Assembly: GCA_030591525.1 (NCBI GenBank)
Contig: JAUVAV010000005.1
Location: forward strand, 1 to 64,000
Reading direction: 5' to 3'
DNA length: 64,000 nt
From: a candidate division FCPU426 bacterium
GTDB lineage: Bacteria > Oederibacteriota > JAAXVQ01 > JAUVAV01
Shown: positions 1 to 64,000 of the stretch, in pieces
Position numbering within the stretch: position 1 is the first letter of the stretch
Layout of the letters: every line of letters starts with the position of its first letter
Made by a program: the position numbers and the translations under genes
Notes under the pieces: generated by a model
The model's input: the letters and a program-made list of their open reading frames with translations, nothing else
Databases searched by the model: none
What the model was told of the DNA's origin: nothing

Positions 1-144
1 AGAGACTGCGATCCATCCGGACGATCTTTAACGCGGAGAGACTGCGATCCATCCGGACGATCTTTAACGCGGAGAGACTGCGATCCATCCGGACGATCTT
101 TAATGCGGAGAGACTGCGATCCATCCGGACGATCTTTAATGCGG
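1..144. repeat. Four tandem copies of a 36-bp unit, coding in frame
   Basis: Four head-to-tail units of 36 bp begin at 1, 37, 73 and 109. They differ only by one C/T change near the unit end (AACGCGG versus AATGCGG), and a fifth unit is cut off after AGAG. The length is a multiple of three. In the frame starting at base 3 the unit reads RLRSIRTIFNAE with no stop, and that frame runs straight into the TolB-like gene that follows. There are no unique spacers, so this is not a CRISPR array. The array may continue to the left of the window. Confidence 0.9.
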
Positions 145-1328
145 AGAGGCTGAAACCTCTTAAAACGTACCTTGGTTCATTAAAACAGAAATTCAACAAC
201 ACCTTTGTTGATGATGATGCCACGACTTTGAATATTCTCATGCTGGCGGCCCTCTTGTTATTAATAATATTTCTACTTTATGGTCCTAAACCGCCTCCCA
301 CCGGAGGGGTTCCGCAGCCTGAAATGGCTAAATCACAGCCGGCTGCACCGGAGACAACGACAACGAGACCCGAGATTCCAAAGGTTGAAATAGCGATACC
401 GGTTCCAGTGGTTACACCAAAACCGGCGAAGATATTTTTTGCGGAGAAACCTGCTGAGCCAATCCCTCTCGCGCCGGTTTTTACACCAACTCCAGCGCCA
501 ACGCCTCCGGGAGGAGGGGTGCTGCGCAAAATTGCATTTACTTCCAATCGGGGAAACGGCCGGTATTACCAACTCTATATGATGGACGCCAACGGGCATC
601 GGGAGGAACGGCTAATTGAATCAGATGCTTTTGACCGCGATCCTCATTTTTCCTTTGACGGTACCCGTATCGCATTTTCCTCCAACCGGACAGGAACCTA
701 CCAGATTTATGTATTAGATATTGACACCCGGGCAGTAAAGCAGCTTACCGCGGGCAAGGATGATAAAACCAACCCCTTTTGGAGTCCGGGAGACTTCAAA
801 ATCATGTATACCATGCATAAACACGGATTATCAGAGCTTGGGATTATGAGTGCGGATGGGAGTAATCCCCAGCAACTTACCAATTTTACGGGGGAAAGTC
901 ATGGATACGGTTTTTCTCCGGACGGCAACTCGGTTTCCTTTGAATCCACTATGAATAATAAGAATGAGATTTTCATACTGGATCTTTTCACCATGAAGGC
1001 CAGGAGTTTGGTAGAAGTTAACGAATATACCTTTATCGGAGATCCGGTTTTTTCTCCCAACGGAAAAACACTGATTTTTTCTTCCAACTCTATACGACAA
1101 ACCACGCGGCAGCTTTATATTTATAATCTGGACAGGCAAAATTATTACCGGATTACGCAAGATGATATGTACAAGGATGATCCTATTTTCTCCCCGGACG
1201 GCAGCATGATAGCGTACATAGCGAAATGGAAAAATGCCTGGAATATTTTTATTATGAATGCCGACGGCACTAAGGTACGCAATGTGACAATGAATTATTT
1301 TGATAACATGGTACCCAGTTGGCGTTGA
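3..1328 (+). CDS. TolB-like beta-propeller (PD40) protein with N-terminal 12-residue repeats and one membrane helix; 5' end outside window
   Basis: The reading frame is open from base 3 to the TGA at 1326-1328, so the gene probably starts left of the window. TTG at 228 is the first conventional internal start, but it falls just before the membrane helix and would discard conserved sequence. In order: four 12-residue repeats (RLRSIRTIFNAE), a basic linker, a membrane helix (LNILMLAALLLLIIFLL), a Pro/Thr-rich linker, then PD40/WD40-like blades such as RKIAFTSNR, DPHFSFDG, NPFWSPG and DDPIFSPDG. Such propellers normally sit in the periplasm or on the surface and bind protein or glycan partners. 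The protein at 27383-28489 is a close paralogue: its KSLFLEDEGV before the helix matches NNTFVDDDAT here, which supports coding upstream of 228. Partner unknown. Confidence 0.8.
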   Translation, partial: RLRSIRTIFNAERLRSIRTIFNAERLRSIRTIFNAERLRSIRTIFNAERLKPLKTYLGSLKQKFNNTFVDDDATTLNILMLAALLLLIIFLLYGPKPPPTGGVPQPEMAKSQPAAPETTTTRPEIPKVEIAIPVPVVTPKPAKIFFAEKPAEPIPLAPVFTPTPAPTPPGGGVLRKIAFTSNRGNGRYYQLYMMDANGHREERLIESDAFDRDPHFSFDGTRIAFSSNRTGTYQIYVLDIDTRAVKQLTAGKDDKTNPFWSPGDFKIMYTMHKHGLSELGIMSADGSNPQQLTNFTGESHGYGFSPDGNSVSFESTMNNKNEIFILDLFTMKARSLVEVNEYTFIGDPVFSPNGKTLIFSSNSIRQTTRQLYIYNLDRQNYYRITQDDMYKDDPIFSPDGSMIAYIAKWKNAWNIFIMNADGTKVRNVTMNYFDNMVPSWR

Positions 1329-1348
1329 TTTCTGATTTGGGGGACGGT

Positions 1349-1510
1349 CTTAAGATAAGCTTCTGTTGCAAAACCCCCTAAGAAGTCATTGCGAGCGACC
1401 GTAGGGAGCGTGGCAATCTAATTTTACCCTTATGAAATCGAGATTGCTTCGTCGCTGCCGCTCCTCGCAAAGACAGCAAAAAGGATTTTGCAGCAGAAGC
1501 TTATCTTAAG
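1349..1510. repeat. MITE-like element with 25-bp terminal inverted repeats
   Basis: The left arm 1349-1373 (CTTAAGATAAGCTTCTG...) and right arm 1486-1510 are inverted copies matching at 24 of 25 positions. The inside holds a second, imperfect inverted pair (TCATTGCGAGCGACC... near 1386 against AGATTGCTTCGTCG... near 1441). It contains no ORF of note. It looks like a short non-autonomous mobile element or an extended REP hairpin that fills the gap after the propeller gene. Confidence 0.75.
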
Positions 1511-1542
1511 GCCTGGACTTCCCCTAAGGTTAAGGAGAGCAT

Positions 1543-1737
1543 ATGGAATGCCGTAAAGAGAAGAACCTGAAAGACTGTAACTGTACTTATCCGTGCTCCC
1601 GCCGGGGCATTTGCTGTGAATGCGTGGCTTACCACCGCCGGCTGGGCGAACTGCCGGCCTGTTATTTTGATGAGGCGACGGAACGTACCTATGACCGTTC
1701 CGTAGAGGCGTATTTACGATCCCGTAAAGGCCTTTAG
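1543..1737 (+). CDS. Small cysteine-rich protein, DUF6485 family
   Basis: The 64-residue protein has a clear ribosome binding site (AAGGAGAG) before the ATG. Its cysteine pattern is CNCTYPCSRRGICCEC followed by AYHRRLGELPACYF and TYDRSVE. This is the conserved layout I associate with DUF6485 proteins of anaerobes: seven or eight cysteines in the first half and a YDRS motif near the end. The cysteines suggest a metal or Fe-S site, but no function is established. It stands alone between an inverted-repeat element and a convergent TPR gene. Confidence 0.8.
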   Translation: MECRKEKNLKDCNCTYPCSRRGICCECVAYHRRLGELPACYFDEATERTYDRSVEAYLRSRKGL

Positions 1738-1750
1738 GTTTTTAGCCGGA

Positions 1751-2920
1751 TTATTGCCGGAAGCCGGCTTTCCGGGCGAGCGCCCGGTATTTTTGAGCAT
1801 TCGCATTTTCACCCATCTTTCCGTACAATTCCGCGAGTTGTCCTAGTACTTTTCCCGTTTTCGGATGCCGGGGGCCAAATTCTTTTTCATAGATTGAGAG
1901 GGCGTGCAGGGAAAGAGATTCGGCTTTGGCATATTCTGCCTGAGAAGTATAAACATAAGCCAACTCCAAGAGAACTGTCGTTAGGTTGGGATGCCCGGGG
2001 GCCGGCTCTTTTTCATATATTTTACGAGCGCGTTGCAGGAGCGGCTCAGCCTTGGCATATTGCTGCTTAGCGCTGTAAAGCACGGCCAGATTTTTAAGCG
2101 CGGCCGCCACCTCCGGGTGATTGGGGCCGTAAGTTTTTTCGCGGATTTCCAGAGAGCGCTTGAAAAGGGGCTCGGCTTTGGCATGTTGTTCCTGGGAGTT
2201 ATAAAGCGCGGCCAGATTATTAAGCGAAGAGGCCACGAGCGGTGCATCCGGGCCCAGACTTTTTTGGCGTATTTCCAGGGCACGCTGGTAAAGCGGCTCG
2301 GCCTGGGCGTATTGCTTCTGTAAATTATAAACCGATGCCAGGTTGTTAAGCGTAATAGCCAGCCGGGGATGATAAGGGTTTAATTTTTTTTCACAAATAG
2401 CCAGGGCGCGCTTGAAAAGAGGCTCGGCCTGGGCATATTGTGCCTGGGAATTGTAGATCGCGGCAAGGTTGTTGAGAGTGGCCGCTACTTCAATAGCTTC
2501 CGCGCCCAGAGCTTTTTTTCGTATGGCCAGGCAGCTCTGGTAAAGAGATTTGGCCCGGGAATATTGCCCCAGGGAGGTATAGATGGCGGCTAGATTGCTT
2601 AGCGCCGTCGCCACCTCCGGGTGCTCTTTCCCCAACGTTTTTTCCTGGATGGCCAGGATGCGCTGGTAAAGGGGTTCAGCTTGAGCGAAGAAATTCAGGG
2701 AAGTAAAAAGCGTGGCCGAAAGTTTGAGCGCATCCAATAACTTGGGATGTTCCGGACCGTATTTTTTTTCCGACTCCTGCAAAGTCGTTTGAGCCAATAC
2801 CACGGCTGCTTGAAACTTTCCTTTTTTGTAGAGGTCGGTGACTTGGTCTTGCGGCGACTTTCCACAGCCGGTTATTGCCATGGATACGGCCAGTAATATA
2901 ATTGCCAGAAATTTGTTCAT
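1751..2920 (-). CDS. TPR-repeat lipoprotein
   Basis: The 389-residue protein starts with a lipoprotein signal peptide (MNKFLAIILLAVSMAITGC), with the lipobox Cys at residue 19. About seven tandem 42-residue TPR units follow, of the kinesin-light-chain/NB-ARC-associated type, with recurring motifs such as YAQAEPL, ATALSNLAAIY and LGPDHP-like turns. The repeats are also visible as a ~126-bp periodicity in the DNA. It is predicted to be anchored on the periplasmic side as a protein-interaction scaffold. It ends 13 bp from the DUF6485 gene and converges on it. No enzymatic motif is seen. Confidence 0.85.
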   Translation of the reverse strand: MNKFLAIILLAVSMAITGCGKSPQDQVTDLYKKGKFQAAVVLAQTTLQESEKKYGPEHPKLLDALKLSATLFTSLNFFAQAEPLYQRILAIQEKTLGKEHPEVATALSNLAAIYTSLGQYSRAKSLYQSCLAIRKKALGAEAIEVAATLNNLAAIYNSQAQYAQAEPLFKRALAICEKKLNPYHPRLAITLNNLASVYNLQKQYAQAEPLYQRALEIRQKSLGPDAPLVASSLNNLAALYNSQEQHAKAEPLFKRSLEIREKTYGPNHPEVAAALKNLAVLYSAKQQYAKAEPLLQRARKIYEKEPAPGHPNLTTVLLELAYVYTSQAEYAKAESLSLHALSIYEKEFGPRHPKTGKVLGQLAELYGKMGENANAQKYRALARKAGFRQ

Positions 2921-2997
2921 TCCCCCCCCTTATAAATTGTTAAAGAAAGGATAACAAAGCCCGAATCCATGAGTCAATAAGAAAATAGATTATCCCG

Positions 2998-3036
2998 TAA
3001 CCTATCAGTCATAGTACTAACATGACTGATAGGTTA
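2998..3036. repeat. Perfect 15-bp inverted repeat (hairpin)
   Basis: TAACCTATCAGTCAT at 2998-3012 is repeated exactly in inverse orientation at 3022-3036, with a 9-nt loop. There is no T-run after the stem. A dyad operator for the divergent promoter region or a solo REP-like hairpin are both possible. Confidence 0.6.
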
Positions 3037-3173
3037 TGAAGCATTTGAACCTTAAACATAGATAATAATATTCAAATGCGGTCAACTTTCGACATTCTAT
3101 TCTCAACGCTTACTTTATCTCAATGCAAATTTAGTACCGTAAGTGAAAGGTTCCCACGGGCGTATTTTTTCAT

Positions 3174-3202
3174 TTGACAGGGTTGGTAAGAGTGGGTATT
3201 AT
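3174..3202 (+). promoter_or_regulatory. Predicted sigma70-type promoter for the NSS-ktrB-ktrA operon
   Basis: TTGACA at 3174-3179, a 17-nt spacer, then TATTAT at 3197-3202. The expected transcript start near 3209 leaves a ~60-nt leader before the ATG at 3271. The promoter of the second TolB-like gene (27315) has the same two hexamers and spacing. Confidence 0.7.
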
Positions 3203-3270
3203 TCCATTTCGCAGGCTGTGGGAAGGGTTTCACGGCCTGCTTTGTTGTTTCCAGGGAGGTTTTACCAGGT

Positions 3271-4815
3271 ATGGGTGGAAGCACGGCGGTTGGCGGCCAT
3301 AAGCGGGGGATGTTTTCGTCAAACTTCGGATTTTTACTTGCGGCCATTGGTTCGGCCATTGGTTTGGGAAATATTTGGCGATTTTCGTACATGGCCTATA
3401 CTAATGGCGGCGGAGCTTTTTTAATTCCCTATGTTATAGCTCTTTTAACCGCGGGCATACCGCTTTTGATCCTGGAATACGGGCTCGGACATCGCGAACA
3501 CGCGTCTGCGCCCCTGGCCTTTGCCAAGCTCAACCGCCGGACCGAATGGCTGGGGTGGTGGATGCCGCTTTTTGTCATGTTCGGGATAATGTTCTATTAC
3601 CAGGTGGTTATCGGTTGGTGCGCCAATTTCGTGATATTTTCTTTAGACCTGCGCTGGGGAGCGGATACGCAGGAATTCTTTCTCAAAAAATTTCTGGGGT
3701 TGACCGCTTCGCCGGGAGAATTGGGGGGAGTCCGGCCCTTGATTGCAGTATCTACGGGCCTGATGTGGCTGGGAACCTGGTTTATTACTTTCCAGGCGGT
3801 GCACCGCGGAATCGAAAGGGCTTGCAAGATTTTCATGCCCTTACTCCTGCTTACGACACTGATTTTGGTCGGATGGGGCATGACGCTGCCCGGGGCCTGG
3901 GAGGGCATAAGATACTATTTAATGCCGAACTGGGGAAAGCTGCTCGATTTGAAGGTCTGGATGGCAGCCTACGGCCAGATTTTCTTCACACTTTCCATCA
4001 GCTTTGGCATAATGATAGCCTATGCCAGCTATCTGCCGCGTAAAGTGGATCTAGTCCAGAACGCGGTTATCACCAGTTTAACCAACTGTATATATTCCTT
4101 TATTGTGGGGTTTGCCGTTTTTGCCGTGCTGGGATACCTGGCAATGGCCAAAGGGCTGCCGGTGGACCAGGTAATCAAAGCAGGTCCAACCCTGGCTTTT
4201 GTGGTTTTTCCGGAAGCTATTTCCAAGCTCCCTTTTCTCAGAGAGCTTTTCGGAGTACTCTTCTTTTCGGCTTTAGTTATTGCCGGGTTGTCTTCCGGAG
4301 TCTCGATCATCGAAGCTTTTACCAGCGCGGTGACGGATAAATTCAAAATTTCCCGCAAGCTGGTGGTCACCCTGCTCTGCGTGACCGGTTATCTGGGTTC
4401 CCTGGTTTTTATGACCGGCGGGGGATTGTATTGGCTGGATATTGTGGATCATTTTCTGAACCAATACGGGCTGGTGCTGGCCGGCCTGTTGCAATGTGTA
4501 TTTGTGGGTTATATCCTCAAAGCCGGGGTTTTGCGTAGGTATATAAACAAGCAGGGCCGGCTTCGGCTGAGCAAAGGCTGGGATTATATGATTAAATACC
4601 TGACTCCCATAATCCTGCTAATCATGCTGGTGCGTTCCTTGACCGGAGAAATACTCAAAGGTTATGAAGGCTATTCCACTTCAGCGTTGTTAGGTATCGG
4701 GGTCAGTTGGCTGCTCGCTACTTTAACGGCCGCCGTGGTTCTTTCCATTTATCCTTGGGAACCTTCCCGGCTCCGGGCTGACCATGTGCCGGAATCAGAT
4801 GAGCTTTTCCGTTGA
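3271..4815 (+). CDS. Sodium-dependent transporter, neurotransmitter:sodium symporter (NSS/SNF) family
   Basis: The 514-residue integral membrane protein is predicted to import amino acids or related compounds with Na+. TM1 carries the family signature: GSAIGLGNIWRF at about residues 27-38 and NGGGAF at 45-50. In LeuT-type carriers this region forms the unwound helix with the substrate and Na+ sites. About twelve hydrophobic segments follow, and the length is typical. An AGGGAGG box lies ~11 nt before the ATG. A later ATG at 3310 is possible and would drop a 13-residue basic leader. It is the first gene of an apparent operon, with 22 bp to ktrB, which ties Na+-coupled uptake to K+ uptake. Substrate not predictable. 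Confidence 0.92.
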   Translation: MGGSTAVGGHKRGMFSSNFGFLLAAIGSAIGLGNIWRFSYMAYTNGGGAFLIPYVIALLTAGIPLLILEYGLGHREHASAPLAFAKLNRRTEWLGWWMPLFVMFGIMFYYQVVIGWCANFVIFSLDLRWGADTQEFFLKKFLGLTASPGELGGVRPLIAVSTGLMWLGTWFITFQAVHRGIERACKIFMPLLLLTTLILVGWGMTLPGAWEGIRYYLMPNWGKLLDLKVWMAAYGQIFFTLSISFGIMIAYASYLPRKVDLVQNAVITSLTNCIYSFIVGFAVFAVLGYLAMAKGLPVDQVIKAGPTLAFVVFPEAISKLPFLRELFGVLFFSALVIAGLSSGVSIIEAFTSAVTDKFKISRKLVVTLLCVTGYLGSLVFMTGGGLYWLDIVDHFLNQYGLVLAGLLQCVFVGYILKAGVLRRYINKQGRLRLSKGWDYMIKYLTPIILLIMLVRSLTGEILKGYEGYSTSALLGIGVSWLLATLTAAVVLSIYPWEPSRLRADHVPESDELFR

Positions 4816-4837
4816 GCAGGAAGGGTAATTAAATCCT

Positions 4838-6205
4838 ATGGCTATTAAAGCGCCGCTTGCTAAGCTGTTCAAATTCCATTGGCCGGACCGGGGAGGGCCT
4901 ACGCATGGTCTGACGCCCTCACAGCGCCTGGTACTCTCCTTTTTAATAATTATTTCCAGCGGGACCTTGCTGCTCATGCTGCCCTGGTCAATACCCAGCG
5001 GCCAGAGTATCAGCCTGGTAGACGCCATGTTTACCGCTACCTCGGCGGTCTGCGTGACAGGCCTGATCGTCCGGGATACGGCCACAGCCTTTACGCCTTT
5101 TGGCCAGCTTATTATTATCCTGTTAGTAAAGCTGGGCGGGCTGGGATACATGATTCTGGCTACTTCGGCCGCTATCCTGATCGGACGGCGTATCGGCATT
5201 AATGACAGGAATACCATCAAACAGGCCATGAACCTGGATACAACCGAGGGTATGGGACGTTTTGTACGTAATGTTCTGTTGTTCACGCTGGGCGCTGAGC
5301 TGGTCGGAGCCGTGGTAATTACGCTGGCCTATGGTGGCGAGTATACCCTTGGCCGGGCCATGGCGTTAGGTTTTTTTCATGCGGTTTCCGGATTTAATAA
5401 CGCCGGTTTTTGTTTGTTCTCCGACAACCTGATGGGAGCGGGAGGAAAACGAGCAGCCATATATACGATCATGTTTCTGGCCATTATCGGCGGCCTGGGA
5501 TTTTTTGTGCTCCAGGAATTTATGGGTATTCTGCGGGGAAAGCGAAAAAAATTTTCCGTGCATACCAAGCTGGTACTGATCACCACTATTGCTCTCACCG
5601 TGCTGGGAGCGGCCGGTTTTTATTTTACCACGGAGTTGAATTGGGGAGAGTCATTTTTTCTCTCTTCCGTGGCGCGGACCGCCGGTTTTAATATCCAGGA
5701 TACCGGCAGCCTGCCTTTTCGTTCCCTGACCCTGCTGATTCCGCTGATGTTTATCGGCGCCTCGCCCGGCGGAACCGGCGGGGGGATAAAGACCACCACC
5801 TTTGCCGTGGTAATACTGGCTATCTGGGCGCTGCTGCGCGGACGTTCGGATGTTATACTGTTCCGCCGGCGCCTGCTGAGCGAGACGCTGTATAAAGCCT
5901 TAATGGTTTCTGCGGTAATGGGCGTGCTTTTATTCGGAATGACGTTACTGCTGGAACTGGTGGAAAACCGGAGCTTAGGAAGTATATTATTTGAGATGAC
6001 TTCGGCGCTGGGAACAGTCGGACTATCTATGGGCGATGGAGGGAAGTTAAGCCTTTCTGCCCTGTTTTCCGCGCCCGGCAAATTAATCATTATTGCGGCG
6101 ATGTTTATCGGGCGTCTGGGGCCCATAACCCTGGGCTTGGCCGCGGCCTTTCAGGCGCATCATCCGCAATTAAAGTATCCCGAAGGGAAGGTGAGTATAG
6201 GATGA
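4838..6205 (+). CDS. ktrB: Potassium uptake channel subunit, TrkH/KtrB family
   Basis: The 455-residue protein has the four-fold M1-P-M2 layout of K+ transporters. Pore-loop segments are visible, such as TSAVCVTGL (first), SGFNNAGF (second) and TSALGTVGLSMG (fourth), each with the conserved filter Gly. The length suits KtrB better than the longer TrkH. It sits in the inner membrane and should pair with the cytosolic RCK protein encoded next, whose start codon overlaps its stop (ATGA). Ktr systems are commonly Na+-stimulated, which suits the upstream Na+ symporter. The trkH name is an alternative. Confidence 0.9.
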   Translation: MAIKAPLAKLFKFHWPDRGGPTHGLTPSQRLVLSFLIIISSGTLLLMLPWSIPSGQSISLVDAMFTATSAVCVTGLIVRDTATAFTPFGQLIIILLVKLGGLGYMILATSAAILIGRRIGINDRNTIKQAMNLDTTEGMGRFVRNVLLFTLGAELVGAVVITLAYGGEYTLGRAMALGFFHAVSGFNNAGFCLFSDNLMGAGGKRAAIYTIMFLAIIGGLGFFVLQEFMGILRGKRKKFSVHTKLVLITTIALTVLGAAGFYFTTELNWGESFFLSSVARTAGFNIQDTGSLPFRSLTLLIPLMFIGASPGGTGGGIKTTTFAVVILAIWALLRGRSDVILFRRRLLSETLYKALMVSAVMGVLLFGMTLLLELVENRSLGSILFEMTSALGTVGLSMGDGGKLSLSALFSAPGKLIIIAAMFIGRLGPITLGLAAAFQAHHPQLKYPEGKVSIG

Positions 6206-7014
6206 GTTCGTTGAAAAAGAAGAAAAATAATAAAGCGGCTTCCAAAGAGGATCTGGATTGGTTTAAATTTGATGACTGGCTAAAAACCGTGCGGCCACTC
6301 TCAACCCGCATGGAAAAAAAGAAGCGGCGTTCGTTCGCGGTTCTGGGATTAGGTAATTTCGGGCAGCATGTGGCTGAGGCCCTGATCCGCGCCCGCATGG
6401 AGGTTCTGGCCATTGACAGTAATTCCGAGAGAGTGGAAGAAATGTCCGAATTGGTAGGCAATGCAGTTGCGGCGGATGTCACGGATGCCAAAGCCCTCCG
6501 GGCCGCCGGCGTGGACAGTGTTGACACCGCCATTGTCTCTATCGGAGAGAGCATAGAAGCCTCGGTTTTGTCGGTCATGATCCTGAAGGAACTCGGCGTC
6601 TCCGAAGTCATTGCCAAGGCCGCCAATCTTCTGCATGCCAAGGTACTGGATAAGGTCGGCGTCACCCGGGTGGTCTTTCCGGAAAGGGAAGCAGCCATAG
6701 ATTTGGTGGGAGAGCTGACTACTCGCAGTGTCTTGAATTATTTTCAATTGGCCGAGGGCGTCTCAGTGGTCGAGGTGCCGGTGCCGGATGATATTGTAGG
6801 CAAGACCCTGCGCGAGACCGAACTGCGCAATAAATTTAATGTTAATGTTATCGCGCTCAAACACCGCCGCCTGGAACTCGACAAGGAAGGCGTGGGGCAC
6901 GAAACGGCTTATTATGATGTCATGGTTACTCCGGACCATAAAGTTTCCAAAGACGACACCCTGGTTATCGTGGGCCGGGATGAGGATCTCAAGAAGCTCG
7001 AGCGTTTGCAGTAA
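6202..7014 (+). CDS. ktrA: KtrA/TrkA-type regulatory subunit (RCK N and C domains)
   Basis: The 270-residue cytosolic gating subunit is predicted to form a ring on KtrB and to respond to nucleotides. A Rossmann motif GLGNFG lies at about residues 49-54, followed by the acidic IDSN turn for ribose binding (TrkA-N), then a TrkA-C domain from about residue 180. The first ~43 residues are an unusual Lys-rich extension before the Rossmann fold; most KtrA proteins start almost directly at the fold. The 4-nt overlap with ktrB indicates translational coupling. Confidence 0.88.
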   Translation: MSSLKKKKNNKAASKEDLDWFKFDDWLKTVRPLSTRMEKKKRRSFAVLGLGNFGQHVAEALIRARMEVLAIDSNSERVEEMSELVGNAVAADVTDAKALRAAGVDSVDTAIVSIGESIEASVLSVMILKELGVSEVIAKAANLLHAKVLDKVGVTRVVFPEREAAIDLVGELTTRSVLNYFQLAEGVSVVEVPVPDDIVGKTLRETELRNKFNVNVIALKHRRLELDKEGVGHETAYYDVMVTPDHKVSKDDTLVIVGRDEDLKKLERLQ

Positions 7015-7189
7015 CCCCCCTGTCCCGGATAACAGGTTTATAAATTTGCATTTGCGGGGGCAGCTCCCCCGTGGGCGCCTGGGACAACACCTGAAAGCAA
7101 CAAACCTGAACACGATAAAACATGGTTTTTATGACAAGTTCAGGGACAAATCTGAATGGCACCAACTTAGACATTTTTTCGGCGCGCAA

Positions 7190-7217
7190 GTAGGGGCACG
7201 GCGCGCCGTGCCCCTAC
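7190..7217. repeat. 28-bp perfect palindrome (REP-like)
   Basis: GTAGGGGCACGGCG at 7190-7203 is followed immediately by its exact reverse complement at 7204-7217. A related palindrome starting GTAGGGGCG is at 37869-37896. Such GTAGGGGC palindromes occur as dispersed repeats in many bacterial genomes. Confidence 0.7.
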
Positions 7218-7575
7218 ATAATACAGGGTTACATGCAAAATAATAATATTTTATACAGATGTCATATAAAACAGCTTAAGATAGTGCCATTCGGGACAAA
7301 CCTCTTTTTGTGTTGTATAAATAATTTGCGATAATCGGCCACCAAACGATAAATGTGAATTATAAAACAATGGCAAAATATTTCGGACCCAAAGAAACAG
7401 AAGTTATTTCCCGCCGAGCACACGAAAAAACAACAACCATTTCTAGGCCGCAAAACATCTATTTTAATAAAAATATATCTCCGGTGGCAATGGCAATGTG
7501 AGCTATATAATTTCCATGGTCAATGGAGATAAAGTATTTCATATATTATAGCGGGGAAAGCTTTGGCTGAGTTTA

Positions 7576-7695
7576 TCATCCGGTTTCCGGCGGCGTGACC
7601 GGTTCAGGCGGAACCAGGGTATTTAAAGGCAGGGTAAAACTGAAAACCGCGCCATAGTCATGCCCGGGGACCGGGGAGGCCAGATTAGTGGTTAT
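7576..7695 (-). pseudogene. C-terminal remnant of a histidine kinase
   Basis: On the minus strand a 39-codon open stretch ends at the stop at 7576-7578 and contains GAVFSFTLPL. This is the usual last strand of a HATPase_c domain, followed by a short Pro-rich tail. In-frame stops occur just upstream (TGA at 7696-7698), and nothing resembling the N, G1 or G2 boxes remains. I read it as a decayed sensor kinase; the short length keeps confidence modest. Confidence 0.4.
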
Positions 7696-8007
7696 TCATG
7701 ACTGCAACTTCCGGCGGAATATCGCTTTGGCGGGGAGAAACTCGACGGCGTCGAAATTCCGGACTTTTTAATATTGACGGATAAACATGTTACTTGTTAT
7801 TATGCTCGCAATTTAAAATCGTTTGCAGCGGGTTGAATAAATACGGGCTGAGCATGCATTTTACCTCCGGGAAAATCTCAACCAGCTGCTGCATTTTCGG
7901 TTGCTTCCACAGAGCATGCGGTTTTCGGCGTAAATTCCCGGGGTCGAAAACTAAAATATTTTGCCCGGTAGGCGCGGCAAATAACTCCTAAGCAAAGAGG
8001 TGACAAA

Positions 8008-10116
8008 ATGAGTATTGAAATGATGTTGTACCTGATTCCCGCGGCCGGGCTGCTGGCCCTGGGATATGCCTATTTTAAGGCCCGGCAGGTCAATCGGGCT
8101 GACGCGGGAACCGAGAAAATGATCGAGATCGGCGGACATATCCGCGAAGGCGCCATGGCCTTTCTGGGACGCGAGTACCGGGTACTGGCTATATTTGTTG
8201 TGGTGGTCGCGATTTTATTGGCCGTGGCCAACGGATGTATGTCAAATTCCAGTTGGATGGTAGGGCTTTCTTTTACGGTGGGAGCGGTTTGCTCGGCCCT
8301 GGCGGGATATTTCGGCATGCGCGTAGCCACCGCGGCCAATATTCGCACCACAGCCGCGGCCCGCAAGAGCTTGAACGCCGCTTTAAATATAGCCTTCAGC
8401 GGCGGCGCGGTTATGGGCATGAGCGTGGTCGGTCTGGCTATTCTGGGGCTGGGCCTCTTGCTGCTTTTGTATGCCAATCTCTGGAATTTCCAGGGGGCCG
8501 AAATCTCGATTGTGATTAATACTCTGGCCGGGTTCTCCTTGGGCGCCAGTTCTATCGCGCTTTTCGCGCGGGTGGGCGGCGGTATTTACACCAAGGCCGC
8601 GGATATAGGCGCGGACTTGGTCGGCAAGGTCGAGGCTGGCATCCCGGAAGATGATCCCCGCAACCCCGCTACCATAGCTGATAATGTAGGGGATAATGTA
8701 GGCGATGTGGCTGGAATGGGGGCGGACCTGTTTGAATCCTACGTAGGTTCGATTATCGGCGCCATGGTTTTGGGCGCAGTATGGGTGCCGGCGATTGCCG
8801 CTGCGCCGGATGGGGAGGCCGTGAAATACAACGCTGTTTTACTGCCCTTCATTATTGCGGCTGCGGGCATTGTGCTCTCCATCATCGGCACCTTTTTCGT
8901 GCGGACCAAGGAAGGAGGCGATCCCCAAAACGCACTCAACCTGGGAACTTTCCTGACAGCCGGCCTGATGGCGGTTCTGACCATAGTTCTGATCAAGATT
9001 ATGCTGCCGGCACGGTTTGTCCATCAAGGCGTAACCTATCATTGGTGGGGAATTGCCCTGGCTACGGTGATAGGCTTGATTGCCGGTCTTTTGATCGCCG
9101 CGGTAACCGAGTATTATACGGCGGTAAACCGCGGACCGGCACAGAGCATTGCCGATGCTTCCAACACCGGGAGCGCGACTAATATTATCAAGGGCCTGGC
9201 TGTGGGCATGTCCTCAACCGCCATACCATTGCTGGTAATCGCGGGCGCCATTATCTTTGCGCATCAATTCGCCGGGCTTTATGGGATCGCGATCGGGGCG
9301 CTGGGCATGCTTTCCACTACCGGTATTCAACTGGCGGTTGATGCATATGGCCCGATTGCGGATAATGCCGGCGGGATCGCGGAAATGAGCGGGCTGCCTA
9401 AAGAAGTGCGGAAAAGAACAGACCGGCTGGATGCCGTGGGCAACACCACAGCTGCGATTGGAAAAGGATTTGCTATCGGTTCTGCGGCCTTAACCGCGCT
9501 GGCGCTTTTCGCAGCTTTTCGTACCCAGGTAAATCTGGATACAATAGATATTGCCGATCCGGTAGTTATGGCCGGACTGTTTATCGGCGGCATGATGCCT
9601 TTTCTTTTCAGCTCCTATGCCATGAATGCCGTGGGCCGCGCGGCCCAGGCCATGATAGAGGAAGTGCGGCGTCAATTCCGTGAGATTCCCGGACTGATGC
9701 AAGGCAAAGCTCAGGCGGAATATGCCCGTTGCGTGGATATCTCCACCACGGCCGCTATTCGAGAAATGGTGATGCCCGGACTGCTGGCAGTGAGCGTGCC
9801 GGTGATTGTCGGTTTCATCAGCTTAAAGGCCCTGGGAGGACTCCTGGCCGGAGTCACGGTATCAGGCGTACTCATGGCCCTGTTTATGGCTAATGCCGGC
9901 GGCGCCTGGGATAACGCCAAGAAGTATATAGAAGGCGGCGCTCATGGCGGCAAAGGCTCGGACGCGCACAAAGCAGCCGTAGTAGGGGACACCGTAGGGG
10001 ATCCCTTTAAAGATACGGCCGGCCCGTCTCTGAATATTTTAATCAAGCTGATGAGCGTGGTCTCCCTGGTATTGGCGCCGGTATTGCTGAAGTGGGGAAA
10101 CCTGCTGTTTAGGTAA
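8008..10116 (+). CDS. hppA: Membrane-bound ion-translocating pyrophosphatase, K+-dependent type
   Basis: The 702-residue protein hydrolyses PPi and pumps H+ or Na+ across the inner membrane. About 16 membrane helices are present. The active-site signature GADLVGKVE followed by [24 protein letters not shown] lies around residues 198-230, with further Asp/Lys-rich motifs near the C-terminus ([17 protein letters not shown]). The motif [10 protein letters not shown] at about 478 has Ala where K+-independent enzymes have Lys (GNTTKA), so K+ stimulation is predicted. Whether it pumps Na+ or H+ cannot be fixed by reading. AAGAGGTGAC precedes the ATG. It fits the K+/Na+ theme of the upstream operon. 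Confidence 0.95.
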
Positions 10117-10779
10117 GCGGCCGCCAGATCACAGCTGCGGTCTATGCGATTAGGCGGCAGGGAGCTTGGGCAATTAGTAGGTTTTTCAGGGTGTCATTCC
10201 GATGCTGAGCATAACGCCCACCGGATCCAATACAGCGCCCTTATACCATACTGCTTACCATAACCGTAAACTATACCACCGGTCCCACACTCTGGCCGTG
10301 ACAGCCACGCCATATGCTTATACTTCACCAACCGGGGTGCGCATAGAAATCTACGACCTAATAATCATAATTCTAGTTATTTCTATTCAATTTCCCCGCC
10401 CTGAAGAGCGGGGAAATTGAATATGATCTGTAGAAAACCATTATTACTATCCCACTCTATCCCCGGCTTGAACATGCATATCAATAATAATCTTCATCTC
10501 ATGTCACGAAGTCAAGCCGGGGAATTCGCGGTTAACATATTAAAAAAACTTTTTGCGGTCAATAATACAAGAAACGACAGAGGATATATTTTAGCAATAT
10601 ATTGCAAATTAAATAGTTGTATTGTGATATATATTATGGTAGTATTTTATTGAGATGATGGTTTTACCTAAAATGGGGAACCAATTTAAGATAGTATTTA
10701 GCTTAGTCAGGCAGTGTGCGGCAGAAGGAGAAAATATTTTAAAAATACGGGGATATAATAAAACACAAGGTATAAAGCT
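10117..10779. other. 660-bp intergenic region
   Basis: No convincing gene is present. It contains a worn left end of the CTAG-type MITE (GGGAGCTTGGGCAATTAGTAGG, near 10159-10186), a perfect hairpin at 10385-10422, and a looser pair CCCCGGCTTGA (10462) / TCAAGCCGGGG (10513). The ORFs at 10202-10420 and 10417-10653 have no recognisable motif and span the hairpin. A TATAAT box at 10754-10759 lies just before the next gene but lacks a good -35. Confidence 0.5.
10385..10422. repeat. 15-bp perfect inverted repeat, possible terminator
   Basis: ATTCAATTTCCCCGC at 10385-10399 pairs exactly with 10408-10422 across an 8-nt loop. The A/T-rich base of the stem could act as a bidirectional terminator after hppA, but there is no clean U-tract. 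Confidence 0.5.
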
Positions 10780-13002
10780 ATGACGCTAAGGTCCATATTA
10801 TCAAAAAAAATTAGTTTTCTGATAATGATTAGCTTGATACTTGTTTTTTCAGGGGAAAAGAGTTTTGGTATATTCGACAATGATGCCTCGAGTCTTTCCG
10901 GGAATATTTCGTATGATTACGCGGGTACGGCACGCTCAATAGCTTTAGGCGATGCCGCCGTAGCTTCTCCCTTGGGAATAGACGCGATATATGAGAATCC
11001 CGCCGGATTGGCACTAACCAACAAGTATCAGGTGGGATTTTTATTTTCCAATCTTTTTGAAAACACCTATTACAATTTTATCGGATATATTCATCCTTTA
11101 CGCGTCAAGGGAAGCATTGGTTTTGGCTGGGCCCGTGTAAATTCATCGGGTTTTGAAATCCGGGATAGTCTTAATACTGCTTTAGGAACCTTTGACGATT
11201 CCCAAAATGCTTTTTATCTAGGCTATGGTTCCGGTTTTGGAAAAGATATGAATATTGGGGCGAATTTGAAAATCTATTACCAGGAAATTTATAGAATGCG
11301 GAATACCGGCGTGGGCTTGGATCTGGGCTTGCTATATCGGTTATATGAAAATCTGACTCTGGGTATGAATCTTAAAGATATAACCGCCATACCCCTGCAG
11401 TCCGGGGAAAACCGGGAACCGCTTCCCTTTATCATTAAAACGGCTATGACTTGGGGTCCTAAAACACCGTATGCTTGGATAAATAATTTCCATTTGAATG
11501 TTGGATTTGATTTGATGGATGTTTGGGGAAACCAGGGCGGATTAGGTAATCATCTGGATGGCTGGAAAATGGGAGGGGAATATGATTTATACCGGATATT
11601 GAAATTAAGAGGAGGGATGCAGGAGCAGGGTTTTTCCGCGGGTTTGGGAATTAGAGTTTTAAACATCGCGCTGGACTATGCTTATGATTCCCGGAAATTG
11701 AACGGGCTGCATTGGGCATCAGTAACCCTGGATTTGGGTAAGCATATTGACCGGGCGCTGATTAATAAATATTACCACGAGGCGCAAAAAGCTTATCAAA
11801 AAGGTGAATTTAAAGCCGCCATCAAATTATGGGAACGCGTTATCTTGCTGGATCCGGAGGATGCAGCTGCGAAACAATACTTGGAAAAGACGAAGGTAAA
11901 ACTACATACCGAGATGGAACTTGTTATGCTAGAGGCGGATAGTCATACTCAGGGCGGAGACCATGATGCGGCCATAACCGTACTGGAAAAGGGCTGGGAG
12001 TTGGATCCGGATGATGCCCAAATAAAGATAAAAATAACCAGGGTTAAATCCCTCCAAGCGGCAAAAGTCCGGCAGCAGCGGTTGGATAACATAGCCAAGC
12101 ATATAGCCCAGGCGGAAAAATATTATCGGAAAAAAGATCTCTTAAAAGCTTTAGAGGAATGGGAAATGGTATTAGCGCTGGATCAAAACCACATCTTAGC
12201 CCTGGAAAAAGCGCAAATGATAAAGGCAGAAATAACCATGCAAATAGATTATCATTTTTATCTCGGTATCCAGCATTTCAATCGAAAAGTGTATCCGGTG
12301 GCATTCAAGCATTTCCAGATGGTTTTGAAAATCGATCCCAATTACCACTTGGCCGATTTTTACCTGCATAAAACTAAAAATATATTAACCAAACGGCTGA
12401 GTAATAAATATTTCGCGGGCCGGAAATGGATGAAAAAAAGAAATTATCAAAAAGCCCGGGAATGCTTCCGGGCGGTTTTGGAAATTGCGCCGGAATATAA
12501 AGATACCCAGTTACGGAGCCAACAGATAGAGATAAAATTAAGGGAAATAGCGAAAGTGCGCCCGCAATATGAAAAGGCTCGGAAATACCATGAGCAAAGA
12601 CAGCTCTCGGATGCTATGAAGATTTTAAGCTCCTTAATCAAACAGGATATTTATGACTATGAGATTTTAAAGTTGAAAAACCGGATTAAAAATGCCCGGG
12701 AAGCGGCGTTTCGCCATTATCATGCCGGAATTGAACATTATCGGGAAAAAAAGTTTGCCGTATCCATCAAAAGCTTCCGGAAAAGCCTGAAATTGGATAA
12801 GCAAAGCGGGGCCGAAGATCTCCTGGCCGAAGCCTATATCAGCAGAGGCATTCTGGCCTATCGTGACAATGAACTGCCCCAAGCGATTTCAGCCTGGCGG
12901 AAAGTTTTGGCAATGCAAAGCAACCGGCCAATGGTGGAAAAATACATAAAAAGAGCGGAAAATAAGCTGCGGTATTTGAAGAAACTGTTCGGTGAGCAAT
13001 AA
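10780..13002 (+). CDS. Outer-membrane beta-barrel (PorV/PorQ-like) fused to TPR repeats
   Basis: The 740-residue protein has a signal peptide (cleavage probably after about residue 30, ...SGEKSFG). A beta-barrel region of roughly residues 40-325 begins with the SARSIALGDAAVASPLGIDAIYENPAGLA-like pattern of the PorV/PorQ/UPF0164 group. From about residue 330 to the end there are at least eight TPR-like units (YYHEAQKAYQKGEF, AIKLWERVILLDPED, ALEEWEMVLALDQN). In barrel-TPR fusions the TPR part should lie in the periplasm. The next gene, 35 bp downstream, encodes a propeller plus OmpA domain, so the pair may form a surface or secretion assembly anchored to peptidoglycan. That role is inference. 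Confidence 0.75.
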   Translation: MTLRSILSKKISFLIMISLILVFSGEKSFGIFDNDASSLSGNISYDYAGTARSIALGDAAVASPLGIDAIYENPAGLALTNKYQVGFLFSNLFENTYYNFIGYIHPLRVKGSIGFGWARVNSSGFEIRDSLNTALGTFDDSQNAFYLGYGSGFGKDMNIGANLKIYYQEIYRMRNTGVGLDLGLLYRLYENLTLGMNLKDITAIPLQSGENREPLPFIIKTAMTWGPKTPYAWINNFHLNVGFDLMDVWGNQGGLGNHLDGWKMGGEYDLYRILKLRGGMQEQGFSAGLGIRVLNIALDYAYDSRKLNGLHWASVTLDLGKHIDRALINKYYHEAQKAYQKGEFKAAIKLWERVILLDPEDAAAKQYLEKTKVKLHTEMELVMLEADSHTQGGDHDAAITVLEKGWELDPDDAQIKIKITRVKSLQAAKVRQQRLDNIAKHIAQAEKYYRKKDLLKALEEWEMVLALDQNHILALEKAQMIKAEITMQIDYHFYLGIQHFNRKVYPVAFKHFQMVLKIDPNYHLADFYLHKTKNILTKRLSNKYFAGRKWMKKRNYQKARECFRAVLEIAPEYKDTQLRSQQIEIKLREIAKVRPQYEKARKYHEQRQLSDAMKILSSLIKQDIYDYEILKLKNRIKNAREAAFRHYHAGIEHYREKKFAVSIKSFRKSLKLDKQSGAEDLLAEAYISRGILAYRDNELPQAISAWRKVLAMQSNRPMVEKYIKRAENKLRYLKKLFGEQ

Positions 13003-13037
13003 GCCGGAAAGATTATTCTGCGGATAGGGTGGTAAAA

Positions 13038-15239
13038 ATGATAAAAAGGCAGGATGTTATCATTGGAGCGCTGGTGGTTATTCTGAATATATCAGGGGCC
13101 GGGGCGGAAAAAGTTTCGGTATCAGCCGAAAAAGGGATGGAATGGCAGTTTTTAACCGGCGGCACGGGATTATCCAGCAATTTTGTTTATTGTATCGGCG
13201 TTAATGAGGAGAAAAAATATATAGGGACGGATAAAGGTTTGAATATTTTCAATAACCAAAGTAGAAAGGTGACCGTGTTTTCCCGGAAGGAGGGGTTGCC
13301 GGATGAACGAATTTTGAGCTTGCTATGTGATGATAGACAGACCTGGATTGGCACGGCACGCGGTTTAGCTTTGCTGAAGCATGGTAAGATTGAAATTATA
13401 GATGCCGGCGGGGTTTTGCAGGGGTTAAAGATAAAGACGATTATTAAAAAAGACCAAGACGTTTTTGTGGGCACCAATAAAGGTTTGTTTCAATACTGTC
13501 CCAGAACCCGAGCTGTGACTTCGCTGGCAGCCATAAAAGGCCGGGATATATCCGGAGTCAGACGCAACCAGCAGGGGTTTCTGATAAATTTATCCAATGG
13601 GGAGGCAGTCAATTATAATTTGGGCACGGCCGAGGTGGAAAAAATAAAACTTGAATATAATCCACTGGGCCATAAAGTCAAGGCCATCGGCAGTAGTGGA
13701 GATTATTTCTGGTTCGCCACGGATGGCAGCGGGTTACTGGGATATAATAAAATCAAGAAAGAATGGAACACATACTCTCAAGAACGGGGGGTTGATAGAT
13801 TTTTGTCGGTTTTGGCGGAAGATGGAAAAAAAATTTGGTTTGGAACTTTTTATGGCTTGTTTGGCTATGATTACCTGGAGAAAGAGTGGTTTTCCGTCAA
13901 GCATAAAATATTCGCGGAATATGACATTTCCGCCTTAGCTGTAGAGGGAGAGTATCTCTGGGTCGGCACCGCGGGCGGGGGAGTGATTTACGGCAGAAAA
14001 CAGAGTCCGTATATCCGGACATTTTTGCCGGAAAGGTATTTTATGGATGAAAAAGCCGTAATTAAGGGCATTGTTCGCGGAAAAGGAAAGCTGACGACTA
14101 AAATCGAGTATTGCAATGCGGTTTTTCCGGACATTTGGTTAACCCGGAATGCGAGCATAACGAATAGCGGACACCAATTTCAAGCTGGAATTGACTTCGC
14201 GAAGCTGCCGGATGATATATACCAGTTCAAAATTACGGTTTGGGACGCAGATCGGAATTTCAACCAGGAACTTTTTACGCTGGTTAAGCAAACTGCGCCC
14301 TTGGAGCTAACCGTTAATCTTAATATTTTAAGAACCGGCCGGAATATTATCGAGGGGGAATATGAAAATCAAACGATAGAGAAAATTATTTTGGAACCCG
14401 GAGGGGAGGAAGCGGTCTTAAACAGAAACGGCCGGACGTTTTCCGGAGAAGTTAACCTGTCGCTGGAAGATGTCCGAATTTTAGCCGAGGCTTTTGATAT
14501 TTCGGGGCGCTCCAAAGTATTTGCTTATAAGATAAAGGTCAACCCCCCGCCGCAATTAAACATTACCGCACGGAATACGGCCTTTAACCCGGGATTTGAG
14601 GAGGTTAATTTTACCGTAAAGCATAAATTTATTTGGGAAGTGGATTATTGGGAATTAAGCATTTTTTCTGAAGACGAAATTTTACTCAGGAAATACACCG
14701 CTTCCCATGATTTGCCCGAGGTCTTAACCTGGGACGGCCAGGATGAATCAGGCGAAATGGTGGAAGGCGGCAGATTGTGGTATTATACCCTTAAAGTAAA
14801 GGAAAAAGACGGATACGAAATAATGACACCCCGGCAAGCCGTGCGTTCTAATGTATTGGTGGAAAAACAAAAGAGAGGAGTAGTGATTAAATTAAGCAAT
14901 AATATTTTATTTGATCTGGGCCGGTCGGACATAAAGAAGCAATATCTGTATTTATTCGAGGAGGTTTCTAAAATAATTAAGCAATATCCGGGGAGCATGA
15001 TTTTAATCGAAGGTCATACGGATAGTCTTGCTATCAAAACTTATCAATACCCCGCCAATCAACAATTATCCGAGGCCCGGGCACTGACTGTGGCTCATTA
15101 CTTAATCCGGAAGTTCGGGTTTGAAGAAAAAAGAATAACCCCGATAGGTTACGGGGCCAGCCGGCCTTTGGCTTCCAATGCAACTGATGCCGGCCGGAGT
15201 AAAAACCGAAGAGTAGAAATTATTATTTTAGAAAAATAA
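13038..15239 (+). CDS. Beta-propeller protein with C-terminal OmpA peptidoglycan-binding domain
   Basis: The protein has ~733 residues with an N-terminal signal peptide. I chose ATG 13038, with GGGTGG 5 nt upstream, over GTG 13029, which has no spaced site. Residues ~40-330 carry two-component-regulator-propeller type blades (IGTDKGLNIF, WIGTARGLALL, VGTNKGLF, WVGTAGGGV). A middle Ig/FlgD-like part follows (VLTWDGQDESGEMVEGG). From about 613 the OmpA-like domain has the hallmark EGHTDS and the closing NRRVEI. It should tether a periplasmic propeller to peptidoglycan. The domain order is reminiscent of PorE-type type IX secretion components, which also combine propeller and OmpA domains, but TPR units sit in the neighbour here. 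Confidence 0.85.
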   Translation: MIKRQDVIIGALVVILNISGAGAEKVSVSAEKGMEWQFLTGGTGLSSNFVYCIGVNEEKKYIGTDKGLNIFNNQSRKVTVFSRKEGLPDERILSLLCDDRQTWIGTARGLALLKHGKIEIIDAGGVLQGLKIKTIIKKDQDVFVGTNKGLFQYCPRTRAVTSLAAIKGRDISGVRRNQQGFLINLSNGEAVNYNLGTAEVEKIKLEYNPLGHKVKAIGSSGDYFWFATDGSGLLGYNKIKKEWNTYSQERGVDRFLSVLAEDGKKIWFGTFYGLFGYDYLEKEWFSVKHKIFAEYDISALAVEGEYLWVGTAGGGVIYGRKQSPYIRTFLPERYFMDEKAVIKGIVRGKGKLTTKIEYCNAVFPDIWLTRNASITNSGHQFQAGIDFAKLPDDIYQFKITVWDADRNFNQELFTLVKQTAPLELTVNLNILRTGRNIIEGEYENQTIEKIILEPGGEEAVLNRNGRTFSGEVNLSLEDVRILAEAFDISGRSKVFAYKIKVNPPPQLNITARNTAFNPGFEEVNFTVKHKFIWEVDYWELSIFSEDEILLRKYTASHDLPEVLTWDGQDESGEMVEGGRLWYYTLKVKEKDGYEIMTPRQAVRSNVLVEKQKRGVVIKLSNNILFDLGRSDIKKQYLYLFEEVSKIIKQYPGSMILIEGHTDSLAIKTYQYPANQQLSEARALTVAHYLIRKFGFEEKRITPIGYGASRPLASNATDAGRSKNRRVEIIILEK

Positions 15240-15255
15240 TTCCCCGATTCTAGTC

Positions 15256-15406
15256 TCGTGTTTCAAAAACACTTTGAATTTATGTTTTGTCATTCTGGCA
15301 TGCTTTTAGCCGGAATCCAGGGAATTCATCCGTAAAAATAATGTTTTTCTAGACCCCGGCTGAAGTCATGCCGGGGTGACATATTCATAGAATTTCAGAA
15401 ACACGA
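15256..15406. repeat. Imperfect inverted-repeat element (TCGTGTTTC ends)
   Basis: TCGTGTTTC at 15256-15264 and GAAACACGA at 15398-15406 are exact inverted ends. The arms continue imperfectly for about 60 bp (GAATTTATG..., GGCATG..., AGCCGG). The left arm recurs inverted at 48405-48462 with about 90 percent match. In both places a CTAG-type MITE is directly adjacent. Confidence 0.65.
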
Positions 15407-15408
15407 CA

Positions 15409-15578
15409 CTAGGAGCCTGAACAATTAGTCGATTTTAATATAAATAATTCCTCTCCCTCGAGGGGAGAGGTTAGGTGATGGTGCGATTTCAAAGACTTTT
15501 ATCACCCTCCCCTTTATCCCCTCCCGTCAAAAAGGGAGGGGAATACTTGAATTCCGAACTAATTGCTCAAACTCCCAG
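15409..15578. repeat. CTAG-type MITE (copy a)
   Basis: It begins CTAGGAGCCTGAACAATTAG and ends CTAATTGCTCAAACTCCCAG, so the right border is slightly degraded. The inside is a large imperfect hairpin of GGGGAGAGG / CCCTCCCC blocks shared with copies at 20025 and 31112. With the element at 15256 it fills most of the 545-bp gap between the OmpA-propeller gene and the DUF1573 gene. The rest (15579-15784) shows only the fragment GACAGTACTTGCGCTACATCAG, related to the element arm at 26800. Confidence 0.75.
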
Positions 15579-15784
15579 ACAGTACTTGCGCTACATCAGT
15601 AACCGGCTGCCTCATCACTAAAAATCAACTGGTATTCTGACAAAAAGCCGGTTAATATATTCTCCTTAATGCCATCCGTGCAAGAATCTGCTTCCAGAAA
15701 AAATTTATTGAAAAAGCGCGTATGGTAGGAAAGGGAGGGTATTTAAGCAAGGCTGGCTTAAAATAAAAAGCTTAAGGTGAAGAC

Positions 15785-16921
15785 ATGGTTGAAAGAAATT
15801 CACAGCGGGCAGTGGGGAGCTTGATATTTACGTTTTTATTCATAGTGGGGCAGATAAGTTTCGCAGGGCCGTTCCCCGTCCGGGGAGAAATTCAGGCTGA
15901 GGCGGATACTTTGACCGCTGGTTCCAGAGCTGAGCGACGAAGGGAAGTGATACCGAAAGCCGGCCCCCGATTAGTTTTTGCAAAAGAGGTTTTTGATTTT
16001 GGAGAGGTAATGTCCGGCGAAAAGGTTAACTGCGATTTTCAATTTACCAATAGCGGGAAAGAGGTGCTGGAAATATTGGAGATTAAGCCGGATTGCGGAT
16101 GTACGCAGGCCGGAGAATGGGAGCCAAGGATTGATCCCGGCAAGTCCGGCTGGATTCGGATTAGTCTTAATACCAAGGGTATGCGGGGAGAGATCCGTAA
16201 GGCCATACACGGTATTATTAATGTTCCCGGGAACCCGAAATTTGTAGTATGGCTGGAGGGCCGGGTGCAGGAACCGTTTGAAATTTCTCCCCGGGCCGTA
16301 ACCTTTGGATTAATCAATCCGAGACAAAATCTGCGACAAACCGTAACCATTACTAATCGGCTTAAAGATCCAATGTTTATTTCAAATGTCCGGTGTAAGA
16401 ATCCGGAATTCATACCATATCTCAAGGTGATAAAAGCCGGCCAAGAGTTTGAGCTCATAGTGGAAGTGAAACCAGGGTTGTCTCCTGGGAAATATTCCGC
16501 CGGAGTTGAAATACAAGCCAGGCTTCCAGCTCCGGTTAAAATATGGATTCCGGTCAGCGGATATGTTCCTCCGGCCGTAGATATCCGTCCCCGCAGAATA
16601 ATTATGCGTGCCGGCCCTCTGCCCGAGGTCATGCAAAAAATTATCAGCGTCCGTTATACTAAAGCCGGTTTTTTAAAGCTATCGGAATTGACCGTCAACC
16701 CGCCCGAAGTAAAATTGGAATTAGTTGAAAAAATCCCGGATAAAGAATACCGGATAATACTCACTTTTCCACGGGGATTCACGCTTCTGAAAGAAATTCC
16801 CCTGGCAGTGACTTTCAAAACCAATGAACCGTCATTTTCGAAAGCGGAGATTCCAATTAGAGTTGATGGTTATTTTGTTCCGCCAGCGCCGATTAAATCA
16901 AGGCAGAACCAGGCGCCCTAG
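15785..16921 (+). CDS. DUF1573 (ASH-like Ig-fold) secreted protein
   Basis: The 378-residue protein has a signal peptide at about residues 10-30. The DUF1573 core (RLVFAKEVFDFGEVMSGEK, then FTNSGKEVLEILEI and CGCTQ) lies at about residues 58-160, followed by two more Ig-like segments with FGLINP and VTITNRL strands. These domains are usually periplasmic adhesion or packing modules. AAGGTGA precedes the ATG. The stop codon TAG (16919-16921) is formed exactly at the border of the element at 16918-17086. The next two genes (rhodanese-like and MauE-like) follow on the same strand, so the three probably belonged to one transcription unit now interrupted by the element. Confidence 0.8.
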   Translation: MVERNSQRAVGSLIFTFLFIVGQISFAGPFPVRGEIQAEADTLTAGSRAERRREVIPKAGPRLVFAKEVFDFGEVMSGEKVNCDFQFTNSGKEVLEILEIKPDCGCTQAGEWEPRIDPGKSGWIRISLNTKGMRGEIRKAIHGIINVPGNPKFVVWLEGRVQEPFEISPRAVTFGLINPRQNLRQTVTITNRLKDPMFISNVRCKNPEFIPYLKVIKAGQEFELIVEVKPGLSPGKYSAGVEIQARLPAPVKIWIPVSGYVPPAVDIRPRRIIMRAGPLPEVMQKIISVRYTKAGFLKLSELTVNPPEVKLELVEKIPDKEYRIILTFPRGFTLLKEIPLAVTFKTNEPSFSKAEIPIRVDGYFVPPAPIKSRQNQAP

Positions 16922-17086
16922 GAGCCTGTCGGACTTAAGTACAAAATCGAATTTTGAGCCTCTTCCCCCTTTGAAAAAGGGGGATTGAGGGGGATTTTGC
17001 AGATGAAAGCGGGCGTTTTATTGATTAAATCCCCCCTGCCCCCTTTACAAAAGGGGGAGAATGACTCAAGTCCGACAGACTCCTAG
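16918..17086. repeat. CTAG-type MITE, variant with GTCGGACTT ends
   Basis: It starts CTAGGAGCCTGTCGGACTT and ends AAGTCCGACAGACTCCTAG, a near-perfect terminal inverted pair. Inside are long complementary blocks (CCCCCTTTGAAAAAGGGGG near 16966; CCCCCTTTACAAAAGGGGG near 17039). It lies between the DUF1573 gene and the rhodanese-like gene. Its first TA+G serves as the stop codon of the DUF1573 gene. Confidence 0.8.
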
Positions 17087-17116
17087 AGGATGTTTTAAAA
17101 AGGGTGATAATGAAAG

Positions 17117-17596
17117 ATGACTGATCGGACTAAGATTTTATTGCTTATAGCAGTAGCCGGCGTGGCGGCTATATTAGTGAACTGTTTTAGGGCGAACGGC
17201 TTGCCTTGGCTCGCTGATCCGGAAGCCCCGGTTTCCCAGGAGTCGAATCTTGGGACTTCCATAGAGCTGGATGAATTACTATATTATTTAAACCGGGGAA
17301 GTGCGTTTTTGGTTGATGCCAGGCATACGGGCGAGTTTGTCGGCGGCCACGTAGTCGGCGCAGTTAACCTGCCGGCCGGGCGGAAAATAGAACACCTGGA
17401 CCGGGTGTTTGAGATGCTTCCTCCGGATGAGCTTATTATTATTTATGGCGAGGAATATCCTCCCCGGGATAGTTGGGAGCTGGCAGGATTTCTTATTAAA
17501 AATGGGTTTAATCCGAAAAATCTTCGAGTTTTTGAACCAGGGTGGAAATCTCTTAAAAATCACCAGGATATACCCATAGCCGGAGAACGGCCATGA
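17117..17596 (+). CDS. Membrane-anchored rhodanese-like protein lacking the catalytic cysteine
   Basis: The 159-residue protein has an N-terminal membrane anchor (ILLLIAVAGVAAILVNCF, residues ~6-23) and a single rhodanese domain (LVDARHTGEFVGGHVVGAVNLP; ELAGFLIKNGF; LRVFEPGW). In active sulfurtransferases the strand after LIII ends in a loop starting with Cys; here it reads IIIYGEEYPPRDS, so the active Cys is replaced and sulfur transfer is unlikely. A binding or sensing role is more plausible. The start overlaps nothing upstream, and the earlier ATG (17109) hits a stop at once. The stop overlaps the next gene by ATGA. Confidence 0.8.
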   Translation: MTDRTKILLLIAVAGVAAILVNCFRANGLPWLADPEAPVSQESNLGTSIELDELLYYLNRGSAFLVDARHTGEFVGGHVVGAVNLPAGRKIEHLDRVFEMLPPDELIIIYGEEYPPRDSWELAGFLIKNGFNPKNLRVFEPGWKSLKNHQDIPIAGERP

Positions 17597-18033
17597 AGGC
17601 GGTTTTCCAAGCAAAGCGGATAGTGGCCATTTTGGCCTGGATATTAGGCGCGGTTTTTGTTTATTCCGGGATAACCAAGAGCATAGAGCCAGCGGGGTTT
17701 GCCGAGGCGGTTGGAAATTACCGGATACTTCCCTGGTACTTAATAAACCTGGCGGCTATTTTTCTGCCATGGTGGGAAATAGCGCCCGGCTTGGCATTGT
17801 TCTTTCCCAGTTGGCGCCGGCCGGCGGCGAAAATCATTCTGATTTTAACCGGCTTGTTTACCATAGCGGTGGTTACGGCCTTAATAAGAGGATTGGATAT
17901 TTCCTGCGGATGTTTCGGTGAAGACAGCTCGCGGGTCGGCTTGCGGACGTTGTTAATTGATATAGGGATTCTGCTGGCCGGCGGGATGATTTTACGCGAT
18001 GTGGGGGGAAGCAACCCCGTCCCCCAGGACTAG
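17593..18033 (+). CDS. MauE/DoxX-like membrane protein
   Basis: The 146-residue protein has four predicted membrane helices and the family features GITKSIEP, FAEAVGNYRILP and a CGCFGED motif before the last helix. MauE/DoxX proteins are small quinone- or thiol-associated membrane proteins; MauE is needed for disulfide-dependent maturation of methylamine dehydrogenase. Here it is translationally coupled (ATGA) to the rhodanese-like gene and near a DUF1573 gene, an arrangement that suggests an envelope thiol or redox task. That role is inference. Its stop codon TAG (18031-18033) lies exactly on the left border of the MITE at 18030. Confidence 0.8.
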   Translation: MKAVFQAKRIVAILAWILGAVFVYSGITKSIEPAGFAEAVGNYRILPWYLINLAAIFLPWWEIAPGLALFFPSWRRPAAKIILILTGLFTIAVVTALIRGLDISCGCFGEDSSRVGLRTLLIDIGILLAGGMILRDVGGSNPVPQD

Positions 18034-18159
18034 GAGTTTGAGCAATTAGTCGGTTTTTTGAGAGTAGAGAGTAGACCGCATTTGAGATATTTTATCTAAT
18101 TTCTACTATCGAATCTCAAATGCTCTGGAGCCTGAGCAACTAAATGCTCAGGCTCCTAG
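18030..18159. repeat. CTAG-type MITE (copy d), at the stop codons of two convergent genes
   Basis: It runs from CTAGGAGTTTGAGCAATTAG to CTAAATGCTCAGGCTCCTAG. A second inner pair (GCATTTGAGATA / TCTCAAATGC) gives a double hairpin. The left TAG is the stop of the MauE-like gene (18031-18033). On the minus strand the right TAG is the stop of the barrel gene (18156-18158). The element near 27043 shares the same interior. Confidence 0.85.
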
Positions 18160-19781
18160 TAGTGCCAGGATAAGCTCAGCAGGCCGGACATGTGGAAGGT
18201 GGCATCTTTATCAACTTCTTGAAGATCCGGGGGCTTGTCTTCAAAGGTCCATCCTTCCGGACTGTGGGTTACACGCGCTGCCGCTGCCCCTAGATCGGCA
18301 CAAAAAGAGCCTTCTTTAATGCCTATTCCAAAACGCAGAGAGGTAGTATTAGTGGCCTGGATAACCATCGGATCCTCTAATTCATAAGATAGTTGTTGAT
18401 TGGTGAATCCCAGGCGCAGAAATAAATTTTTCACCAATTGATACTGGGCGCCGAAGGCAAAAGTCGTAAGACCCGAATTCGCCAGCAAGCCGGTCTCGTT
18501 TTCCTGCCGGCTTTTGGTGGAACCCAACCGGTATTCCATGGCTACGATAGTTCCCTCGAGCGGAACCAAGGCCGTGCCGATTCCAATGGAAGAAGAAGCG
18601 GTGTTAATTAGGGGAAGAGTTGCGAGTGTTGCCAGGTCAGTAGTCTGCAAACGGCCGGCGGGAAAAGTGTGTCCCGTACCGTGGTTGTTGAAAACCACGC
18701 CGAAACGGAGGTCATCCTTGCGGATCATGGGAAGCCTGACACGGAAGGAGAGTTCATAATTCAAGTTAGACCTGGCAGCGATTACCATCTCAGACTGGTC
18801 CTGAAAAAAAGCGGATTCCCAGGACAGGTATTGTTTTTCCTCCTGGTAACCGATGACCAGACCGATATCCATATCTTGCTTGTAATGATAAACGCTCTCC
18901 CACTGGATTTCCCACGGCAGCGAGGTGGAATCCGCCAGCCCGGCAGGTGAAGCTGAGCCGGAGAATAAGGCGGTATCAAATGAAAAAGTAGAAGAAACAA
19001 AATCTCTTTGGCCTCGTATCGACAGGCCCAAAGCAAGCTGGTCTTCCGAGTCGAAGACCGCCGGTTGGCGCCAAGCCACTCCCAACTCGGCGCCCAAATA
19101 TAGATTCTCGGAAGAGATTTCAGACTTCAAGCCCGGCATAAGCGAGCCGAAAGGGTCAAGTTGAAACCGGTCGCTTGCATGGCAGCTGCGGCCGTCCCGG
19201 CAGCTGAAGCCTGCGCCCAGAGCCAAATTCTGAAATATTTTACCAGCCGCGCGGATTTTGCCGCCGCCTGACCAAGTGCTGAAATTCGAGAATTCGTCGC
19301 TGGAGGAATTCAGATGATAAAAACCCTGGGGCAGGATTTGAAATATTATATCCTGGTTGAGCCAAGCCAGATATCCCCCGTAACCGGTACTTTGCCAGTC
19401 ATTCAGGGATGAGAAGAAAAAACCGTTTTTGCTGGTATAGGTAACATCGGGCGGAAGAGTATTGCCCAAAGGATCAAGATTACAATATAACGTATTGCCA
19501 TTGGTTTCGACAATAACGGAGGCATCCAAGGACCGGGTAGTGAATTCAGCCACGCTATAGCCTTGTTCCGTCCTTACCAAAAGATCGAGACGGTCTTGAG
19601 GAGGCAAGAACGCGGCTGCGGCGGGGTTGCCAAAATTGAAAAGGGAGAGAACCGTAGTCTCGTCTTCCAGGACCAGGGTGGGGCCTCCCAGGGCTTCTAC
19701 CGCGGGAGGGGTAGCCTCGACAGAACAAATCGGACAGCTAAACACTAGAACGGTACCTAATATCACCAGGTTAAAGCGCAT
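18156..19781 (-). CDS. Outer-membrane beta-barrel protein (FadL/PorV-like)
   Basis: The protein has ~541 residues. I chose the ATG at 19781 (MRFNLVILGTVLVFSCPICS..., a normal signal peptide) over the TTG at 19826, whose extra residues are encoded by the Shine-Dalgarno region (AGGAGG at about 19795-19800). The mature part begins with TVLSLFNFGNPAAAAFLP, the NPA motif typical of OMPP1/FadL and PorV-like barrels, and then alternates strand after strand. The chain ends in ...LLSLSWHY, a C-terminal aromatic residue as expected for a BAM recognition signal. Cargo unknown. The stop codon is at the border of a MITE. Confidence 0.7.
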   Translation of the reverse strand: MRFNLVILGTVLVFSCPICSVEATPPAVEALGGPTLVLEDETTVLSLFNFGNPAAAAFLPPQDRLDLLVRTEQGYSVAEFTTRSLDASVIVETNGNTLYCNLDPLGNTLPPDVTYTSKNGFFFSSLNDWQSTGYGGYLAWLNQDIIFQILPQGFYHLNSSSDEFSNFSTWSGGGKIRAAGKIFQNLALGAGFSCRDGRSCHASDRFQLDPFGSLMPGLKSEISSENLYLGAELGVAWRQPAVFDSEDQLALGLSIRGQRDFVSSTFSFDTALFSGSASPAGLADSTSLPWEIQWESVYHYKQDMDIGLVIGYQEEKQYLSWESAFFQDQSEMVIAARSNLNYELSFRVRLPMIRKDDLRFGVVFNNHGTGHTFPAGRLQTTDLATLATLPLINTASSSIGIGTALVPLEGTIVAMEYRLGSTKSRQENETGLLANSGLTTFAFGAQYQLVKNLFLRLGFTNQQLSYELEDPMVIQATNTTSLRFGIGIKEGSFCADLGAAAARVTHSPEGWTFEDKPPDLQEVDKDATFHMSGLLSLSWHY

Positions 19782-19983
19782 AATAAGCAGACAACCTCCT
19801 CTGGGGAAGGAATATTTGAGCGACAAGCAAGGGGTGATTAACCAAATAATAATTAAGAATTCGAGAAATGTCCCCTAAAAGTTCAGCAAATGATAACCTT
19901 CACGCAGCCGGATGTCAAGACCTGCTTGGCGGTCTAGGTGGATTTTTATGCAGCCGCCGAACAGCCGACTGGTGATCACATGT

Positions 19984-20235
19984 ATCCGATTACTTACAGC
20001 GCGAAAAAGGCGGGGGAACCCACCCTAGAAGCCTGAGCATTTAGTCTGGAATTCAAGAATTCCCCTCCCTTTTTGACGGGAGGGGATAAAGGGGAGGGTG
20101 ATCAAAGTCTTTAAAATCGCACCCTTACCTAACCTCTCCCCTCAAGGGAGAGGAATTATTTATATTTAAATCGACTAATTGCTCAAACTCCTAGACGGCA
20201 CTTGCGCTACAGCAGTAATCGTTAACGATTATATG
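19984..20235. repeat. Inverted-repeat element (ATCCGATTAC arms) interrupted by a MITE
   Basis: The left arm from 19984 (ATCCGATTACTTACAGCGCG) and the right part after 20194 (GGCACTTGCGCTACAGCAG then TAATCG) match the arms of the element at 26552-26846. The CTAG-type MITE at 20025-20194 sits inside it. Removing the MITE and one TA restores CACCCTAGACGGCACTTGCG, equivalent to CACCTTAGACAGCACTTACG at about 26806. Confidence 0.75.
20025..20194. repeat. CTAG-type MITE (copy b), nested
   Basis: It runs from CTAGAAGCCTGAGCATTTAG to CTAATTGCTCAAACTCCTAG, with the same interior blocks as copies a and c (GACGGGAGGGGATAAAGGGG; CCCCTCAAGGGAGAGG). TA is present at both borders (20026-20027 and 20192-20193), consistent with a target duplication. 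Confidence 0.85.
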
Positions 20236-20246
20236 ATTTTTTGATA

Positions 20247-20276
20247 TTGACGCGTTGCTTCCGGTTTTGCTATGCT
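20247..20276 (+). promoter_or_regulatory. Predicted promoter for the glycosyltransferase-TPR gene
   Basis: TTGACG at 20247-20252, 18-nt spacer, TATGCT at 20271-20276. A transcript start near 20283 excludes the in-frame TTG at 20241 as translation start and favours 20313 or 20382. Confidence 0.5.
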
Positions 20277-20381
20277 TTTTTAAGTTTCAATCTTATATAT
20301 AGCCCATCGGCTATGGTTGAAAAAGCGTTTTATTACTACGGGAGCATATCAGCGGCATGGCCGCAGGTGCATGGTGATGCG

Positions 20382-22268
20382 ATGAACAGTAAAAGATGGA
20401 TCCCGCCCGCGCCCGGAGGATTTAAACGTCCGGATGGCATCATGCTGGGAATAGTCTTAATGGTAAGCCTGACCGTGCGGCTGGCTTATTTTTTTAGTGT
20501 ATATCAAGAAATATGGTTTACCCACCCCGTAATTGATTCCTTGAATTTCCATGAGTGGGCCCAGCGCATAGCTGCGGGAGAACTCCTGGGCACCGGGGTT
20601 TTTATCCAGAGTCCGCTCTATGCGTATTGGCTGGGCCTGGTCTATCGCCTGGGAGGACCGCATCCGGAGGCGGTGGCGGGCCTCCAGTTGCTGATGGGTG
20701 TTATAAACTGCGGATTAATTTACTTCCTGGGGCGCCGGGTGCTTACGCCGGCAGCCGGACTGATTGCCGGACTGGCAGCCGCTGTTTACGGAGTTTCGCT
20801 TTTTCACGAGGGAACCCTGCTGACCGTAACCTTAATTAACTCCCTGCATTTAATTTTATTGCTCACGGTTTATCGGGCCCTGGGACGTGAATCGTGGACC
20901 GCCTGGCTTCTGCCTGGTTTAATGCTGGGACTTTCCATAATTACCCGGCCGAATGCAGTATTGATTTTATTGGTTTTAACGATCTGGCTTTACTTTGCGT
21001 TGGGCGGACGGCGGAAGCTGCATAGCTTAATCCGGCCGTTGGCCGGACTGGCGCTCGGCGTAGCTCTCATGGTTATACCGGTTACGGTCCGCAATATTAT
21101 AGTAGTACATGAACCGATTATAACCGTGAGCACCGGGGGTATAAATTTCTATCTCGGGAATTCCCTTCGCGCAACCGGTTTTCATGTACCCTTGGGAGAC
21201 CTGGGACGTTCGGCCGGGACTATCGTGGAGGATTTTAAGCGGGCGGCGGAACAAGCAACGGGCCGCACCATGAGTTACCGTGCGTCCAATAGTTATTGGT
21301 TTCAAAAAACCCTAAAGGAAATACGGCAGGACCCTGGGCATTGGCAACAATTGCTCTGGGACAAATTTCTGCTTTTCTTAAATCATTATGAAATAACTAC
21401 CAGTATAAATTATAATTCCTTTCGTGAATTAATACCGTTTTTACGCCTGCCCTGGCTGGCGTTTGGAGTATTATGTCCTTTTGCTTTGTTGGGCCTGGGC
21501 TTGCTTTGGCGCCAATGGCGTGAACTTCTGCCGCTTTACGGCCTGATCCTGGTCGGCTTTACCACTAATATAGGCCTGATGGTTTCCTCGGAATACCGGT
21601 ACGCAGTCCTGCCGGCGTTTTTCATTTTTAGCGCCGCAGCCGTACTGGAAATGGTTCGGCAGATCCGGGAACGCCGCTGGTCCCGGCTGGCCGTGCTCCT
21701 TGTCTTGGTCGGCTGTTTCGCGTTCTTATCTAATATAGATATGGTCTCGGACCAAGCGCATAATAGCCGCCTGTCCACGGCGCATAGAAATTTCGGCGGC
21801 TTGCTTTTTAAACTCGAAAAATATCCCCAAGCTCTGCGGGAATTCGCTCTGGCCCGAAAATATGCGCCGGACGACAAAGAGATTCTCTTGGCCCTGGGAA
21901 ATACGATGTTAAAAGTCCGGCAATACCGCGAAGCTTTGCCCGTGATAGAGCAAGCTTACCGGCTGGCGCCTAATGAACTTGAATTAATAAATCTATACAT
22001 GCAGGCCCTGACGCTCAACCAAAAATACTCCCAGGCGGTTGAGATTTGTCAGAAGGCCGTGAACCTGGCCCCCAACGATCACGTGAGATATTTTAATCTG
22101 GGCATTGCCTATTTATGGGCTGGAAAAGATCAAGCCGCAAACCAGGTATTTACGAAGGTCTTGGAACAAGCGCCCGAACTGGCAGAGGAAATCACAGAGC
22201 AGAAACTAGGGATTCGCGCCCAGAGAACCCGTTCCGGCGCGCCGCCTGCGGACCCGGCCGGGCCGTAG
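20382..22268 (+). CDS. Membrane glycosyltransferase (GT39/ArnT-like) with C-terminal TPR repeats
   Basis: The ~629-residue protein starts at ATG 20382 (GGTG 5 nt upstream); ATG 20313 is a possible earlier start. About ten membrane helices cover residues 25-470. The first large extracytoplasmic loop (VIDSLNFHEWAQRI) carries the acidic residue expected of GT-C enzymes, which transfer sugars from polyprenyl phosphate donors. The segment ITRPNAVLIL is also typical. From about residue 480 several TPR units follow (ALREFALARKYAPDD, ALPVIEQAYRLAPNE, AVEICQKAVNLAPND). Many uncultured bacteria combine GT-C and TPR parts in surface glycosylation proteins. Acceptor unknown. It may have been longer before the repeats at its 5' end arrived. 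Confidence 0.75.
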   Translation: MNSKRWIPPAPGGFKRPDGIMLGIVLMVSLTVRLAYFFSVYQEIWFTHPVIDSLNFHEWAQRIAAGELLGTGVFIQSPLYAYWLGLVYRLGGPHPEAVAGLQLLMGVINCGLIYFLGRRVLTPAAGLIAGLAAAVYGVSLFHEGTLLTVTLINSLHLILLLTVYRALGRESWTAWLLPGLMLGLSIITRPNAVLILLVLTIWLYFALGGRRKLHSLIRPLAGLALGVALMVIPVTVRNIIVVHEPIITVSTGGINFYLGNSLRATGFHVPLGDLGRSAGTIVEDFKRAAEQATGRTMSYRASNSYWFQKTLKEIRQDPGHWQQLLWDKFLLFLNHYEITTSINYNSFRELIPFLRLPWLAFGVLCPFALLGLGLLWRQWRELLPLYGLILVGFTTNIGLMVSSEYRYAVLPAFFIFSAAAVLEMVRQIRERRWSRLAVLLVLVGCFAFLSNIDMVSDQAHNSRLSTAHRNFGGLLFKLEKYPQALREFALARKYAPDDKEILLALGNTMLKVRQYREALPVIEQAYRLAPNELELINLYMQALTLNQKYSQAVEICQKAVNLAPNDHVRYFNLGIAYLWAGKDQAANQVFTKVLEQAPELAEEITEQKLGIRAQRTRSGAPPADPAGP

Positions 22269-22385
22269 TTGGTTCATAAAGATTCGGCCGGATATGCTCC
22301 TGAGGAAAGTGAAGGCCAGCTTGACTGATTTAATGGATTTTTGTATAGTTGGCGCTGGAAGCATGCCGCTAAAAGCCGGCCATGG

Positions 22386-22507
22386 CTAGGAGTTTGAGCA
22401 ATTGAGAATTGAACAATAGAGCAATAGAAAAACTCAATTGCGGTCTATTTTCTATTGTTCAATTGCTCAGGAATTAAAAAAAACCGACTAACTGCTTAGG
22501 CGCCTAG
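22386..22507. repeat. CTAG-type MITE (copy f)
   Basis: It runs from CTAGGAGTTTGAGCAATTGA to GACTAACTGCTTAGGCGCCTAG. The inner pair CAATAGAGCAATAG / CTATTGTTCAATTG makes a second hairpin. The same interior occurs in the copy at 48463. It lies in the gap between the glycosyltransferase and aroB. Confidence 0.8.
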
Positions 22508-22525
22508 AGAGAAAGGAAAACTTAT

Positions 22526-23644
22526 ATGTCAACAGTATGGGTGCGCTTCGGGGATGCCCGTGATTACCCCATCATGGTTGAACCCGGAAATCTGAAATTG
22601 CTGGGGAGCTTGGCGCGTACCAGAATCAGGGGCAAGACGGCTTTCCTGATCTCCCACGCCAGGATTTATCGTCTTTATGGCCGGACAGCTGAAAAATCTC
22701 TTCGCAGCGCCGGTTTTACCGTCCATAAGATCCTGGTGCCCGAGGGCGAGAAGACGAAAAGCCTGGCCCAAGCTGAGAGTATTATTGGCCGCATGATTGC
22801 CCGGCGTGCGGACCGGACCGCTTTCATTGTAGCCTTAGGCGGAGGCGTAATCGGAGACCTGGCAGGTTTTGTGGCGGCCACCTATATGCGGGGGATAGAA
22901 TTTATTCAAGTTCCTACTTCCCTGCTGGCCCAGGTGGATTCCTCGGTGGGCGGAAAGGTCGCGGTCAATCATTTAAGAGGAAAGAATCTTATCGGCGCTT
23001 TTCTTCAGCCACGTTTAGTGGTGAGTGATCCCAGTATGCTCAAAAGCCTTTCCCGCCGGCAGTTCCGGGCCGGATTGGCAGAAGTCATTAAATCGGCGAT
23101 TATTGCGGATGCCGGTTTTTTTCTGGATTTGGAGAGCGAATTGCCAAAAATATTAAGGCTGGAGCTTGGTAGTCTTAGCCGGATGATAGCGCGAAGCTGC
23201 GCGCTTAAAGCCCGCGTGGTGGAAAAAGATGAGACCGAGCAAGGGTTAAGGGCTATATTAAATTACGGCCATACTTTGGGGCATGCCTTGGAAACTTTTC
23301 ATAAGTACCGCGGCTATTTGCATGGGGAGGCCATCAGCGTGGGAATGGCAGGGGCGGCCCGATTGGCTCTGGAAACCGGGGTCTGCCGGCAGGAGACGGT
23401 TGACCGCCAGGAGAGGATTTTACGCCAGGCCGGTTTACCGGTGAGGGGCCGCGGTGAGCCGGTAAACGCAATTTGGCGGATTATGCAAACGGATAAAAAG
23501 GTCCGGGAAGGCGATAATATTTATATATTGACACCCAAGATCGGACATGCTAGAATCTTCAAAAAAATAGGGTATTTTTCAGTACAACGAGTGCTTAAAG
23601 CGGTTCTTGGAGGAGTAGGAGGCTGGAAAAATATTCATGGCTAA
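22526..23644 (+). CDS. aroB: 3-dehydroquinate synthase
   Basis: The 372-residue enzyme converts DAHP to 3-dehydroquinate, step two of the shikimate pathway, using NAD+ and a divalent metal. The NAD site GGGVIGD lies at about residues 109-115, followed by PTSLLAQVDSSVGGK. Metal ligands are visible in GLAEVIK (Glu), NYGHTLGHALE (His) and HGEAISVGM (His). AGAAAGGAAAA precedes the ATG at good spacing. The stop overlaps the start of the following TPR-roadblock gene by 8 nt, an odd partner for a biosynthetic enzyme. The first pathway enzyme, aroF, lies 15.5 kb downstream. Confidence 0.96.
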   Translation: MSTVWVRFGDARDYPIMVEPGNLKLLGSLARTRIRGKTAFLISHARIYRLYGRTAEKSLRSAGFTVHKILVPEGEKTKSLAQAESIIGRMIARRADRTAFIVALGGGVIGDLAGFVAATYMRGIEFIQVPTSLLAQVDSSVGGKVAVNHLRGKNLIGAFLQPRLVVSDPSMLKSLSRRQFRAGLAEVIKSAIIADAGFFLDLESELPKILRLELGSLSRMIARSCALKARVVEKDETEQGLRAILNYGHTLGHALETFHKYRGYLHGEAISVGMAGAARLALETGVCRQETVDRQERILRQAGLPVRGRGEPVNAIWRIMQTDKKVREGDNIYILTPKIGHARIFKKIGYFSVQRVLKAVLGGVGGWKNIHG

Positions 23645-24887
23645 GGATGATTCCAGATTTTTGGAAATAGAAGAATATAATAAAAAATTAACCAATAATC
23701 CCGAATCACTGGTGTTCGTTCCTTTGGCAGAGGCCTATCGAAAAAGCGGCATGCTGGATGAAGCTATTGAAACCTGTTTGAAAGGGCTGCGGCTTCATCC
23801 TACGTATATGAGTGCCCGGATGGTTTTAGGCCGCGCTTATATGGAAAAAGTGATGCCCGAGGAGGCGGCGACCGAATTTCGTAAAGTAGCTGCTGCCGAT
23901 ACCAATAATATCATGGCCCATACTTTACTGGGTCAATTATATATGCAACAGGAAAAATTCGCCAATGCGATAGAAGCATACCAGAAAGTTCTATCGCTTA
24001 ACCCGGAAGACAGCAATGTCCAACAAAAGCTGAATCAAGCCTTAGAGTTGGCGAGGCAGGATGTTTCCGCGGGAAAACAGCAGGAGCAGAAAACCTTTAA
24101 AAAGAAACAGGACATATCAAAAGCGGAGGAGTTAAGTAAGCAGGGTGATATTGAAAATGCTATAAAAATTTATCGGTTGATTCTGGAAGCCGATCCGGCA
24201 AATATGGTTGTCCGGCAAAGGCTAAAAGATCTTGAAATCAGGAAGGTCCAAGCCGTTACCAGGCGGAAAAAAGCGGAACCCCAAGTACCGGAGCCGACGT
24301 TTTTTTATCGTGATCGTGATAATGATAAAATTACTTCGGACGATATTCTGTCGGTTATGCGGGAAGCCAAAATTTCCGAAAAGCCCAAAGCGGCACCCAA
24401 AGGAGCGCCCCCGCCGGAAGACAAACCAGTACCTAAAGCTTCCGCCCCAGCCGTTTCCCCGGCGATTTTGAAAAGCGGGCGTGATCAAGCTGCGGAGCAG
24501 AAGCCGGAAGAAGTAAAACTGAAGCCGCCGGCTTCGGACGGCGCGGAGAAGATATCAAGCGCTTTGAAAAAATTGATGCAAACCGAGGGAGTTTTAGGTA
24601 GTATGCTAATGGATTCTCAGGCGAACGTCCTGGCTAGTGTGCTTAAGACTAAGATAGACCAAAAGGAAGTAGCTAAGATAGTGTCTTTGATTTTTAAAAA
24701 TACTGAAAAATCCGTCCAGGCCATAGATTACGGCAAGGAGATACGTCAAATATTAATTGCCGGGCAAAAAGGCCAGATTATTTTCAATAAAATGAACGAC
24801 CGGATTTTACTCATGCTGGCGGATAATAATATTAATATTGGTAAAATGCGTTTGGCTATTAATGACATAGTCAAATCTCTTCAATAA
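23637..24887 (+). CDS. TPR protein with C-terminal roadblock/LC7 domain
   Basis: The 416-residue soluble protein has TPR units at about residues 15-145 (VFVPLAEAYRKSGMLDEAIETC, AHTLLGQLYMQQEKFANAIEAY) and again near 155-195, then a Pro/Lys-rich linker (~200-300). A roadblock-like domain closes the chain (from ~305; GSMLMDSQANVLASVL). Roadblock domains commonly regulate small GTPases of the MglA type. It is co-transcribed with a stand-alone roadblock gene 29 bp downstream. A GTPase partner is encoded at 43946-44524, not next door. Confidence 0.82.
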   Translation: MAKDDSRFLEIEEYNKKLTNNPESLVFVPLAEAYRKSGMLDEAIETCLKGLRLHPTYMSARMVLGRAYMEKVMPEEAATEFRKVAAADTNNIMAHTLLGQLYMQQEKFANAIEAYQKVLSLNPEDSNVQQKLNQALELARQDVSAGKQQEQKTFKKKQDISKAEELSKQGDIENAIKIYRLILEADPANMVVRQRLKDLEIRKVQAVTRRKKAEPQVPEPTFFYRDRDNDKITSDDILSVMREAKISEKPKAAPKGAPPPEDKPVPKASAPAVSPAILKSGRDQAAEQKPEEVKLKPPASDGAEKISSALKKLMQTEGVLGSMLMDSQANVLASVLKTKIDQKEVAKIVSLIFKNTEKSVQAIDYGKEIRQILIAGQKGQIIFNKMNDRILLMLADNNINIGKMRLAINDIVKSLQ

Positions 24888-24916
24888 TTAGTAAAAAAAC
24901 CGGTGCGGGAGAGACG

Positions 24917-25276
24917 ATGGATTTTAAAGTCATTCTCAAAGAAATTATCAGCAATGTAGAGGGGTCCATCGGCGCCGGCTTATTGGGTACGGATGGTATA
25001 GTGATTGATCAGGTTTCGCTGAAAGGGTCGTTTGATATCAGTGATGTGGGCGCGGAATACGCAACTATCATTAAAAATGCCAAAAAAGCCTCAGAAAGCT
25101 TTGACCTGGGAAAGACCGGCGAGATTATGATTACCACGGAAAAAGCCACTATGATTATGATGACTATTGGCAATGATTATTTTGTTGCTATTGCCCTGAA
25201 TCTGGACGGCAATCTTGGCCGCGGACGGCTGGAAGTTAAAAAAGCCATTCCCAAACTGGAGCAGGGATTAACCTAG
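24917..25276 (+). CDS. Roadblock/LC7 domain protein (MglB-like)
   Basis: The 119-residue protein is a single roadblock fold (SIGAGLLGTDGIVIDQ; TGEIMITTEKATMIMMTIG). Such proteins dimerise and act as GAP or scaffold for MglA/Ras-like GTPases. GGGAGAGACG precedes the ATG. It is the last gene before the terminator at 25312, which closes an aroB-TPR/roadblock-roadblock unit. Confidence 0.88.
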   Translation: MDFKVILKEIISNVEGSIGAGLLGTDGIVIDQVSLKGSFDISDVGAEYATIIKNAKKASESFDLGKTGEIMITTEKATMIMMTIGNDYFVAIALNLDGNLGRGRLEVKKAIPKLEQGLT

Positions 25277-25311
25277 GAGACAGGAAGATTGGAGATCTTT
25301 TTATTAACCGG

Positions 25312-25348
25312 CCACTTTCAGTTTTTAAACTGAGAGTGGTTTTTTTTA
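25312..25348 (+). terminator. Rho-independent terminator after the roadblock gene
   Basis: CCACTTTCAGTTT (25312-25324) pairs with AAACTGAGAGTGG (25327-25339) with a single wobble and is followed by nine T (25340-25348). It defines the end of the aroB operon. Confidence 0.9.
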
Positions 25349-25387
25349 TCCGCCTGCGCAAAAGTCCCCGGCCTGGGCCGGGGGTGA

Positions 25388-25840
25388 ATGCGCAAGCTAC
25401 TACGGCGTGATGTTGCCCTATCACTTGGGCGGATAACCACGGGCTTGCCTGTGGGGCTCGATACGGGAGGCGTGGTGCGGGGAAAATCTCGTTGGCATTA
25501 CAGTAAGCAGCATAATGTTTTGAAGGTGCCGGGAACCGGACGCGTCTGGCAAGGATTGCTTTTAGGGGCAGTTCTGCTGGCGGTCTTGCTGATGCTCTTG
25601 GCCGGAAAAAAGAGTTTATTTAAACTTCTGGCCCTCTATCGGGAGCAGGAATATATCTCCTCCCGGGTGGAGGAGACCCGGGAAGAGAATCAAAAACTGG
25701 AGCAGGGCATCAAAAACCTACAGCAGAATCCTGGGGCAGTGGAAGACATTGCCCGGGAAGAATTAGGTATGCTTCGTCCGAATGAACTTATATACCGTTT
25801 TGTTTCGCCGGACCAGGCAGTAGCCGAGCCGGAGGAATAA
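25388..25840 (+). CDS. FtsB/DivIC-like septum formation initiator
   Basis: The 150-residue single-pass protein has a basic N-terminal tail (~50 residues, longer than usual), a membrane helix at about 54-73 (LLLGAVLLAVLLMLLAG), then a coiled coil (EYISSRVEETREENQKLEQG) and the FtsB-type motif VEDIAREELGML. In the family this protein bridges FtsL and FtsQ in the divisome. The DUF501 gene immediately downstream is the usual neighbour of FtsB/DivIC in many genomes and supports the call. GGGGGTGA precedes the ATG. The start is not certain, because residues 1-45 have little recognisable sequence. Confidence 0.75.
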   Translation: MRKLLRRDVALSLGRITTGLPVGLDTGGVVRGKSRWHYSKQHNVLKVPGTGRVWQGLLLGAVLLAVLLMLLAGKKSLFKLLALYREQEYISSRVEETREENQKLEQGIKNLQQNPGAVEDIAREELGMLRPNELIYRFVSPDQAVAEPEE

Positions 25841-25898
25841 GGCTTGACGTCCGCCCGGCTAGCATGGTATATCCAAAAACCGGAAGCATTGATGGGAC

Positions 25899-26480
25899 AT
25901 GAAGACGGAAGCAAGCTCAGAGCATGATCGCAGGATTATTGGATGGCAAATCCGGCGGGAACCGCGAAATCTGTATGGCGTAGTATGCCGGTGTGAAAAG
26001 CAGTGTCCGAAAGTTATAATTAATCATCCGCTCAGTCTGAAAAAAAATCCGGCTGAAATTTTTCCGACGGTTTTCTGGCTGACCTGTCCGAAGGCGGTAG
26101 AGCGAATCAGCCGGATAGAGGCGCGGGGCTATATCCAACGCATACAAGACCAAATCATTAGTAATTTTGCGCTAACCCAGAATATGCGGGATGCCCACCA
26201 GGAATACATATTTATCCGGCGTTCGTTGGTGGAATCTTCAACCTTGAGCCGGGTTCGAAAAAGCGAAAAAAAAGTTTTCAAGAATTTGGAGCGGTTGGGG
26301 ATCGGCGGAGTGGCGGATTTGAAAGGCATCAAGTGCCTGCATACTCACTATGCGCATTACCTGGCTACGGGCAACAATCCGGTGGGACAATTGGTCGCCA
26401 ATATGATCCGGCTAAGAGATGATTCCGGATATTGCCGGGATTGTCGCAACCAGGACAAATTTGCCGGGGTGGCGGAATAG
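25899..26480 (+). CDS. DUF501 family protein
   Basis: The 193-residue protein has the DUF501 core visible as CPKVIINHPL, PTVFWLTCP, EARGYI and CLHTHYAHYLATGNNPVG. The last segment carries the invariant His/Cys residues, and CRDC follows near the end. Function is unknown; the family is usually encoded next to ftsB/divIC and ppx or eno. The last six codons and the TAG lie inside the tRNA-Leu gene (overlap 26463-26480), so C-terminal residues FAGVAE are read from tRNA sequence. Confidence 0.85.
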   Translation: MKTEASSEHDRRIIGWQIRREPRNLYGVVCRCEKQCPKVIINHPLSLKKNPAEIFPTVFWLTCPKAVERISRIEARGYIQRIQDQIISNFALTQNMRDAHQEYIFIRRSLVESSTLSRVRKSEKKVFKNLERLGIGGVADLKGIKCLHTHYAHYLATGNNPVGQLVANMIRLRDDSGYCRDCRNQDKFAGVAE

Positions 26481-26551
26481 GCAGACGCAGCGGACTTAAA
26501 ATCCGCTGAGCCGAAAGGTTCGTGCCGGTTCGAGCCCGGCCCCCGGCACCA
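26463..26551 (+). tRNA. tRNA-Leu (anticodon UAA), CCA encoded
   Basis: The acceptor GCCGGGG (26463-26469) pairs with CCCCGGC (26541-26547), followed by A and an encoded CCA. The anticodon stem GCGGA/TCCGC (26490-26506) has TAA at 26497-26499. A long variable arm (CTGAGCCGAAAGGTTCGT) marks a type II leucine tRNA. The first 18 nt overlap the end of the DUF501 reading frame. Confidence 0.95.
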
Positions 26552-26846
26552 GGATAAATTTATCCGATTACTTGCAGCGCGGGAAAGGCGGGGCAACCTA
26601 TATCATTTTTTTCCAAAAAGCTGGACCGGGGAAAGAGGCCATGACATGCTTCTCGTGGCCATGATCCCACGTAGAAACCATATGGCCTCAGGCCGTAACC
26701 ATTTCATAACGCGAAACATTCCGGCGTGTTTCACAGCCTAAAGAGGTGGCCCCTTGGCTGCCGATTACTTTTTGAAAAAAATGATATAGGCTGCCCCACC
26801 TTAGACAGCACTTACGCTATATCAGTAATCGGTTACGGATAAATTT
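26552..26846. repeat. ~295-bp inverted-repeat element directly after tRNA-Leu
   Basis: The left arm GGATAAATTTATCCGATTAC... (from 26552) and right arm ...GTAATCGGTTACGGATAAATTT (to 26846) are inverted over about 65 bp with interruptions, including the exact block CTATATCATTTTTTTC near 26599 and its complement near 26775. The interior holds smaller inverted repeats (TGGCCATGA, GAAACA). There is no ORF. It begins at the base after the tRNA CCA. An interrupted relative is at 19984-20235. Confidence 0.75.
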
Positions 26847-26855
26847 TTATTTTCC

Positions 26856-26884
26856 TGGACAAGCTATGGCTAATGTGCTAGATT
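26856..26884 (+). promoter_or_regulatory. Predicted promoter for initiator tRNA-Met
   Basis: TGGACA at 26856-26861, 17-nt spacer, TAGATT at 26879-26884. This places transcription about 20-25 nt before the tRNA at 26914. Confidence 0.5.
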
Positions 26885-26913
26885 TTGTCTTCCAAAATTT
26901 TAAAATGGTATAT

Positions 26914-26988
<75 letters not shown>

Positions 26989-26997
26989 GCTTTTTAG

Positions 26998-27031
26998 AAC
27001 CGCTGTTTCCAAAAGAGACAGCGGTTTTTAA
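26998..27031 (+). terminator. Rho-independent terminator after initiator tRNA
   Basis: AACCGCTGT (26998-27006) pairs with ACAGCGGTT (27018-27026), followed by a short T-run and an AT-rich tail. Confidence 0.75.
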
Positions 27032-27042
27032 TTTTAAGAGCA

Positions 27043-27180
27043 CTAGGAGCTTGAGCATTTAGTCGGTTTTTTGAGAGTAGATAGTGGAAAGTAGACCGCA
27101 TTTGAGATATTTTATCTATTTTCTACTATCGAATTTCAAATGCTCTGGAGCCTGAGCAAATTAATTGCTCAGGCTCCTAG
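27043..27180. repeat. CTAG-type MITE (copy e)
   Basis: It runs from CTAGGAGCTTGAGCATTTAG to TTAATTGCTCAGGCTCCTAG and is closely similar throughout to the copy at 18030 (inner GCATTTGAGATATTTTATCT and its partner). It lies between the tRNA terminator and the promoter of the second TolB-like gene. Confidence 0.85.
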
Positions 27181-27314
27181 TGGTGGGAAGGGTTTTAAGA
27201 AATGATGCCAAAGAAAAAGCGTTTTGTGCTTTATGCTTAAACATATACTTTAAAAATTACAGATAACTTTATAAATATCAACAAAAAATATCACTGCATA
27301 TTTCTGCTTTTTTA

Positions 27315-27343
27315 TTGACAATTTTTCGAATAAAATGTATTAT
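27315..27343 (+). promoter_or_regulatory. Consensus promoter for the second TolB-like gene
   Basis: TTGACA at 27315-27320, 17-nt spacer, TATTAT at 27338-27343. The -10 box overlaps the in-frame ATG at 27335, so that ATG lies upstream of the transcript start and cannot be the main translation start. Confidence 0.75.
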
Positions 27344-27382
27344 CCAGTTGAAAAGAAGAAAGCCTTTTCGGGAGAGGAAGTG

Positions 27383-28489
27383 TTGACTTTGAAAATACAG
27401 CTCAAAAGCTTATTTTTAGAGGATGAGGGCGTTATGCTAAAAGCGCTTACACTTCTTTCTTTTATAGGGCTGTTGCTGGTCTGCTTTTTTACATACCGTC
27501 CCATGCCTTCATCTTCAAGACAGATGGTCATGTCAAGGCCGGTTCCATCTCAGATTCCCTTGTCAATGCTCAAACCGGCGGCTGAGCCGAGAGCGCTCTA
27601 TCTTTCCGGGGAGCCGGTGTTTCCGCCGACCTTAGCGGTTACTCCCATCCCCATGCCTACGCCGGCCGGAGGCGGCGTGCTGCGAAAAATAGCATTTACT
27701 TCCAACCGGGCCAATGGACGGCATTATCAAATTTACATAATGGACGCCAATGGTAAGCAGGTAGAGCGATTATTGGAATCCGAGTCTTTTGACCGGGATC
27801 CGCATTTTTCTTATGACGGCCAAAGCATCGCTTTTGCTTCTAATCGTTCCGGAACATACCAAATTTATGTGTTGGACTTGGCTACCCGAGCTGTGCGCCG
27901 GCTGACTTCGGGCACACAGGATAAAACCAACCCCTTTTGGAGTCCGGACGGAAGACAGTTGCTCTATACCTTACATGCCAAGGGTTCCTTCGAATTGGGT
28001 ATTATGAATGCGGATGGCAGCCAAGCCCGTCAGATTACAAACGCGTCTTTCGGCGACAGCCACGGATATGGATTTGCGCCCGACGGCCGCCGGATTTCGT
28101 TTGAATCAACCATGAACAACCGGAATGAAGTATTTATCATGAACCTCGAGAACATGAAGAGCCGAGTGCTCATTGAAACGGATGAACTTTCCTACCGTGG
28201 GGATCCGGTTTTTTCACCCACCGGCAACAAAATAGTGTTTTGTTCCAACACGCTGGACCGCAGAACCCGCCAACTTTATATTTATGACCTGGACTGGAAA
28301 AAATACTACCGCATTACGGACGATGCTTTGGATAAGGATGATCCTATTTTTTCTCCCGACGGCACCATGATTGCTTACGTGGCTCGCTGGCAAAACGCCT
28401 GGAATATTTTTATGGCGGATGCAGACGGCAAGTACGCCCGCAATCTTACTCGCAGCCATTATGATAACTTAGTACCCAGTTGGCGGTAA
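27383..28489 (+). CDS. TolB-like beta-propeller (PD40) membrane-anchored protein, paralogue of the first gene
   Basis: The ~369-residue protein starts at TTG 27383, because GGAGAGG lies 5 nt upstream and the ATG at 27335 is inside the -10 box; ATG 27434 is an alternative. It has a short N-terminal stretch (LTLKIQLKSLFLEDEG), a membrane helix (ALTLLSFIGLLLVCFF), a Pro/Ser-rich linker, and PD40 blades (RKIAFTSNRANGRHYQIYIM, NPFWSPDG, DDPIFSPDG). It matches the protein at 3-1328 through the helix, linker and whole propeller but lacks the twelve-residue repeats. It is predicted to be periplasmic and inner-membrane anchored. Ligand unknown. Confidence 0.82.
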   Translation: MTLKIQLKSLFLEDEGVMLKALTLLSFIGLLLVCFFTYRPMPSSSRQMVMSRPVPSQIPLSMLKPAAEPRALYLSGEPVFPPTLAVTPIPMPTPAGGGVLRKIAFTSNRANGRHYQIYIMDANGKQVERLLESESFDRDPHFSYDGQSIAFASNRSGTYQIYVLDLATRAVRRLTSGTQDKTNPFWSPDGRQLLYTLHAKGSFELGIMNADGSQARQITNASFGDSHGYGFAPDGRRISFESTMNNRNEVFIMNLENMKSRVLIETDELSYRGDPVFSPTGNKIVFCSNTLDRRTRQLYIYDLDWKKYYRITDDALDKDDPIFSPDGTMIAYVARWQNAWNIFMADADGKYARNLTRSHYDNLVPSWR

Positions 28490-28531
28490 TCACCTCCGGA
28501 TCGCTATTCCCAGGTAAATAAAAGAATACAG

Positions 28532-28574
28532 CTAGGTTTCTAATTAAGAATTCAACTAATTGCTCAGGCTCCTA
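28532..28574. repeat. Collapsed CTAG-type MITE remnant
   Basis: CTAGGTTTCTAATT joins directly to CAACTAATTGCTCAGGCTCCTA. Both borders are recognisable but the interior is lost. It lies just before the promoter at 28583. Confidence 0.6.
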
Positions 28575-28582
28575 AATAATAC

Positions 28583-28610
28583 TTGACCTGGACGCAGGTT
28601 ATGGTAAATA
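28583..28610 (+). promoter_or_regulatory. Possible promoter for the porin-like gene
   Basis: TTGACC at 28583-28588, 16-nt spacer, TAAATA at 28605-28610, about 70 nt before the ATG at 28679. The hexamers are moderate. Confidence 0.4.
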
Positions 28611-28678
28611 TTAAAGCTTAAAATTAGACAGTGGGCTGGTGCATGCCGGCTAAAAAAATGAAGGGAGAGGAAGATTAA

Positions 28679-29992
28679 ATGAAAAAAATTGTAGCAGGGA
28701 TATTGATTATGCTGTTGATGGGAACTAGTTTAGCCATGGCCGAAAACCTGGTGGAACCGGAGTTAAAAAGCATGGCTCCCGTGGAAACGATTAAGCATAT
28801 GAAGCCAGGGTTGGAATATAATGGGATTATTGATGCCAAAATATTCAGCCTTGCCAATAAGAATTTCGGAGAAAGCTCGGAGTGGTATTTCTATCCGATT
28901 TACCGCATGGTATTGGCCAACGTGTTTTCGCAAAAACAGTTCGGGCTGTTTGTAGATATCGAGAAGCCCGGATATGCCAATGTAACTTATCCCATCCTTA
29001 AAGTTAATGAATTATATGCCAAGTTTCAGCAAGACAGTTTGTATGTGAAAATTGGCCGCCAGGTTTTCGGGGACAAAGAAGACCTGCTTTTGGGTTTTCA
29101 GAATGATGCCATTAGCCTGGGGTTTGATCTGGGAAGCATTGATTTACTTTTCTTTCTGGCTAAAACTCAATTGCTGCTGCCCTGGACTGCGGCCACCAAT
29201 GGGACAATGGACGGGATAATTGGTTTCGTGCCTACTTTTGACCTGGGTTCTGCCATGGCGCTTAAGTGCTATTTGATGGTCGGGACTGAACCGGTCACGG
29301 TTACCACGCTTACGCAAGTCGAGGATAAAACCAATGCCTTGATTTTAGTGGGTGGAAAATATAAGATGGACATGCCGGTGGGCGCAACCGCCAACCTGGG
29401 TTTGGACGCCCAGCTGGGCGTTCAGTTCGGCACGGCGCGTGACCTTAACGATCAGTCCATTGACGCCATGGCCCTGGGAACCAAAATCGATGGAGAATAT
29501 TCCATGCAAAACCAGGATTTCGGTTTTACTATAGGCGGACATATAGTTTTTACAACCGGAGATCCTGATCCCGCGGTTAATACCCAAACCGGTTTTGTCA
29601 GCACCAATGCGCTGGTAGGCGCCGGCCCGGGATTGTTTTCCAAAATCGAAAATGGCGCCGGTCCCTATACTTTTCTGGACGGGCATTTGGCGAGCGGAAA
29701 AATTCGTAATTACGCCGGGTTGTTCGCTTTCGGCGTGACCGCTGATTTCGATATTGGAAAATTTCATCCCGGAGCCGGTCTCTGGCTCTATTCGAATACT
29801 GATGACCAGGGCGAGGCGCTGGGACCCGAATTTAATGAATGGGTTATTTTCCGTATATCTGAAAACGTAACTTTGTATCAGCAAGCGGCAATCTTCATGC
29901 CCAGCCGCGACGGAATCGGCTGGCCGCCTTCTCCGGCCCCGGCGCCTGAAACCGCGATTAAATTCCTGGTGGGAAGCTCAATCACCTTTTAA
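28679..29992 (+). CDS. Porin-like outer-membrane beta-barrel protein
   Basis: The 437-residue protein has a signal peptide (MKKIVAGILIMLLMGTSLAMA, cleavage after about residue 21). The pattern LKVNELYAKFQQDSLYVKIG followed by GRQVFGDKEDLLLG is that of alginate-export/OprD-like or dicarboxylate-type porins, where the first strands carry a GRQ motif. Many amphipathic strands follow, and the chain ends in SSITF with a C-terminal Phe, as for BAM substrates. A specific substrate cannot be assigned. GGGAGAGGAAG precedes the ATG. Confidence 0.7.
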   Translation: MKKIVAGILIMLLMGTSLAMAENLVEPELKSMAPVETIKHMKPGLEYNGIIDAKIFSLANKNFGESSEWYFYPIYRMVLANVFSQKQFGLFVDIEKPGYANVTYPILKVNELYAKFQQDSLYVKIGRQVFGDKEDLLLGFQNDAISLGFDLGSIDLLFFLAKTQLLLPWTAATNGTMDGIIGFVPTFDLGSAMALKCYLMVGTEPVTVTTLTQVEDKTNALILVGGKYKMDMPVGATANLGLDAQLGVQFGTARDLNDQSIDAMALGTKIDGEYSMQNQDFGFTIGGHIVFTTGDPDPAVNTQTGFVSTNALVGAGPGLFSKIENGAGPYTFLDGHLASGKIRNYAGLFAFGVTADFDIGKFHPGAGLWLYSNTDDQGEALGPEFNEWVIFRISENVTLYQQAAIFMPSRDGIGWPPSPAPAPETAIKFLVGSSITF

Positions 29993-30098
29993 ATTTTGGC
30001 AGGAGCGAAAAGAAGGATAGCACGCATTAGTTATTTTATAATGGTTTGACTGCTTCATCGTTAGGGTGGAGTAGATGATAAAGCCCAAGGAGGATATT

Positions 30099-31085
30099 AT
30101 GAAAAGAAATTATACGCGGGTCTTGCTTTCCCTGGCGGTCGTCGCGGCTTTAACCTGGTCACTGGCCGGCTGTTTTAAAAATCCGACGGATCCGCATTAC
30201 CTTGGGGGAAACGGACATCACGATGACAACAATATTGTACCGGTTAACGCAGGCGATACCAGAACTACCGGCATCACCGCGGTATCTTCGCAAGCCACCA
30301 GCCAGGGAGTATATTTGTCGGTTCAGGACCAAGACGGGAATCCCATTACCGCCGGCTATTTTACCGGGCAAAATTTTCAAATAACTTATAACGGTGCTCT
30401 GATTCCCTCTGGGTCGATGACTGTAACTACGGCCGGCGGCTCCGGCCAGAGTATCTCGTCCTCAATGGTGCTGGATTATTCCGGTTCCATGGGCAGCCAG
30501 GATATCGTCGATATGGAGAACGCAGCTGCTATTTTTGTTAATAATATGCAGGCCGCTGATCGGGGAGAGATTATCAAATTCGGATCTTATGTACATAGAG
30601 AACAGGCTTACACTTCAACCAAAAGCCTGCTTATAGCGGCCATTTCCGGCGCTACCAGCGCCAGCGGGTCAACAGCCCTTTATGACGGCATATATATGGG
30701 ACTTACGGATACGGCCCTGGAAAGCGGTCAGCGGGCAGTGGTGGCTTTTACGGATGGCTATGAAAACTGCAGCACACATACGCAGAGCGATATCGTGGGA
30801 TATGCTCAGAGCCAAGGGATACCCATCTATACGATAGGTTTGGGGTATGCTGATACTACATCTTTACAGACAATTGCCACCCAGACCAACGGGCAATATT
30901 ACGAGGCGCCTGATTCCACGCAATTAGCGGCCATATATCAGCAAATCGCCCAGATATTCACCAACACATTAATCATTTCCTGGCCATCATTTGTTTATCA
31001 ATCCGGAGCAGTAGTCTCTATTACAATTACTTACGCCTGCGCTACCGGGACGTACACATCCACTATTAGTATTACGCTGCCGTAA
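30099..31085 (+). CDS. von Willebrand factor A domain lipoprotein
   Basis: The ~328-residue protein starts at ATG 30099, because AAGGAGG lies just upstream; the ATG at 30075 has no site. The lipoprotein signal ends in SLAGC (Cys near residue 25). A short Ig-like segment (~60-125) precedes a VWA domain with an intact MIDAS: DYSGSMG, then STALYDG (Thr) and FTDGYEN (Asp). The C-terminal ~30 residues form a beta-rich tail. Such proteins bind ligands through a divalent cation. It sits among barrel and propeller genes, so a role in an envelope assembly is likely but unproven. Confidence 0.82.
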   Translation: MKRNYTRVLLSLAVVAALTWSLAGCFKNPTDPHYLGGNGHHDDNNIVPVNAGDTRTTGITAVSSQATSQGVYLSVQDQDGNPITAGYFTGQNFQITYNGALIPSGSMTVTTAGGSGQSISSSMVLDYSGSMGSQDIVDMENAAAIFVNNMQAADRGEIIKFGSYVHREQAYTSTKSLLIAAISGATSASGSTALYDGIYMGLTDTALESGQRAVVAFTDGYENCSTHTQSDIVGYAQSQGIPIYTIGLGYADTTSLQTIATQTNGQYYEAPDSTQLAAIYQQIAQIFTNTLIISWPSFVYQSGAVVSITITYACATGTYTSTISITLP

Positions 31086-31111
31086 GGACGGGATTACTTT
31101 AGTAATGAATA

Positions 31112-31248
31112 CTGGGAGCTTGAGCATTTAGTCCAGAATTTAAGTATTCCCCTCCCTTTTTGACGTAAAATCGCACCCTCACCTAACCTCTCCCCTCGAG
31201 GGAGAGGAATTATTTATATTAAAATCGACTAAATGCTCAGGCTCCTAG
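31112..31248. repeat. CTAG-type MITE (copy c)
   Basis: It runs from CTGGGAGCTTGAGCATTTAG to GACTAAATGCTCAGGCTCCTAG. It shares the interior of copies a and b but with an internal deletion after CCCTCCCTTTTTGACG, which removes the GGAGGGGATAAAGGGG block. It lies between two convergent genes. Confidence 0.8.
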
Positions 31249-31294
31249 GAAAGCGAACGTCTGAAAGTATGTACTCCCGGAGTTAATCTGAATT

Positions 31295-32020
31295 TTACAG
31301 ATGCAAATCAAAATAGAATTTTATCCCCGCCTGCCAGAAAAGGCCGCTGAAGTCAATAGTGAAATTTGAACCGTCCGGATTAGTCCAGATCACGTTTTCG
31401 GAAGCGTCGGTGACCTCGTTGATTTTGGCGATCCGGTATCCGATGTCCGCGCTCAGAGAGAAATGCTCGCTGCAAAAGACCTCGCCGCCGCCCATGATTT
31501 TATAGGCCAGAGTGGACCCGCTAAAAGTTTCGGAAAAATATGCAACCGGATCTTCCACCTTGTAAATTCCATCTATCAGAGAGAGGTTGTACATTCCCGC
31601 TCCCACGGTAAGCAAGAAAATGTTTTGTATCGGCAGGGCCAGCTTCAAAAAAAATCCGATCTCTCCGGCCGGTATATTAATAGCCTGAGTAACACCCGGC
31701 AAAGGCTGGTTCTCGGTTTGCGCCGTTAGGCCCCCGCATTCGAATCCCGCAATCGAATAGTCCGAAATTCCGTAGGAAGCGCCAAGCGTGAAATTCCATC
31801 CGCCCGCGATTTTCGGAGTGGGCGTTCCTCCGGCCGCGACCAAAGAAGAGTTGCTTAGATCCAGAAGGTTGTTGATATCATTAAGAGCATACATGCCGTA
31901 TCCGAAATTACCGTAAGCACAGTAGCGCTGGGCGACCGAATTGATATAATCCCCGTAGGCGTGCGCCGAACCGGGAATCGTCCAAATTGCGAAGAGCAGG
32001 ATAAGTATGATTTTTTTCAT
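31295..32020 (-). CDS. Small outer-membrane beta-barrel protein
   Basis: The 241-residue protein has a signal peptide (MKKIILILLFAIWTIPGSAHA) and alternating strands rich in Gly/Tyr (AGGWNFTLGASYGISDYSIAGFECG; LLTVGAGMYNLS; FSLSADIGYRIAKI), ending IKFYFDLHL. This matches the general OmpW/porin-family eight-strand pattern. The periplasmic turn sequences are short, so it is probably a small barrel. AAGGAGAAAATCC precedes the ATG. It is divergent from priA. Function not predictable. Confidence 0.65.
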   Translation of the reverse strand: MKKIILILLFAIWTIPGSAHAYGDYINSVAQRYCAYGNFGYGMYALNDINNLLDLSNSSLVAAGGTPTPKIAGGWNFTLGASYGISDYSIAGFECGGLTAQTENQPLPGVTQAINIPAGEIGFFLKLALPIQNIFLLTVGAGMYNLSLIDGIYKVEDPVAYFSETFSGSTLAYKIMGGGEVFCSEHFSLSADIGYRIAKINEVTDASENVIWTNPDGSNFTIDFSGLFWQAGIKFYFDLHL

Positions 32021-32073
32021 GGATTTTCTCCTTTGCTTTTCTCGCCCGGGGCGAATAATATAGCTTGATTTTA

Positions 32074-32096
32074 TTGCATATTATAATAATATGCAA
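32074..32096. promoter_or_regulatory. AT-rich perfect palindrome between divergent genes
   Basis: TTGCATATTAT (32074-32084) is followed after one A by ATAATATGCAA (32086-32096). It lies in the 111-bp space between the minus-strand barrel gene and priA, overlapping likely -10 sequences. It could be an operator for a dimeric regulator or simply promoter DNA. Confidence 0.4.
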
Positions 32097-32131
32097 CTTT
32101 ATTATTACTTGGTCATCTACCAGGAGAGAAT

Positions 32132-34312
32132 ATGTTTGCGGAAATAGCCTTGGCAGTACCCGGGTTAAAACCTTTGACCTACCGGATACCCGGCGGGGAG
32201 CGCGTGGCCAAGGGTATGCGCGTGGAAGTACCCTTGGGACGGCGGATTTTAACCGGAGTAGTGGTTGATATTACCGGACACTTACCCCGGGAAATTCGCA
32301 ATCTGAAATCAATAATAAAAATCATGGATCAAGAACCAGCCTTGACCGAAGAATTACTGGTACTGGGCAAGTGGATGGCGGAGTATTATTATTGTTCCTG
32401 GGGGGAAGCCCTCGGCGCCATGCTGCCGGCCGCTTATAAGCCGGTGGGGCGGGAAATGATCAGCCGGACGGAATTAGCCAAGCAGGCGGTTTTGCCGCGG
32501 GGAACCGCCCGCCGGCTTATGGAGCGGCTCTCCCAAGGCGCGCTGACGCGGCGTGAACTGCTGCGGAATTTCGGGGCCGGCGCGGCCCGGGTACTGAATG
32601 AGCTGCATAGCCGTGGACTGGTAAACGTGGAGATAAAATTACCCGGGACCAGGCGGCAGCCCGGAAGCGAAAACCATTCCGTGCCGACGGACCATCCGCC
32701 GGTTTTAAACCCCCATCAAACTACGGCCCGAGAATGTATTTGGACAGCCCTGGATAAAGACAAATATGCCGCTTTTCTTTTACATGGCGTGACTGGCAGC
32801 GGCAAGACCGAGGTTTATTTACAAGCCATAGCCCATACCCTGGAGCAGGGACGGGATGCGATTATGCTGGTTCCGGAGATCGCCTTAACTACGCACATTC
32901 GTGCCCGGATCGCGGCCCGTTTTGGAGACCGGGCCGCTGTGCTCCATTCCGGTCTTTCCCTGAAAGAACGTGCCGAGGCATGGTCCCGCATTCACCAAGG
33001 GGAAGCCCGGGTAGTTTTGGGAGCGCGTTCAGCGGTTTTTGCGCCGGTTAAAAATTTAGGCCTGATAGTAGTGGATGAAGAATATGAAAGTTCATACAAG
33101 CAGGAAGATGCTCCGCGCTATCAGGCCCGGGATCTGGCGGCCGTAAGGGCGCGGGCCCTGGGTGCGGTCCTGGTTCTGGGATCGGCAACTCCAGCCATGG
33201 AATCCTATTTCAATGCCCGGAGGGAACGCTATACCCTGCTTAATTTACCCGAACGCGTGGATAATAAAAAAATGCCTGAGATTCGGATAGTGGACATGTT
33301 ACGCGAAATTAGTCCGCGGAAAGGACCGCCGCTTTTTTCCCGGCAACTGCTGGACGAGCTGGAAAAGCGGTTGGCAACTGGGGAACAGAGCATTCTTTTT
33401 TTAAACCGCCGCGGATATGCACCCTTGGTAATGTGTCCGGAATGCCGCCGGGTAATAACCTGTCCGGATTGCAGTGTCAGCCTGGTATATCACCGGGTAG
33501 ATGACAATTTGCGCTGCCATTTATGCGGACGCACGTCACCACCCCGTCCGGCTTGTCCCCAGTGCGGCGCGGCCTGTCTGCGCTTATCCGGAGCAGGAAC
33601 CCAGCGTGTGGAGGAAGAATTGCGGACCTACTTTCCTTCGGCGCGCATCCTGCGCTTGGACCAGGATACCATAAAAAAAAGGGGCGAATTGGAGAAAACC
33701 CTGGAATCTTTCGGACAGGGCCGGGCGGATATTCTGGTGGGAACCCAGATGGTCGCCAAGGGCATGGATTTTCCACGGGTAACCCTGGTGGGAATTATCT
33801 CTGCGGACACGGCCCTGCACTTGCCGGATTTTCGAGCCGAGGAAAGGACTTTTCAAATCGTGGTCCAGGTGGCGGGACGGGCGGGACGCGGAGGCCGTCC
33901 GGGACTGGTTTTGGTCCAGACCATGAATGTCGCTCACCCGGTGATAACCCTGGCCCAAAGCCAAAATTATCCGGACTTTTTCGAGCGGGAGATTGAACAG
34001 CGCCGGCTTTTAAATTATCCGCCGTACGCACGTTTGGCGAGCATAATCTGCCGGAGCCGGAATCCGCAGGCAGCCTGGAACCTGGCACAAAAGGTCTCGG
34101 CACGTTTAAAACGGGCTGCCGGGCCTCAGGACACAATTTTAGGGCCCGCGCCATCTCCCCGGGAACGCGTGGCGCGCGAAACACGATTTCAGATTTTAAT
34201 CAAGAGCACCTCCCATGTCTCCCGCTCGCGGGTTTTGGGAGCGTTAAAGGGATTAGTTCCGCCGTCTGGCAGCAAAATGGCTTTGGATGTGGATCCGCAG
34301 AATATGTTATAG
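32132..34312 (+). CDS. priA: Primosomal protein N' (PriA helicase)
   Basis: The 726-residue replication restart helicase reloads the replisome at stalled forks. An N-terminal 3'BD domain (~1-100) and winged-helix linker precede Walker A GVTGSGKTEVY at about residue 220. Walker B reads VVDEEYESSYKQ, where most PriA have DEEH. The zinc-binding cysteines lie at about 435-480 (CPECRRVITCPDC; CHLCG; CPQCG), and motifs V-VI read GTQMVAKGMDFPRV and QVAGRAGR. CAGGAGAG precedes the ATG. It is followed by def and fmt, the standard priA-def-fmt order. Confidence 0.95.
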   Translation: MFAEIALAVPGLKPLTYRIPGGERVAKGMRVEVPLGRRILTGVVVDITGHLPREIRNLKSIIKIMDQEPALTEELLVLGKWMAEYYYCSWGEALGAMLPAAYKPVGREMISRTELAKQAVLPRGTARRLMERLSQGALTRRELLRNFGAGAARVLNELHSRGLVNVEIKLPGTRRQPGSENHSVPTDHPPVLNPHQTTARECIWTALDKDKYAAFLLHGVTGSGKTEVYLQAIAHTLEQGRDAIMLVPEIALTTHIRARIAARFGDRAAVLHSGLSLKERAEAWSRIHQGEARVVLGARSAVFAPVKNLGLIVVDEEYESSYKQEDAPRYQARDLAAVRARALGAVLVLGSATPAMESYFNARRERYTLLNLPERVDNKKMPEIRIVDMLREISPRKGPPLFSRQLLDELEKRLATGEQSILFLNRRGYAPLVMCPECRRVITCPDCSVSLVYHRVDDNLRCHLCGRTSPPRPACPQCGAACLRLSGAGTQRVEEELRTYFPSARILRLDQDTIKKRGELEKTLESFGQGRADILVGTQMVAKGMDFPRVTLVGIISADTALHLPDFRAEERTFQIVVQVAGRAGRGGRPGLVLVQTMNVAHPVITLAQSQNYPDFFEREIEQRRLLNYPPYARLASIICRSRNPQAAWNLAQKVSARLKRAAGPQDTILGPAPSPRERVARETRFQILIKSTSHVSRSRVLGALKGLVPPSGSKMALDVDPQNML

Positions 34313-34335
34313 CCGGTCGAGAAGACGGAATCACC

Positions 34336-34365
34336 TTGCACCTTCCGTCTGTCTTAGGATATAAT
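34336..34365 (+). promoter_or_regulatory. Predicted promoter before def
   Basis: TTGCAC at 34336-34341, 18-nt spacer, perfect TATAAT at 34360-34365, about 48 nt before the def ATG. It suggests def-fmt can be transcribed independently of priA. Confidence 0.6.
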
Positions 34366-34412
34366 ATGAAGCCACAAAATGAGCATAAGAATTTAGAGAG
34401 TGGGAATAGATA

Positions 34413-34958
34413 ATGGCAATATTGCAAATTCGTACCTGGGGAGATCCGGTGTTAAAAACCCGGGCCCGGGAAATAACCGAGGTTGACAATAATCTGCGCC
34501 GCCTGGGCCGGGATATGTTGGACACCATGCATGCCAAGGGCGGAATCGGCCTGGCGGCCAATCAGATAGGCGTAGCCGAGCGGATTTTTATAGTAGAGAT
34601 ACCTTCTTCGACGGGGCTAACAGTTACATATACCCTGGTAAATCCCATTATTACCTCCCGCAGCCATCGCCTGGAAAAAGAAGAGGAAGGATGCCTTTCT
34701 TTTCCAGGCATCTTCGGGAAGGTGGAACGTTCGGCCGAGGTGGAGATCCAGGGACTTGATCTGGAAGGAAACAAAAACATCTTTAAAGGAACGGGACTTT
34801 TAGCCCGGGCTTTTCAGCATGAATTGGATCATCTTGACGGGATCGTATTTATTGAGCGCATGCCTATGGTTCAACGCGTGATGCTGAACCGGCAATTGCG
34901 GGATATGGCCAAGCATACCCGGGCCGTTCTGGCGGGTCGCGGACCGTCTGAAATGTAG
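34413..34958 (+). CDS. def: Peptide deformylase
   Basis: The 181-residue enzyme removes the N-formyl group from nascent proteins. All three motifs are present: GIGLAANQIG at about residue 47, EEGCLSFPGI at about 90-99 (metal Cys), and QHELDHLDG at about 133 (HExxH). Metal is bound by the Cys and two His. It is adjacent to fmt (14-bp gap), so formylation and deformylation are expressed together. Confidence 0.96.
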   Translation: MAILQIRTWGDPVLKTRAREITEVDNNLRRLGRDMLDTMHAKGGIGLAANQIGVAERIFIVEIPSSTGLTVTYTLVNPIITSRSHRLEKEEEGCLSFPGIFGKVERSAEVEIQGLDLEGNKNIFKGTGLLARAFQHELDHLDGIVFIERMPMVQRVMLNRQLRDMAKHTRAVLAGRGPSEM

Positions 34959-34972
34959 GTTGAAGAGACGAA

Positions 34973-35938
34973 ATGAAGCGTCCGAGCTTGATTTTTATCG
35001 GTACTCCGGATTTTGGAGTTTCGACTTTACGCGAGTTGGCGGCCAGAGGATTTCCAGTAGCTGCGGTGATCACGCGTCCGGACAAACCCCGCGACCGGGG
35101 ACAGCGTGAAGCTGTTACCCCGGTTAAGCAGGCGGCCTTGGAATTAGGGTTTCCCGTACTTCAACCCGAGGATATAAATACGCCGGATTTTTTAAAACAA
35201 CTCGCGGCTTATCAGCCGGATGTGCTGGTTGTGGTTGCTTTTGGACAGATTTTAAAATGCGAGGTTTTGGATAAACCGCTGTTGGGTTGCGTTAATCTAC
35301 ATGCGTCTTTGCTGCCTAAATACCGGGGAGCAGCGCCTATCCAGTGGGCCATAGCGCGAGGAGAAAAAGAGACCGGCGTGACTGTGCAGAGAATGGCCGC
35401 CCAAGTGGACTGCGGCGATATCCTGGTGCAGCAGCAGTTGATGATAGGAGCGGAAGAGACGGCGCCGGAATTGTATGCGCGCTTGGCAACGCTGGGCGGG
35501 CCGGCCATGGCCGAGGCTCTGGAAAATCTGGCTGCCTCCGGGGGCAAAGGCGGAAGGGCTCAGGATGAATCCCAGGCTACTTATGCGCCGCGCTTGACCC
35601 GGGAAGACGGCAGGATTGATTGGACGCTTACGGCCGGAGAGATATATAACCGTATCCGGGCCTTTAACCCTTGGCCGGGAACTTATACTGGGGTCCGCGG
35701 GAAGCGGCTCAAAGTTCTTTCCGCCGAGCTCACGCAGGAGAGAGTATCCCGGGAAACGACGCCGGGAAGCATAATCCGGACCGGAGTTTCCGAGGGCTGG
35801 CTGGTTGCGGCCGGAGAGGGAACCACGTTGATCATTAGGCGTGTCCAATGCGAGAACTCCAGGGGTATGACAGCCCAGGCTTTTACTTGCGGTCATCGCA
35901 TAGGGACTAAAGACGTGTTGGGAGAAAAAGGGGGATGA
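34973..35938 (+). CDS. fmt: Methionyl-tRNA formyltransferase
   Basis: The 321-residue enzyme formylates initiator Met-tRNA with 10-formyl-THF. The N-terminal formyltransferase fold begins IFIGTPDFGVSTL, and the folate/catalytic motif SLLPKYRGAAPIQWAI lies at about residues 108-123. The C-terminal OB-like domain starts near 205 (ALTREDGRIDW-like segment, then AFNPWPGTYT). It follows def and precedes a response regulator by 3 bp. Confidence 0.95.
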   Translation: MKRPSLIFIGTPDFGVSTLRELAARGFPVAAVITRPDKPRDRGQREAVTPVKQAALELGFPVLQPEDINTPDFLKQLAAYQPDVLVVVAFGQILKCEVLDKPLLGCVNLHASLLPKYRGAAPIQWAIARGEKETGVTVQRMAAQVDCGDILVQQQLMIGAEETAPELYARLATLGGPAMAEALENLAASGGKGGRAQDESQATYAPRLTREDGRIDWTLTAGEIYNRIRAFNPWPGTYTGVRGKRLKVLSAELTQERVSRETTPGSIIRTGVSEGWLVAAGEGTTLIIRRVQCENSRGMTAQAFTCGHRIGTKDVLGEKGG

Positions 35939-35941
35939 AAA

Positions 35942-36343
35942 ATGAGAAATAAAAATATCCTGATTGTGGATGATGATGCCAGCATTCTGGAATTATTTCA
36001 CGATGTTTTAGAAGGCGAGGGTTTTAATGTGCAGATTTTTACGCGCGGGTGGGAAGCCCTGCAGGCCGTATCCCGAGAGCGTCCGGACCTGGTAATCCTG
36101 GATATCATGATGCCCCGGGTGAATGGCTTCGAGGTATGCCAAATTTTAAAAGAAAATCCCAAAACCCGTGACATTCCGGTGATTTTTTTAACCGCTTTAT
36201 CCCACCAGGAAGCGTTGCGGCGGGCGGCCGAAGGCGGGGCGGATGATTTTCTGGTAAAGCCTTGCACACCCGAAAGATTGGTCAAACATGTGAAACGTTA
36301 TTTAGAAAAAGAGACGGAAACGGAGGGTGAAACAGGATCATGA
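35942..36343 (+). CDS. Single-domain response regulator (receiver only)
   Basis: The 133-residue CheY-like receiver has acidic pocket VDDD at about 8-11, phospho-acceptor LDIMMPRVNG (Asp near 54), LTAL with the switch Thr and VKPC with the conserved Lys. There is no output domain; about ten Glu/Thr-rich residues end the chain. It is tightly packed between fmt (3 bp) and the nucleotidyltransferase-like gene (ATGA overlap). No cognate kinase gene is nearby, only a kinase remnant at 7.6 kb. Confidence 0.9.
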   Translation: MRNKNILIVDDDASILELFHDVLEGEGFNVQIFTRGWEALQAVSRERPDLVILDIMMPRVNGFEVCQILKENPKTRDIPVIFLTALSHQEALRRAAEGGADDFLVKPCTPERLVKHVKRYLEKETETEGETGS

Positions 36344-37053
36344 TGGAATTGAAAAAGATACTGGCCCAGGCACAACAGACCTTATCCCGGGCCGTAGGCG
36401 ACAACCTGGAGGCGTTGCTGGTTTATGGTTCCGCCGCCGTGGGAGATTATGATCCCAAGACCTCGGATTTAAACCTGCTGGCAATACTAAAAACCGTGGA
36501 TATGAAGACATTAGATCTGGTCCGTAAATTTATGAAATCCCTGGCCAAGTTCCGGGTAGCGGCGCCCCTGCTTATGACCCGGGAGCATATCCGGACCTCG
36601 ACCGATGTCTTTCCCATAGAATTTTTAGAGATTAAGGAAAAACATAGAATGCTTTTAGGAGAGGATCCTTTTGCGGAACTGGATATTAATACCCGGAATC
36701 TTCGCCATGAATGCGAACACGAACTAAAGGGACGACTGATACGGTTGCGTCAGAGTTATTTGGAAATCCGGGACCCGGGGCGGGATCTGAAGACCCTGCT
36801 GGTGTCCGCCCATAATGCGAATTTCCCGGCCTTTCGCACGGCCCTGCGACTTAAGCAGGTCTCTCCGCCGGTGAAGAAAGAAGCGGTAACAGCTGTCCTG
36901 GCCGATAACTTCGCCCTGGATCAGGAGCTTTTTATCAAGATGAAGCTGCTGCGTATGGGAGAGTTAAAACTGGCGCAGCCCGGATTGTGCAGTCTCATGG
37001 AGAAATATCTAATCGAGGTGGCAAAGCTTGCCCAAGCCGTGGATAGCCTGTAA
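36340..37053 (+). CDS. Nucleotidyltransferase-fold protein with altered catalytic motif
   Basis: The 237-residue protein has the Pol-beta-type signature LLVYGSAAVGDYDPKTSDLN at about residues 28-47 followed by LLAIL. The normal G-S-x(9-11)-D-x-D/E has Asn in the second position here (SDLN), so metal-dependent transfer may be weak or lost. The rest is helical (C-terminal ~100 residues), as in MNT/aminoglycoside-adenylyltransferase-like proteins. It overlaps the response regulator by ATGA, and its 3' end overlaps the TPM gene by 26 nt. Substrate unknown. Confidence 0.7.
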   Translation: MMELKKILAQAQQTLSRAVGDNLEALLVYGSAAVGDYDPKTSDLNLLAILKTVDMKTLDLVRKFMKSLAKFRVAAPLLMTREHIRTSTDVFPIEFLEIKEKHRMLLGEDPFAELDINTRNLRHECEHELKGRLIRLRQSYLEIRDPGRDLKTLLVSAHNANFPAFRTALRLKQVSPPVKKEAVTAVLADNFALDQELFIKMKLLRMGELKLAQPGLCSLMEKYLIEVAKLAQAVDSL

Positions 37054-37813
37054 ACGCTTAATTCTAGTACAACTGTTTTGGCTGGGTCTGACAGCCGGCG
37101 CGCTGGCCGCGGCCGCGCCGGCCGCCAAAGGACCCGAGGTGCCCAAGCCCCTGGGTTATGTGAATGATTATGCCCGGGTTTTGGACAGCCAGGCCGAAGC
37201 GCAGTTAAACGGGATTTGCGCGGCATTGGAAGAGTCCACCGGAGCCGAGATGGTTTTTCTCATTATGCCGAGCATCGCGCCTTACGATGATTTTACTTTC
37301 GGGATGGCGGTTTTTGATGCCTGGAAGATCGGAAAAAAAGGAAAAGATAACGGCCTGTTAATCATGCTGGCCTTGCAGGAGAGACGCATCCGGATTATTT
37401 CCGGATACGGCCTGGAAGCGATTTTACCGGACGGCAAGCTGGGCCGGTATCGTGATGAATATCTGGTCCCGTTTTTAAAACAGAATCGCATAGCCGAAGG
37501 TTTTGCCAATATCGGTTTAGTTATAGCCCGGGATATTGCCAAGGACGTGGGGGTCGAATTGAAAGGCGTGGCAGCTCAGAGCCCGCGCCGGGTCCGGCGC
37601 GCGCGCAATCCCTGGGTCGGATTGATAATGCTGGTCGTAATCTTAGGGATCAGTGTGCTGAGTTCGTTCGGAAGAAGAGGCCGGAGATATTACGGCGGCG
37701 GTTTCTATCCCGGCGGGGCTTTTTATCGCGGGGGCGGCGGCGGATTCGGCGGCGGTTTCTCAGGCTTTGGCGGCGGCTTTTCCGGGGGCGGAGGAGTGGG
37801 CGGAAGCTGGTAG
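37028..37813 (+). CDS. TPM domain (YgcG-type) membrane protein
   Basis: The 261-residue protein starts at TTG 37028, which is inside the upstream gene; no other start codon precedes the signal peptide (LILVQLFWLGLTAGALAAA). The TPM domain covers about 38-180 (GYVNDYARVLDSQAEAQLN; GLLIMLALQERRIRIISGYGLE). A membrane helix at ~197-215 and a Gly-rich tail ending GGGGVGGSW follow. TPM proteins are often paired with LemA, as here (gene at 38035). They are implicated in envelope maintenance, but the mechanism is unsettled. The long overlap suggests coupling to the nucleotidyltransferase-like gene. Confidence 0.85.
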   Translation: MPKPWIACKRLILVQLFWLGLTAGALAAAAPAAKGPEVPKPLGYVNDYARVLDSQAEAQLNGICAALEESTGAEMVFLIMPSIAPYDDFTFGMAVFDAWKIGKKGKDNGLLIMLALQERRIRIISGYGLEAILPDGKLGRYRDEYLVPFLKQNRIAEGFANIGLVIARDIAKDVGVELKGVAAQSPRRVRRARNPWVGLIMLVVILGISVLSSFGRRGRRYYGGGFYPGGAFYRGGGGGFGGGFSGFGGGFSGGGGVGGSW

Positions 37814-37868
37814 GTAATAAAGGGTGATATATTGATATCGTTCAAAAGTTATGGCATTGCCGGCAGTT

Positions 37869-37896
37869 GTAGGGGCGTTTAATTAAACGCCCCTGC
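37869..37896. repeat. 28-bp near-perfect palindrome (REP-like)
   Basis: GTAGGGGCGTTTAA is followed by TTAAACGCCCCTGC, with one mismatch at the outer end. It belongs to the same GTAGGGGC class as 7190-7217 and lies between the TPM and LemA genes. Confidence 0.65.
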
Positions 37897-38034
37897 GTCC
37901 CGTGGGAGGCATATCTAAGCTTTGGCGGTACTGTAAAAGGCATGACATATTTAATATTGCAATAAAGGCAATCGTTGTTTTATAGTTTCAAGCGGGAAGA
38001 CAAATATTATTTTCAGGAGGTCAGGGGAAAAGAG

Positions 38035-38628
38035 ATGGAAAAGACAGGGTTGGCAGTACTTACTATAGTGGGAATAGTTTTGCTTATTATCATACTGGTA
38101 GTGGTAGGAATGGTTTTTTATGTTATCGCGGGATACAACAGCCTGGTTAAAATGGATGTGTCCGTTAAAACCGCCTGGTCTCAGGTGGAGAACCAATTAC
38201 AACGGCGCAATGACCTGATCCCCAATTTGGTGAACTCAGTAAAGGGTTATGCGGCGCATGAAAAAGGGATTTTTGAGAACGTAGCCGAGGCCCGTTCCAA
38301 ATTGGCCGGAGCGCAAACCCGGGGGGATAAAATCAAGGCGGCCAACGAGGTTTCCGGTTTCCTGGGGCGTCTGCTGGCGATTGTAGAAAACTATCCCCAA
38401 CTAAAAGCGGACATGAACTTCCGTCAGATTATGGACGAATTGGCCGGAACCGAAAACCGCATTGCCGTGGAGCGTATGCGTTATAATGAGACCGTAAAAG
38501 TTTTCAACCAGAGCATACGGGTATTTCCTAAAAATATGATCGCCAATGCTTTTGGTTTTAAAACGGCCCAGCTTTTTGAGGCGGCCGAGGGAACTAAAGA
38601 GGTACCCAAGGTGGATTTCGTGAAATAA
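38035..38628 (+). CDS. lemA: LemA family protein
   Basis: The ~197-residue protein starts at ATG 38035 with AGGGGAAAAGAG upstream; the longer frame from 37975 has no site. An N-terminal membrane helix (LAVLTIVGIVLLIIILVVV) precedes a cytosolic or periplasmic four-helix bundle with the family motifs WSQVENQLQRRNDLIPNLV, ENVAEARSKLAGA and FNQSIRVFPKNMIANAFGF. It pairs with the TPM gene upstream. It ends seven bases before rnpB. Confidence 0.93.
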   Translation: MEKTGLAVLTIVGIVLLIIILVVVGMVFYVIAGYNSLVKMDVSVKTAWSQVENQLQRRNDLIPNLVNSVKGYAAHEKGIFENVAEARSKLAGAQTRGDKIKAANEVSGFLGRLLAIVENYPQLKADMNFRQIMDELAGTENRIAVERMRYNETVKVFNQSIRVFPKNMIANAFGFKTAQLFEAAEGTKEVPKVDFVK

Positions 38629-38634
38629 AACAGG

Positions 38635-39018
38635 AGGGGAGTAGTCAGGGCGGCCGCTCCGGAAGTATTTATCCGGGGAGGAAAGTCCGAGCTCCCAGGG
38701 CAGGGTGCTGGGTAACACCCAGTCGCGGCGACGCGAAGGAAAGTGCCACAGAAAATATACCGCCTTGTACTCTAGGGTACAGGGTAAGGGTGAAATGGCG
38801 AGGTAAGAGCTCACCGCGCTCCGGGTGACCGGAGCGGCAGGGCAAACCCCACCTGGAGCAAGACCTAATAGGAGGGACATGCCGGGAAACCGGCAAGAGC
38901 CGCGGCCCGCGGTTCCCTCGGGTTGGTCGCTAGAGGCCGGCCGTAAGGCCGGTCCCAGATAAATGGCCGCCATCCCCGGTTTCGGGGATACAGAACTCGG
39001 CTTACGGACTGCTCCCTC
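38635..39018 (+). ncRNA. rnpB: RNase P RNA (bacterial type A)
   Basis: The ends pair as P1 (GAGGGGAGTAGTC with GGACTGCTCCCTC). The universal core blocks are in place: GAGGAAAGTCCGAGCTCC near 38680, AAGTGCCACAGAAAATA near 38740, AGATAAATGGCCGCC near 38957 and ACAGAACTCGGCTTA near 38990. GGAGCGGCAGGGCAAACCCC and a long P12-like arm support type A architecture. It is the catalytic RNA for tRNA 5' maturation. It starts directly after lemA, so its promoter must be within or before that gene. Confidence 0.96.
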
Positions 39019-39023
39019 AAACT

Positions 39024-39104
39024 AGGGGACATGGTTAACTATTTAACTATATTGTCAAAGTAGTAATGTTTTTTAATATAGTTAAATAGTTAACCATGTC
39101 CCCT
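39024..39104. repeat. Long REP-like hairpin with perfect 30-bp arms
   Basis: AGGGGACATGGTTAACTATT... at 39024-39053 is exactly inverted at 39075-39104, separated by 21 nt. It begins six bases after rnpB and could serve as its terminator. The GGGGACA head is shared with hairpins at 40157 and 51140. Confidence 0.85.
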
Positions 39105-39143
39105 ATATTTATACGGGTCGCTGAAATATTGGAGGATAATCAA

Positions 39144-40157
39144 ATGATTATTATAATGAAACCGAATGTTTCCCGGCAAGAAATCAAGGCCATGATAGAG
39201 CGGATAAAAAAGATGAAACTGGAACCCCATCTACTAAGAGGTACGGAGAGGAATGTTATTGCCGTAGTCGGCGATGAACGAAACCTGCAGCGCCAGCCTT
39301 TGGAAATTATGCCCGGCGTAGAGAGCGTGGTGGCCGTATTAAAGCCTTATAAATTGGCCAGCCGGGAGAGCAAACGCGAACGGACCGTAGTGAAGGCCGG
39401 TTCTCTTTCCATAGGCGGAGAGAAACTCGCAATTATTGCCGGACCGTGTACTGTGGAAAATCGCTCCATGCTGCTGCATACCGCCAAGGCGATCAAGCGG
39501 CTGGGTGCCGGAGGAATGCGCGGCGGGGCGTTCAAGCCGCGTACCAGCCCTTATGCTTTTCAAGGGTTGAAGAACCAGGGGCTTAAAATATTGGCCGAGG
39601 CCCGTCGCCAGAGCGGACTTCCGATCATAACCGAGGTGCTGGATCCGCGCGATGTTTCTGTCGTGGCCCGCTCGGCCGACATCCTGCAAATCGGCACCCG
39701 AAACATGCAAAACTATGAGCTCTTGAAAGCCGTGGGTCAACAGCGCAAGCCTATACTGCTCAAGCGGGGAATGGCCGCCGGCATAGATGAGCTGCTAATG
39801 TCAGCCGAGTATATCATGGCCCAGGGCAATTACCAGGTTATCCTGTGCGAACGCGGGATCCGCACCTTTAATGATTACAGCCGGAATACCCTGGATTTAA
39901 CCGTTATTCCGGCGCTTAAGGAAAGAACCCATTTGCCCGTGATAGTCGATCCCTCGCATGGGACCGGCAAGCGTGATTACGTGATTCCCATGTCCCGGGC
40001 GGCCGTGGCGGCCGGCGCGGACGGTCTGCTGCTGGAAGTCCATCCCCATCCGGAACGCGCCATGATAGACGGTCAACAGTCGCTTTCTTTTGAAGAGTTC
40101 GGGGAACTGATGGATGACTTGAAAAAGCTGGCGCCCATCGTGGGGAGAAACATGTAG
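39144..40157 (+). CDS. aroF: 3-deoxy-7-phosphoheptulonate (DAHP) synthase
   Basis: The 337-residue enzyme condenses PEP and erythrose-4-phosphate, the first shikimate step. I use ATG 39144 with GGAGGATAATCAA upstream; the ATG at 39096 lies inside the hairpin arm. A ferredoxin-like regulatory domain (residues ~1-70, [19 protein letters not shown]) is followed by the type I-beta barrel: [60 protein letters not shown]. The final TAG is the first base pair of a REP hairpin. A second copy of its last ~46 codons lies at 50995-51137. Confidence 0.95.
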
Positions 40158-40221
40158 TTCTGGGGACACCATACTTAATTCGATTTACAGAAGGTAAAAT
40201 TAAGTATGGTGTCCCCAGAAC
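40157..40221. repeat. REP-like hairpin with perfect 24-bp arms
   Basis: GTTCTGGGGACACCATAC... at 40157-40180 is exactly inverted at 40198-40221. The arm begins with the last base of the aroF stop codon. It may terminate aroF transcription. It shares a GGGGACA head with other hairpins here. Confidence 0.85.
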
Positions 40222-40338
40222 GGTCAAATAAATCTGTTAGGAGACGAACAGGGGGGAAAAGGCAATCAACGTCTTTGCCGGCCTGCCATGGGTGCTTACA
40301 ATCCGGTCGGTTTGTGACTGCCTGACGTGAAAATTTAA

Positions 40339-40560
40339 GAGGTTTTTTCATGTCTTCAAATTATAGCTTTGCTGGATGACAGCGAAATTGTAGAAAAGAT
40401 ACTTAAACATTTTAATCTCTGGATTGATTCTGTTCCGGATAGAACACGTGCCTCGCCAGAACCTGTTGCCCCAGATATTACATATGAACCGCTTTATGAT
40501 GATTTCCAACTCGATCCGGAAGATTTGGTAGCTGGGGATAGGAAAGAACTGTCTCCCTAA
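40339..40560 (+). pseudogene. C-terminal remnant of an IS91-like transposase
   Basis: Open from after the TAA at 40336-40338 to the TAA at 40558-40560. It reads IIALLDDSEIVEKILKHFNLW followed by an acidic tail. The pattern (I/L)xDPxVIxKILxHLGLW is the usual C-terminus of IS91-family Y2 transposases. No catalytic part remains, and no start codon with a binding site is seen. Confidence 0.6.
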
Positions 40561-40644
40561 CCCTGAAGAACCGTATGCGTTAATTGCGCTCGTACGGGTC
40601 TGTGGGGGCTTCAGGTGAGCAATCACCCGAGTCTACCCGGAGCA

Positions 40645-41145
40645 TTAAGCAGCTTTAAATTTCATGACACACTCGGTACCAATTTTAGCAAGTACATTTC
40701 TTTCTATTAGAACTAGCTTGACTTTTTCCGGAAGCATAAAAGTATTTATAATCTCTTCAACCATACCTGGAACAGGACATAAGGTACCTTCTAATTCTGC
40801 GGCCCCCACTCCTTTAGGACATAATTTACAAGTAGAGGATGTGATTTTCAATACCACGCATTCTTCTTCGGACACTATGTCATGCTTCAAAGCAATCGGT
40901 AACACCTGGTTCAACAATTTAAAAATATTTTTTATTTTCGCAATTAATGGATCACTTGATTTGAAAGAAGGCGTATGGTTTTCAGCCTTCATATATTCTG
41001 CAAGATATTTGCCTATTCTTCGGGAACCAATATTGACGGCTCCTTGATTAAGCAGTCGCAATTCATTTAAACCTGCTATGAAAGCAGCAAAAGCGACATT
41101 CCCAGCATCAAGTTGACGTTCCTTAATTTTATCTTTGAAACTCAT
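40645..41145 (-). CDS. V4R-like cysteine-containing protein (tentative)
   Basis: The 166-residue protein has a helical first half (AAFIAGLNELRLLNQGAVNIG) followed by a block resembling the end of V4R/4-vinyl-reductase domains: SSTCKLCPKG, then GTLCPVPGMVEEIIN and a final ERNVLAKIGTECVMKF. V4R domains bind small hydrophobic ligands or metals and often act as sensors. GAGGAG lies before the ATG. It follows a roadblock gene 54 bp upstream on the same strand, so the pair may be a sensor plus GTPase-regulator unit. The family call rests on motif resemblance only. Confidence 0.5.
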   Translation of the reverse strand: MSFKDKIKERQLDAGNVAFAAFIAGLNELRLLNQGAVNIGSRRIGKYLAEYMKAENHTPSFKSSDPLIAKIKNIFKLLNQVLPIALKHDIVSEEECVVLKITSSTCKLCPKGVGAAELEGTLCPVPGMVEEIINTFMLPEKVKLVLIERNVLAKIGTECVMKFKAA

Positions 41146-41199
41146 AATGAACTCCTCTCATTTATATTTTATATTTATTAAATAAAATAAAAATTGACG

Positions 41200-41565
41200 T
41201 TACATTTCAGTCAGTACTTTTATCAAACCTTTAATCGATTTTTTGGTTTCGATTCTTAATAGGCCTAAATTTGCTTCCGGTGAAGCTATTACTCCTAAAA
41301 TTGCCTCGCCAAAGTTAACAATGATAATAATTCCTTTACTGTATTCAAACATAGCCTGCCTTAATTCACCTTTATCTAAACGTGTTCCTACAACTTCGGC
41401 CGGACCAGTACTTCCAGCTAAAATCGCACCTATTTCTTCCACATCTCTTTTTACACTTTTTACAGCATTATGTATTATAAAACCCTCTTTTCCAACTAGA
41501 ATTGCACCAGTAACAGATTCTGAGTCAACCAAAGCATCCATAATTTCTTCTATAGAATTATTCAT
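41200..41565 (-). CDS. Roadblock/LC7 domain protein
   Basis: The ~121-residue protein starts at ATG 41565; the TTG three codons earlier abuts the AAGGAGGA box. It is a single roadblock fold: TGAILVGKEGFIIHN, then GAILAGSTGPAEVVG, ELRQAMFEYSKGIIIIVNF and a C-terminal helix KKSIKGLIKVL. It is expected to bind an MglA-like GTPase such as the one at 43946-44524, and is followed by the V4R-like gene. Confidence 0.85.
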   Translation of the reverse strand: MNNSIEEIMDALVDSESVTGAILVGKEGFIIHNAVKSVKRDVEEIGAILAGSTGPAEVVGTRLDKGELRQAMFEYSKGIIIIVNFGEAILGVIASPEANLGLLRIETKKSIKGLIKVLTEM

Positions 41566-41574
41566 CACATCCAA

Positions 41575-41958
41575 TCCTCCTTTTTAAAAATTTATTTAAA
41601 AAGCTGGATTCCCGCCTGTCCTGGATGGTTTAGTCCAGGGATAAGAGCATTCGGGAATGACAACCTAAAAAACCGACTAATTGCTCAGGCTCCCAGCGGA
41701 TGGGAAGCGAGACGAAATTTACCCCACGAAACGGCCACCAATTTTTTATACTATTTAAAGCATCGGTTTTTCTTTATAAAACTTTAGCAATCATTATATA
41801 ACATACACCAATTCATGATAAACATCAAGTGGAAAATTATACCGAAACCACCGCCCAACTTTGATTACCCTTAAACATCAACTATAACCGAGAATTTTCT
41901 TTCCCCTATAACCTCGGAGGCTTCTCTTTTTTTAGCTCTTTCTTTTTAGGAGTTGGGG
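41575..41958. other. 384-bp intergenic region with repeat remnants
   Basis: It contains a GGATTCCCGC...GCGGGAATGAC-type hairpin remnant (41610-41660, with the inner pair CCTGGA/TCCAGG) and a solo right end of the CTAG-type MITE (GACTAATTGCTCAGGCTCCCAG, ending 41695). The rest is AT-rich and shows no gene. Confidence 0.5.
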
Positions 41959-43113
41959 TTATATACCCCGCGTTTGTTGTCTAAGTAAAGTAGATACACC
42001 ATTCAAAACTTTTAAACTTGCTTCAGTATTCCCCCGGGAAAGCCAGATTTGAGATCGGGCTAACATTTTTGCAATGTCTGTGTTACCGGTATAGAGGTTT
42101 AAAAAAATATATTTAGTTATAATTCCTTCTAAATTATCAATCGGCTTTTTTCCTGCGGATATTTCTGTAATTAGTTGCTTGATTTTATTTTTATTAAATA
42201 CTTCAGTTGATAAATCGTTGTTATTCAGTTCTACAGTTGAGCTTGATTTGTCAAGTAGCGTAGAAACAATATTTTTATCACTATCCGTTTGCGACATAAT
42301 TTGAACAGCATCTCGGATTATTTTTTTATCTATATTTACTAAGCCGCGCTGTGAACTAATAGACATTGCTGTATGAGCTAATAAATTAATCCGCAGAGGT
42401 ACTCCGCGAGTTGCTTGATGTATAAGCGTTAAGGCATCGGGAGTGAATAGGGGACGTTCCTGACCAACGCGCGCTAATTGAAACGTGATATACTTAGAGG
42501 TCTCCTGGGAAGTCAGAGGCTTTAAAACGATACGTGCAGAAAGATATTTTAAAATTTCTTGAGATTCACTTGTTTTTTTAATATCTTCTGGAGAGCTCAT
42601 GAATATTGATGAAAATAGGTGCTGTTCTTTAATAAAAATATTTGCCGAAGCTCGCAAGCTTTCTAAAATATTTTTATGCTGAGCTAGAATAGAGTTGTCA
42701 AAAATCAAAACTATTTTTTTCCCTTTTTCTTTTAAGCTGGCCAATTTATTAATGAGATTTTCCCATGAGGAAAAAGTATGCTCCGGGGATATAATATTTG
42801 CAAGTAATTGGTGAAACCAATCGGGGCTTGGATTTACTGGTACCAGATTTATTCGTATAGAGATATAATCAGAAAAATTCTTTAGAGTATGATAAAGATA
42901 ATAACTTAGGGCGGTTTTTCCCAGCCCATCTTTTCCTGTCACTAAAATAAATGGGTTTTGCATATCTATAAAATGCCTGATAATTTGGATTTTCTTATAA
43001 AGATAGTCGGTAAGAAAATAAAAATCGGACGAATCTTGCTGCAAAGCAAAGTGAAAGGGGGACATTTCAAATTTGTAATAATTTCGATAAAAACCGCTAT
43101 TTTTGTAATACAA
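41959..43113 (-). CDS. ExeA-like AAA ATPase
   Basis: The 384-residue protein starts at TTG 43113 with GAGGT six bases upstream; ATG 43065 lacks a site. The N-terminus resembles the ExeA/GspA layout (FxxSPFHFALQQDSSDFYFL). Walker A GKDGLGKT lies at about residues 63-70 and Walker B-like KIVLIFDN at about 130. The arginine/sensor region reads LTSQETSKYITFQLARVG, then TRGVPLRINLLAHTAM, as in ExeA/TniB-type ATPases. A Thr/Ser-rich C-terminal extension of ~120 residues is unassigned. It is downstream of the MglA-DUF4388 genes on the same strand. Confidence 0.75.
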   Translation of the reverse strand: MYYKNSGFYRNYYKFEMSPFHFALQQDSSDFYFLTDYLYKKIQIIRHFIDMQNPFILVTGKDGLGKTALSYYLYHTLKNFSDYISIRINLVPVNPSPDWFHQLLANIISPEHTFSSWENLINKLASLKEKGKKIVLIFDNSILAQHKNILESLRASANIFIKEQHLFSSIFMSSPEDIKKTSESQEILKYLSARIVLKPLTSQETSKYITFQLARVGQERPLFTPDALTLIHQATRGVPLRINLLAHTAMSISSQRGLVNIDKKIIRDAVQIMSQTDSDKNIVSTLLDKSSSTVELNNNDLSTEVFNKNKIKQLITEISAGKKPIDNLEGIITKYIFLNLYTGNTDIAKMLARSQIWLSRGNTEASLKVLNGVSTLLRQQTRGI

Positions 43114-43213
43114 TTTTCTACCTCGAAATATATTTATAATTGAAAATGTGAAAATAATCCAATTATGCCCCTAACCCCGGAGTTTAAAAACAAGGGGATG
43201 TTTATTTAAATAA

Positions 43214-43930
43214 TCATGACTTCTCGCTGCCGATTATTTTATCCATACTTTCTGCGGACCGGGAGACAGTTAGAAATAATTGTCCCAATGATATGCTTTT
43301 ATCACAAACTACGATTAGAGTTAGATTTCCAGCCAAACGATGGCTCAGAATAATACTCGATCGAGTTTGAATCATAAATGATTCCATAGGATCATCTTCA
43401 ATATGGCTAGTGGCATTGCGGAGAAGTTCCAGTATAATCGCCAGGCTTTGATTTATATTTTCCGAGATTTTTCCACGTGCATGTTTTACTAAAGTTTTAG
43501 TAAAATGTGGATCAATAACACAAACCATAGTTATTAATTCGTTATTTTCTAATAATTTTACCGAAGAAATGTTGAAATAAGTTAATTGTTCTTTACTGAT
43601 TAATTTGTGTCTTTCACGTTGATGTTTTTCATCCAAAAGATGTACGCCCTCCATAATTAAGTTTTCTATTTTTTTATTTATATTTTTCGATTTATTAACC
43701 GGCTTTGATATCAATTCAAATTGTCCATGCGACCAATCCAGTAATTCATAAATAGCTTCTTCTCCTGCTATATTGTTTAACTGGGCATTGATTAAAATCC
43801 CATCTTTATAATACAATTCCGCTTTATCTTTATTATGATTAAGTTTAATAATGCTGCTTTTACGTTCTCTTGCGGGGAGCTGAAGAAGCTCAACTATGCT
43901 CATATCTTCAAGGTTGCCTGCTATACTCAT
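43214..43930 (-). CDS. DUF4388 (PATAN) protein with roadblock-like C-terminus
   Basis: The 238-residue protein starts with the DUF4388 hallmark GNLEDMSIVELLQLPARERKS-like opening (MSIAGNLEDMSIVELLQL), then AELYYKDGILINAQLN and GEEAIYELLDWSHGQFEL (to about residue 75). The C-terminal ~110 residues carry roadblock-like strands (ELITMVCVIDPHF; SHRLAGNLTLIVVCD). PATAN domains occur in two-component and GTPase signalling. It lies 15 bp after the MglA-like gene, so it is very likely a partner of that GTPase. Confidence 0.8.
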   Translation of the reverse strand: MSIAGNLEDMSIVELLQLPARERKSSIIKLNHNKDKAELYYKDGILINAQLNNIAGEEAIYELLDWSHGQFELISKPVNKSKNINKKIENLIMEGVHLLDEKHQRERHKLISKEQLTYFNISSVKLLENNELITMVCVIDPHFTKTLVKHARGKISENINQSLAIILELLRNATSHIEDDPMESFMIQTRSSIILSHRLAGNLTLIVVCDKSISLGQLFLTVSRSAESMDKIIGSEKS

Positions 43931-43945
43931 TTCTAATCCTTTTGA

Positions 43946-44524
43946 TTATTCTAGTTTCCTGATTACTAGTTTGGAAATATTTTTAATAGTTTGAAAAACC
44001 CCTTTGCCGGTTTTGGCTACCGCTTCAAAACTTTCAACTCCAAAATGGTTAATTTTTCTTTCTAGTATCGGAATGTCCAAAATATTTTTTAAGTCTCTTT
44101 TGTTGTATTGAATAATCCAGGGAATTTGAGTAATATTCACCCCTTGTGCAAGTAAATTATCTTTCATACTTGCCAGACTTTCAATATTAGCCTCGAATTG
44201 TTCAATTTGAGAATCAACAACAAAAATTATACCATCACAATTGCGTAAAACTAATTTACGACTGCTTTCATAATATGTTTGACCCGGAACAGTATAAAGT
44301 AAAAGGCGTATTTTAAATCCATGAACAAATCCCAGTTCCATGGGCAGAAAATCAAAAAAAAGAGTGCGCTCTTCTGGCGTATCTAAAGAGATCATTTCAC
44401 TGACCAGATTTTGCGGAACATTTTGGTAAATATATCTGAGATTAGTAGTTTTTCCACTTAATCCCGGACCATAATAAACGATTTTAATGTTAATCTCGTT
44501 ATTTATAGTATTGATCGTTGCCAT
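43946..44524 (-). CDS. MglA-like Ras-superfamily GTPase
   Basis: The 192-residue protein has G1 GPGLSGKTTN at about residues 19-28, the MglA-specific segment SLDTPEERTLFFDFLP, G3 reading TVPGQ in place of DxxGQ (a known MglA feature), and G4 NKRD at about 141-144. MglA GTPases set polarity in Myxococcus and related systems and are regulated by roadblock (MglB) proteins, two of which are encoded on either side. It is the core of the cluster 45930 to 41959. Whether it works in polarity, motility or another task cannot be seen. Confidence 0.9.
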   Translation of the reverse strand: MATINTINNEINIKIVYYGPGLSGKTTNLRYIYQNVPQNLVSEMISLDTPEERTLFFDFLPMELGFVHGFKIRLLLYTVPGQTYYESSRKLVLRNCDGIIFVVDSQIEQFEANIESLASMKDNLLAQGVNITQIPWIIQYNKRDLKNILDIPILERKINHFGVESFEAVAKTGKGVFQTIKNISKLVIRKLE

Positions 44525-44538
44525 GGAATTCTCATCTG

Positions 44539-45294
44539 CTATTCATTATCTCCGAATATATCATCAAGCAATGAAGCAGCGAAGTTTTTAAATGATTCAT
44601 TAGTAATTTCACTTTCAACGTTTTTAGGGGTAAGTGAAAAACTCTTTTGAGAAGTCCTTTCTTTTAATGAAATCGTTTCATCTGACTCGGAAATCCATTC
44701 TTTTTGGGGTAGAGGCGATTTTGCGGTATTAGCGGTCGTCGCTTCTTTTTCTAAATCGGTTTTTTTTATTTTATTATCAGATATTTCTTCTGTTTGAACA
44801 GGATGATTCACTTGCGCAGCAGTAACTTTTTTTACTGGTAACTGCTGTTTCTGAGTTTGATCTTGTGGTTTTATTTTACCGGTACCTTTAATTGGGGGCT
44901 GGTAGATTTCAAACAAATTTATAATAGCTTTACTATGATTTTGTGTTTGCAAACGAATTAATGCGGTTTTTTGTATTCCTTCAAAAACCACGATAAGCAT
45001 CATTTGCATTGCTATTAAAGAAATTTGGATATTGAGTTTTTGCCCTTGCTGAAAAAGGATGGAAAATTCTTTCTCGCCTAATAATCGCGCCACTTCTTTG
45101 GTTGCGGAAAACATGCCGGCAACGAGAGCACCCAAAGCTGTAAGATTGATGAAATTGCAATTTCCCGACCAGGTTACTATCTGACCATCTTCAGTAATTA
45201 AAACAGTACAGGTTGAATTAGTCTTTTCAACCAAACTTCCTAAGACACCTTGGATTTCACTCCGCTTAGCGTTAATGACATGTATTCCTTCCAT
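44539..45294 (-). CDS. Roadblock (MglB-like) protein with long disordered tail
   Basis: The ~251-residue protein starts at ATG 45294, with GGGGGAAATC upstream; TTG 45306 is less likely. Residues ~5-115 form a roadblock domain (CTVLITEDGQIVTWSG; ALVAGMFSATKEVARLLGE; SLIAMQMMLIVVF). The rest is Lys/Gln/Ser/Thr-rich, probably disordered, ending in a short conserved-looking helix ASLLDDIFGD. It lies 14 bp upstream of the MglA gene, the normal mglB-mglA order. Confidence 0.82.
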   Translation of the reverse strand: MEGIHVINAKRSEIQGVLGSLVEKTNSTCTVLITEDGQIVTWSGNCNFINLTALGALVAGMFSATKEVARLLGEKEFSILFQQGQKLNIQISLIAMQMMLIVVFEGIQKTALIRLQTQNHSKAIINLFEIYQPPIKGTGKIKPQDQTQKQQLPVKKVTAAQVNHPVQTEEISDNKIKKTDLEKEATTANTAKSPLPQKEWISESDETISLKERTSQKSFSLTPKNVESEITNESFKNFAASLLDDIFGDNE

Positions 45295-45321
45295 GATTTC
45301 CCCCAAACATGTAATCTGGAA

Positions 45322-45930
45322 TCAAGTAAATTTTAATAAAAATACACAATTCGTGTTTTTAAGCAATGGTTGTACGATTCGAGGTTCAATCCCTTCTTCG
45401 GCTAAGTATTCATAAGCTATGAAGTGTTTTTCATCAAAAGATTTGCAGCCCAAAGTAACCATTTCAATAGGCTTTCCGGATATGGAAATCTTACTTGTAG
45501 CAATAGAGCGAATGGGTTGATATAAAAGACAAAAAGGGTTACTGGCACTACCACAACCTATTTTTAATTTTTTATTGATTGTTGAAGGCTTATTAAATTC
45601 ATCCATTATTTCATTGTATTCATTGGGAATACCCTTCCATAAATTAAAATAGTTTTTAATGAAATTTTCATTCGGGCAAGCAGGGGTAGTGATTATATTA
45701 TTTTCTTGCTTTTCAAATTTATCTTCAAAAAGATTTAAGATAGTATCGCCTTCTTCTAGAGCTTTCCAAAAGAAGTTTTTGTCTTGGAAATCTTGGCGAG
45801 GTAAATTTTCACTGAAGGCAATCGCCCGTCGAACTAATTGACGCACTGCTAAAGGAGCGCCTAAATTATTTTTTAAATCACATAATAGCTCGAGAAAAAA
45901 AACATATATAATATCTATCTTTTTTTTCAT
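45322..45930 (-). CDS. Uncharacterised cysteine-containing protein heading the MglA cluster
   Basis: The ~202-residue protein starts at ATG 45930 with AAGGTGAG upstream; GTG 45939 overlaps that box. I do not recognise the family. It is helical for the first ~100 residues, then has TTPACPNENFI, KIGCGSASNPFCLLYQPI and TLGCKS, ending NTNCVFLLKF. The spaced cysteines and ending loosely recall the V4R-like protein at 40645. It is 27 bp before the roadblock gene and so probably the first gene of the operon. A ligand- or metal-binding sensor is a guess. Confidence 0.6.
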   Translation of the reverse strand: MKKKIDIIYVFFLELLCDLKNNLGAPLAVRQLVRRAIAFSENLPRQDFQDKNFFWKALEEGDTILNLFEDKFEKQENNIITTPACPNENFIKNYFNLWKGIPNEYNEIMDEFNKPSTINKKLKIGCGSASNPFCLLYQPIRSIATSKISISGKPIEMVTLGCKSFDEKHFIAYEYLAEEGIEPRIVQPLLKNTNCVFLLKFT

Positions 45931-45955
45931 GGTACTCACCTTGATTAGTCTACTA

Positions 45956-46031
45956 TTAAGAGACGTTGGTTCTTACAATGCATTATTAACAGAAAAATAA
46001 GTTATGCAACGTAAGAACCAACGTCCCTTAA
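45956..46031. repeat. REP-like hairpin, 21-bp arms
   Basis: TTAAGAGACGTTGGTTCTTAC (45956-45976) pairs with 46011-46031 with one mismatch across 34 nt. Read on the other strand it has a GGGAC head like other hairpins here. It lies just upstream of the MglA cluster. Confidence 0.75.
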
Positions 46032-46641
46032 ATCATCATTATAAGTCAATCACAGAATGTCATCCGATACACTCCAGATGATGGGCTGATGAGTAATTGC
46101 ATTTCATAGAAAATGTAACAAAATCTGTAACAGTGTGTCAATGCTTAAAAATCGGGCCCTAAAGGCCATATGTGGGTTTTCAAATTAAACTGATAAGATA
46201 GCGGGTGATGTTTTCAGAATAAGTTAACAAACAGATATAAAATATCAGATTATTTAAGACCCCCTTAAGAGGCTTTTTTATTTTAAGAAAAAATAGGGCA
46301 AAGGGTATGGAAACATCCCTTGCCCCGAAAAATGGATAATAAAACCCCTAACCAAATGATACCTTGATACCAAGATACTATAAATTACTGTTTCCGTCAA
46401 GGAAATAATACGTAAAGGCCGTGCGTATGAGTGGCTCCGACCTGTAAATAAAAGTAGACATTAAAAACATAAAGTTGTAAAATTACGGCAATTAGTTAGT
46501 TTCTGTTGCGGAAAAGGGAGTTGAGCTCGTCATACCGGCGGAAGCCCAGGGCTAAAATCATGCCGGAATGACGATGATTCGAAAGAGCATAACTGCCTTT
46601 CCGCAACCGGAACTAGTTAACTAATTCCAAGGAGGCAGAAA
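46032..46641. other. 610-bp intergenic region upstream of the MglA cluster and a porin gene
   Basis: No gene is seen. A hairpin at 46296-46325 (GGGCAAAGGG / CCCTTGCCC with one bulge) is followed on the minus strand by a T-run, so it may be a terminator or leader structure toward the MglA operon. An inverted-repeat element lies at 46492-46625 (listed). Confidence 0.5.
46492..46625. repeat. Inverted-repeat element (TAGTTAGTTTC ends)
   Basis: TAGTTAGTTTCTGTTGCGGAAAAGG at the left matches the inverted CCTTTCCGCAACCGGAACTAGTTAACTA at the right imperfectly. The interior has a GTCATACCGGCGG / CATGCCGGAATGAC pair. It directly precedes the ribosome binding site of the porin gene. Confidence 0.6.
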
Positions 46642-47643
46642 ATGAGGAGATTGAAAAAGCAGGGTGTAGTAGTTGGTTGTTTGGGCATAGCGGTTGCTTG
46701 TCTACTTAGTTTTACTCAAGCAGCTCATGCCGATGAGTACCCGGCGGTTAATGTTCACGGTTTTGTGCAGAGTTATTTTGCCTGGTCTGACAGTGCGGGG
46801 AATGACACTTATGACATACGGCGGGCTTTTATTATTTTAAAGGGAGAAGTGGCCGAGAATCTTGCCTGTAATTTTCAAATTGACGGGGGCGCTCCTGTTA
46901 ATCCCCTGCGTTCTGCCTGTTTGAAATATACCCGGGTTCCCTGGGCCAATATCACTGTTGGCCAGTTCAAGATACCTTTTAGTGAAGAATACCTGACTTC
47001 CTCTGCCGGCTTGGATACTATTCGGCGGGCTAATGTAGTAAGGAGTCTCTCGTACGATCGCGACATAGGAGGTATGCTTTCCGGCAAGGTGTTGGCGGAT
47101 AAACTTTGCTATGCTCTCGGCGGCTTCAATGGCAGCGGGAAAAATACTGCCGACAACAATCAAACTCAGGATTTGATCGGCCGGCTAGTGGTTTCGCCTT
47201 TTAAAGGGAGCGGGAACAGTCTGGACGGCCTTTCTCTGGGAGGTTCCTGCCAGATAGGCCAACAGCCTGTGAGCGGAAACAACGAAGGGATCAGAAGCCG
47301 CATAGGGGCATTGGCTAAATATACGTATGCCAAGCTTTTTAAACTACAGAATGAATATATTTTTCAGAAATATGAGCAAACGGATGGCAGTGAGAAAGAA
47401 TCAATGGGTTTTTATTCTTTAATGACGTGTAAATTTATTCCCGAATTACAGAGTATATTGAAATACGAGGCATATGATCCGAATTGTGCCGCCGGACAAG
47501 ATAGAGAAGGTATTATTACTTTAGGATTAGACTGGTTCTTTGCCAAACACGCCAAGTTGGAGGCGAATTACCGGATAATCTACGAGGAACTAAATGACAA
47601 AATCAATAAAGAGTGCTTATTACAGATGCAGTTTAAATTCTAA
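46642..47643 (+). CDS. OprO/OprP-type porin
   Basis: The 333-residue protein has a signal peptide (...CLLSFTQAAHA, cleavage near 30). The barrel starts VNVHGFVQSYFAWSD, DIRRAFIILKGEVAENLACNFQID and ITVGQFKIPFSEEYLTSS, the recurrent pattern of phosphate-selective porin O/P family members. It ends LLQMQFKF with a terminal Phe. It is the only plus-strand intact gene inside the AT-rich segment. AAGGAGG precedes the ATG. Anion specificity cannot be judged from the sequence alone. Confidence 0.85.
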   Translation: MRRLKKQGVVVGCLGIAVACLLSFTQAAHADEYPAVNVHGFVQSYFAWSDSAGNDTYDIRRAFIILKGEVAENLACNFQIDGGAPVNPLRSACLKYTRVPWANITVGQFKIPFSEEYLTSSAGLDTIRRANVVRSLSYDRDIGGMLSGKVLADKLCYALGGFNGSGKNTADNNQTQDLIGRLVVSPFKGSGNSLDGLSLGGSCQIGQQPVSGNNEGIRSRIGALAKYTYAKLFKLQNEYIFQKYEQTDGSEKESMGFYSLMTCKFIPELQSILKYEAYDPNCAAGQDREGIITLGLDWFFAKHAKLEANYRIIYEELNDKINKECLLQMQFKF

Positions 47644-47668
47644 ATACAAGAATCAGACACTTACACCG

Positions 47669-47856
47669 CGCGGAGAGTGTGCCAGCGCCAACTTTTACAC
47701 CCTGGTGGAAACCGCCAAGGCCAACAGCCTGGAAGCGTACCACTATCTAATTATCTTTTTTCTCGTCCGCCTTCCGCCGTTACGCCGGAAGAATTGCGCT
47801 GGTTATTGCCTGCCCAAGCCAAAGCCGAGGATCTGCTGTCGCTTGCAAATGGATAA
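47669..47856 (+). pseudogene. Frameshifted C-terminal remnant of an IS66-family transposase
   Basis: Frame one reads ASANFYTLVETAKANSLEAYHYL. After a shift near 47750 the next frame reads LFSRPPSAVTPEELRWLLP and continues to the TAA at 47854-47856. Together they reproduce the usual IS66 TnpC ending (ASANLYSLIETAKANGLEPY..YL, LP). The transposase core is absent. Confidence 0.75.
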
Positions 47857-47929
47857 TTACAGCCGCTGCCTTTCAGGTGGCTATCGGTAGTTGATTTGAC
47901 GCTTACGTTCAATTCTTAAAAAGTGAATG

Positions 47930-48289
47930 TTATATATCTTTCAACTTTTCAAGCTGCTCTAATGTTTTTTCAGCAACGATTCTTTCTTTATTAAAATGTT
48001 TTAACATCCTCTCCAAACATTTGTCTTTTTCCTTATCATCACCAAGATATTTTGCGCAATCTTGCATATATTTTTTCGTCATCTCCACATTCGCTTTGAT
48101 ATCTTCGGGTATTTTCTCACTATCATGTCTCACTGCTTCCACGGGGCATACACTATGACAGGTTCCGCATCGGATACATTCCTCCATATTCATCTTTGCT
48201 TTCTGATTTTCCACTGATATTGCATTTACCGGGCACCCCTCTACACAAATTCCACAACCGCTACACCGTTCCACATCAATCCAGGGCAT
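47930..48289 (-). CDS. 2[4Fe-4S] ferredoxin with helical C-terminal extension
   Basis: The 119-residue protein has two classic cluster motifs in the first half: CSGCGICVEGCPVNAI (residues ~9-24) and CIRCGTCHSVCPVEAV (~38-53). The last ~65 residues are charged and helical, with two further Cys. It is an electron carrier for anaerobic redox enzymes; no partner oxidoreductase is adjacent. AAGGAGGTATTAA precedes the ATG. A second, shorter ferredoxin is encoded at 50063-50173. Confidence 0.92.
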   Translation of the reverse strand: MPWIDVERCSGCGICVEGCPVNAISVENQKAKMNMEECIRCGTCHSVCPVEAVRHDSEKIPEDIKANVEMTKKYMQDCAKYLGDDKEKDKCLERMLKHFNKERIVAEKTLEQLEKLKDI

Positions 48290-48404
48290 TTAATACCTCC
48301 TTATGGAGCCCCCCGGGCAAGCCCGTGGTACCCCTTTTGATCTTGCGTTGTACGCCCGATTGGCAAGGCAACATCCCGCGAAGCGTCAAGACGCATTCAT
48401 CCCC

Positions 48405-48462
48405 ATTCCGGCTAAAAGCATGCCGGAATGACAAAACATAAATTCAAAGTACTTATGAAACA
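48405..48462. repeat. Half copy of the TCGTGTTTC-type element
   Basis: The stretch GGCTAAAAGCATGCCGGAATG...GAAACAC is the reverse complement of the left arm at 15258-15315 with a few changes. It abuts the CTAG-type MITE at 48463, as its relative does at 15409. The remainder of the gap 48290-48404 shows no gene. Confidence 0.65.
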
Positions 48463-48619
48463 CTAGAAGCCTGAGCAATTAGTCTGATTTTTTTAATTCC
48501 TGAGCAATAGAACAATAGAAAATAGACCGCAATTGAGTTTTTCTATTGCTCGATTGTTCAATTCTCAATTGCTCTGGAGTTTGAGCAATTAGTCTATGAC
48601 TAATTGCTCAAACTCCTAG
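48463..48619. repeat. CTAG-type MITE (copy g)
   Basis: It runs from CTAGAAGCCTGAGCAATTAG to GACTAATTGCTCAAACTCCTAG. The interior pair CAATAGAACAATAGAAAATAG / CTATTGCTCGATTG matches copy f (22386). It lies inside the AT-rich island, so this family was active there after or with island arrival. Confidence 0.85.
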
Positions 48620-48640
48620 TAGGGAGCTGAAACGCGGTAA

Positions 48641-49273
48641 CTACTTTTTTTGCTCTTTCACAAATAAAAGGGGAAAAATAATATCACTTAAACAACAGGG
48701 TATCCATACTGCAAAGAAAAGAAACAAAAAAATCACAACATATACGAACCAATTCAGAGCCCCCCCGCCTATAGCCATAATAATATGAAAGAGTGATGCC
48801 CATGTGCTTAATAACACATGCCCGGCGTGTGGGAATTTTGTAGTCGGTCTAAAACCGGCTAGGAGTACACCTACAATAGCCAAAGGGTTGACCAGCCACC
48901 ACTTCTCGATAAAACCTAGATGAAGTCCTTTATTAGGCATTTTTAGCATTACTTCGCCTAAATAAGGAATAATCGAATCACTTATAGTAGCGATGCCGAT
49001 AGAACCTATGTAACCGATGATTAGTAAAATCCAAAGATTACATTTACCGCTTATGCATTTACCGCTTATGCGCTCACACGTGTGAAGTTTATACATAGAG
49101 GCGGTAACCAGCGCACTCAAAACAACGTGAATTGGATGAAGGACATAAAATATGTTATAGGAAAGATCGAAAGGCAATTTTTGGAAAAGGGCTATGATTA
49201 TGATGCCGGTAATTGCTCCAAAAATCGTAAAAGGAGCATGAATTTTTAATTCTTTTGAAATTTGCTTAAACAT
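48641..49273 (-). CDS. Polytopic membrane protein of unknown function
   Basis: The 210-residue protein has about six hydrophobic helices. I do not recognise the family. Notable residues are paired histidines near or in helices (HPIHVVLSAL at ~46-55; HAGHVLLSTWASLFHI at ~150-165) and Cys pairs (CERISGKCISGKC; IPCCLSD), which could hold a metal or heme. The duplicated GKCISGKC reflects a small in-frame repeat (GGTAAATGC/ATAAGC, 49044-49068). It lies 12 bp downstream of the YggS-like gene and in the same strand group as the ferredoxin. Confidence 0.6.
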   Translation of the reverse strand: MFKQISKELKIHAPFTIFGAITGIIIIALFQKLPFDLSYNIFYVLHPIHVVLSALVTASMYKLHTCERISGKCISGKCNLWILLIIGYIGSIGIATISDSIIPYLGEVMLKMPNKGLHLGFIEKWWLVNPLAIVGVLLAGFRPTTKFPHAGHVLLSTWASLFHIIMAIGGGALNWFVYVVIFLFLFFAVWIPCCLSDIIFPLLFVKEQKK

Positions 49274-49285
49274 TTTTTACCTTTT

Positions 49286-49972
49286 TTACGTTTTTAAATC
49301 GCAACTTCTCTCTCCGAATATAGCGGCTCCCAATCTTACAATATTCGCGCCTTCCTCAATGGCTATCCTGTAGGAATTGGACATGCCCATAGAAAGATAT
49401 TTCAAATCTATATTGGGAATACCAACACTTTTTAATTTATCAAAATATTCTTTTATCTTTCTAAAATATGGTCTCACCTTCTCCGGCTCGCCCTCTCTTG
49501 GCCCCATCGTCATTAGCCCTTCTAATCTTAAATAATCTAATTTCGAAATGCGCTTAGCTAACTTTTCAATAGTTTCATATTCCGGCTTGATACCTGATTT
49601 TGTTATTTCACTACCAATATTTATTTCTATAAAAACAGAAATTCTTTTTTTTATTCTCTCCGCTCTTTTATTTATAGCTTCCGCAAGTTCGGCTGAATCA
49701 ACCGTCTGAATACAATCAAATGTTTTTAACGCTTTATTAATCTTATTTGTCTGCAAAGAACCGATCATATGCCATCCAATTTTTCTTGCTTTTTCTCCTA
49801 CCGCTGCATACATTTTTTCCGCTTCCTGCACATAATTTTCTCCAATGATGTCCGCTCCAACGGAAATCGCCTCTCTTATCTCCTCGTTTGTCTTCATCTT
49901 GGCGGCCAAAACGATTTTTACGTAATCAGGAATTTCTCCCCTGATCTGTAAATATCTTTCTCTTATACTCAT
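49286..49972 (-). CDS. YggS/PLPBP family pyridoxal-phosphate homeostasis protein
   Basis: The ~228-residue single-domain TIM-barrel protein binds PLP and buffers vitamin B6. The PLP lysine lies in YVKIVLAAKMKTNEEI. Conserved segments GENYVQEAEKMYAAV, WHMIGSLQTNK, LEGLMTMGP and LSMGMSNSYRIAIEEGANIVRLGAAIFG are all present. The start is ATG 49972 after a G-run; the frame extends upstream to 50014 but only through the ribosome binding site and non-conserved residues. Confidence 0.92.
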   Translation of the reverse strand: MSIRERYLQIRGEIPDYVKIVLAAKMKTNEEIREAISVGADIIGENYVQEAEKMYAAVGEKARKIGWHMIGSLQTNKINKALKTFDCIQTVDSAELAEAINKRAERIKKRISVFIEINIGSEITKSGIKPEYETIEKLAKRISKLDYLRLEGLMTMGPREGEPEKVRPYFRKIKEYFDKLKSVGIPNIDLKYLSMGMSNSYRIAIEEGANIVRLGAAIFGERSCDLKT

Positions 49973-50062
49973 CATCCCCCCCCAAAAAAGTAGTAAGGCT
50001 TCCCCCCCCACCAAATTGTCCTCTCTAAAAGCAGACGTGTCCCGCCATATGGCTCCGGCATT

Positions 50063-50173
50063 TTACAAATCGCTTTTTATGCTTCGAGAGAGAGCTTCTC
50101 CAGCTGCCGCCACCGGGCAAACATCCATACAAGCAGCACATCCCACACATTTTATTTCATCCACCTTAAACAC
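50063..50173 (-). CDS. 36-residue mini-ferredoxin (single [4Fe-4S] motif)
   Basis: The GTG start at 50171-50173 has AGGG four bases upstream. The peptide is MFKVDEIKCVGCAACMDVCPVA followed by ~14 residues and a TAA. The motif CxxCxxCxxxCP can hold one 4Fe-4S cluster. The small size may mean a remnant of a longer ferredoxin or a genuine short carrier. It lies between the methyltransferase and YggS-like genes on the same strand, with 32 bp to the methyltransferase stop. Confidence 0.5.
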   Translation of the reverse strand: MFKVDEIKCVGCAACMDVCPVAAAGEALSRSIKSDL

Positions 50174-50205
50174 TTAACCCTGCTTTCAAAAGACGTTAAA
50201 TAACT

Positions 50206-50766
50206 TTAAGTCTTTTTTCTGAAATTTAAGACATATCCTTTGTTGTAGTAATCATCATGCAAAAGTTCTTTTAAAATTTTATCCCACAAATAAAAATCGC
50301 ATTCTTCTATTTCTCTTTTTACATCAGCCATTTCCATTTCAGCCAATTCCATTAAAGGATAATCATTCTTGTAATGCTTGGGGTAGATAGACAAAATCCC
50401 TTGCTGCCTCAGCACCCTGTGAATTTCCTGATAAATTATCCCTCTGTTTTTTTCATAGTGAATAACATCATAAAGCAAAGCAACATCTACCGACTTATCT
50501 TCTAAAGGTACCTTGGTATCTCCACTTATTAACTCTATGTTTTTTAAGCCAAATCGTTTTCCCGTTTCTTCTAATTCACGCAAAGCATTCTTATCTTTAT
50601 CAAAACCATATACTTTACCTTCTGCACCCACTACTTTTGCCGCAGGAATTGTGTAGTGGCCTTTTCCGCAACCAAAGTCTAAAACAGTTTGATCCTTTTG
50701 GACACCAATTTCTCGTAAAAACTCCACCCCGTCTTTTTCTATCCACTTTCTAACGCTAGTATTCAT
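50206..50766 (-). CDS. Class I SAM-dependent methyltransferase
   Basis: The 186-residue protein has motif I VLDFGCGKGHYTIP at about residues 28-41, the acidic motif II VYGFDKDKNAL, then VDVALLYDVIHY and a LSIYPKHY strand. It resembles ubiE/arsM-like small-molecule methyltransferases. It is the first gene of the minus-strand group toward 47930. Its ferredoxin neighbours suggest an anaerobic metabolite, which is inference. Confidence 0.85.
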   Translation of the reverse strand: MNTSVRKWIEKDGVEFLREIGVQKDQTVLDFGCGKGHYTIPAAKVVGAEGKVYGFDKDKNALRELEETGKRFGLKNIELISGDTKVPLEDKSVDVALLYDVIHYEKNRGIIYQEIHRVLRQQGILSIYPKHYKNDYPLMELAEMEMADVKREIEECDFYLWDKILKELLHDDYYNKGYVLNFRKKT

Positions 50767-50850
50767 TTTTTGTATTTTATCACTTTTTTATTTTCCCCTT
50801 ATATTATCTATGGAATGGGGGGGCGGTGTCAACTTTGTAAACTTAGCTGT

Positions 50851-50994
50851 TCAATCTAGCCAAGGGCCTTCCAGCCCTTTTTTATTCGCCAATCTTTTAC
50901 CTGATATTGCCGCCTTGCTGAACCCCATCCTACTCATCCCTAAATGACGTCCGATATCAGCCCCGCTTATTCCCAATTCATGGTATCCTCGGAA
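50851..50994 (-). pseudogene. C-terminal fragment of a REP-associated tyrosine transposase (RAYT)
   Basis: The minus-strand frame reads YHELGISGADIGRHLGMSRMGFSKAAISGKRL and stops at 50851. The DnaA-like helix-turn-helix with GxSGxxIGRxLG(M/V)S is typical of the C-terminus of IS200/RAYT-type Y1 transposases. The upstream part is missing: the frame runs into the antisense of the aroF fragment. The fragment is a likely source relic of the REP-like hairpins in this window. Confidence 0.65.
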
Positions 50995-51137
50995 CTCCGG
51001 ATGGTCTGCTGCTGGAAGTCCATCCCCATCCAGAACGCGCCATGGTGGACGGCCACCAGTCGCTATCCTTTGAAGAGTTCGGGGAACTGATGGATGATTT
51101 GAAAAAGCTGGCGCCCATAGTGGGGAGAAGTATGTAA
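50995..51137 (+). pseudogene. Duplicated 3' fragment of aroF
   Basis: About 140 bp from GGATGGTCTGCTG to the TAA at 51135-51137 match 40019-40157 with about 13 differences, most of them synonymous. It encodes [20 protein letters not shown]...VGRSM in place of ...MIDGQQS...VGRNM. There is no start and no upstream aroF sequence. A GGGGAC-AAAC-GTCCCC mini-hairpin follows at 51140-51155, where intact aroF has its REP hairpin. Confidence 0.9.
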
Positions 51138-51193
51138 CCGGGGACAAACGTCCCCTGCTCACAAATCAGGTTTTGTAAAATTTATTTAAGGAG

Positions 51194-51784
51194 TCAGTCA
51201 TCCGGATTTGCTGGCAGTGAGTTGGCGGAGGTCCACGTTAGGTCCCATCTCCAGGCTTGGGGATTGTTGCCAACCTGCAAAACCTTTATATCCTTCAGGC
51301 CTATCATTTCTCCCACACCCAACAAATAACCACTTAAGTATTCGCGCATGTTGGAAGGATATTCCGGATAATTGCACAGCATAAAACACGCATGGTCCGA
51401 ACCGACGTTTTCCATACGAGCATCGCCGGTGGAGTAAAAAAGCCGCCACAATTGGGCCACGCGCTTAAAGACGAACTGCGGGGTGGGGATGCGAATGAAA
51501 ATATTGTAATAGCGGGGTAATCCTTCCCCGGCCATAACGCGTCCCAGCTCATATAAAGCTTGCTTGAATTCGCCGGGAAAAAGCGCCCGGGCAGCTACAT
51601 AAAGCAGGTTTCCTTCATCCGCAAAGTCGACAGGCACCCAGGAAAACGCCAAAGGAGGATTTTCCCATGTTTTTCGAGTCGCGGGAGGCAGGTTCTCGGA
51701 AAATATCCGCTCGAATTCAGGCCCTCGGTTTTGAATCAATTTCCTAAGGACAAGGATTCCTGCGCCCTTAACACGGTGTTGCAT
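51194..51784 (-). CDS. DUF2378-like protein (tentative)
   Basis: The ~196-residue soluble protein starts at ATG 51784, six bases after AGGAGG; the ATG at 51790 abuts the box. It opens RVKGAGILVLRKLIQNRGPEFERI and continues with SWVPVDFADEGNLLYVAARAL, ALYELGRVMAGEGL, FVFKRVAQLWRLFYSTGD and YLSGYLLGVGEMIGLKDIKVLQVG. This resembles the DUF2378/TIGR02265 proteins abundant in Myxococcota, which are related to heme-NO-binding-like folds. Function unknown. It is a single gene on the minus strand, divergent from recX. Confidence 0.5.
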   Translation of the reverse strand: MQHRVKGAGILVLRKLIQNRGPEFERIFSENLPPATRKTWENPPLAFSWVPVDFADEGNLLYVAARALFPGEFKQALYELGRVMAGEGLPRYYNIFIRIPTPQFVFKRVAQLWRLFYSTGDARMENVGSDHACFMLCNYPEYPSNMREYLSGYLLGVGEMIGLKDIKVLQVGNNPQAWRWDLTWTSANSLPANPDD

Positions 51785-51790
51785 ATGCAT

Positions 51791-52135
51791 CCTCCTGCGG
51801 CAGCGAATACTTACAGTCCGGAAGAATATGTTGAAATTTATCCAGCCTATGTGCCGGTATTAGCACCTTAAAGCGCGGTGGACAGAAATTGTGTTTAGTG
51901 ACCAAACACATATATCACAAAGTGAGGGGGATGTAAAACTATTTTGGCTTTGCTGGGGGAAGTCCAGAAGGTCCTCTGCTACTATGATTTCAAGTATTAC
52001 ATGCTTATAATTTGGCATAATTGCAAATTTATGTTATAAAATAATACTCGCATGCAGAGTTGCTATTATGATAACCGGGTGCCCCGCTAATCGGTTTTTT
52101 CTTAAGCGGCTGGTGGAGCGTATGGGGAGACGGTC
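51791..52135. other. 345-bp region upstream of recX
   Basis: Only short ORFs without motifs are present. A good promoter lies at 52012-52040 (listed). An AAGTGAGGGGGATGTAAAAC stretch near 51917 could be a translation signal for a small lost gene, but no frame follows. Confidence 0.4.
52012..52040 (+). promoter_or_regulatory. Predicted promoter for the recX-alaS group
   Basis: TTGGCA at 52012-52017, 17-nt spacer, TATAAA at 52035-52040, about 90 nt before the recX start. Confidence 0.65.
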
Positions 52136-52774
52136 ATGCCGGAGATTACAGCTATCGAACCCCAGCAGCGGCGCAGTAACCGCTGTTCAATATTCATAGA
52201 CCAGGATTTTTTCTGCGGGGTGAACCAGGAGACCGTGGCGCGGCTAAAATTAAAGCCGGGCCAGGCAGTGGAGCCGGAAAAGCTTAAGCGGATTGTGGAG
52301 CAGGATGAGGAAATACGAGCCCGGGAGATTTGTCTGCGCGCGTTGGAAGTGCGGGCCCGTTCCCGGCACGAGTTGGCAGAGCGGATGAACCGGCGCGGCG
52401 TGGAAGAGGCCGTGGCAGTGCGTGTGCTGGACCGGCTCGAGCAGGCGCGTTTAATCAATGATGAAGATTTCGCCCGGATGCTGATCCGGGAGCGTCTGAG
52501 GGCCAAGGGATATGGCAGGCGGCGTTTGCAGGTGGAGCTGGCCCGGGCCGGAGTGGACCGATCTCTGGCTGCGCGGGTAATGGATGAAGAAGTCCCGCTG
52601 GACGAGCAGTCCGGGTGCGAAGAACTGGCAGGGCGCAAGGTCCGGCAGTATCAAAGCCTGCCGCGGGTCCTCGGCCGCCGGCGTCTGGCGGCATTCCTGG
52701 AGCGCCGGGGTTTTACGACCGCAGAGGTTTACCGGGCCGTGAATAGAGTATTGCCCGAGGATGAAGACAGGTAG
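52136..52774 (+). CDS. recX: Regulatory protein RecX
   Basis: The 212-residue RecA modulator consists of helical triplet repeats. Characteristic segments are ALEVRARSRHELAERMNRRGV (first repeat), LDRLEQARLINDEDFARMLIRERLRAKGYGRRRLQVELARAGV (second) and RRLAAFLERRGFTTAEVYRAVN (third). A ~45-residue N-terminal beta-like part precedes them. recA is not in this window. alaS follows 37 bp downstream, a common recX-alaS arrangement. Confidence 0.92.
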   Translation: MPEITAIEPQQRRSNRCSIFIDQDFFCGVNQETVARLKLKPGQAVEPEKLKRIVEQDEEIRAREICLRALEVRARSRHELAERMNRRGVEEAVAVRVLDRLEQARLINDEDFARMLIRERLRAKGYGRRRLQVELARAGVDRSLAARVMDEEVPLDEQSGCEELAGRKVRQYQSLPRVLGRRRLAAFLERRGFTTAEVYRAVNRVLPEDEDR

Positions 52775-52811
52775 GAAGATTTAGGATATTAGACAATTCC
52801 TGGAGGCCGAT

Positions 52812-55454
52812 ATGACGAGTAATGAAATTCGTCAAAAATTTGTTGATTTCTTTCAGCAGCGCGCACATGCGGTGCGGCCCAGCGCGGGACTGGTGCCGGA
52901 GGATCCCTCTGTGCTCTTTACAGTGGCCGGCATGGTACAATTCAAACCATATTTTATGGGCCAGGGAGCCAAGCCTTTTACCCGGGCAGTCACGTCCCAG
53001 AAATGCCTGCGCACTAATGATATTGAAATAGTCGGTTTTACTCCGCGACATCATACTTTTTTTGAAATGCTGGGAAATTTCTCCTTTGGGGATTATTTCA
53101 AGCGCGAGGCGATTCAATGGGCCTGGGAATTTTTAGTCCGGGAATGCGGACTGGATAAAGAGAAACTCTGGATAACCATTCACCAAGACGATGACGAGGC
53201 CTTTGACATTTGGAAAAACCAGGTCAAGGTGCCGGAGAAGCGCATTGTGCGCATGGGGGAAAAAACCAATTTCTGGGCCATGGGCGAGACCGGTCCTTGC
53301 GGACCGTGCAGCGAAATTCTTTACGATATCGGTCCCATTCCCGGAAAGCCGGAGGCCGGTCCGGATCAGGACGAAGACCGTTATTTAGAGGTCTGGAATC
53401 TGGTTTTTACCCAGTTTGACCGCCAGGCCGATGGCCGCCTGGAACCTTTGCCCCAAAAAAATATTGACACCGGCATGGGACTGGAGCGCCTGGCCGCGGT
53501 TATGCAGGGAGCTTCCAGTAATTTTGATACCGATCTTTTCCAGCCTTTGATCCAGGCGATTGCCCGTGAGACCATGCTCCGTTACGGCAAGGAGGCCAGG
53601 ACGGATAATTCCATGCGGGTGATCGCGGATCATATCCGCTCGGCCACATTCCTGATAACCGATGGCATTTTGCCGGGAAATGAAGGCCGGGGATATGTTT
53701 TGCGCCGCATCCTGCGCCGGGCGGTCCGGCATGGCAAATTGCTGGGACTCAATGAAACCTTTCTTTATCGTCTGGTCCCCTACGTGACCGCAGTTATGGC
53801 CGCGCCCTATCCGGAATTATCCCAACGGCGGGAGCATATCGTGTCCGTGATTAAGGGAGAAGAGGACCGTTTTCAGCATACCCTGGACTCCGGGCTCGCG
53901 ATTTTAAACGATATCATCGCGGAATTAAAGAGCGCGGGTCAGAACATTATTGCCGGCGCGCGAATTTTCCAGCTTTACGATACTTACGGTTTTCCCCTGG
54001 ATTTGACCCGGGAGATCGCCCGGGAACATAAGCTGGCCCTGGACGAGGCTGGTTTTAACCAGGCAATGGAAGAGCAGCGGAGGCGCGCCCGGTCTGCCTG
54101 GGCCGGGAGCGGCGAACGTGAGATACCGGCAATTATCCGGGAGATGGGAGCCGGCTTGGCAGTCACGGCTTTTACCGGGTACCAGGAACTCCGGACCGAG
54201 ACCAAAGTATTGGCTCTGGTCAGGCAGGAAGATCGGGTAACGCGGGCCGGGAAAGGGGAAAATGTAATTATCATACTCGACAGCTCTCCCTTCTATGCGG
54301 AATCAGGCGGTCAGGTTTCGGATCAAGGAGAACTGTTTTCTAAAACCGTTAAGGTGGAGATTTCCAATGTGAAGAAGAGTCCAGAGGGATTGTACCTGCA
54401 TTTTGGTCAGGTAATAGAGGGAGAATTACATGAGGGCGGGCAGTTGACAGCCGTGGTCCGGACCGGGGAGCGTATGGCCACGGCTCGTAATCATACGGCC
54501 ACGCATCTCCTGCATGCCGCCTTGCGCCAGGTGTTGGGAAAGCATGTTGAGCAGGCGGGTTCCGAGGTGCGGCCGGGGGGGCTGCGTTTTGATTTCTCTC
54601 ATTTCCAGGCCGTGACCAGCCGGGAACTGGACCGGATAGAGGAGATGGTGAATACTCAGATACTGGCCAATCATCCGGTAATCTGCCGGGAACTGCCGAT
54701 AGAAGAAGCCAGGGCTCTTGGCGCCATGGCCTTGTTTGGGGAAAAATACGGGGATTGGGTGCGCATGGTGCAGGTTAATGACATTTCCTGCGAACTCTGC
54801 GGGGGTACTCATGTGCGGGCAATAGGGGAACTCGGCCTGGTAAGAATTGTGTCCGAATCCAGCGTGGCGGCCGGAGTGCGCCGGATTGAGGCTGTGGCCG
54901 GCGAAGCGGGCTTTCGTACAGCTAAGCGGGAGCAGATACGGCTGCGGGATGTCTGCGAAATCCTGCGAGCTCCGGAAGACGAGGCGCCCGGGCGTGTAGA
55001 AAAGCTCGTGGCCCGTGTCAGGGAACTGGAAAAAGAAAATGATAAATTGAAAATCAAGCAAGCCAGTGTAAATGTCGAGGAATTGGCTGCCAGCGCCCGG
55101 GAAGTGGAAGGGATCCGCTTCATCGCTGCGGAATTACCCGGAGCTACCCTGGCCGCCTTGCGCAACGCGGCTGATGCTTTGAAACAGAAAATTTCTTCCG
55201 GGGTGGTGGTTTTAGGGAGCGTGGATGACGGCAAGGCCGTGCTGATCGCCACGGCCACCAAGGACCTCGTAAAAAACCGGGTTCATGCGGGCAACCTGGT
55301 TCGTGAAATCGCCGGCCGGCTGGAGGGGTCGGGCGGCGGCCGTCCGGATTTCGGGCAGGCCGGGGGTAAGCATCCGGAAAGAATGCCCGAAGCCCTGAAA
55401 AACGCGGGCAAGATTCTTGAAAAAATGCTTAAGCGGGAAACAGAAACCAGATAG
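52812..55454 (+). CDS. alaS: Alanyl-tRNA synthetase
   Basis: The 880-residue protein starts MTSNEIRQKFVDFFQQRAHAV. Class II motifs are CLRTNDIEIVGFTPRHHTFFEMLGNFSFGDYFK-like (motif 2 area) and TGMGLERLAAVMQG (motif 3). The editing domain has HTATHLLHAALRQVLG and SCELCGGTHV with zinc-binding His/Cys. The C-terminal DHHA1 part ends with GSGGGRPDFGQAGG. Domain order and length match the full-length enzyme. CTGGAGG lies before the ATG. Confidence 0.97.
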   Translation: MTSNEIRQKFVDFFQQRAHAVRPSAGLVPEDPSVLFTVAGMVQFKPYFMGQGAKPFTRAVTSQKCLRTNDIEIVGFTPRHHTFFEMLGNFSFGDYFKREAIQWAWEFLVRECGLDKEKLWITIHQDDDEAFDIWKNQVKVPEKRIVRMGEKTNFWAMGETGPCGPCSEILYDIGPIPGKPEAGPDQDEDRYLEVWNLVFTQFDRQADGRLEPLPQKNIDTGMGLERLAAVMQGASSNFDTDLFQPLIQAIARETMLRYGKEARTDNSMRVIADHIRSATFLITDGILPGNEGRGYVLRRILRRAVRHGKLLGLNETFLYRLVPYVTAVMAAPYPELSQRREHIVSVIKGEEDRFQHTLDSGLAILNDIIAELKSAGQNIIAGARIFQLYDTYGFPLDLTREIAREHKLALDEAGFNQAMEEQRRRARSAWAGSGEREIPAIIREMGAGLAVTAFTGYQELRTETKVLALVRQEDRVTRAGKGENVIIILDSSPFYAESGGQVSDQGELFSKTVKVEISNVKKSPEGLYLHFGQVIEGELHEGGQLTAVVRTGERMATARNHTATHLLHAALRQVLGKHVEQAGSEVRPGGLRFDFSHFQAVTSRELDRIEEMVNTQILANHPVICRELPIEEARALGAMALFGEKYGDWVRMVQVNDISCELCGGTHVRAIGELGLVRIVSESSVAAGVRRIEAVAGEAGFRTAKREQIRLRDVCEILRAPEDEAPGRVEKLVARVRELEKENDKLKIKQASVNVEELAASAREVEGIRFIAAELPGATLAALRNAADALKQKISSGVVVLGSVDDGKAVLIATATKDLVKNRVHAGNLVREIAGRLEGSGGGRPDFGQAGGKHPERMPEALKNAGKILEKMLKRETETR

Positions 55455-55487
55455 AATTCAATTAAAAATGAAAGGAGTGTGAGAAAG

Positions 55488-55841
55488 ATGAAAATTATTA
55501 AAAAAGCTTTTTTAGCCGGAGTGGGGGCAATGAGCCTGTCGCGGGAAAGGACCAAGGCTATAGCCGATGAACTGGTCAAGCAAGGGAAGCTCCGGGAGCA
55601 GGAAGGGCGTGCTTTAGTGGAGGATATGCTGCGCAAAGCTTCATCTGCGAAGAAAGACCTGGAGCGTACGGTTAACCAACAGGTCTCAACCGCTTATTTA
55701 AAAATAAACCTGGCCACCCAGGAGCAGTTGAAAAAAATGGAGCGCCGCATTCGCGAATTGGAACGTGAATTAGGCAAGAAGAGCAAATCCTCCGCCCGGG
55801 CAAAGAGAGCGGCCGGAAATTCCCGGGATAAATCTAAATAA
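55488..55841 (+). CDS. Phasin-like small helical protein
   Basis: The ~117-residue protein starts at ATG 55488; GTG 55479 overlaps the AAAGGAG box. A hydrophobic-to-amphipathic start KAFLAGVGAMSLSRERTKAIADELVKQG is followed by a long coiled coil (EQLKKMERRIRELERELGKK) and a basic Lys/Ser/Ala tail. The GVGAxSLxxE..K...ELVKQG pattern is that of PHA-regulatory/phasin-like proteins, commonly encoded next to ABC1 kinases, as here. No PHA synthase is seen. Confidence 0.75.
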   Translation: MKIIKKAFLAGVGAMSLSRERTKAIADELVKQGKLREQEGRALVEDMLRKASSAKKDLERTVNQQVSTAYLKINLATQEQLKKMERRIRELERELGKKSKSSARAKRAAGNSRDKSK

Positions 55842-55847
55842 TATAAC

Positions 55848-57521
55848 ATGCCCACCCTGGGTGGTATTAGCGGCGCGTTAAAGAATATCAACCGTCTCCG
55901 GGAGATTTTGATGGTTTTAACCCGGCATGGTTTTGGGTTCCTGATCGACCGTCTCCAGTTGGACGGTTATATATCCGCCCGGGTCCGGAGGTCTAAAAAG
56001 CAGAAATTCCGGGCCTCGCCGGCGGAGCGTGTCCGCATGATGCTGGAAGAGTTAGGTCCCACTTTTATCAAGCTCGGCCAGGCGCTCTCCATGCGTCCGG
56101 ACATTGTGCCCGAAGAATATATAATCGAGTTGTCAAAACTCCAGGACCGGGTAGCGCCCTTTTCGGAAGCCGGCGTGGTGCGGATACTGAATGAGGAGTT
56201 GGGCGCTGCAAGTTCCAGGTTGTTTAAGCGCTTTGATAAAAACCCTATGGCCGCCGCTTCCATGGCGCAGGTTCATCGAGCCGTTACCAAGGAGGGCCGG
56301 CAGGTAGTCCTGAAATTGCAACGGCCCGGCTTAAAGAAAATCGTGACAGCGGATATGGAAATCCTGCGTCTGCTGGCCAAGGCCTGGGAAAAATTCGGAA
56401 GAGAAGAACTCCCCCGCCGGCCCGTTGAATTTGTGGATGAGTTTGAGAACATAATCAGCGAAGAACTTGATTTCCTGGTGGAAGCGCGTCATCTCGAGCG
56501 GTTCCAGGCTAATTTTAAATCCCGGCCGGACTATGGTTTTCCCAAGGTTTATTGGGAATTCTCCACCTCGCGCTGTCTCTGTTTGGAATATGTGGCCGGC
56601 CGCAAAATTTCCGATCTGGGCAAAGCTCTCCCCCAGCCGGAAAGAGATAAATTAGCCCAGCGGTTGTTCAACGCCTATATTCTAATGACCCTGGAGGACC
56701 GCTTCTTTCATGCGGATCCGCATAGCGGCAACTTCATTCTTGATTCGGAAGGAAAATTAATAATCATCGATGCCGGTCAGGTCGGCCGCCTGGATACGGA
56801 AACCGAAGCCGCTTTTACGGACATGCTCCTGGCCTTGATCAACCGGGATATAGATACCCTGGTAGAGGCCTATTTGCGTTTGGGTACGGCGGATGACAGC
56901 GTGGACCGGAGACTTTTGAAAAAAGATATCAGCATTTTCCTGGAACAGTATTACGACCTGCCGATCGAAAAAATATCATTTGGCAAAGCCCTGCAAAACC
57001 TGATTATGCTTTCGCTTAAGCACCGTATCAAACTGCCGCCGGATTTTGTCATTCTGGCCAAAACCTTCCTGGGAGCAGAAGGTATAGGCCGCCGGCTGAA
57101 TCCGGATCTCAATCTTATTCAGGCAGCCCGGCCCACGGCTGAGGCAATTCTGCGGCAGCGCTATAATCCGCGGCGGCTGGCCCGGGAATTTATTCGCAAA
57201 AGCCGGGAAATGCAACGATTCCTGATAGATCTGCCGGCACAGACCCAGGAACTTTTAAATAAGATAATCCATGGGCGATTGAAGATGGTATTCGAGCATA
57301 AAGGCCTGGAAGGCCTGCAACATAACCTGGACCGCGCGAGCAACCGGCTTTCCTTTGCAATGGTCGTGGCAGCCCTGATTGTCGGATCAGCCCTTATTTT
57401 AGCTTCGCAGATAGGACCGCAATGGGGCGGCTTTTCCCTGCTGGGCCTGATCGGTTTTCTGCTGGCGGGATTTTTCGGGATTGTGCTGATAATAGCGATA
57501 CTGCGCTCCGGCCGCATGTAA
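55848..57521 (+). CDS. ABC1/AarF/UbiB family protein kinase-like
   Basis: The 557-residue protein has the ABC1 KxGQ motif in FIKLGQALSMRPDIVP at about residues 66-81, the AASMAQVH Ala-rich loop at ~132, VVLKLQRPG (lysine), EELDFLVEA, catalytic HADPHSGNF at ~287 and DAGQVGRL (DxG-like) at ~308. Two membrane helices lie at the C-terminus (~505-550). ABC1 proteins act on quinone and prenyl-lipid metabolism. It starts six bases after the phasin-like gene and shares TAATG with ruvX. Confidence 0.92.
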   Translation: MPTLGGISGALKNINRLREILMVLTRHGFGFLIDRLQLDGYISARVRRSKKQKFRASPAERVRMMLEELGPTFIKLGQALSMRPDIVPEEYIIELSKLQDRVAPFSEAGVVRILNEELGAASSRLFKRFDKNPMAAASMAQVHRAVTKEGRQVVLKLQRPGLKKIVTADMEILRLLAKAWEKFGREELPRRPVEFVDEFENIISEELDFLVEARHLERFQANFKSRPDYGFPKVYWEFSTSRCLCLEYVAGRKISDLGKALPQPERDKLAQRLFNAYILMTLEDRFFHADPHSGNFILDSEGKLIIIDAGQVGRLDTETEAAFTDMLLALINRDIDTLVEAYLRLGTADDSVDRRLLKKDISIFLEQYYDLPIEKISFGKALQNLIMLSLKHRIKLPPDFVILAKTFLGAEGIGRRLNPDLNLIQAARPTAEAILRQRYNPRRLAREFIRKSREMQRFLIDLPAQTQELLNKIIHGRLKMVFEHKGLEGLQHNLDRASNRLSFAMVVAALIVGSALILASQIGPQWGGFSLLGLIGFLLAGFFGIVLIIAILRSGRM

Positions 57522-57940
57522 TGTCCGAAAAACCACGTATCATCGGACTGGATTTTGGAACCCGGCGTATCGGTGTGGCTATCTCGGATGCCCTGGGCCT
57601 GACGGCCCAGCCGCTTACCACTCTCATCAACCGGGAAGAACGCGTCTGCGAGGAGATCGCATCCCTGGTGCATACGCACCAGGCGGCTTATATTGTTATG
57701 GGTCTGCCCCTGCATATGAATGGCAGCGAGGGCGAAAAGGTCAGGGAGGCCAGGGCTTTTGGCGAGCGTCTGGCTGGCCGGGCCGGCGTGCGCGTGGAGT
57801 ATATTGACGAGCGCCTGACCACGGCGGCAATTCAGCGTATGCTGAGAGAAACCCGCCTGTCCGGCCCTAAAAAGCGGCAGATGACGGATAAACTGGCCGC
57901 CGTGCTTATCCTGCAAACCTGGATGGATTCCCGAAGATAG
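57521..57940 (+). CDS. ruvX: Putative pre-16S rRNA nuclease / Holliday junction resolvase (YqgF)
   Basis: The 139-residue protein uses ATG 57521, overlapping the ABC1 stop as TAATG; the longer frame from 57422 is antisense-free but lies inside the previous gene. The RNase H-like fold has GLDFGTRRIGVAISD at residues ~8-22, IVMGLPLHMNGSEG, YIDERLTTAAIQRML and a final DKLAAVLILQTWMD. The catalytic acidic residues are present (DFG, DE, D). It is transcribed as the last gene of the group and converges on the giant hydrolase gene. Confidence 0.94.
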   Translation: MSEKPRIIGLDFGTRRIGVAISDALGLTAQPLTTLINREERVCEEIASLVHTHQAAYIVMGLPLHMNGSEGEKVREARAFGERLAGRAGVRVEYIDERLTTAAIQRMLRETRLSGPKKRQMTDKLAAVLILQTWMDSRR

Positions 57941-58022
57941 TCAAATGAAGTCCCGGATATTATTTATGCTTCGCTTAGGCTGAGTTCCAGCTTATTTCGG
58001 AAGAATTAGCAGCCGGCTGGCT

Positions 58023-61000
58023 TTACGCCGCCACAGCAGTCGATATTCTCAGGTGCATTCTCAAGTATAAACGTATAATCTCTTTATTTACCCTTATTTC
58101 GAGATCGTCAAGGTCATCGGTTATTTTTCCAAGTATCGCTTTATAGCCTCTGGCGCTGATAAAGGCCACCGGCACTACAAAGTTCATCTGCCCAACCACC
58201 TTAGGCAGTTCCCGCATATCCTCGGTATCCCAGCTTAAATCAGTAGCAACCTCTGAGGCAATCTCCAGCAAAGGCATGCTTCTCATTTTCAATAGCAAGC
58301 TTGAGATAAAGGCGTAACTGCACAGCTTCTCAATGTCGCTAAAGGTTGTCTCTGCTTCACCCGCCAAATTAGCCGTATGTATTGATCGGAATAAAGCCGC
58401 TCCGATTTCCGCACGAGTATGCTTGACCGGATTATGTATCAGGGCGCGAAAGGTGACAGCCAGGTTATGATTGCTGTTCAGCCAAACCGCCAGTTGCTGT
58501 TTGCTTCGTATTCCGCTGAAAATTTTCCCAGTCGGCGCGTGCTTCGTTATATCAACATCTATATCCTTCATTGTCTCCCATAACATGGAGATGCCGTCCA
58601 GTTGTACGGCGCGGTTTTCCATCTGCTGAATCACGCGGCCCAATCCCATCTTTTCCGGCAGCACGCCGGCCACGCGTAACATAACCCGCGCCGCCGCCGC
58701 AGTTACTGGATTCGCCAATTTAACTGCATCCGGCTTGTCCGGCTCAGCTTTAAGCATACTCACACTGATGCCTGCCGGAATTATCCCTTGCGCAACCTGG
58801 CTAAGGATATCAGGAATATCCACGCTTTTTCCCGCTTCGGCCTCGATCTTCACCATGGCGGATTGAACTACTTTATTTCCATTAATCATTACTTCCCTTA
58901 CGCCTAATGACCCTATAAATAAATTTTTCTTCATCGAGGTCATTCCGATTGCCGGCGCGGGACCGAACTCGGGCTTTGAAGCGGCCAGGATACCGGTAAG
59001 CATCCGGCCCATTTCAGGGGCTAATTTTATTACTTGCGCCAGGTTATTTGCCTGATTCGCCATGACATATTTTTTCAAATTTTGCAGCATACTCAGGGTT
59101 GCTTGATCCATGGCTGTGCTATTATCCAATAGGCTGTCTATCAACAGCACCAAGGCAGCTGCATCCGCCGGAGAAAGCCCCATCACGCCATAGGTCTTCT
59201 TCACTCCGGCGTCAAGTTGAACCTCTCCCATTTCCAGATTTTGCGTCAGCAGGTCCAACAATCCATTGACTACCAATTTATTCATTTCAGAATTACGGCT
59301 TTCCGTTGCGGCCTGCAACTGGGCTTGCATGGCTGACAATACCGGCGTAGCCCTGGCGCGGGATAGAGCTTCCAGGATTGTGGCTGGTTCCAATTCCGCG
59401 TTTTCCGAGCTGAGCAGCGTAATTAATTCGGCTCTCATTTCATTTGAAAAAATCAGAGGCACGGCCTTGGCAGAAGTAAATTTATTTCCCAGCAGGCTTA
59501 AGGCTTTAATGATATCGAGTACAGTCAGGTTGATTTCTGTTGCCTTTGCCCAAGCTTGGCCCACCGGCTGAGCGCTGGTGGATTTCCGCACTTCTTCGAT
59601 TGCTATTTGCTCAGCCATAATTTCATCTATACTGGTGGCAAGTTCCAGCGCCGCTTTTTCCGGTATGGTCGAGATGTACTTCTGGCCGTGATATTTCAAA
59701 ACTTCAGCCAATAATCGATTAGAGGCCTGATAGTACAGACGGAGGCTTCCAGATTGGAGATTGTTTGGCTCTCTAGCGTCAAATATATTGTTGACCAAAG
59801 TCTCACTCAAAAATATATCCATCTGTCCGGTTTTATCATTTTCAGTAACTTGGCAAAAAGCCGGATTAATGCCGGCTGCTTTGGGCAGAACCCGGAATAC
59901 GATCCGGCTCAATGCATAATCCGGCTGTAGCTCCGCTGCTATGCCGGCAAAATACGATTGGAGTTTTGCCCGCATCTCCTCATCAGCATTGACCTTCTGT
60001 TCCAAGGCTGCTATGCGCGCTTGCTGATCCGGTTCTGCTTCTGTCGTGCTTTGCTCACCCGGGGCAAAAAGTTTTGTAACCGCGTTCAAAAACAGCATGG
60101 GTATTACTCTAAGACCGGGGAAGAGCCTGTACAGGAAAAACGGCTTGAATATAATCGGCGTGTTGAATTTAAATTCGGCAACTCCCGGCCGCTCTGTCAA
60201 CACCTCAACCGCTTCAGGTCGGAACATATAATCAGACATCTGGCTTGAGACAGGCAGCGGACGATACTGGCTTTTTAACCATCCTGGGAATAGAATCCCG
60301 ATTAAGCCTAAACCCGCCGCAAGCATGGCATAATAAATGCCGGTATTTGTCAGGAGCACACTCCAGCCGGACGTCTCCATCACCGCTAGGCCATCCGGCA
60401 GGGCAAAGGCGCTGCCAATTAAACCTGTTATGGCTGCTAAAATCAGAGCGCTTCGTCCTAACCAGCGAAATCCCAGAAATTTTGCAGACGTTTCTGCTTC
60501 CAAACCTAAGATTTTGTCCTGGGCAAGCCTCATTCCTTTGGGGTTCTCCAGCATGCCGCAATGCTTGGCATTGGGGACGATTTCTATTTTATCCGCTGAA
60601 ATGCCGGCAGCTATCAATATTTCTTTGCCTTCATGTTGGGCTGATATCATATCTCCATCTTTTCGCGTAATAGCTTTAACTTCCTCTTTAGTATAAAGAT
60701 AATCGTTGTCAAATTCCCCGGCAATTACGCTGATCTTAACCCCCTTGTCTTTAAGTTGTGTGATCAGATTAATATAATGACTTTTATCGGTTTTTTCCAA
60801 ATAGTTACAAACCTGCAAGTATATTTGCGGGTCAGCGGAAAATAAGCCCCGGATCACGGCCTTAAGACTCTTGACGCTGCGTATATTTTTTCTAAAAACG
60901 AAAGGCTTAAACTTCCACCACAAAATTCCGGCATAAAGCAGGGTCCCAAGTACGGGAACATGGCCCAGTGCCAAAACAAATTTTGCTGCCCAGGAATATT

Positions 61001-64000
61001 TGGCGATTAATTCATAAAGCGCCCTCTGTTCTTTTAAACCGGCCTCAGATTGCTTATTTACCCAGGTATCCATATAAGTAATGTGCAAATCTTCTCCCGG
61101 CTCATAATTGTTTAATAATTCGGCGGCAATATTTCCACCCATGGAGTGGCCTATAAAAGTAAATTTATCTTCTCCGGATAAGGGGCCATTTTTACCCTTC
61201 AAATATTTTATTAACAATTCGGTTTCATAAGTAAAGTCCGCAAAATCCAATTCCTTTTTCGTGTAATCGTAGCCTTTGAGCTGTGATTTGCCAAAGCCTT
61301 TCAAATCCACGGACAAGACATTAAATCCCCATTTTTGATAATATTTCAAATCATGGTGCCAATAATCCAGATTGCCGCCCAAACCATGGATATATACCAG
61401 CGTGCCTTTCGGATCCGTGTTTGCTTGACGTGGTCTGAACTGATAATGAAGTTTGACTTTTTGCCCACTTTGATCGGTTACGGTATGCGTGGTTTTTGGC
61501 TTGAGAAAGGGGGAATTTAAGACCTTTAGTAGTTTCCCCTTTAGCCAGATTAACGATTTAGGGGAAGACTGGATAAAGATTCCAAGCAGTAGGAAACTGA
61601 TGATGCCTGAAAGCAGCAGACTCTCTTCAGTCAGCATTGCAAAATACGAAAATGGTAAAAATACGAAAGATAGTAATTTTGCTCCGGGAGTATCTGCAGG
61701 CTTTATTTGGAGGCGTTGGTCCGGAGAAGATGGAAGGCTTTCACAAATTGCGGAACCAACGAGAGAACGCGTAAATAACTTGACTAAATTCGTATTTTTT
61801 TCGTCCTCGGTCACCTCCCGGAATATCTCCGGCATGATTTCCGCGCATGTCCGTAACCAGGATTCTGCGACTTGATCATCAAGCCCAAAGAACAACTCCG
61901 CGTCGATAAAGGAAAGCATTTCCTTAATGGTCCGCTTCCTGAGCTGTTCGCGCAGAGCCTTATTCTCTAGCGCCGCTTTAAGATACGCGGCATCGCTCTT
62001 ATTCAAAATACCCACCAACGCCTCGATATTAGCCGTCTCCTTAATTCCTTCCAAATCCGCTGGACTGATGACACCTTTAACTCTATCCGACAAAGTTTTC
62101 TCCAGAAAATCTTGAGGCCAATCAGGCTGGCGTAAAGCCTCTAAAGTATTCTTCTCGATTTTCTCCTCTAGTTTTTGGTAATGCGCAGAGCTTAAAACCC
62201 GTTTGATATTCATGATCTTATCAGTGAATTCATGGGGAAGGGATGTCCACGAAGCGCTTCTGATCAGGTCTGATATAAACGGCGGATAGGACCGGCCTGG
62301 TTCTGGTTTTTTCAGATATGACATTAATGCCAGTGTTTTTTTTCTGACACTTATTAAATCTTCCCGGTTATCGCCATTTTCAAGCAGCTCTTCCAGGGCG
62401 GCAAGTTCCTGGGCGGTGATTATTTTTAAAATGGATTCTTTCCCTGCCTTCGCCCTAAATACCTCAAATCGTAATTTTATTTTTTCGATTTCCTTTTTAT
62501 AAATGTCCTCGCTGCCGGGTTGCAAAGTTTCATTTATTGTGTCTAATTTATCTTTATCCAGAATATCTTTCAAATCCAACAATATATGAGGAGTATCTAT
62601 GATCAGTCTTTTCAAATTATTATATTTTGTTTCTTCATCCAAATCCATTTCCGCTGTTAGGAGTTTGAAAACATGCGGATCCATATCTAATGAGTTCGTT
62701 TGATCAATGTAATTTTTTAAAATACTTTTGATTTTCCCGTTATCGTTTTCCGTTAAGGCGTGTGTGTATGCTTTTTTCTCATCGGAATTGGCGATTTTCT
62801 TGAGAATGTTTTTCGAGTCATTTTCGTTTAACTTGCTAATTATCTCAACAATGTTTGTCAGACAAAGGTCTAAATCCCGGACCTCATTTTCATCAAGTCT
62901 TGTTTTTATTTTCTTGAGCGGACGCATAAACAGGATATCTCTGACTATTTGATAATTCTGATCTTTGAGTGCTTGTTTTGCCGTGGCTCTTTCGGCCTCG
63001 GGCAATACACCCAAGAGTTGATCTTTTAGTGTGGTTGAAAAAAAATTCTGGACATCAGCGGACCCTTCTTTTATTGCCGAAGTTAAAGCCATGAAATTCA
63101 TGATTCCGATAGCGGCCTTTATTTTTTCCGATACGCTTTGGGTTTTCATATACCGCACGTCACTCTCAAAGCGCTGCATTAAGCCCACATCATCGGTAGT
63201 TAAAAAGCGCTTTAACCAGGTTGTGATGACCTCCTCTTTATCTTCGTCAGAAGCTTTGAGTATGTCCCGCAAAGTATGCAGGTTTTTTTCTTCCGCTATG
63301 CTCTTCCGGCGCGCCTCGTCTCTGTGGTTAAACAGGTCCGTAACATAACCGGCAATCATTAGGAAAGTATCTTTTCCCGCTTTCGTGGTTACAAAATCCA
63401 AACCTATCTTCTTTTGTTTCACTTCTTGCCATTTATTCCAGAAAACATTAGGAAAAAGCGAACAAAGGGCCAGCAATCTATGGGGGGCTTCAACAATATC
63501 CGTCTTGCCATCAAGAAAACGTTGGTAGTCCGTAATTTGAGTATTAATCGTCTCCATATATTCCTTGATTTTCTTTTCTATCTCATCCTCCTTTGCTGCA
63601 ACCGCTGTCTCCAGGCGCTTGGTCTCAGAGCTGTTCATTATCTGGGCAAGCCCTTTTAAATCTTTTTTTATTATCGCGTTCCTGAAATCTTCATATGCAT
63701 CTGAAGACAACACATTCTGTATGTTGGTAAAAGCTTCTTCAGTGAAAAGAGAAAAAATATGGTTTGCGTCTTCCGCCGTTTGTTCCGGCTTGCGTAAGAT
63801 AGCTTCCAAACTACGCCACTCAGGGCCAGAAAATATTTTTGCAAGCTTAATTTTTTCAGAATTGGTTTGACGAAATGCCGCCAATTTAAACTTTGTTGTT
63901 TCAACATCCTCAAAATTTTCGGTGGTTAGCATCTTTTCAATCAAAGACGCAGGATCAGCAGGCAGACTTTTATTTTCATCTATTCTTGTGATCCCACCCG
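58023..64000 (-). CDS. Giant membrane protein with internal alpha/beta-hydrolase domain; 5' end outside window
   Basis: The frame is open from the stop at 58023 to the right edge, at least 1,990 residues; TTG 63944 is only the first internal start, and GGITRIDENKSLPADPAS precedes it without stop. Counting from 63944: a long helical, Glu/Lys-rich region (~1-740) without known domain, a hydrophobic pair (~750-790), and an alpha/beta hydrolase at ~845-1140. The hydrolase has oxyanion HGLGG, nucleophile GHSMGG near 931, Asp in GEFDND near 1077 and His in AKHCGM near 1127. More membrane helices follow (~1155-1230), then ~740 helical residues. The hydrolase triad looks intact, so an esterase/lipase activity is possible. 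Such very long proteins are known from Omnitrophota. Confidence 0.75.
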   Translation of the reverse strand, partial: GGITRIDENKSLPADPASLIEKMLTTENFEDVETTKFKLAAFRQTNSEKIKLAKIFSGPEWRSLEAILRKPEQTAEDANHIFSLFTEEAFTNIQNVLSSDAYEDFRNAIIKKDLKGLAQIMNSSETKRLETAVAAKEDEIEKKIKEYMETINTQITDYQRFLDGKTDIVEAPHRLLALCSLFPNVFWNKWQEVKQKKIGLDFVTTKAGKDTFLMIAGYVTDLFNHRDEARRKSIAEEKNLHTLRDILKASDEDKEEVITTWLKRFLTTDDVGLMQRFESDVRYMKTQSVSEKIKAAIGIMNFMALTSAIKEGSADVQNFFSTTLKDQLLGVLPEAERATAKQALKDQNYQIVRDILFMRPLKKIKTRLDENEVRDLDLCLTNIVEIISKLNENDSKNILKKIANSDEKKAYTHALTENDNGKIKSILKNYIDQTNSLDMDPHVFKLLTAEMDLDEETKYNNLKRLIIDTPHILLDLKDILDKDKLDTINETLQPGSEDIYKKEIEKIKLRFEVFRAKAGKESILKIITAQELAALEELLENGDNREDLISVRKKTLALMSYLKKPEPGRSYPPFISDLIRSASWTSLPHEFTDKIMNIKRVLSSAHYQKLEEKIEKNTLEALRQPDWPQDFLEKTLSDRVKGVISPADLEGIKETANIEALVGILNKSDAAYLKAALENKALREQLRKRTIKEMLSFIDAELFFGLDDQVAESWLRTCAEIMPEIFREVTEDEKNTNLVKLFTRSLVGSAICESLPSSPDQRLQIKPADTPGAKLLSFVFLPFSYFAMLTEESLLLSGIISFLLLGIFIQSSPKSLIWLKGKLLKVLNSPFLKPKTTHTVTDQSGQKVKLHYQFRPRQANTDPKGTLVYIHGLGGNLDYWHHDLKYYQKWGFNVLSVDLKGFGKSQLKGYDYTKKELDFADFTYETELLIKYLKGKNGPLSGEDKFTFIGHSMGGNIAAELLNNYEPGEDLHITYMDTWVNKQSEAGLKEQRALYELIAKYSWAAKFVLALGHVPVLGTLLYAGILWWKFKPFVFRKNIRSVKSLKAVIRGLFSADPQIYLQVCNYLEKTDKSHYINLITQLKDKGVKISVIAGEFDNDYLYTKEEVKAITRKDGDMISAQHEGKEILIAAGISADKIEIVPNAKHCGMLENPKGMRLAQDKILGLEAETSAKFLGFRWLGRSALILAAITGLIGSAFALPDGLAVMETSGWSVLLTNTGIYYAMLAAGLGLIGILFPGWLKSQYRPLPVSSQMSDYMFRPEAVEVLTERPGVAEFKFNTPIIFKPFFLYRLFPGLRVIPMLFLNAVTKLFAPGEQSTTEAEPDQQARIAALEQKVNADEEMRAKLQSYFAGIAAELQPDYALSRIVFRVLPKAAGINPAFCQVTENDKTGQMDIFLSETLVNNIFDAREPNNLQSGSLRLYYQASNRLLAEVLKYHGQKYISTIPEKAALELATSIDEIMAEQIAIEEVRKSTSAQPVGQAWAKATEINLTVLDIIKALSLLGNKFTSAKAVPLIFSNEMRAELITLLSSENAELEPATILEALSRARATPVLSAMQAQLQAATESRNSEMNKLVVNGLLDLLTQNLEMGEVQLDAGVKKTYGVMGLSPADAAALVLLIDSLLDNSTAMDQATLSMLQNLKKYVMANQANNLAQVIKLAPEMGRMLTGILAASKPEFGPAPAIGMTSMKKNLFIGSLGVREVMINGNKVVQSAMVKIEAEAGKSVDIPDILSQVAQGIIPAGISVSMLKAEPDKPDAVKLANPVTAAAARVMLRVAGVLPEKMGLGRVIQQMENRAVQLDGISMLWETMKDIDVDITKHAPTGKIFSGIRSKQQLAVWLNSNHNLAVTFRALIHNPVKHTRAEIGAALFRSIHTANLAGEAETTFSDIEKLCSYAFISSLLLKMRSMPLLEIASEVATDLSWDTEDMRELPKVVGQMNFVVPVAFISARGYKAILGKITDDLDDLEIRVNKEIIRLYLRMHLRISTAVAA

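Follow-up and report, generated by a model that had tools for sequence, protein, structure and literature searches.

Miniature mobile elements that insert at CTAG and their coincidence with TAG stop codons in a candidate division FCPU426 bacterium

Three genes of the window (the whole stretch of 64,000 nucleotides that was analysed) end exactly at the borders of two short repeats, which raises the question of whether such elements seek out stop codons, create them, or simply fall where their target sequence lies. The first gene (15785-16921, plus strand; PF07610, DUF1573) has its TAG stop at 16919-16921, composed of the left copy of a duplicated TA target (16919-16920, within the CTAG at 16918-16921) and the first G of a 163-bp family B element (16921-17083), which has the ends GGAGCCTGTCGGACTT and AAGTCCGACAGACTCC, carries no gene (no open reading frame of at least 80 amino acids was found inside), and is followed by the right TA copy (17084-17085) within the CTAG at 17083-17086. 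The MauE-family gene (17593-18033, plus strand; PF07291) has its TAG stop at 18031-18033, formed by a TA copy and the first G of a 124-bp family A element (18033-18156), which lies between TA copies at 18031-18032 and 18157-18158 and contains a perfect inner hairpin (18127-18156). The barrel-like gene on the other side (18156-19781, minus strand) stops at TAG 18158-18156, the second TA copy plus the last base of the same element in the minus-strand reading. The barrel protein had no match in a Pfam search, but its aromatic C-terminus (LSLSWHY) looks like a true one, because such a terminus is typical of outer-membrane barrels. The preliminary description of this DNA had stated that all three genes end at element borders and that TA plus the terminal G of the element spells TAG at each of them, and both statements match the sequence and the list of open reading frames; the copy at 18030 also serves both convergent genes, as had been proposed, their stops having overlapped by 4 bp in one CTAG.

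In the genome under study (G000; 2.70 Mb in 91 contigs), the border sequences yielded 164 matches with at most one mismatch, and about 100 elements belong to two families, of which B has the end GGAGCCTGTCGGACTT and A the end GGAGCCTGAGCAATTAGTCG. The families have in common their first 8 bases (GGAGCCTG) and the CTAG target. From the stretches around the copies, 98 paired elements were catalogued, including some pairs with decayed borders and a few that are probably mis-paired. Of the eight genomes from this taxonomic family and order that were examined (G000-G007), six contain family A. No autonomous copy of family A, and no transposase bounded by its ends, was found; a 1.4-kb interval between two A ends in G005, considered as a candidate, was set aside because the intact-looking gene inside it is not recognisable by eye as a transposase.

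Stretches of a genome of the same genus (G001) were compared with the G000 sites and supplied empty counterparts. At the MauE/barrel site the empty sequence is CAGGACTAGTAGCGCC, in which both stops are TAG and overlap in one CTAG; the MauE orthologue and the barrel orthologue (80% identical over the full 541 amino acids) stop in this same CTAG, with no element present. The empty site between the genes for ribosomal protein S20 (rpsT) and the DNA polymerase III delta subunit (holA), both named by inspection, is GCCTAGCC, again with two TAG stops. At four other sites (C34:28991, C17:59018, C41:10617 and C87:24346) the G001 gene stops at the same codon, but with TAA. The DUF1573 orthologue in G001 (C61, L109 near 11330) ends in TAA 16 codons earlier, and a deletion there extends to the start of the next gene.

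The same comparison bears on whether the insertions made the stops, i.e., whether longer genes were truncated and gained a new TAG from the element border. In every border TAG the G is indeed part of the element, but a CTAG target had the same in-frame TAG beforehand, six sites that lack the element in G001 have the orthologous stop at the same codon, the barrel protein retains its aromatic C-terminus, and at the DUF1573 site the G001 protein is shorter rather than longer. Since an in-frame border TAG must predate any insertion into CTAG, truncation cannot yield this pattern, and the idea is very improbable; longer orthologous C-termini cut by an element were not found at any testable site. 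At C87:24346 TA is followed by T in G000 as well as in G001, whereas the left border is CTAG, and the G there is therefore the element's own; this empty site indicates that the target duplication is TA only and not four bases. With TA duplicated and a G at both element ends, insertion into CTAG leaves CTAG on both sides, in accordance with the earlier proposal that TAG is regenerated at each end, and the further proposal that the proteins escape harm is borne out by the orthologous empty sites, which carry the same stops. By this route a stop within C-TAG is rebuilt letter for letter on the left of the element and a minus-strand stop on its right by symmetry, and where convergent genes have one CTAG in common, both stops are rebuilt, as the sequence and the empty sites together show.

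How often elements meet stop codons was counted in G000 after each element had been removed in a script to recover its empty site, the insertions and free CTAGs being placed relative to genes called with a home-made hexamer model trained on G000. Seventeen elements lie at an offset of exactly 0 from a stop, covering 19 gene ends, and at least three further stop-borne copies exist (C41:10617, the border of which is off by one base in the call, and one each in C46 and C52). The 17 copies on TAG stops, out of 79 non-coding ones, compare with 2.0% expected from uniform placement at non-coding TA (p = 4e-13). The elements, however, enter CTAG almost exclusively, and against free non-coding CTAGs, taken from hand-picked, non-random stretches away from the listed copies (a few of which contain older copies), the excess loses its significance: stops make up 12 of 47 occupied and 24 of 146 free sites (odds ratio 1.7, p = 0.20). 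In G001, stops are found at 3/30 border sides versus 12/126 control sides. In a diverse set of 119 loci from many phyla, retrieved by their B end and counted per side, open reading frames of at least 160 codons end at 28 of 147 border sides and 32 of 210 control sides, an odds ratio of 1.3 (p = 0.39) that shifts from 0.6 to 1.8 with the open reading frame threshold. The three data sets pooled give an odds ratio of 1.39 (p = 0.17). The association with stops that had been proposed is thus upheld against random non-coding TA and not beyond the availability of CTAG: landing on stop codons is real and widespread, yet it follows from the CTAG preference, and stops are not specially targeted, because free non-coding CTAGs coincide with them at a similar rate. 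All three point estimates exceed 1 at the thresholds applied, and there may be a small true excess at stops.

Coding sequence is a different matter. CTAG is rarer in coding DNA (0.40 per kb) than in non-coding DNA (1.18 per kb), as the preliminary description had assumed, and the CTAGs that are present there are about ten times less occupied than those at stops or between genes: with free-site numbers scaled up from the approximately 1.0 Mb sampled, estimated occupancy is 21% at stops, 16% between genes and 1.7% in coding sequence. Stops therefore behave like intergenic DNA. The explanation that very probably accounts for these observations is that two families of non-autonomous transposons (miniature inverted-repeat transposable elements, MITEs) insert at the TA of CTAG, that C-TAG stops are rebuilt and so are permissive rather than preferred sites, and that insertions into coding sequence are largely lost. 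Judging from occupancy, selection would purge most coding insertions, and copies at stops and between genes survive about equally, so that about one-fifth of the surviving non-coding copies are on a stop. It seems unlikely, in comparison, that the CTAG target and the terminal G form an evolved safe-harbour strategy, with cost-free entry at stops and a weak but real stop excess across bacteria; if that were true, both features would have been kept because even the shared stops of convergent genes can be entered.

A rather improbable reading is that stops are actively favoured, by the element or by host selection, and that copies at gene 3' ends are kept because their hairpins terminate transcription. 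The 17 of 79 non-coding copies on TAG stops are far above uniform placement, the point estimates against free CTAGs are slightly above 1, and the element RNA folds strongly (18020-18175, z = -4.9), as an inverted-repeat element would; the excess over free CTAGs, however, is not significant. The hairpin, which had been proposed as a possible terminator, finds no support as one in the sequence: a terminator scan found no stem with a T-tract at the borders of the elements at 16921 or 18033, terminator-like sites between 15 and 23 kb are at about the shuffle level (14 versus 11.1 in shuffles), and the gaps between convergent genes, which would be the best place for a two-way terminator, are not enriched for insertions (6/79 versus 13/144, p = 0.81). 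No regulatory function is needed to explain the elements.

The B end was found in Proteobacteria, Verrucomicrobia and others, mostly as a miniature of 161-163 bp, and this near-constant length across distant bacteria (window 16921-17083; L207-L325) suggests that the miniature either passed from lineage to lineage or arose more than once from a single IS1182 group. In L247, B-type ends 1597 bp apart enclose an IS1182-family transposase (NF033551, 291 bits, above the curated cut-off of 270 bits), and in L239, 1497 bp between such ends contain a second match to NF033551, at 236 bits, under the cut-off. CTAG flanks both sides of the elements in L247, L239 and L244, and of most B copies; in L247 the long B-ended element starts right at the TAG with which an integrase-like gene ends, and that of L244, the core of which is masked, starts likewise at the TAG stop of a permease-like gene (both genes named by inspection). 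A decayed IS1182 element with B ends is present in G005 (L201, 1352-2446); it also contains a DUF559 (endonuclease-like) reading frame. Since other bacteria have IS1182 transposase genes between B ends, the B copies are IS1182-type MITEs, and the shared ends suggest that an IS1182-family transposase moved family B; family A was probably moved by a related transposase. In G000 no transposase with family A or B ends and no mobilising transposase matching PF01609 or PF13358 was found; the assembly is a draft, from which the source may have been lost or in which it may be unassembled, and its absence concerns present mobility and says nothing about origin.

The alternative that these are MITEs of the IS630/Tc1-mariner type and not of IS1182, under which the CTAG/TA chemistry and the outcome at stops would be unchanged, draws on the behaviour of IS630 of Shigella sonnei, which, like the elements here, enters the TA of CTAG and duplicates TA (Tenzen and Ohtsubo 1991, as cited in PMC2170065). 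The transposase of IS630 has a DDE_3 domain, however, which is absent from both G000 and G001; G002 and G006 do have DDE_3 copies, but these carry neither family A nor family B ends, and B ends bound IS1182 transposases, an argument that covers family B and not family A. An IS630 affiliation is accordingly improbable, the IS1182 assignment being preferred. Some IS1182 members reportedly target palindromes (PMC5678879), and elements with NF033551 transposases resemble those here in having B-type ends and CTAG flanks around the transposase (L247, L239), whereas the copies in the window lack any gene and are only about a tenth as long; one IS1182 member that has been studied, IS1272, takes the place of hairpins and duplicates no target, a behaviour not seen in the elements here. 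MITEPsy1 of Pseudomonas syringae is likewise a MITE, of 100 nucleotides, inserting at CTAG or YTAA, but it has other terminal repeats and a 4-nucleotide duplication and is tied to ISPsy2, of IS5 type; the available part of its description contains no stop-codon effect (PMC3189936). The enterobacterial RU/ERIC repeats are also small, mobile, mostly intergenic and capable of forming stem-loops, with TA duplication and with some copies at gene 3' ends, but in the case described, the protein became longer because the insertion took away its usual stop, whereas here the stop is rebuilt (PMC2759123).

The elements of families A and B are thus judged to be a known kind of mobile element, the consequence of which for stop codons is mostly passive. 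They show, in a clean and countable way, how the target sequence of a transposon decides where a compact genome can bear insertions: when the target is a palindrome that overlaps stop codons, an insertion at the 3' end of a gene does no more harm than one between genes. The null model appropriate to such elements is the availability of CTAG, not intergenic length, and in annotation, stops at the borders of such repeats should be treated as genuine. A search of the open-access literature found no earlier report of CTAG insertion coinciding with stop codons.

Several arrangements of the elements were observed in addition. Elements of both families lie back to back with one CTAG in common, the border of one element being the target of the next, at C17:57242-57558 (L016, 4324-4640), C74:36044-36503 (L079) and C88:13117-13284 (L094). 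Mini-copies of 32-41 bp, approximately one end folded onto itself and flanked by TA, are present at 3004-3035 of L061 and 3004-3044 of L040, L054 and L077. At C66:15605-15970 (L074, 3004-3369) G000 has two tandem A elements at a gene stop, and the G001 counterpart (L114, approximately 4650-4760) has about 111 bp resembling the spacer between them, which is either older shared sequence or the result of recurrent insertion.

Follow-up and report, generated by a model that had tools for sequence, protein, structure and literature searches.

The small Ras-like GTPase MglA and the roadblock protein MglB form a polarity module in Myxococcus xanthus and Thermus thermophilus. Group 1 MglA proteins, as defined in the survey by Wuichet and Sogaard-Andersen, carry an arginine next to the threonine of the G2 motif and the sequence TVPGQ in G3 (PMC4316618). 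The same survey covers MglA/MglB-PATAN gene neighborhoods, which were reported in 2006 (Makarova) and again in 2014 and include Group 1 members, and it notes that MglA modules also control outputs other than pili (PMC4316618). In M. xanthus, MglA has a stimulating effect on type IV pili (PMC7519303), and in Synechocystis PilB is a binding partner of PATAN domains (PMC10519157). Small GTPases and roadblock proteins also meet in the Asgard and eukaryotic parts of TRAPP and Ragulator (PMC10933270). The same article groups H-NOX and CesD/BcsD by structure with V4R and TRAPPC3, with zinc held by four cysteines. The V4R/TRAPPC3 fold consists of N-terminal helices and a four-stranded sheet, with four cysteines tethering the sheet to a helix; in the Asgard archaeon MK-D1, genes for small GTPases generally lie outside operons with roadblock, longin, or TRAPPC3 genes (PMC10933270).

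The locus described here lies in a 64,000-nucleotide stretch of DNA, analyzed as a whole and referred to as the window. It contains a switch of a known kind; the new part is the pairing of that switch with a sensor-like protein. The locus resembles the Group 1 module of M. xanthus and T. thermophilus in its MglA, which aligns end to end and has the Arg-Thr pair in G2 and TVPGQ in G3, and in its adjacent mglB gene. It differs from that module in having a PATAN-roadblock gene in the operon, an additional roadblock protein and a four-cysteine protein, a long MglB tail, and a position on an insertion in a genome whose close relatives lack MglA. The proximity of mglA and mglB to a PATAN gene is shared with the MglA/MglB-PATAN neighborhoods; however, proximity there is occasional, and roadblock and 40645-family companions go unmentioned in the cited part of the survey (PMC4316618). 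Because of these earlier descriptions, the placement of PATAN near MglA/MglB was already known, and the original prediction that no described system has this gene set was too strong.

Gene content and genomic setting of the cluster

The list of open reading frames of the window places seven genes, all on the minus strand, between positions 40645 and 45939. In order of transcription, they encode an orphan protein (45322–45939), an MglB-type roadblock protein (44539–45306), MglA (43946–44524), a DUF4388/PATAN protein (43214–43930), an ExeA-like ATPase (41959–43113), a second roadblock protein (41200–41574), and a four-cysteine protein (40645–41145). Matches to Pfam and NCBIfam include Robl_LC7 in both 44539–45306 and 41200–41574 and a Ras/Arf-type GTPase domain in 43946–44524. 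The genes are real and mostly match the original prediction of a minus-strand set with MglA, roadblock proteins, DUF4388, and an ExeA-like ATPase. Two of the products had been called cysteine-rich; both contain cysteines, but with 6 in 205 amino acids (45322) and 5 in 166 (40645), they are modestly so at most. The first four genes are spaced as in an operon, with gaps of 14–27 nt (45322/44539, 44539/43946, and 43946/43214); mglB lies 14 nt upstream of mglA. The gap between the DUF4388 and ATPase genes is ~100 nt and that between the second roadblock gene and 40645 is 54 nt. Between the ATPase gene and 41200 lie ~385 nt of non-coding DNA that contain a copy of a dispersed, MITE/REP-like repeat (41590–41700), further copies of which are found in the window at 46550, 48410, 48463–48620, 15254, and 22396.

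Synteny with five relatives, together with composition, delimits an inserted region between aroF and recX-alaS (40158–52135) that includes the cluster. The low-GC part of the insert (~40.3–51.0 kb) has a GC content of ~33% versus ~50%; all seven cluster genes fall at ~30–40%, and GC varies among parts of the insert. The left boundary gene is aroF (DAHP synthase; 39096–40157, plus strand). At the right boundary, the 3′ end of aroF recurs (residues 305–353; 50988–51146, plus strand), with 89% identity over 151 nt and 86% amino acid identity. In three relatives (G016, G018, and G012), aroF is followed within 0.17–0.3 kb by recX and alaS, both assigned by eye; the distance is within 1.5 kb in two others (G013 and G015) and 12 kb in the window. 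The cluster is absent from this site in all five, and composition and boundaries together bear out the suspicion that it lies on an island. Relatives carry different cargo here: aroF is followed by an MT-A70-type methylase gene (assigned by eye) in G013 and, in G017 of the same genus, by other genes that include hgcA and hgcB (above NCBIfam cut-offs), ACR3, and ArsR. The site is therefore an insertion hotspot. The MglA cluster was likely acquired by transfer, because MglA has no match in any of the order's other seven genomes, the nearest MglA found in our genome scan is 53% identical, and the window MglA forms a long branch without a supported sister in the MglA tree. The tree points to no donor.

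The MglA/MglB pair and the PATAN-roadblock protein

MglA (43946–44524) aligns end to end, over residues 1–191, with M. xanthus MglA (6hjh; E=1.1e-66 by phmmer), and it aligns over its full length with T. thermophilus MglA as well (3t12; E=1.9e-63). Its P-loop reads GPGLSGKT (GxxxxGK[T/S]) and the sequence NKRD fits [NT]KxD. Alignment to M. xanthus MglA identifies the arginine beside the G2 threonine in EERTLFF and the G3 sequence TVPGQ in YTVPGQ, which completes the Group 1 motifs. The upstream protein (44539–45306) matches M. xanthus MglB (6h5b; E=2.8e-14 by phmmer) and contains Robl_LC7; its score lies below the NCBIfam cut-off for the Thermus MglB equivalog (39.5 versus 200). These comparisons identify the two as a true MglA/MglB pair of Group 1 at the level of sequence, in line with the switch originally predicted. 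Translation of MglB probably starts at the ATG at 45294. The protein has a low-complexity tail of ~110 amino acids with a final acidic/hydrophobic motif, LLDDIFGDNE; in a comparison of tails, MglB from WOR-3 ends in DFDRLFGN. We infer that both ends may behave like the MglB C-terminal helix.

The next gene in the operon encodes a protein of 238 amino acids (43214–43930) with a match to PF14332 (DUF4388), which we take to be the PATAN domain, at E=3.5e-20 and 72.7 bits (gathering score 25). Its C-terminal half has a weak likeness to roadblock proteins in profile comparison (E=3e-4, probability 38–39%). A homolog (L169:6195–6998) contains both DUF4388 and Robl_LC7, the latter above the Pfam cut-off, and together with alignment A2 supports the prediction of a DUF4388-roadblock protein, the roadblock part of which is weak in the window protein.

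The genome scan for MglA yielded 61 independently fetched loci, in which we counted PATAN and roadblock genes within 5 kb of MglA. One or both were present at 25 loci (15 PATAN only, 7 roadblock only, and 3 both), so that a PATAN gene lies near MglA in 18 of the 61. Loci of the Desulfobacterales type have the order TPR-MglA-PATAN-PilZ (TPR and PilZ assigned by eye), and two distant genomes of the window's phylum have the order PATAN-TM-TM-MglA-RB-RB, where TM denotes small membrane proteins and RB roadblock proteins. On contig 35 of the window's own genome, a further PATAN gene precedes two small proteins of similar length, there in the absence of MglA. A locus from WOR-3 (L017) holds a roadblock gene, a PATAN-roadblock gene, MglB, and MglA inside 6.6 kb. 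Thus, the expected co-occurrence holds for the core genes MglA, roadblock, and PATAN, which are found together again in the window's phylum and in WOR-3, but not for the whole set of seven.

The second roadblock protein and the 40645 family

The stand-alone roadblock protein of 124 amino acids encoded at 41200–41574 matches Robl_LC7 at E=1.4e-12, as expected of the second roadblock protein in the original prediction. Its best matches in the PDB are the Robl_LC7 protein 7f8m (E=1.4e-9), CvnB5 (3leq), and, weakly, 7yh1. The match to CvnB5 recalls the actinobacterial conservon (CvnA-D), which likewise has a small GTPase and an MglB-type roadblock protein. Unlike the conservon, however, the locus lacks a histidine kinase and CvnC, and its GTPase belongs by motif to Group 1 rather than Group 2. 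With no kinase gene in 40645–45939 and a G3 sequence of TVPGQ instead of GTPGQ, assignment to the conservons failed.

The neighboring protein (40645–41145) matches no Pfam or NCBIfam family. Homologs share a conserved pattern, C-x2-CP-x-G-x-G ... C ... C, and the four cysteines are present in every sequence that covers them. Among 395 genomes from the phylum to which G083 belongs (L048, Desulfosudis oleivorans), two, G288 and G354, have a member; a search of 44 further genomes from the window's phylum gave none. In the distant genome G288 (locus L169), a homolog (E=3.2e-24) adjoins a homolog of 41200, and the gene order is PATAN-roadblock, roadblock, 40645 homolog, followed at the contig end by the start of a roadblock-like frame. 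The contig stops before an MglA gene would come into view. This run is the only conserved link we found that joins the second half of the cluster to the first; it extends the expected co-occurrence to the PATAN-roadblock, roadblock, and 40645 genes but not to the ATPase or 45322. A search of six genomes from the class of G288 gave no further family member. In G354, a 40645 homolog is divided between two contig ends, with no roadblock gene in the few kilobases visible. One of these two contigs encodes a true V4R protein ~2.2 kb from the 40645 fragment. A viral or plasmid origin of the orphan genes was rejected, as neither 40645 nor 45322 has relatives in IMG/VR and 40645 has none in plasmids.

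The 40645 protein had been predicted to be V4R-like. We rejected its membership in the Pfam V4R family (PF02830), which is matched neither by 40645 (to E=10) nor by its homolog (to E=1); comparison of profiles with a true V4R protein likewise gave nothing. At the level of fold, the prediction receives some encouragement. A model predicted from the single sequence is unreliable because its pLDDT is 43 and its pTM 0.30; its first 14 Foldseek matches in the PDB are all TRAPPC3/TRAPP core, H-NOX, or CesD/BcsD structures, none significant (best match E=0.085, TM 0.34). They belong to the groups that PMC10933270 places together by structure, whereas the model of 45322, just as poor, drew scattered matches. 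Together with the cysteine pattern, the matches of 40645 are suggestive of a V4R/TRAPPC3-like fold and of a possible ligand or zinc sensor. This four-cysteine protein, which looks like a ligand sensor, may have a likeness to components of eukaryotic TRAPP.

The locus and the Asgard and eukaryotic parts of TRAPP and Ragulator (PMC10933270) have in common a small GTPase, a roadblock protein (for 41200, the likeness is to 7f8m and, weakly, 7yh1), and possibly a four-cysteine protein with the TRAPPC3/V4R fold, which at the locus fall in one cluster. In contrast to TRAPP and Ragulator, the GTPase here is MglA rather than Rab or Rag, longin is absent, and the fold of 40645 is putative. That 41200 and 40645 form a bacterial TRAPP-like regulator, a ligand- or zinc-gated GEF or GAP cofactor for the clustered Ras-like GTPase, is a doubtful proposal; if true, prokaryotes would have their own counterpart to the folds that jointly activate eukaryotic Rab GTPases. 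Should the 40645 family have the TRAPPC3/V4R fold and act on MglA, the time of origin of regulation by GTPase, roadblock/longin, and TRAPPC3 would become testable with small soluble bacterial proteins. The analysis also singles out a small, uncharacterized four-cysteine family that occurs beside PATAN and roadblock genes.

A proposed switch and its alternatives

Our leading interpretation, to which we give an even chance, is that the locus encodes a Group 1 MglA/MglB switch, gained by horizontal transfer, that works with a PATAN-roadblock protein and is tuned by a pair consisting of a roadblock protein and a sensor of V4R/TRAPPC3 fold. GTP-bound MglA would be the active state. A dimer of MglB would stimulate hydrolysis by MglA's own arginine finger, and the C-terminal tail of MglB may assist nucleotide exchange. 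The PATAN-roadblock protein would dock active MglA onto the motor of type IV pili, either directly or by means of its roadblock domain. In this way, the switch would set the place of pilus formation, or whether pili form at all. The 41200 protein and four-cysteine 40645 would act as a joint input, in which binding of a ligand or metal alters either the nucleotide cycle of MglA or the docking of PATAN. The ATPase and 45322 would stand outside this mechanism.

Evidence against a joint mechanism comes from the position of the roadblock-40645 pair, which is set apart from the MglA operon by an ATPase gene and ~400 nt and could form a unit of its own. The cluster could then consist of a standard MglB-MglA-PATAN operon, an independent roadblock/four-cysteine pair, and a stray ATPase, joined only by a site that accumulates foreign genes. 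This possibility is a serious one, though we hold it to be the weaker. In its favor are the repeat between the ATPase gene and 41200, the differing cargo of relatives at the hotspot, the unequal GC of the insert's parts, and the finding that the ATPase neighbors no other MglA in the 61 loci. On the other side, all seven genes share one strand and low GC, and the contiguity of the PATAN-roadblock, roadblock, and 40645 genes in G288 connects the roadblock-40645 pair with the PATAN gene of the MglA operon. It is highly improbable that the region is a decaying passenger without function: foreign composition, absence from close relatives, and the inserted repeat would fit such a fate, but none of the seven frames is disrupted and MglA retains its full set of catalytic motifs.

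The original prediction envisaged a relay with 45322 and 40645 as sensors of a small molecule, MglA as the intermediary, and the ExeA-like ATPase as the machine that is driven. All of the genes do lie on the same strand within one 5.3-kb stretch, but we found no conserved association of either the ATPase or 45322 with MglA. The ATPase (41959–43113) has an AAA_22 match, a match to TIGR03015 at E=1.3e-23 that misses the cut-off for the XrtA/PEP-CTERM ATPase (83.8 versus 324.5 bits), and a unique C-terminal stretch of 100 amino acids. It is ordinary in the window's phylum, with homologs (≤28% identical) in 38 of 45 genomes, just three of which hold this MglA. An HMM built from the ATPases of the phylum reached E=0.019 at best across the 61 loci around MglA, and we rejected the ATPase as a member of the module. 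The orphan 45322 (205 amino acids, six cysteines), the first gene of the operon, matches no Pfam, NCBIfam, or PHROG family. No homolog of it was confirmed in 45 genomes of the phylum, 48 genomes with MglA loci, and 147 genomes of the phylum of L017, with one marginal match (E=8.5e-4); a structure model has a pLDDT of 39 and scattered fold matches. It was rejected as a sensor family and, upon comparison, as a relative of 40645. We therefore regard the relay as highly improbable and drop it pending direct evidence.

For the preferred switch, control of pili is the likeliest output, although the control of other functions by MglA modules counts against it (PMC4316618). We infer this because the genome of the window encodes PilB- and PilT-type ATPases, PilM, PilN, PilO, and a pilin-like gene, and because of the effect of MglA on pili in M. 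xanthus and the binding of PilB by PATAN in Synechocystis. A complete MglA switch, most likely transferred, resides in a type IV pilus bacterium whose close relatives are without MglA.

Cargo at the aroF site in relatives

In a same-genus relative (G017), the mercury methylation genes hgcA and hgcB, both scoring above NCBIfam cut-offs, lie directly 3' of aroF together with ACR3 and ArsR (locus L154, contig 83, 3295-6340). This is the site, after aroF, that received the insertion in the window. A separate aroF-recX insert in the relative G013 (L157, contig 174, 7859-9157) holds genes named by eye as an MT-A70-like methylase and a possible nuclease.

Edges and repeats in the window

Perfect or near-perfect REP-like palindromes, which are candidate boundary elements, flank aroF (39023-39105 and 40157-40221) and lie just upstream of the orphan gene 45322 (45956-46031). 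The displaced aroF end adjoins a minus-strand gene (51197-51790) encoding a 198-amino acid protein that matches TIGR02265 below the cut-off. A MITE-like dispersed repeat is common to the insertion and host DNA (15254-15316, 22396-22507, 41639-41696, 46550-46572, and 48405-48620), and an 830-nt direct repeat with 70% identity (497-1324 and 27655-28485) probably represents paralogous genes.

PATAN units and MglA neighborhoods

The window's genome also encodes a PATAN protein followed by two small proteins without MglA (L178, contig 35, 6062-8274), whereas the equivalent trio in two distant members of the phylum (G001 and G002; L173 and L174) is accompanied by MglA and roadblock proteins. This difference suggests that MglA was gained or lost around a native PATAN unit, in which the two small downstream proteins are probably membrane proteins. 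Desulfobacterales-type genomes (L032-L053) conserve the gene order TPR-MglA-PATAN-PilZ. The WOR-3 MglA/MglB/PATAN-roadblock locus (L017, 2028-8588) also encodes three proteins named by eye, two of them periplasmic-binding-like and the third a HAMP-like membrane protein, which may provide an alternative sensor input.
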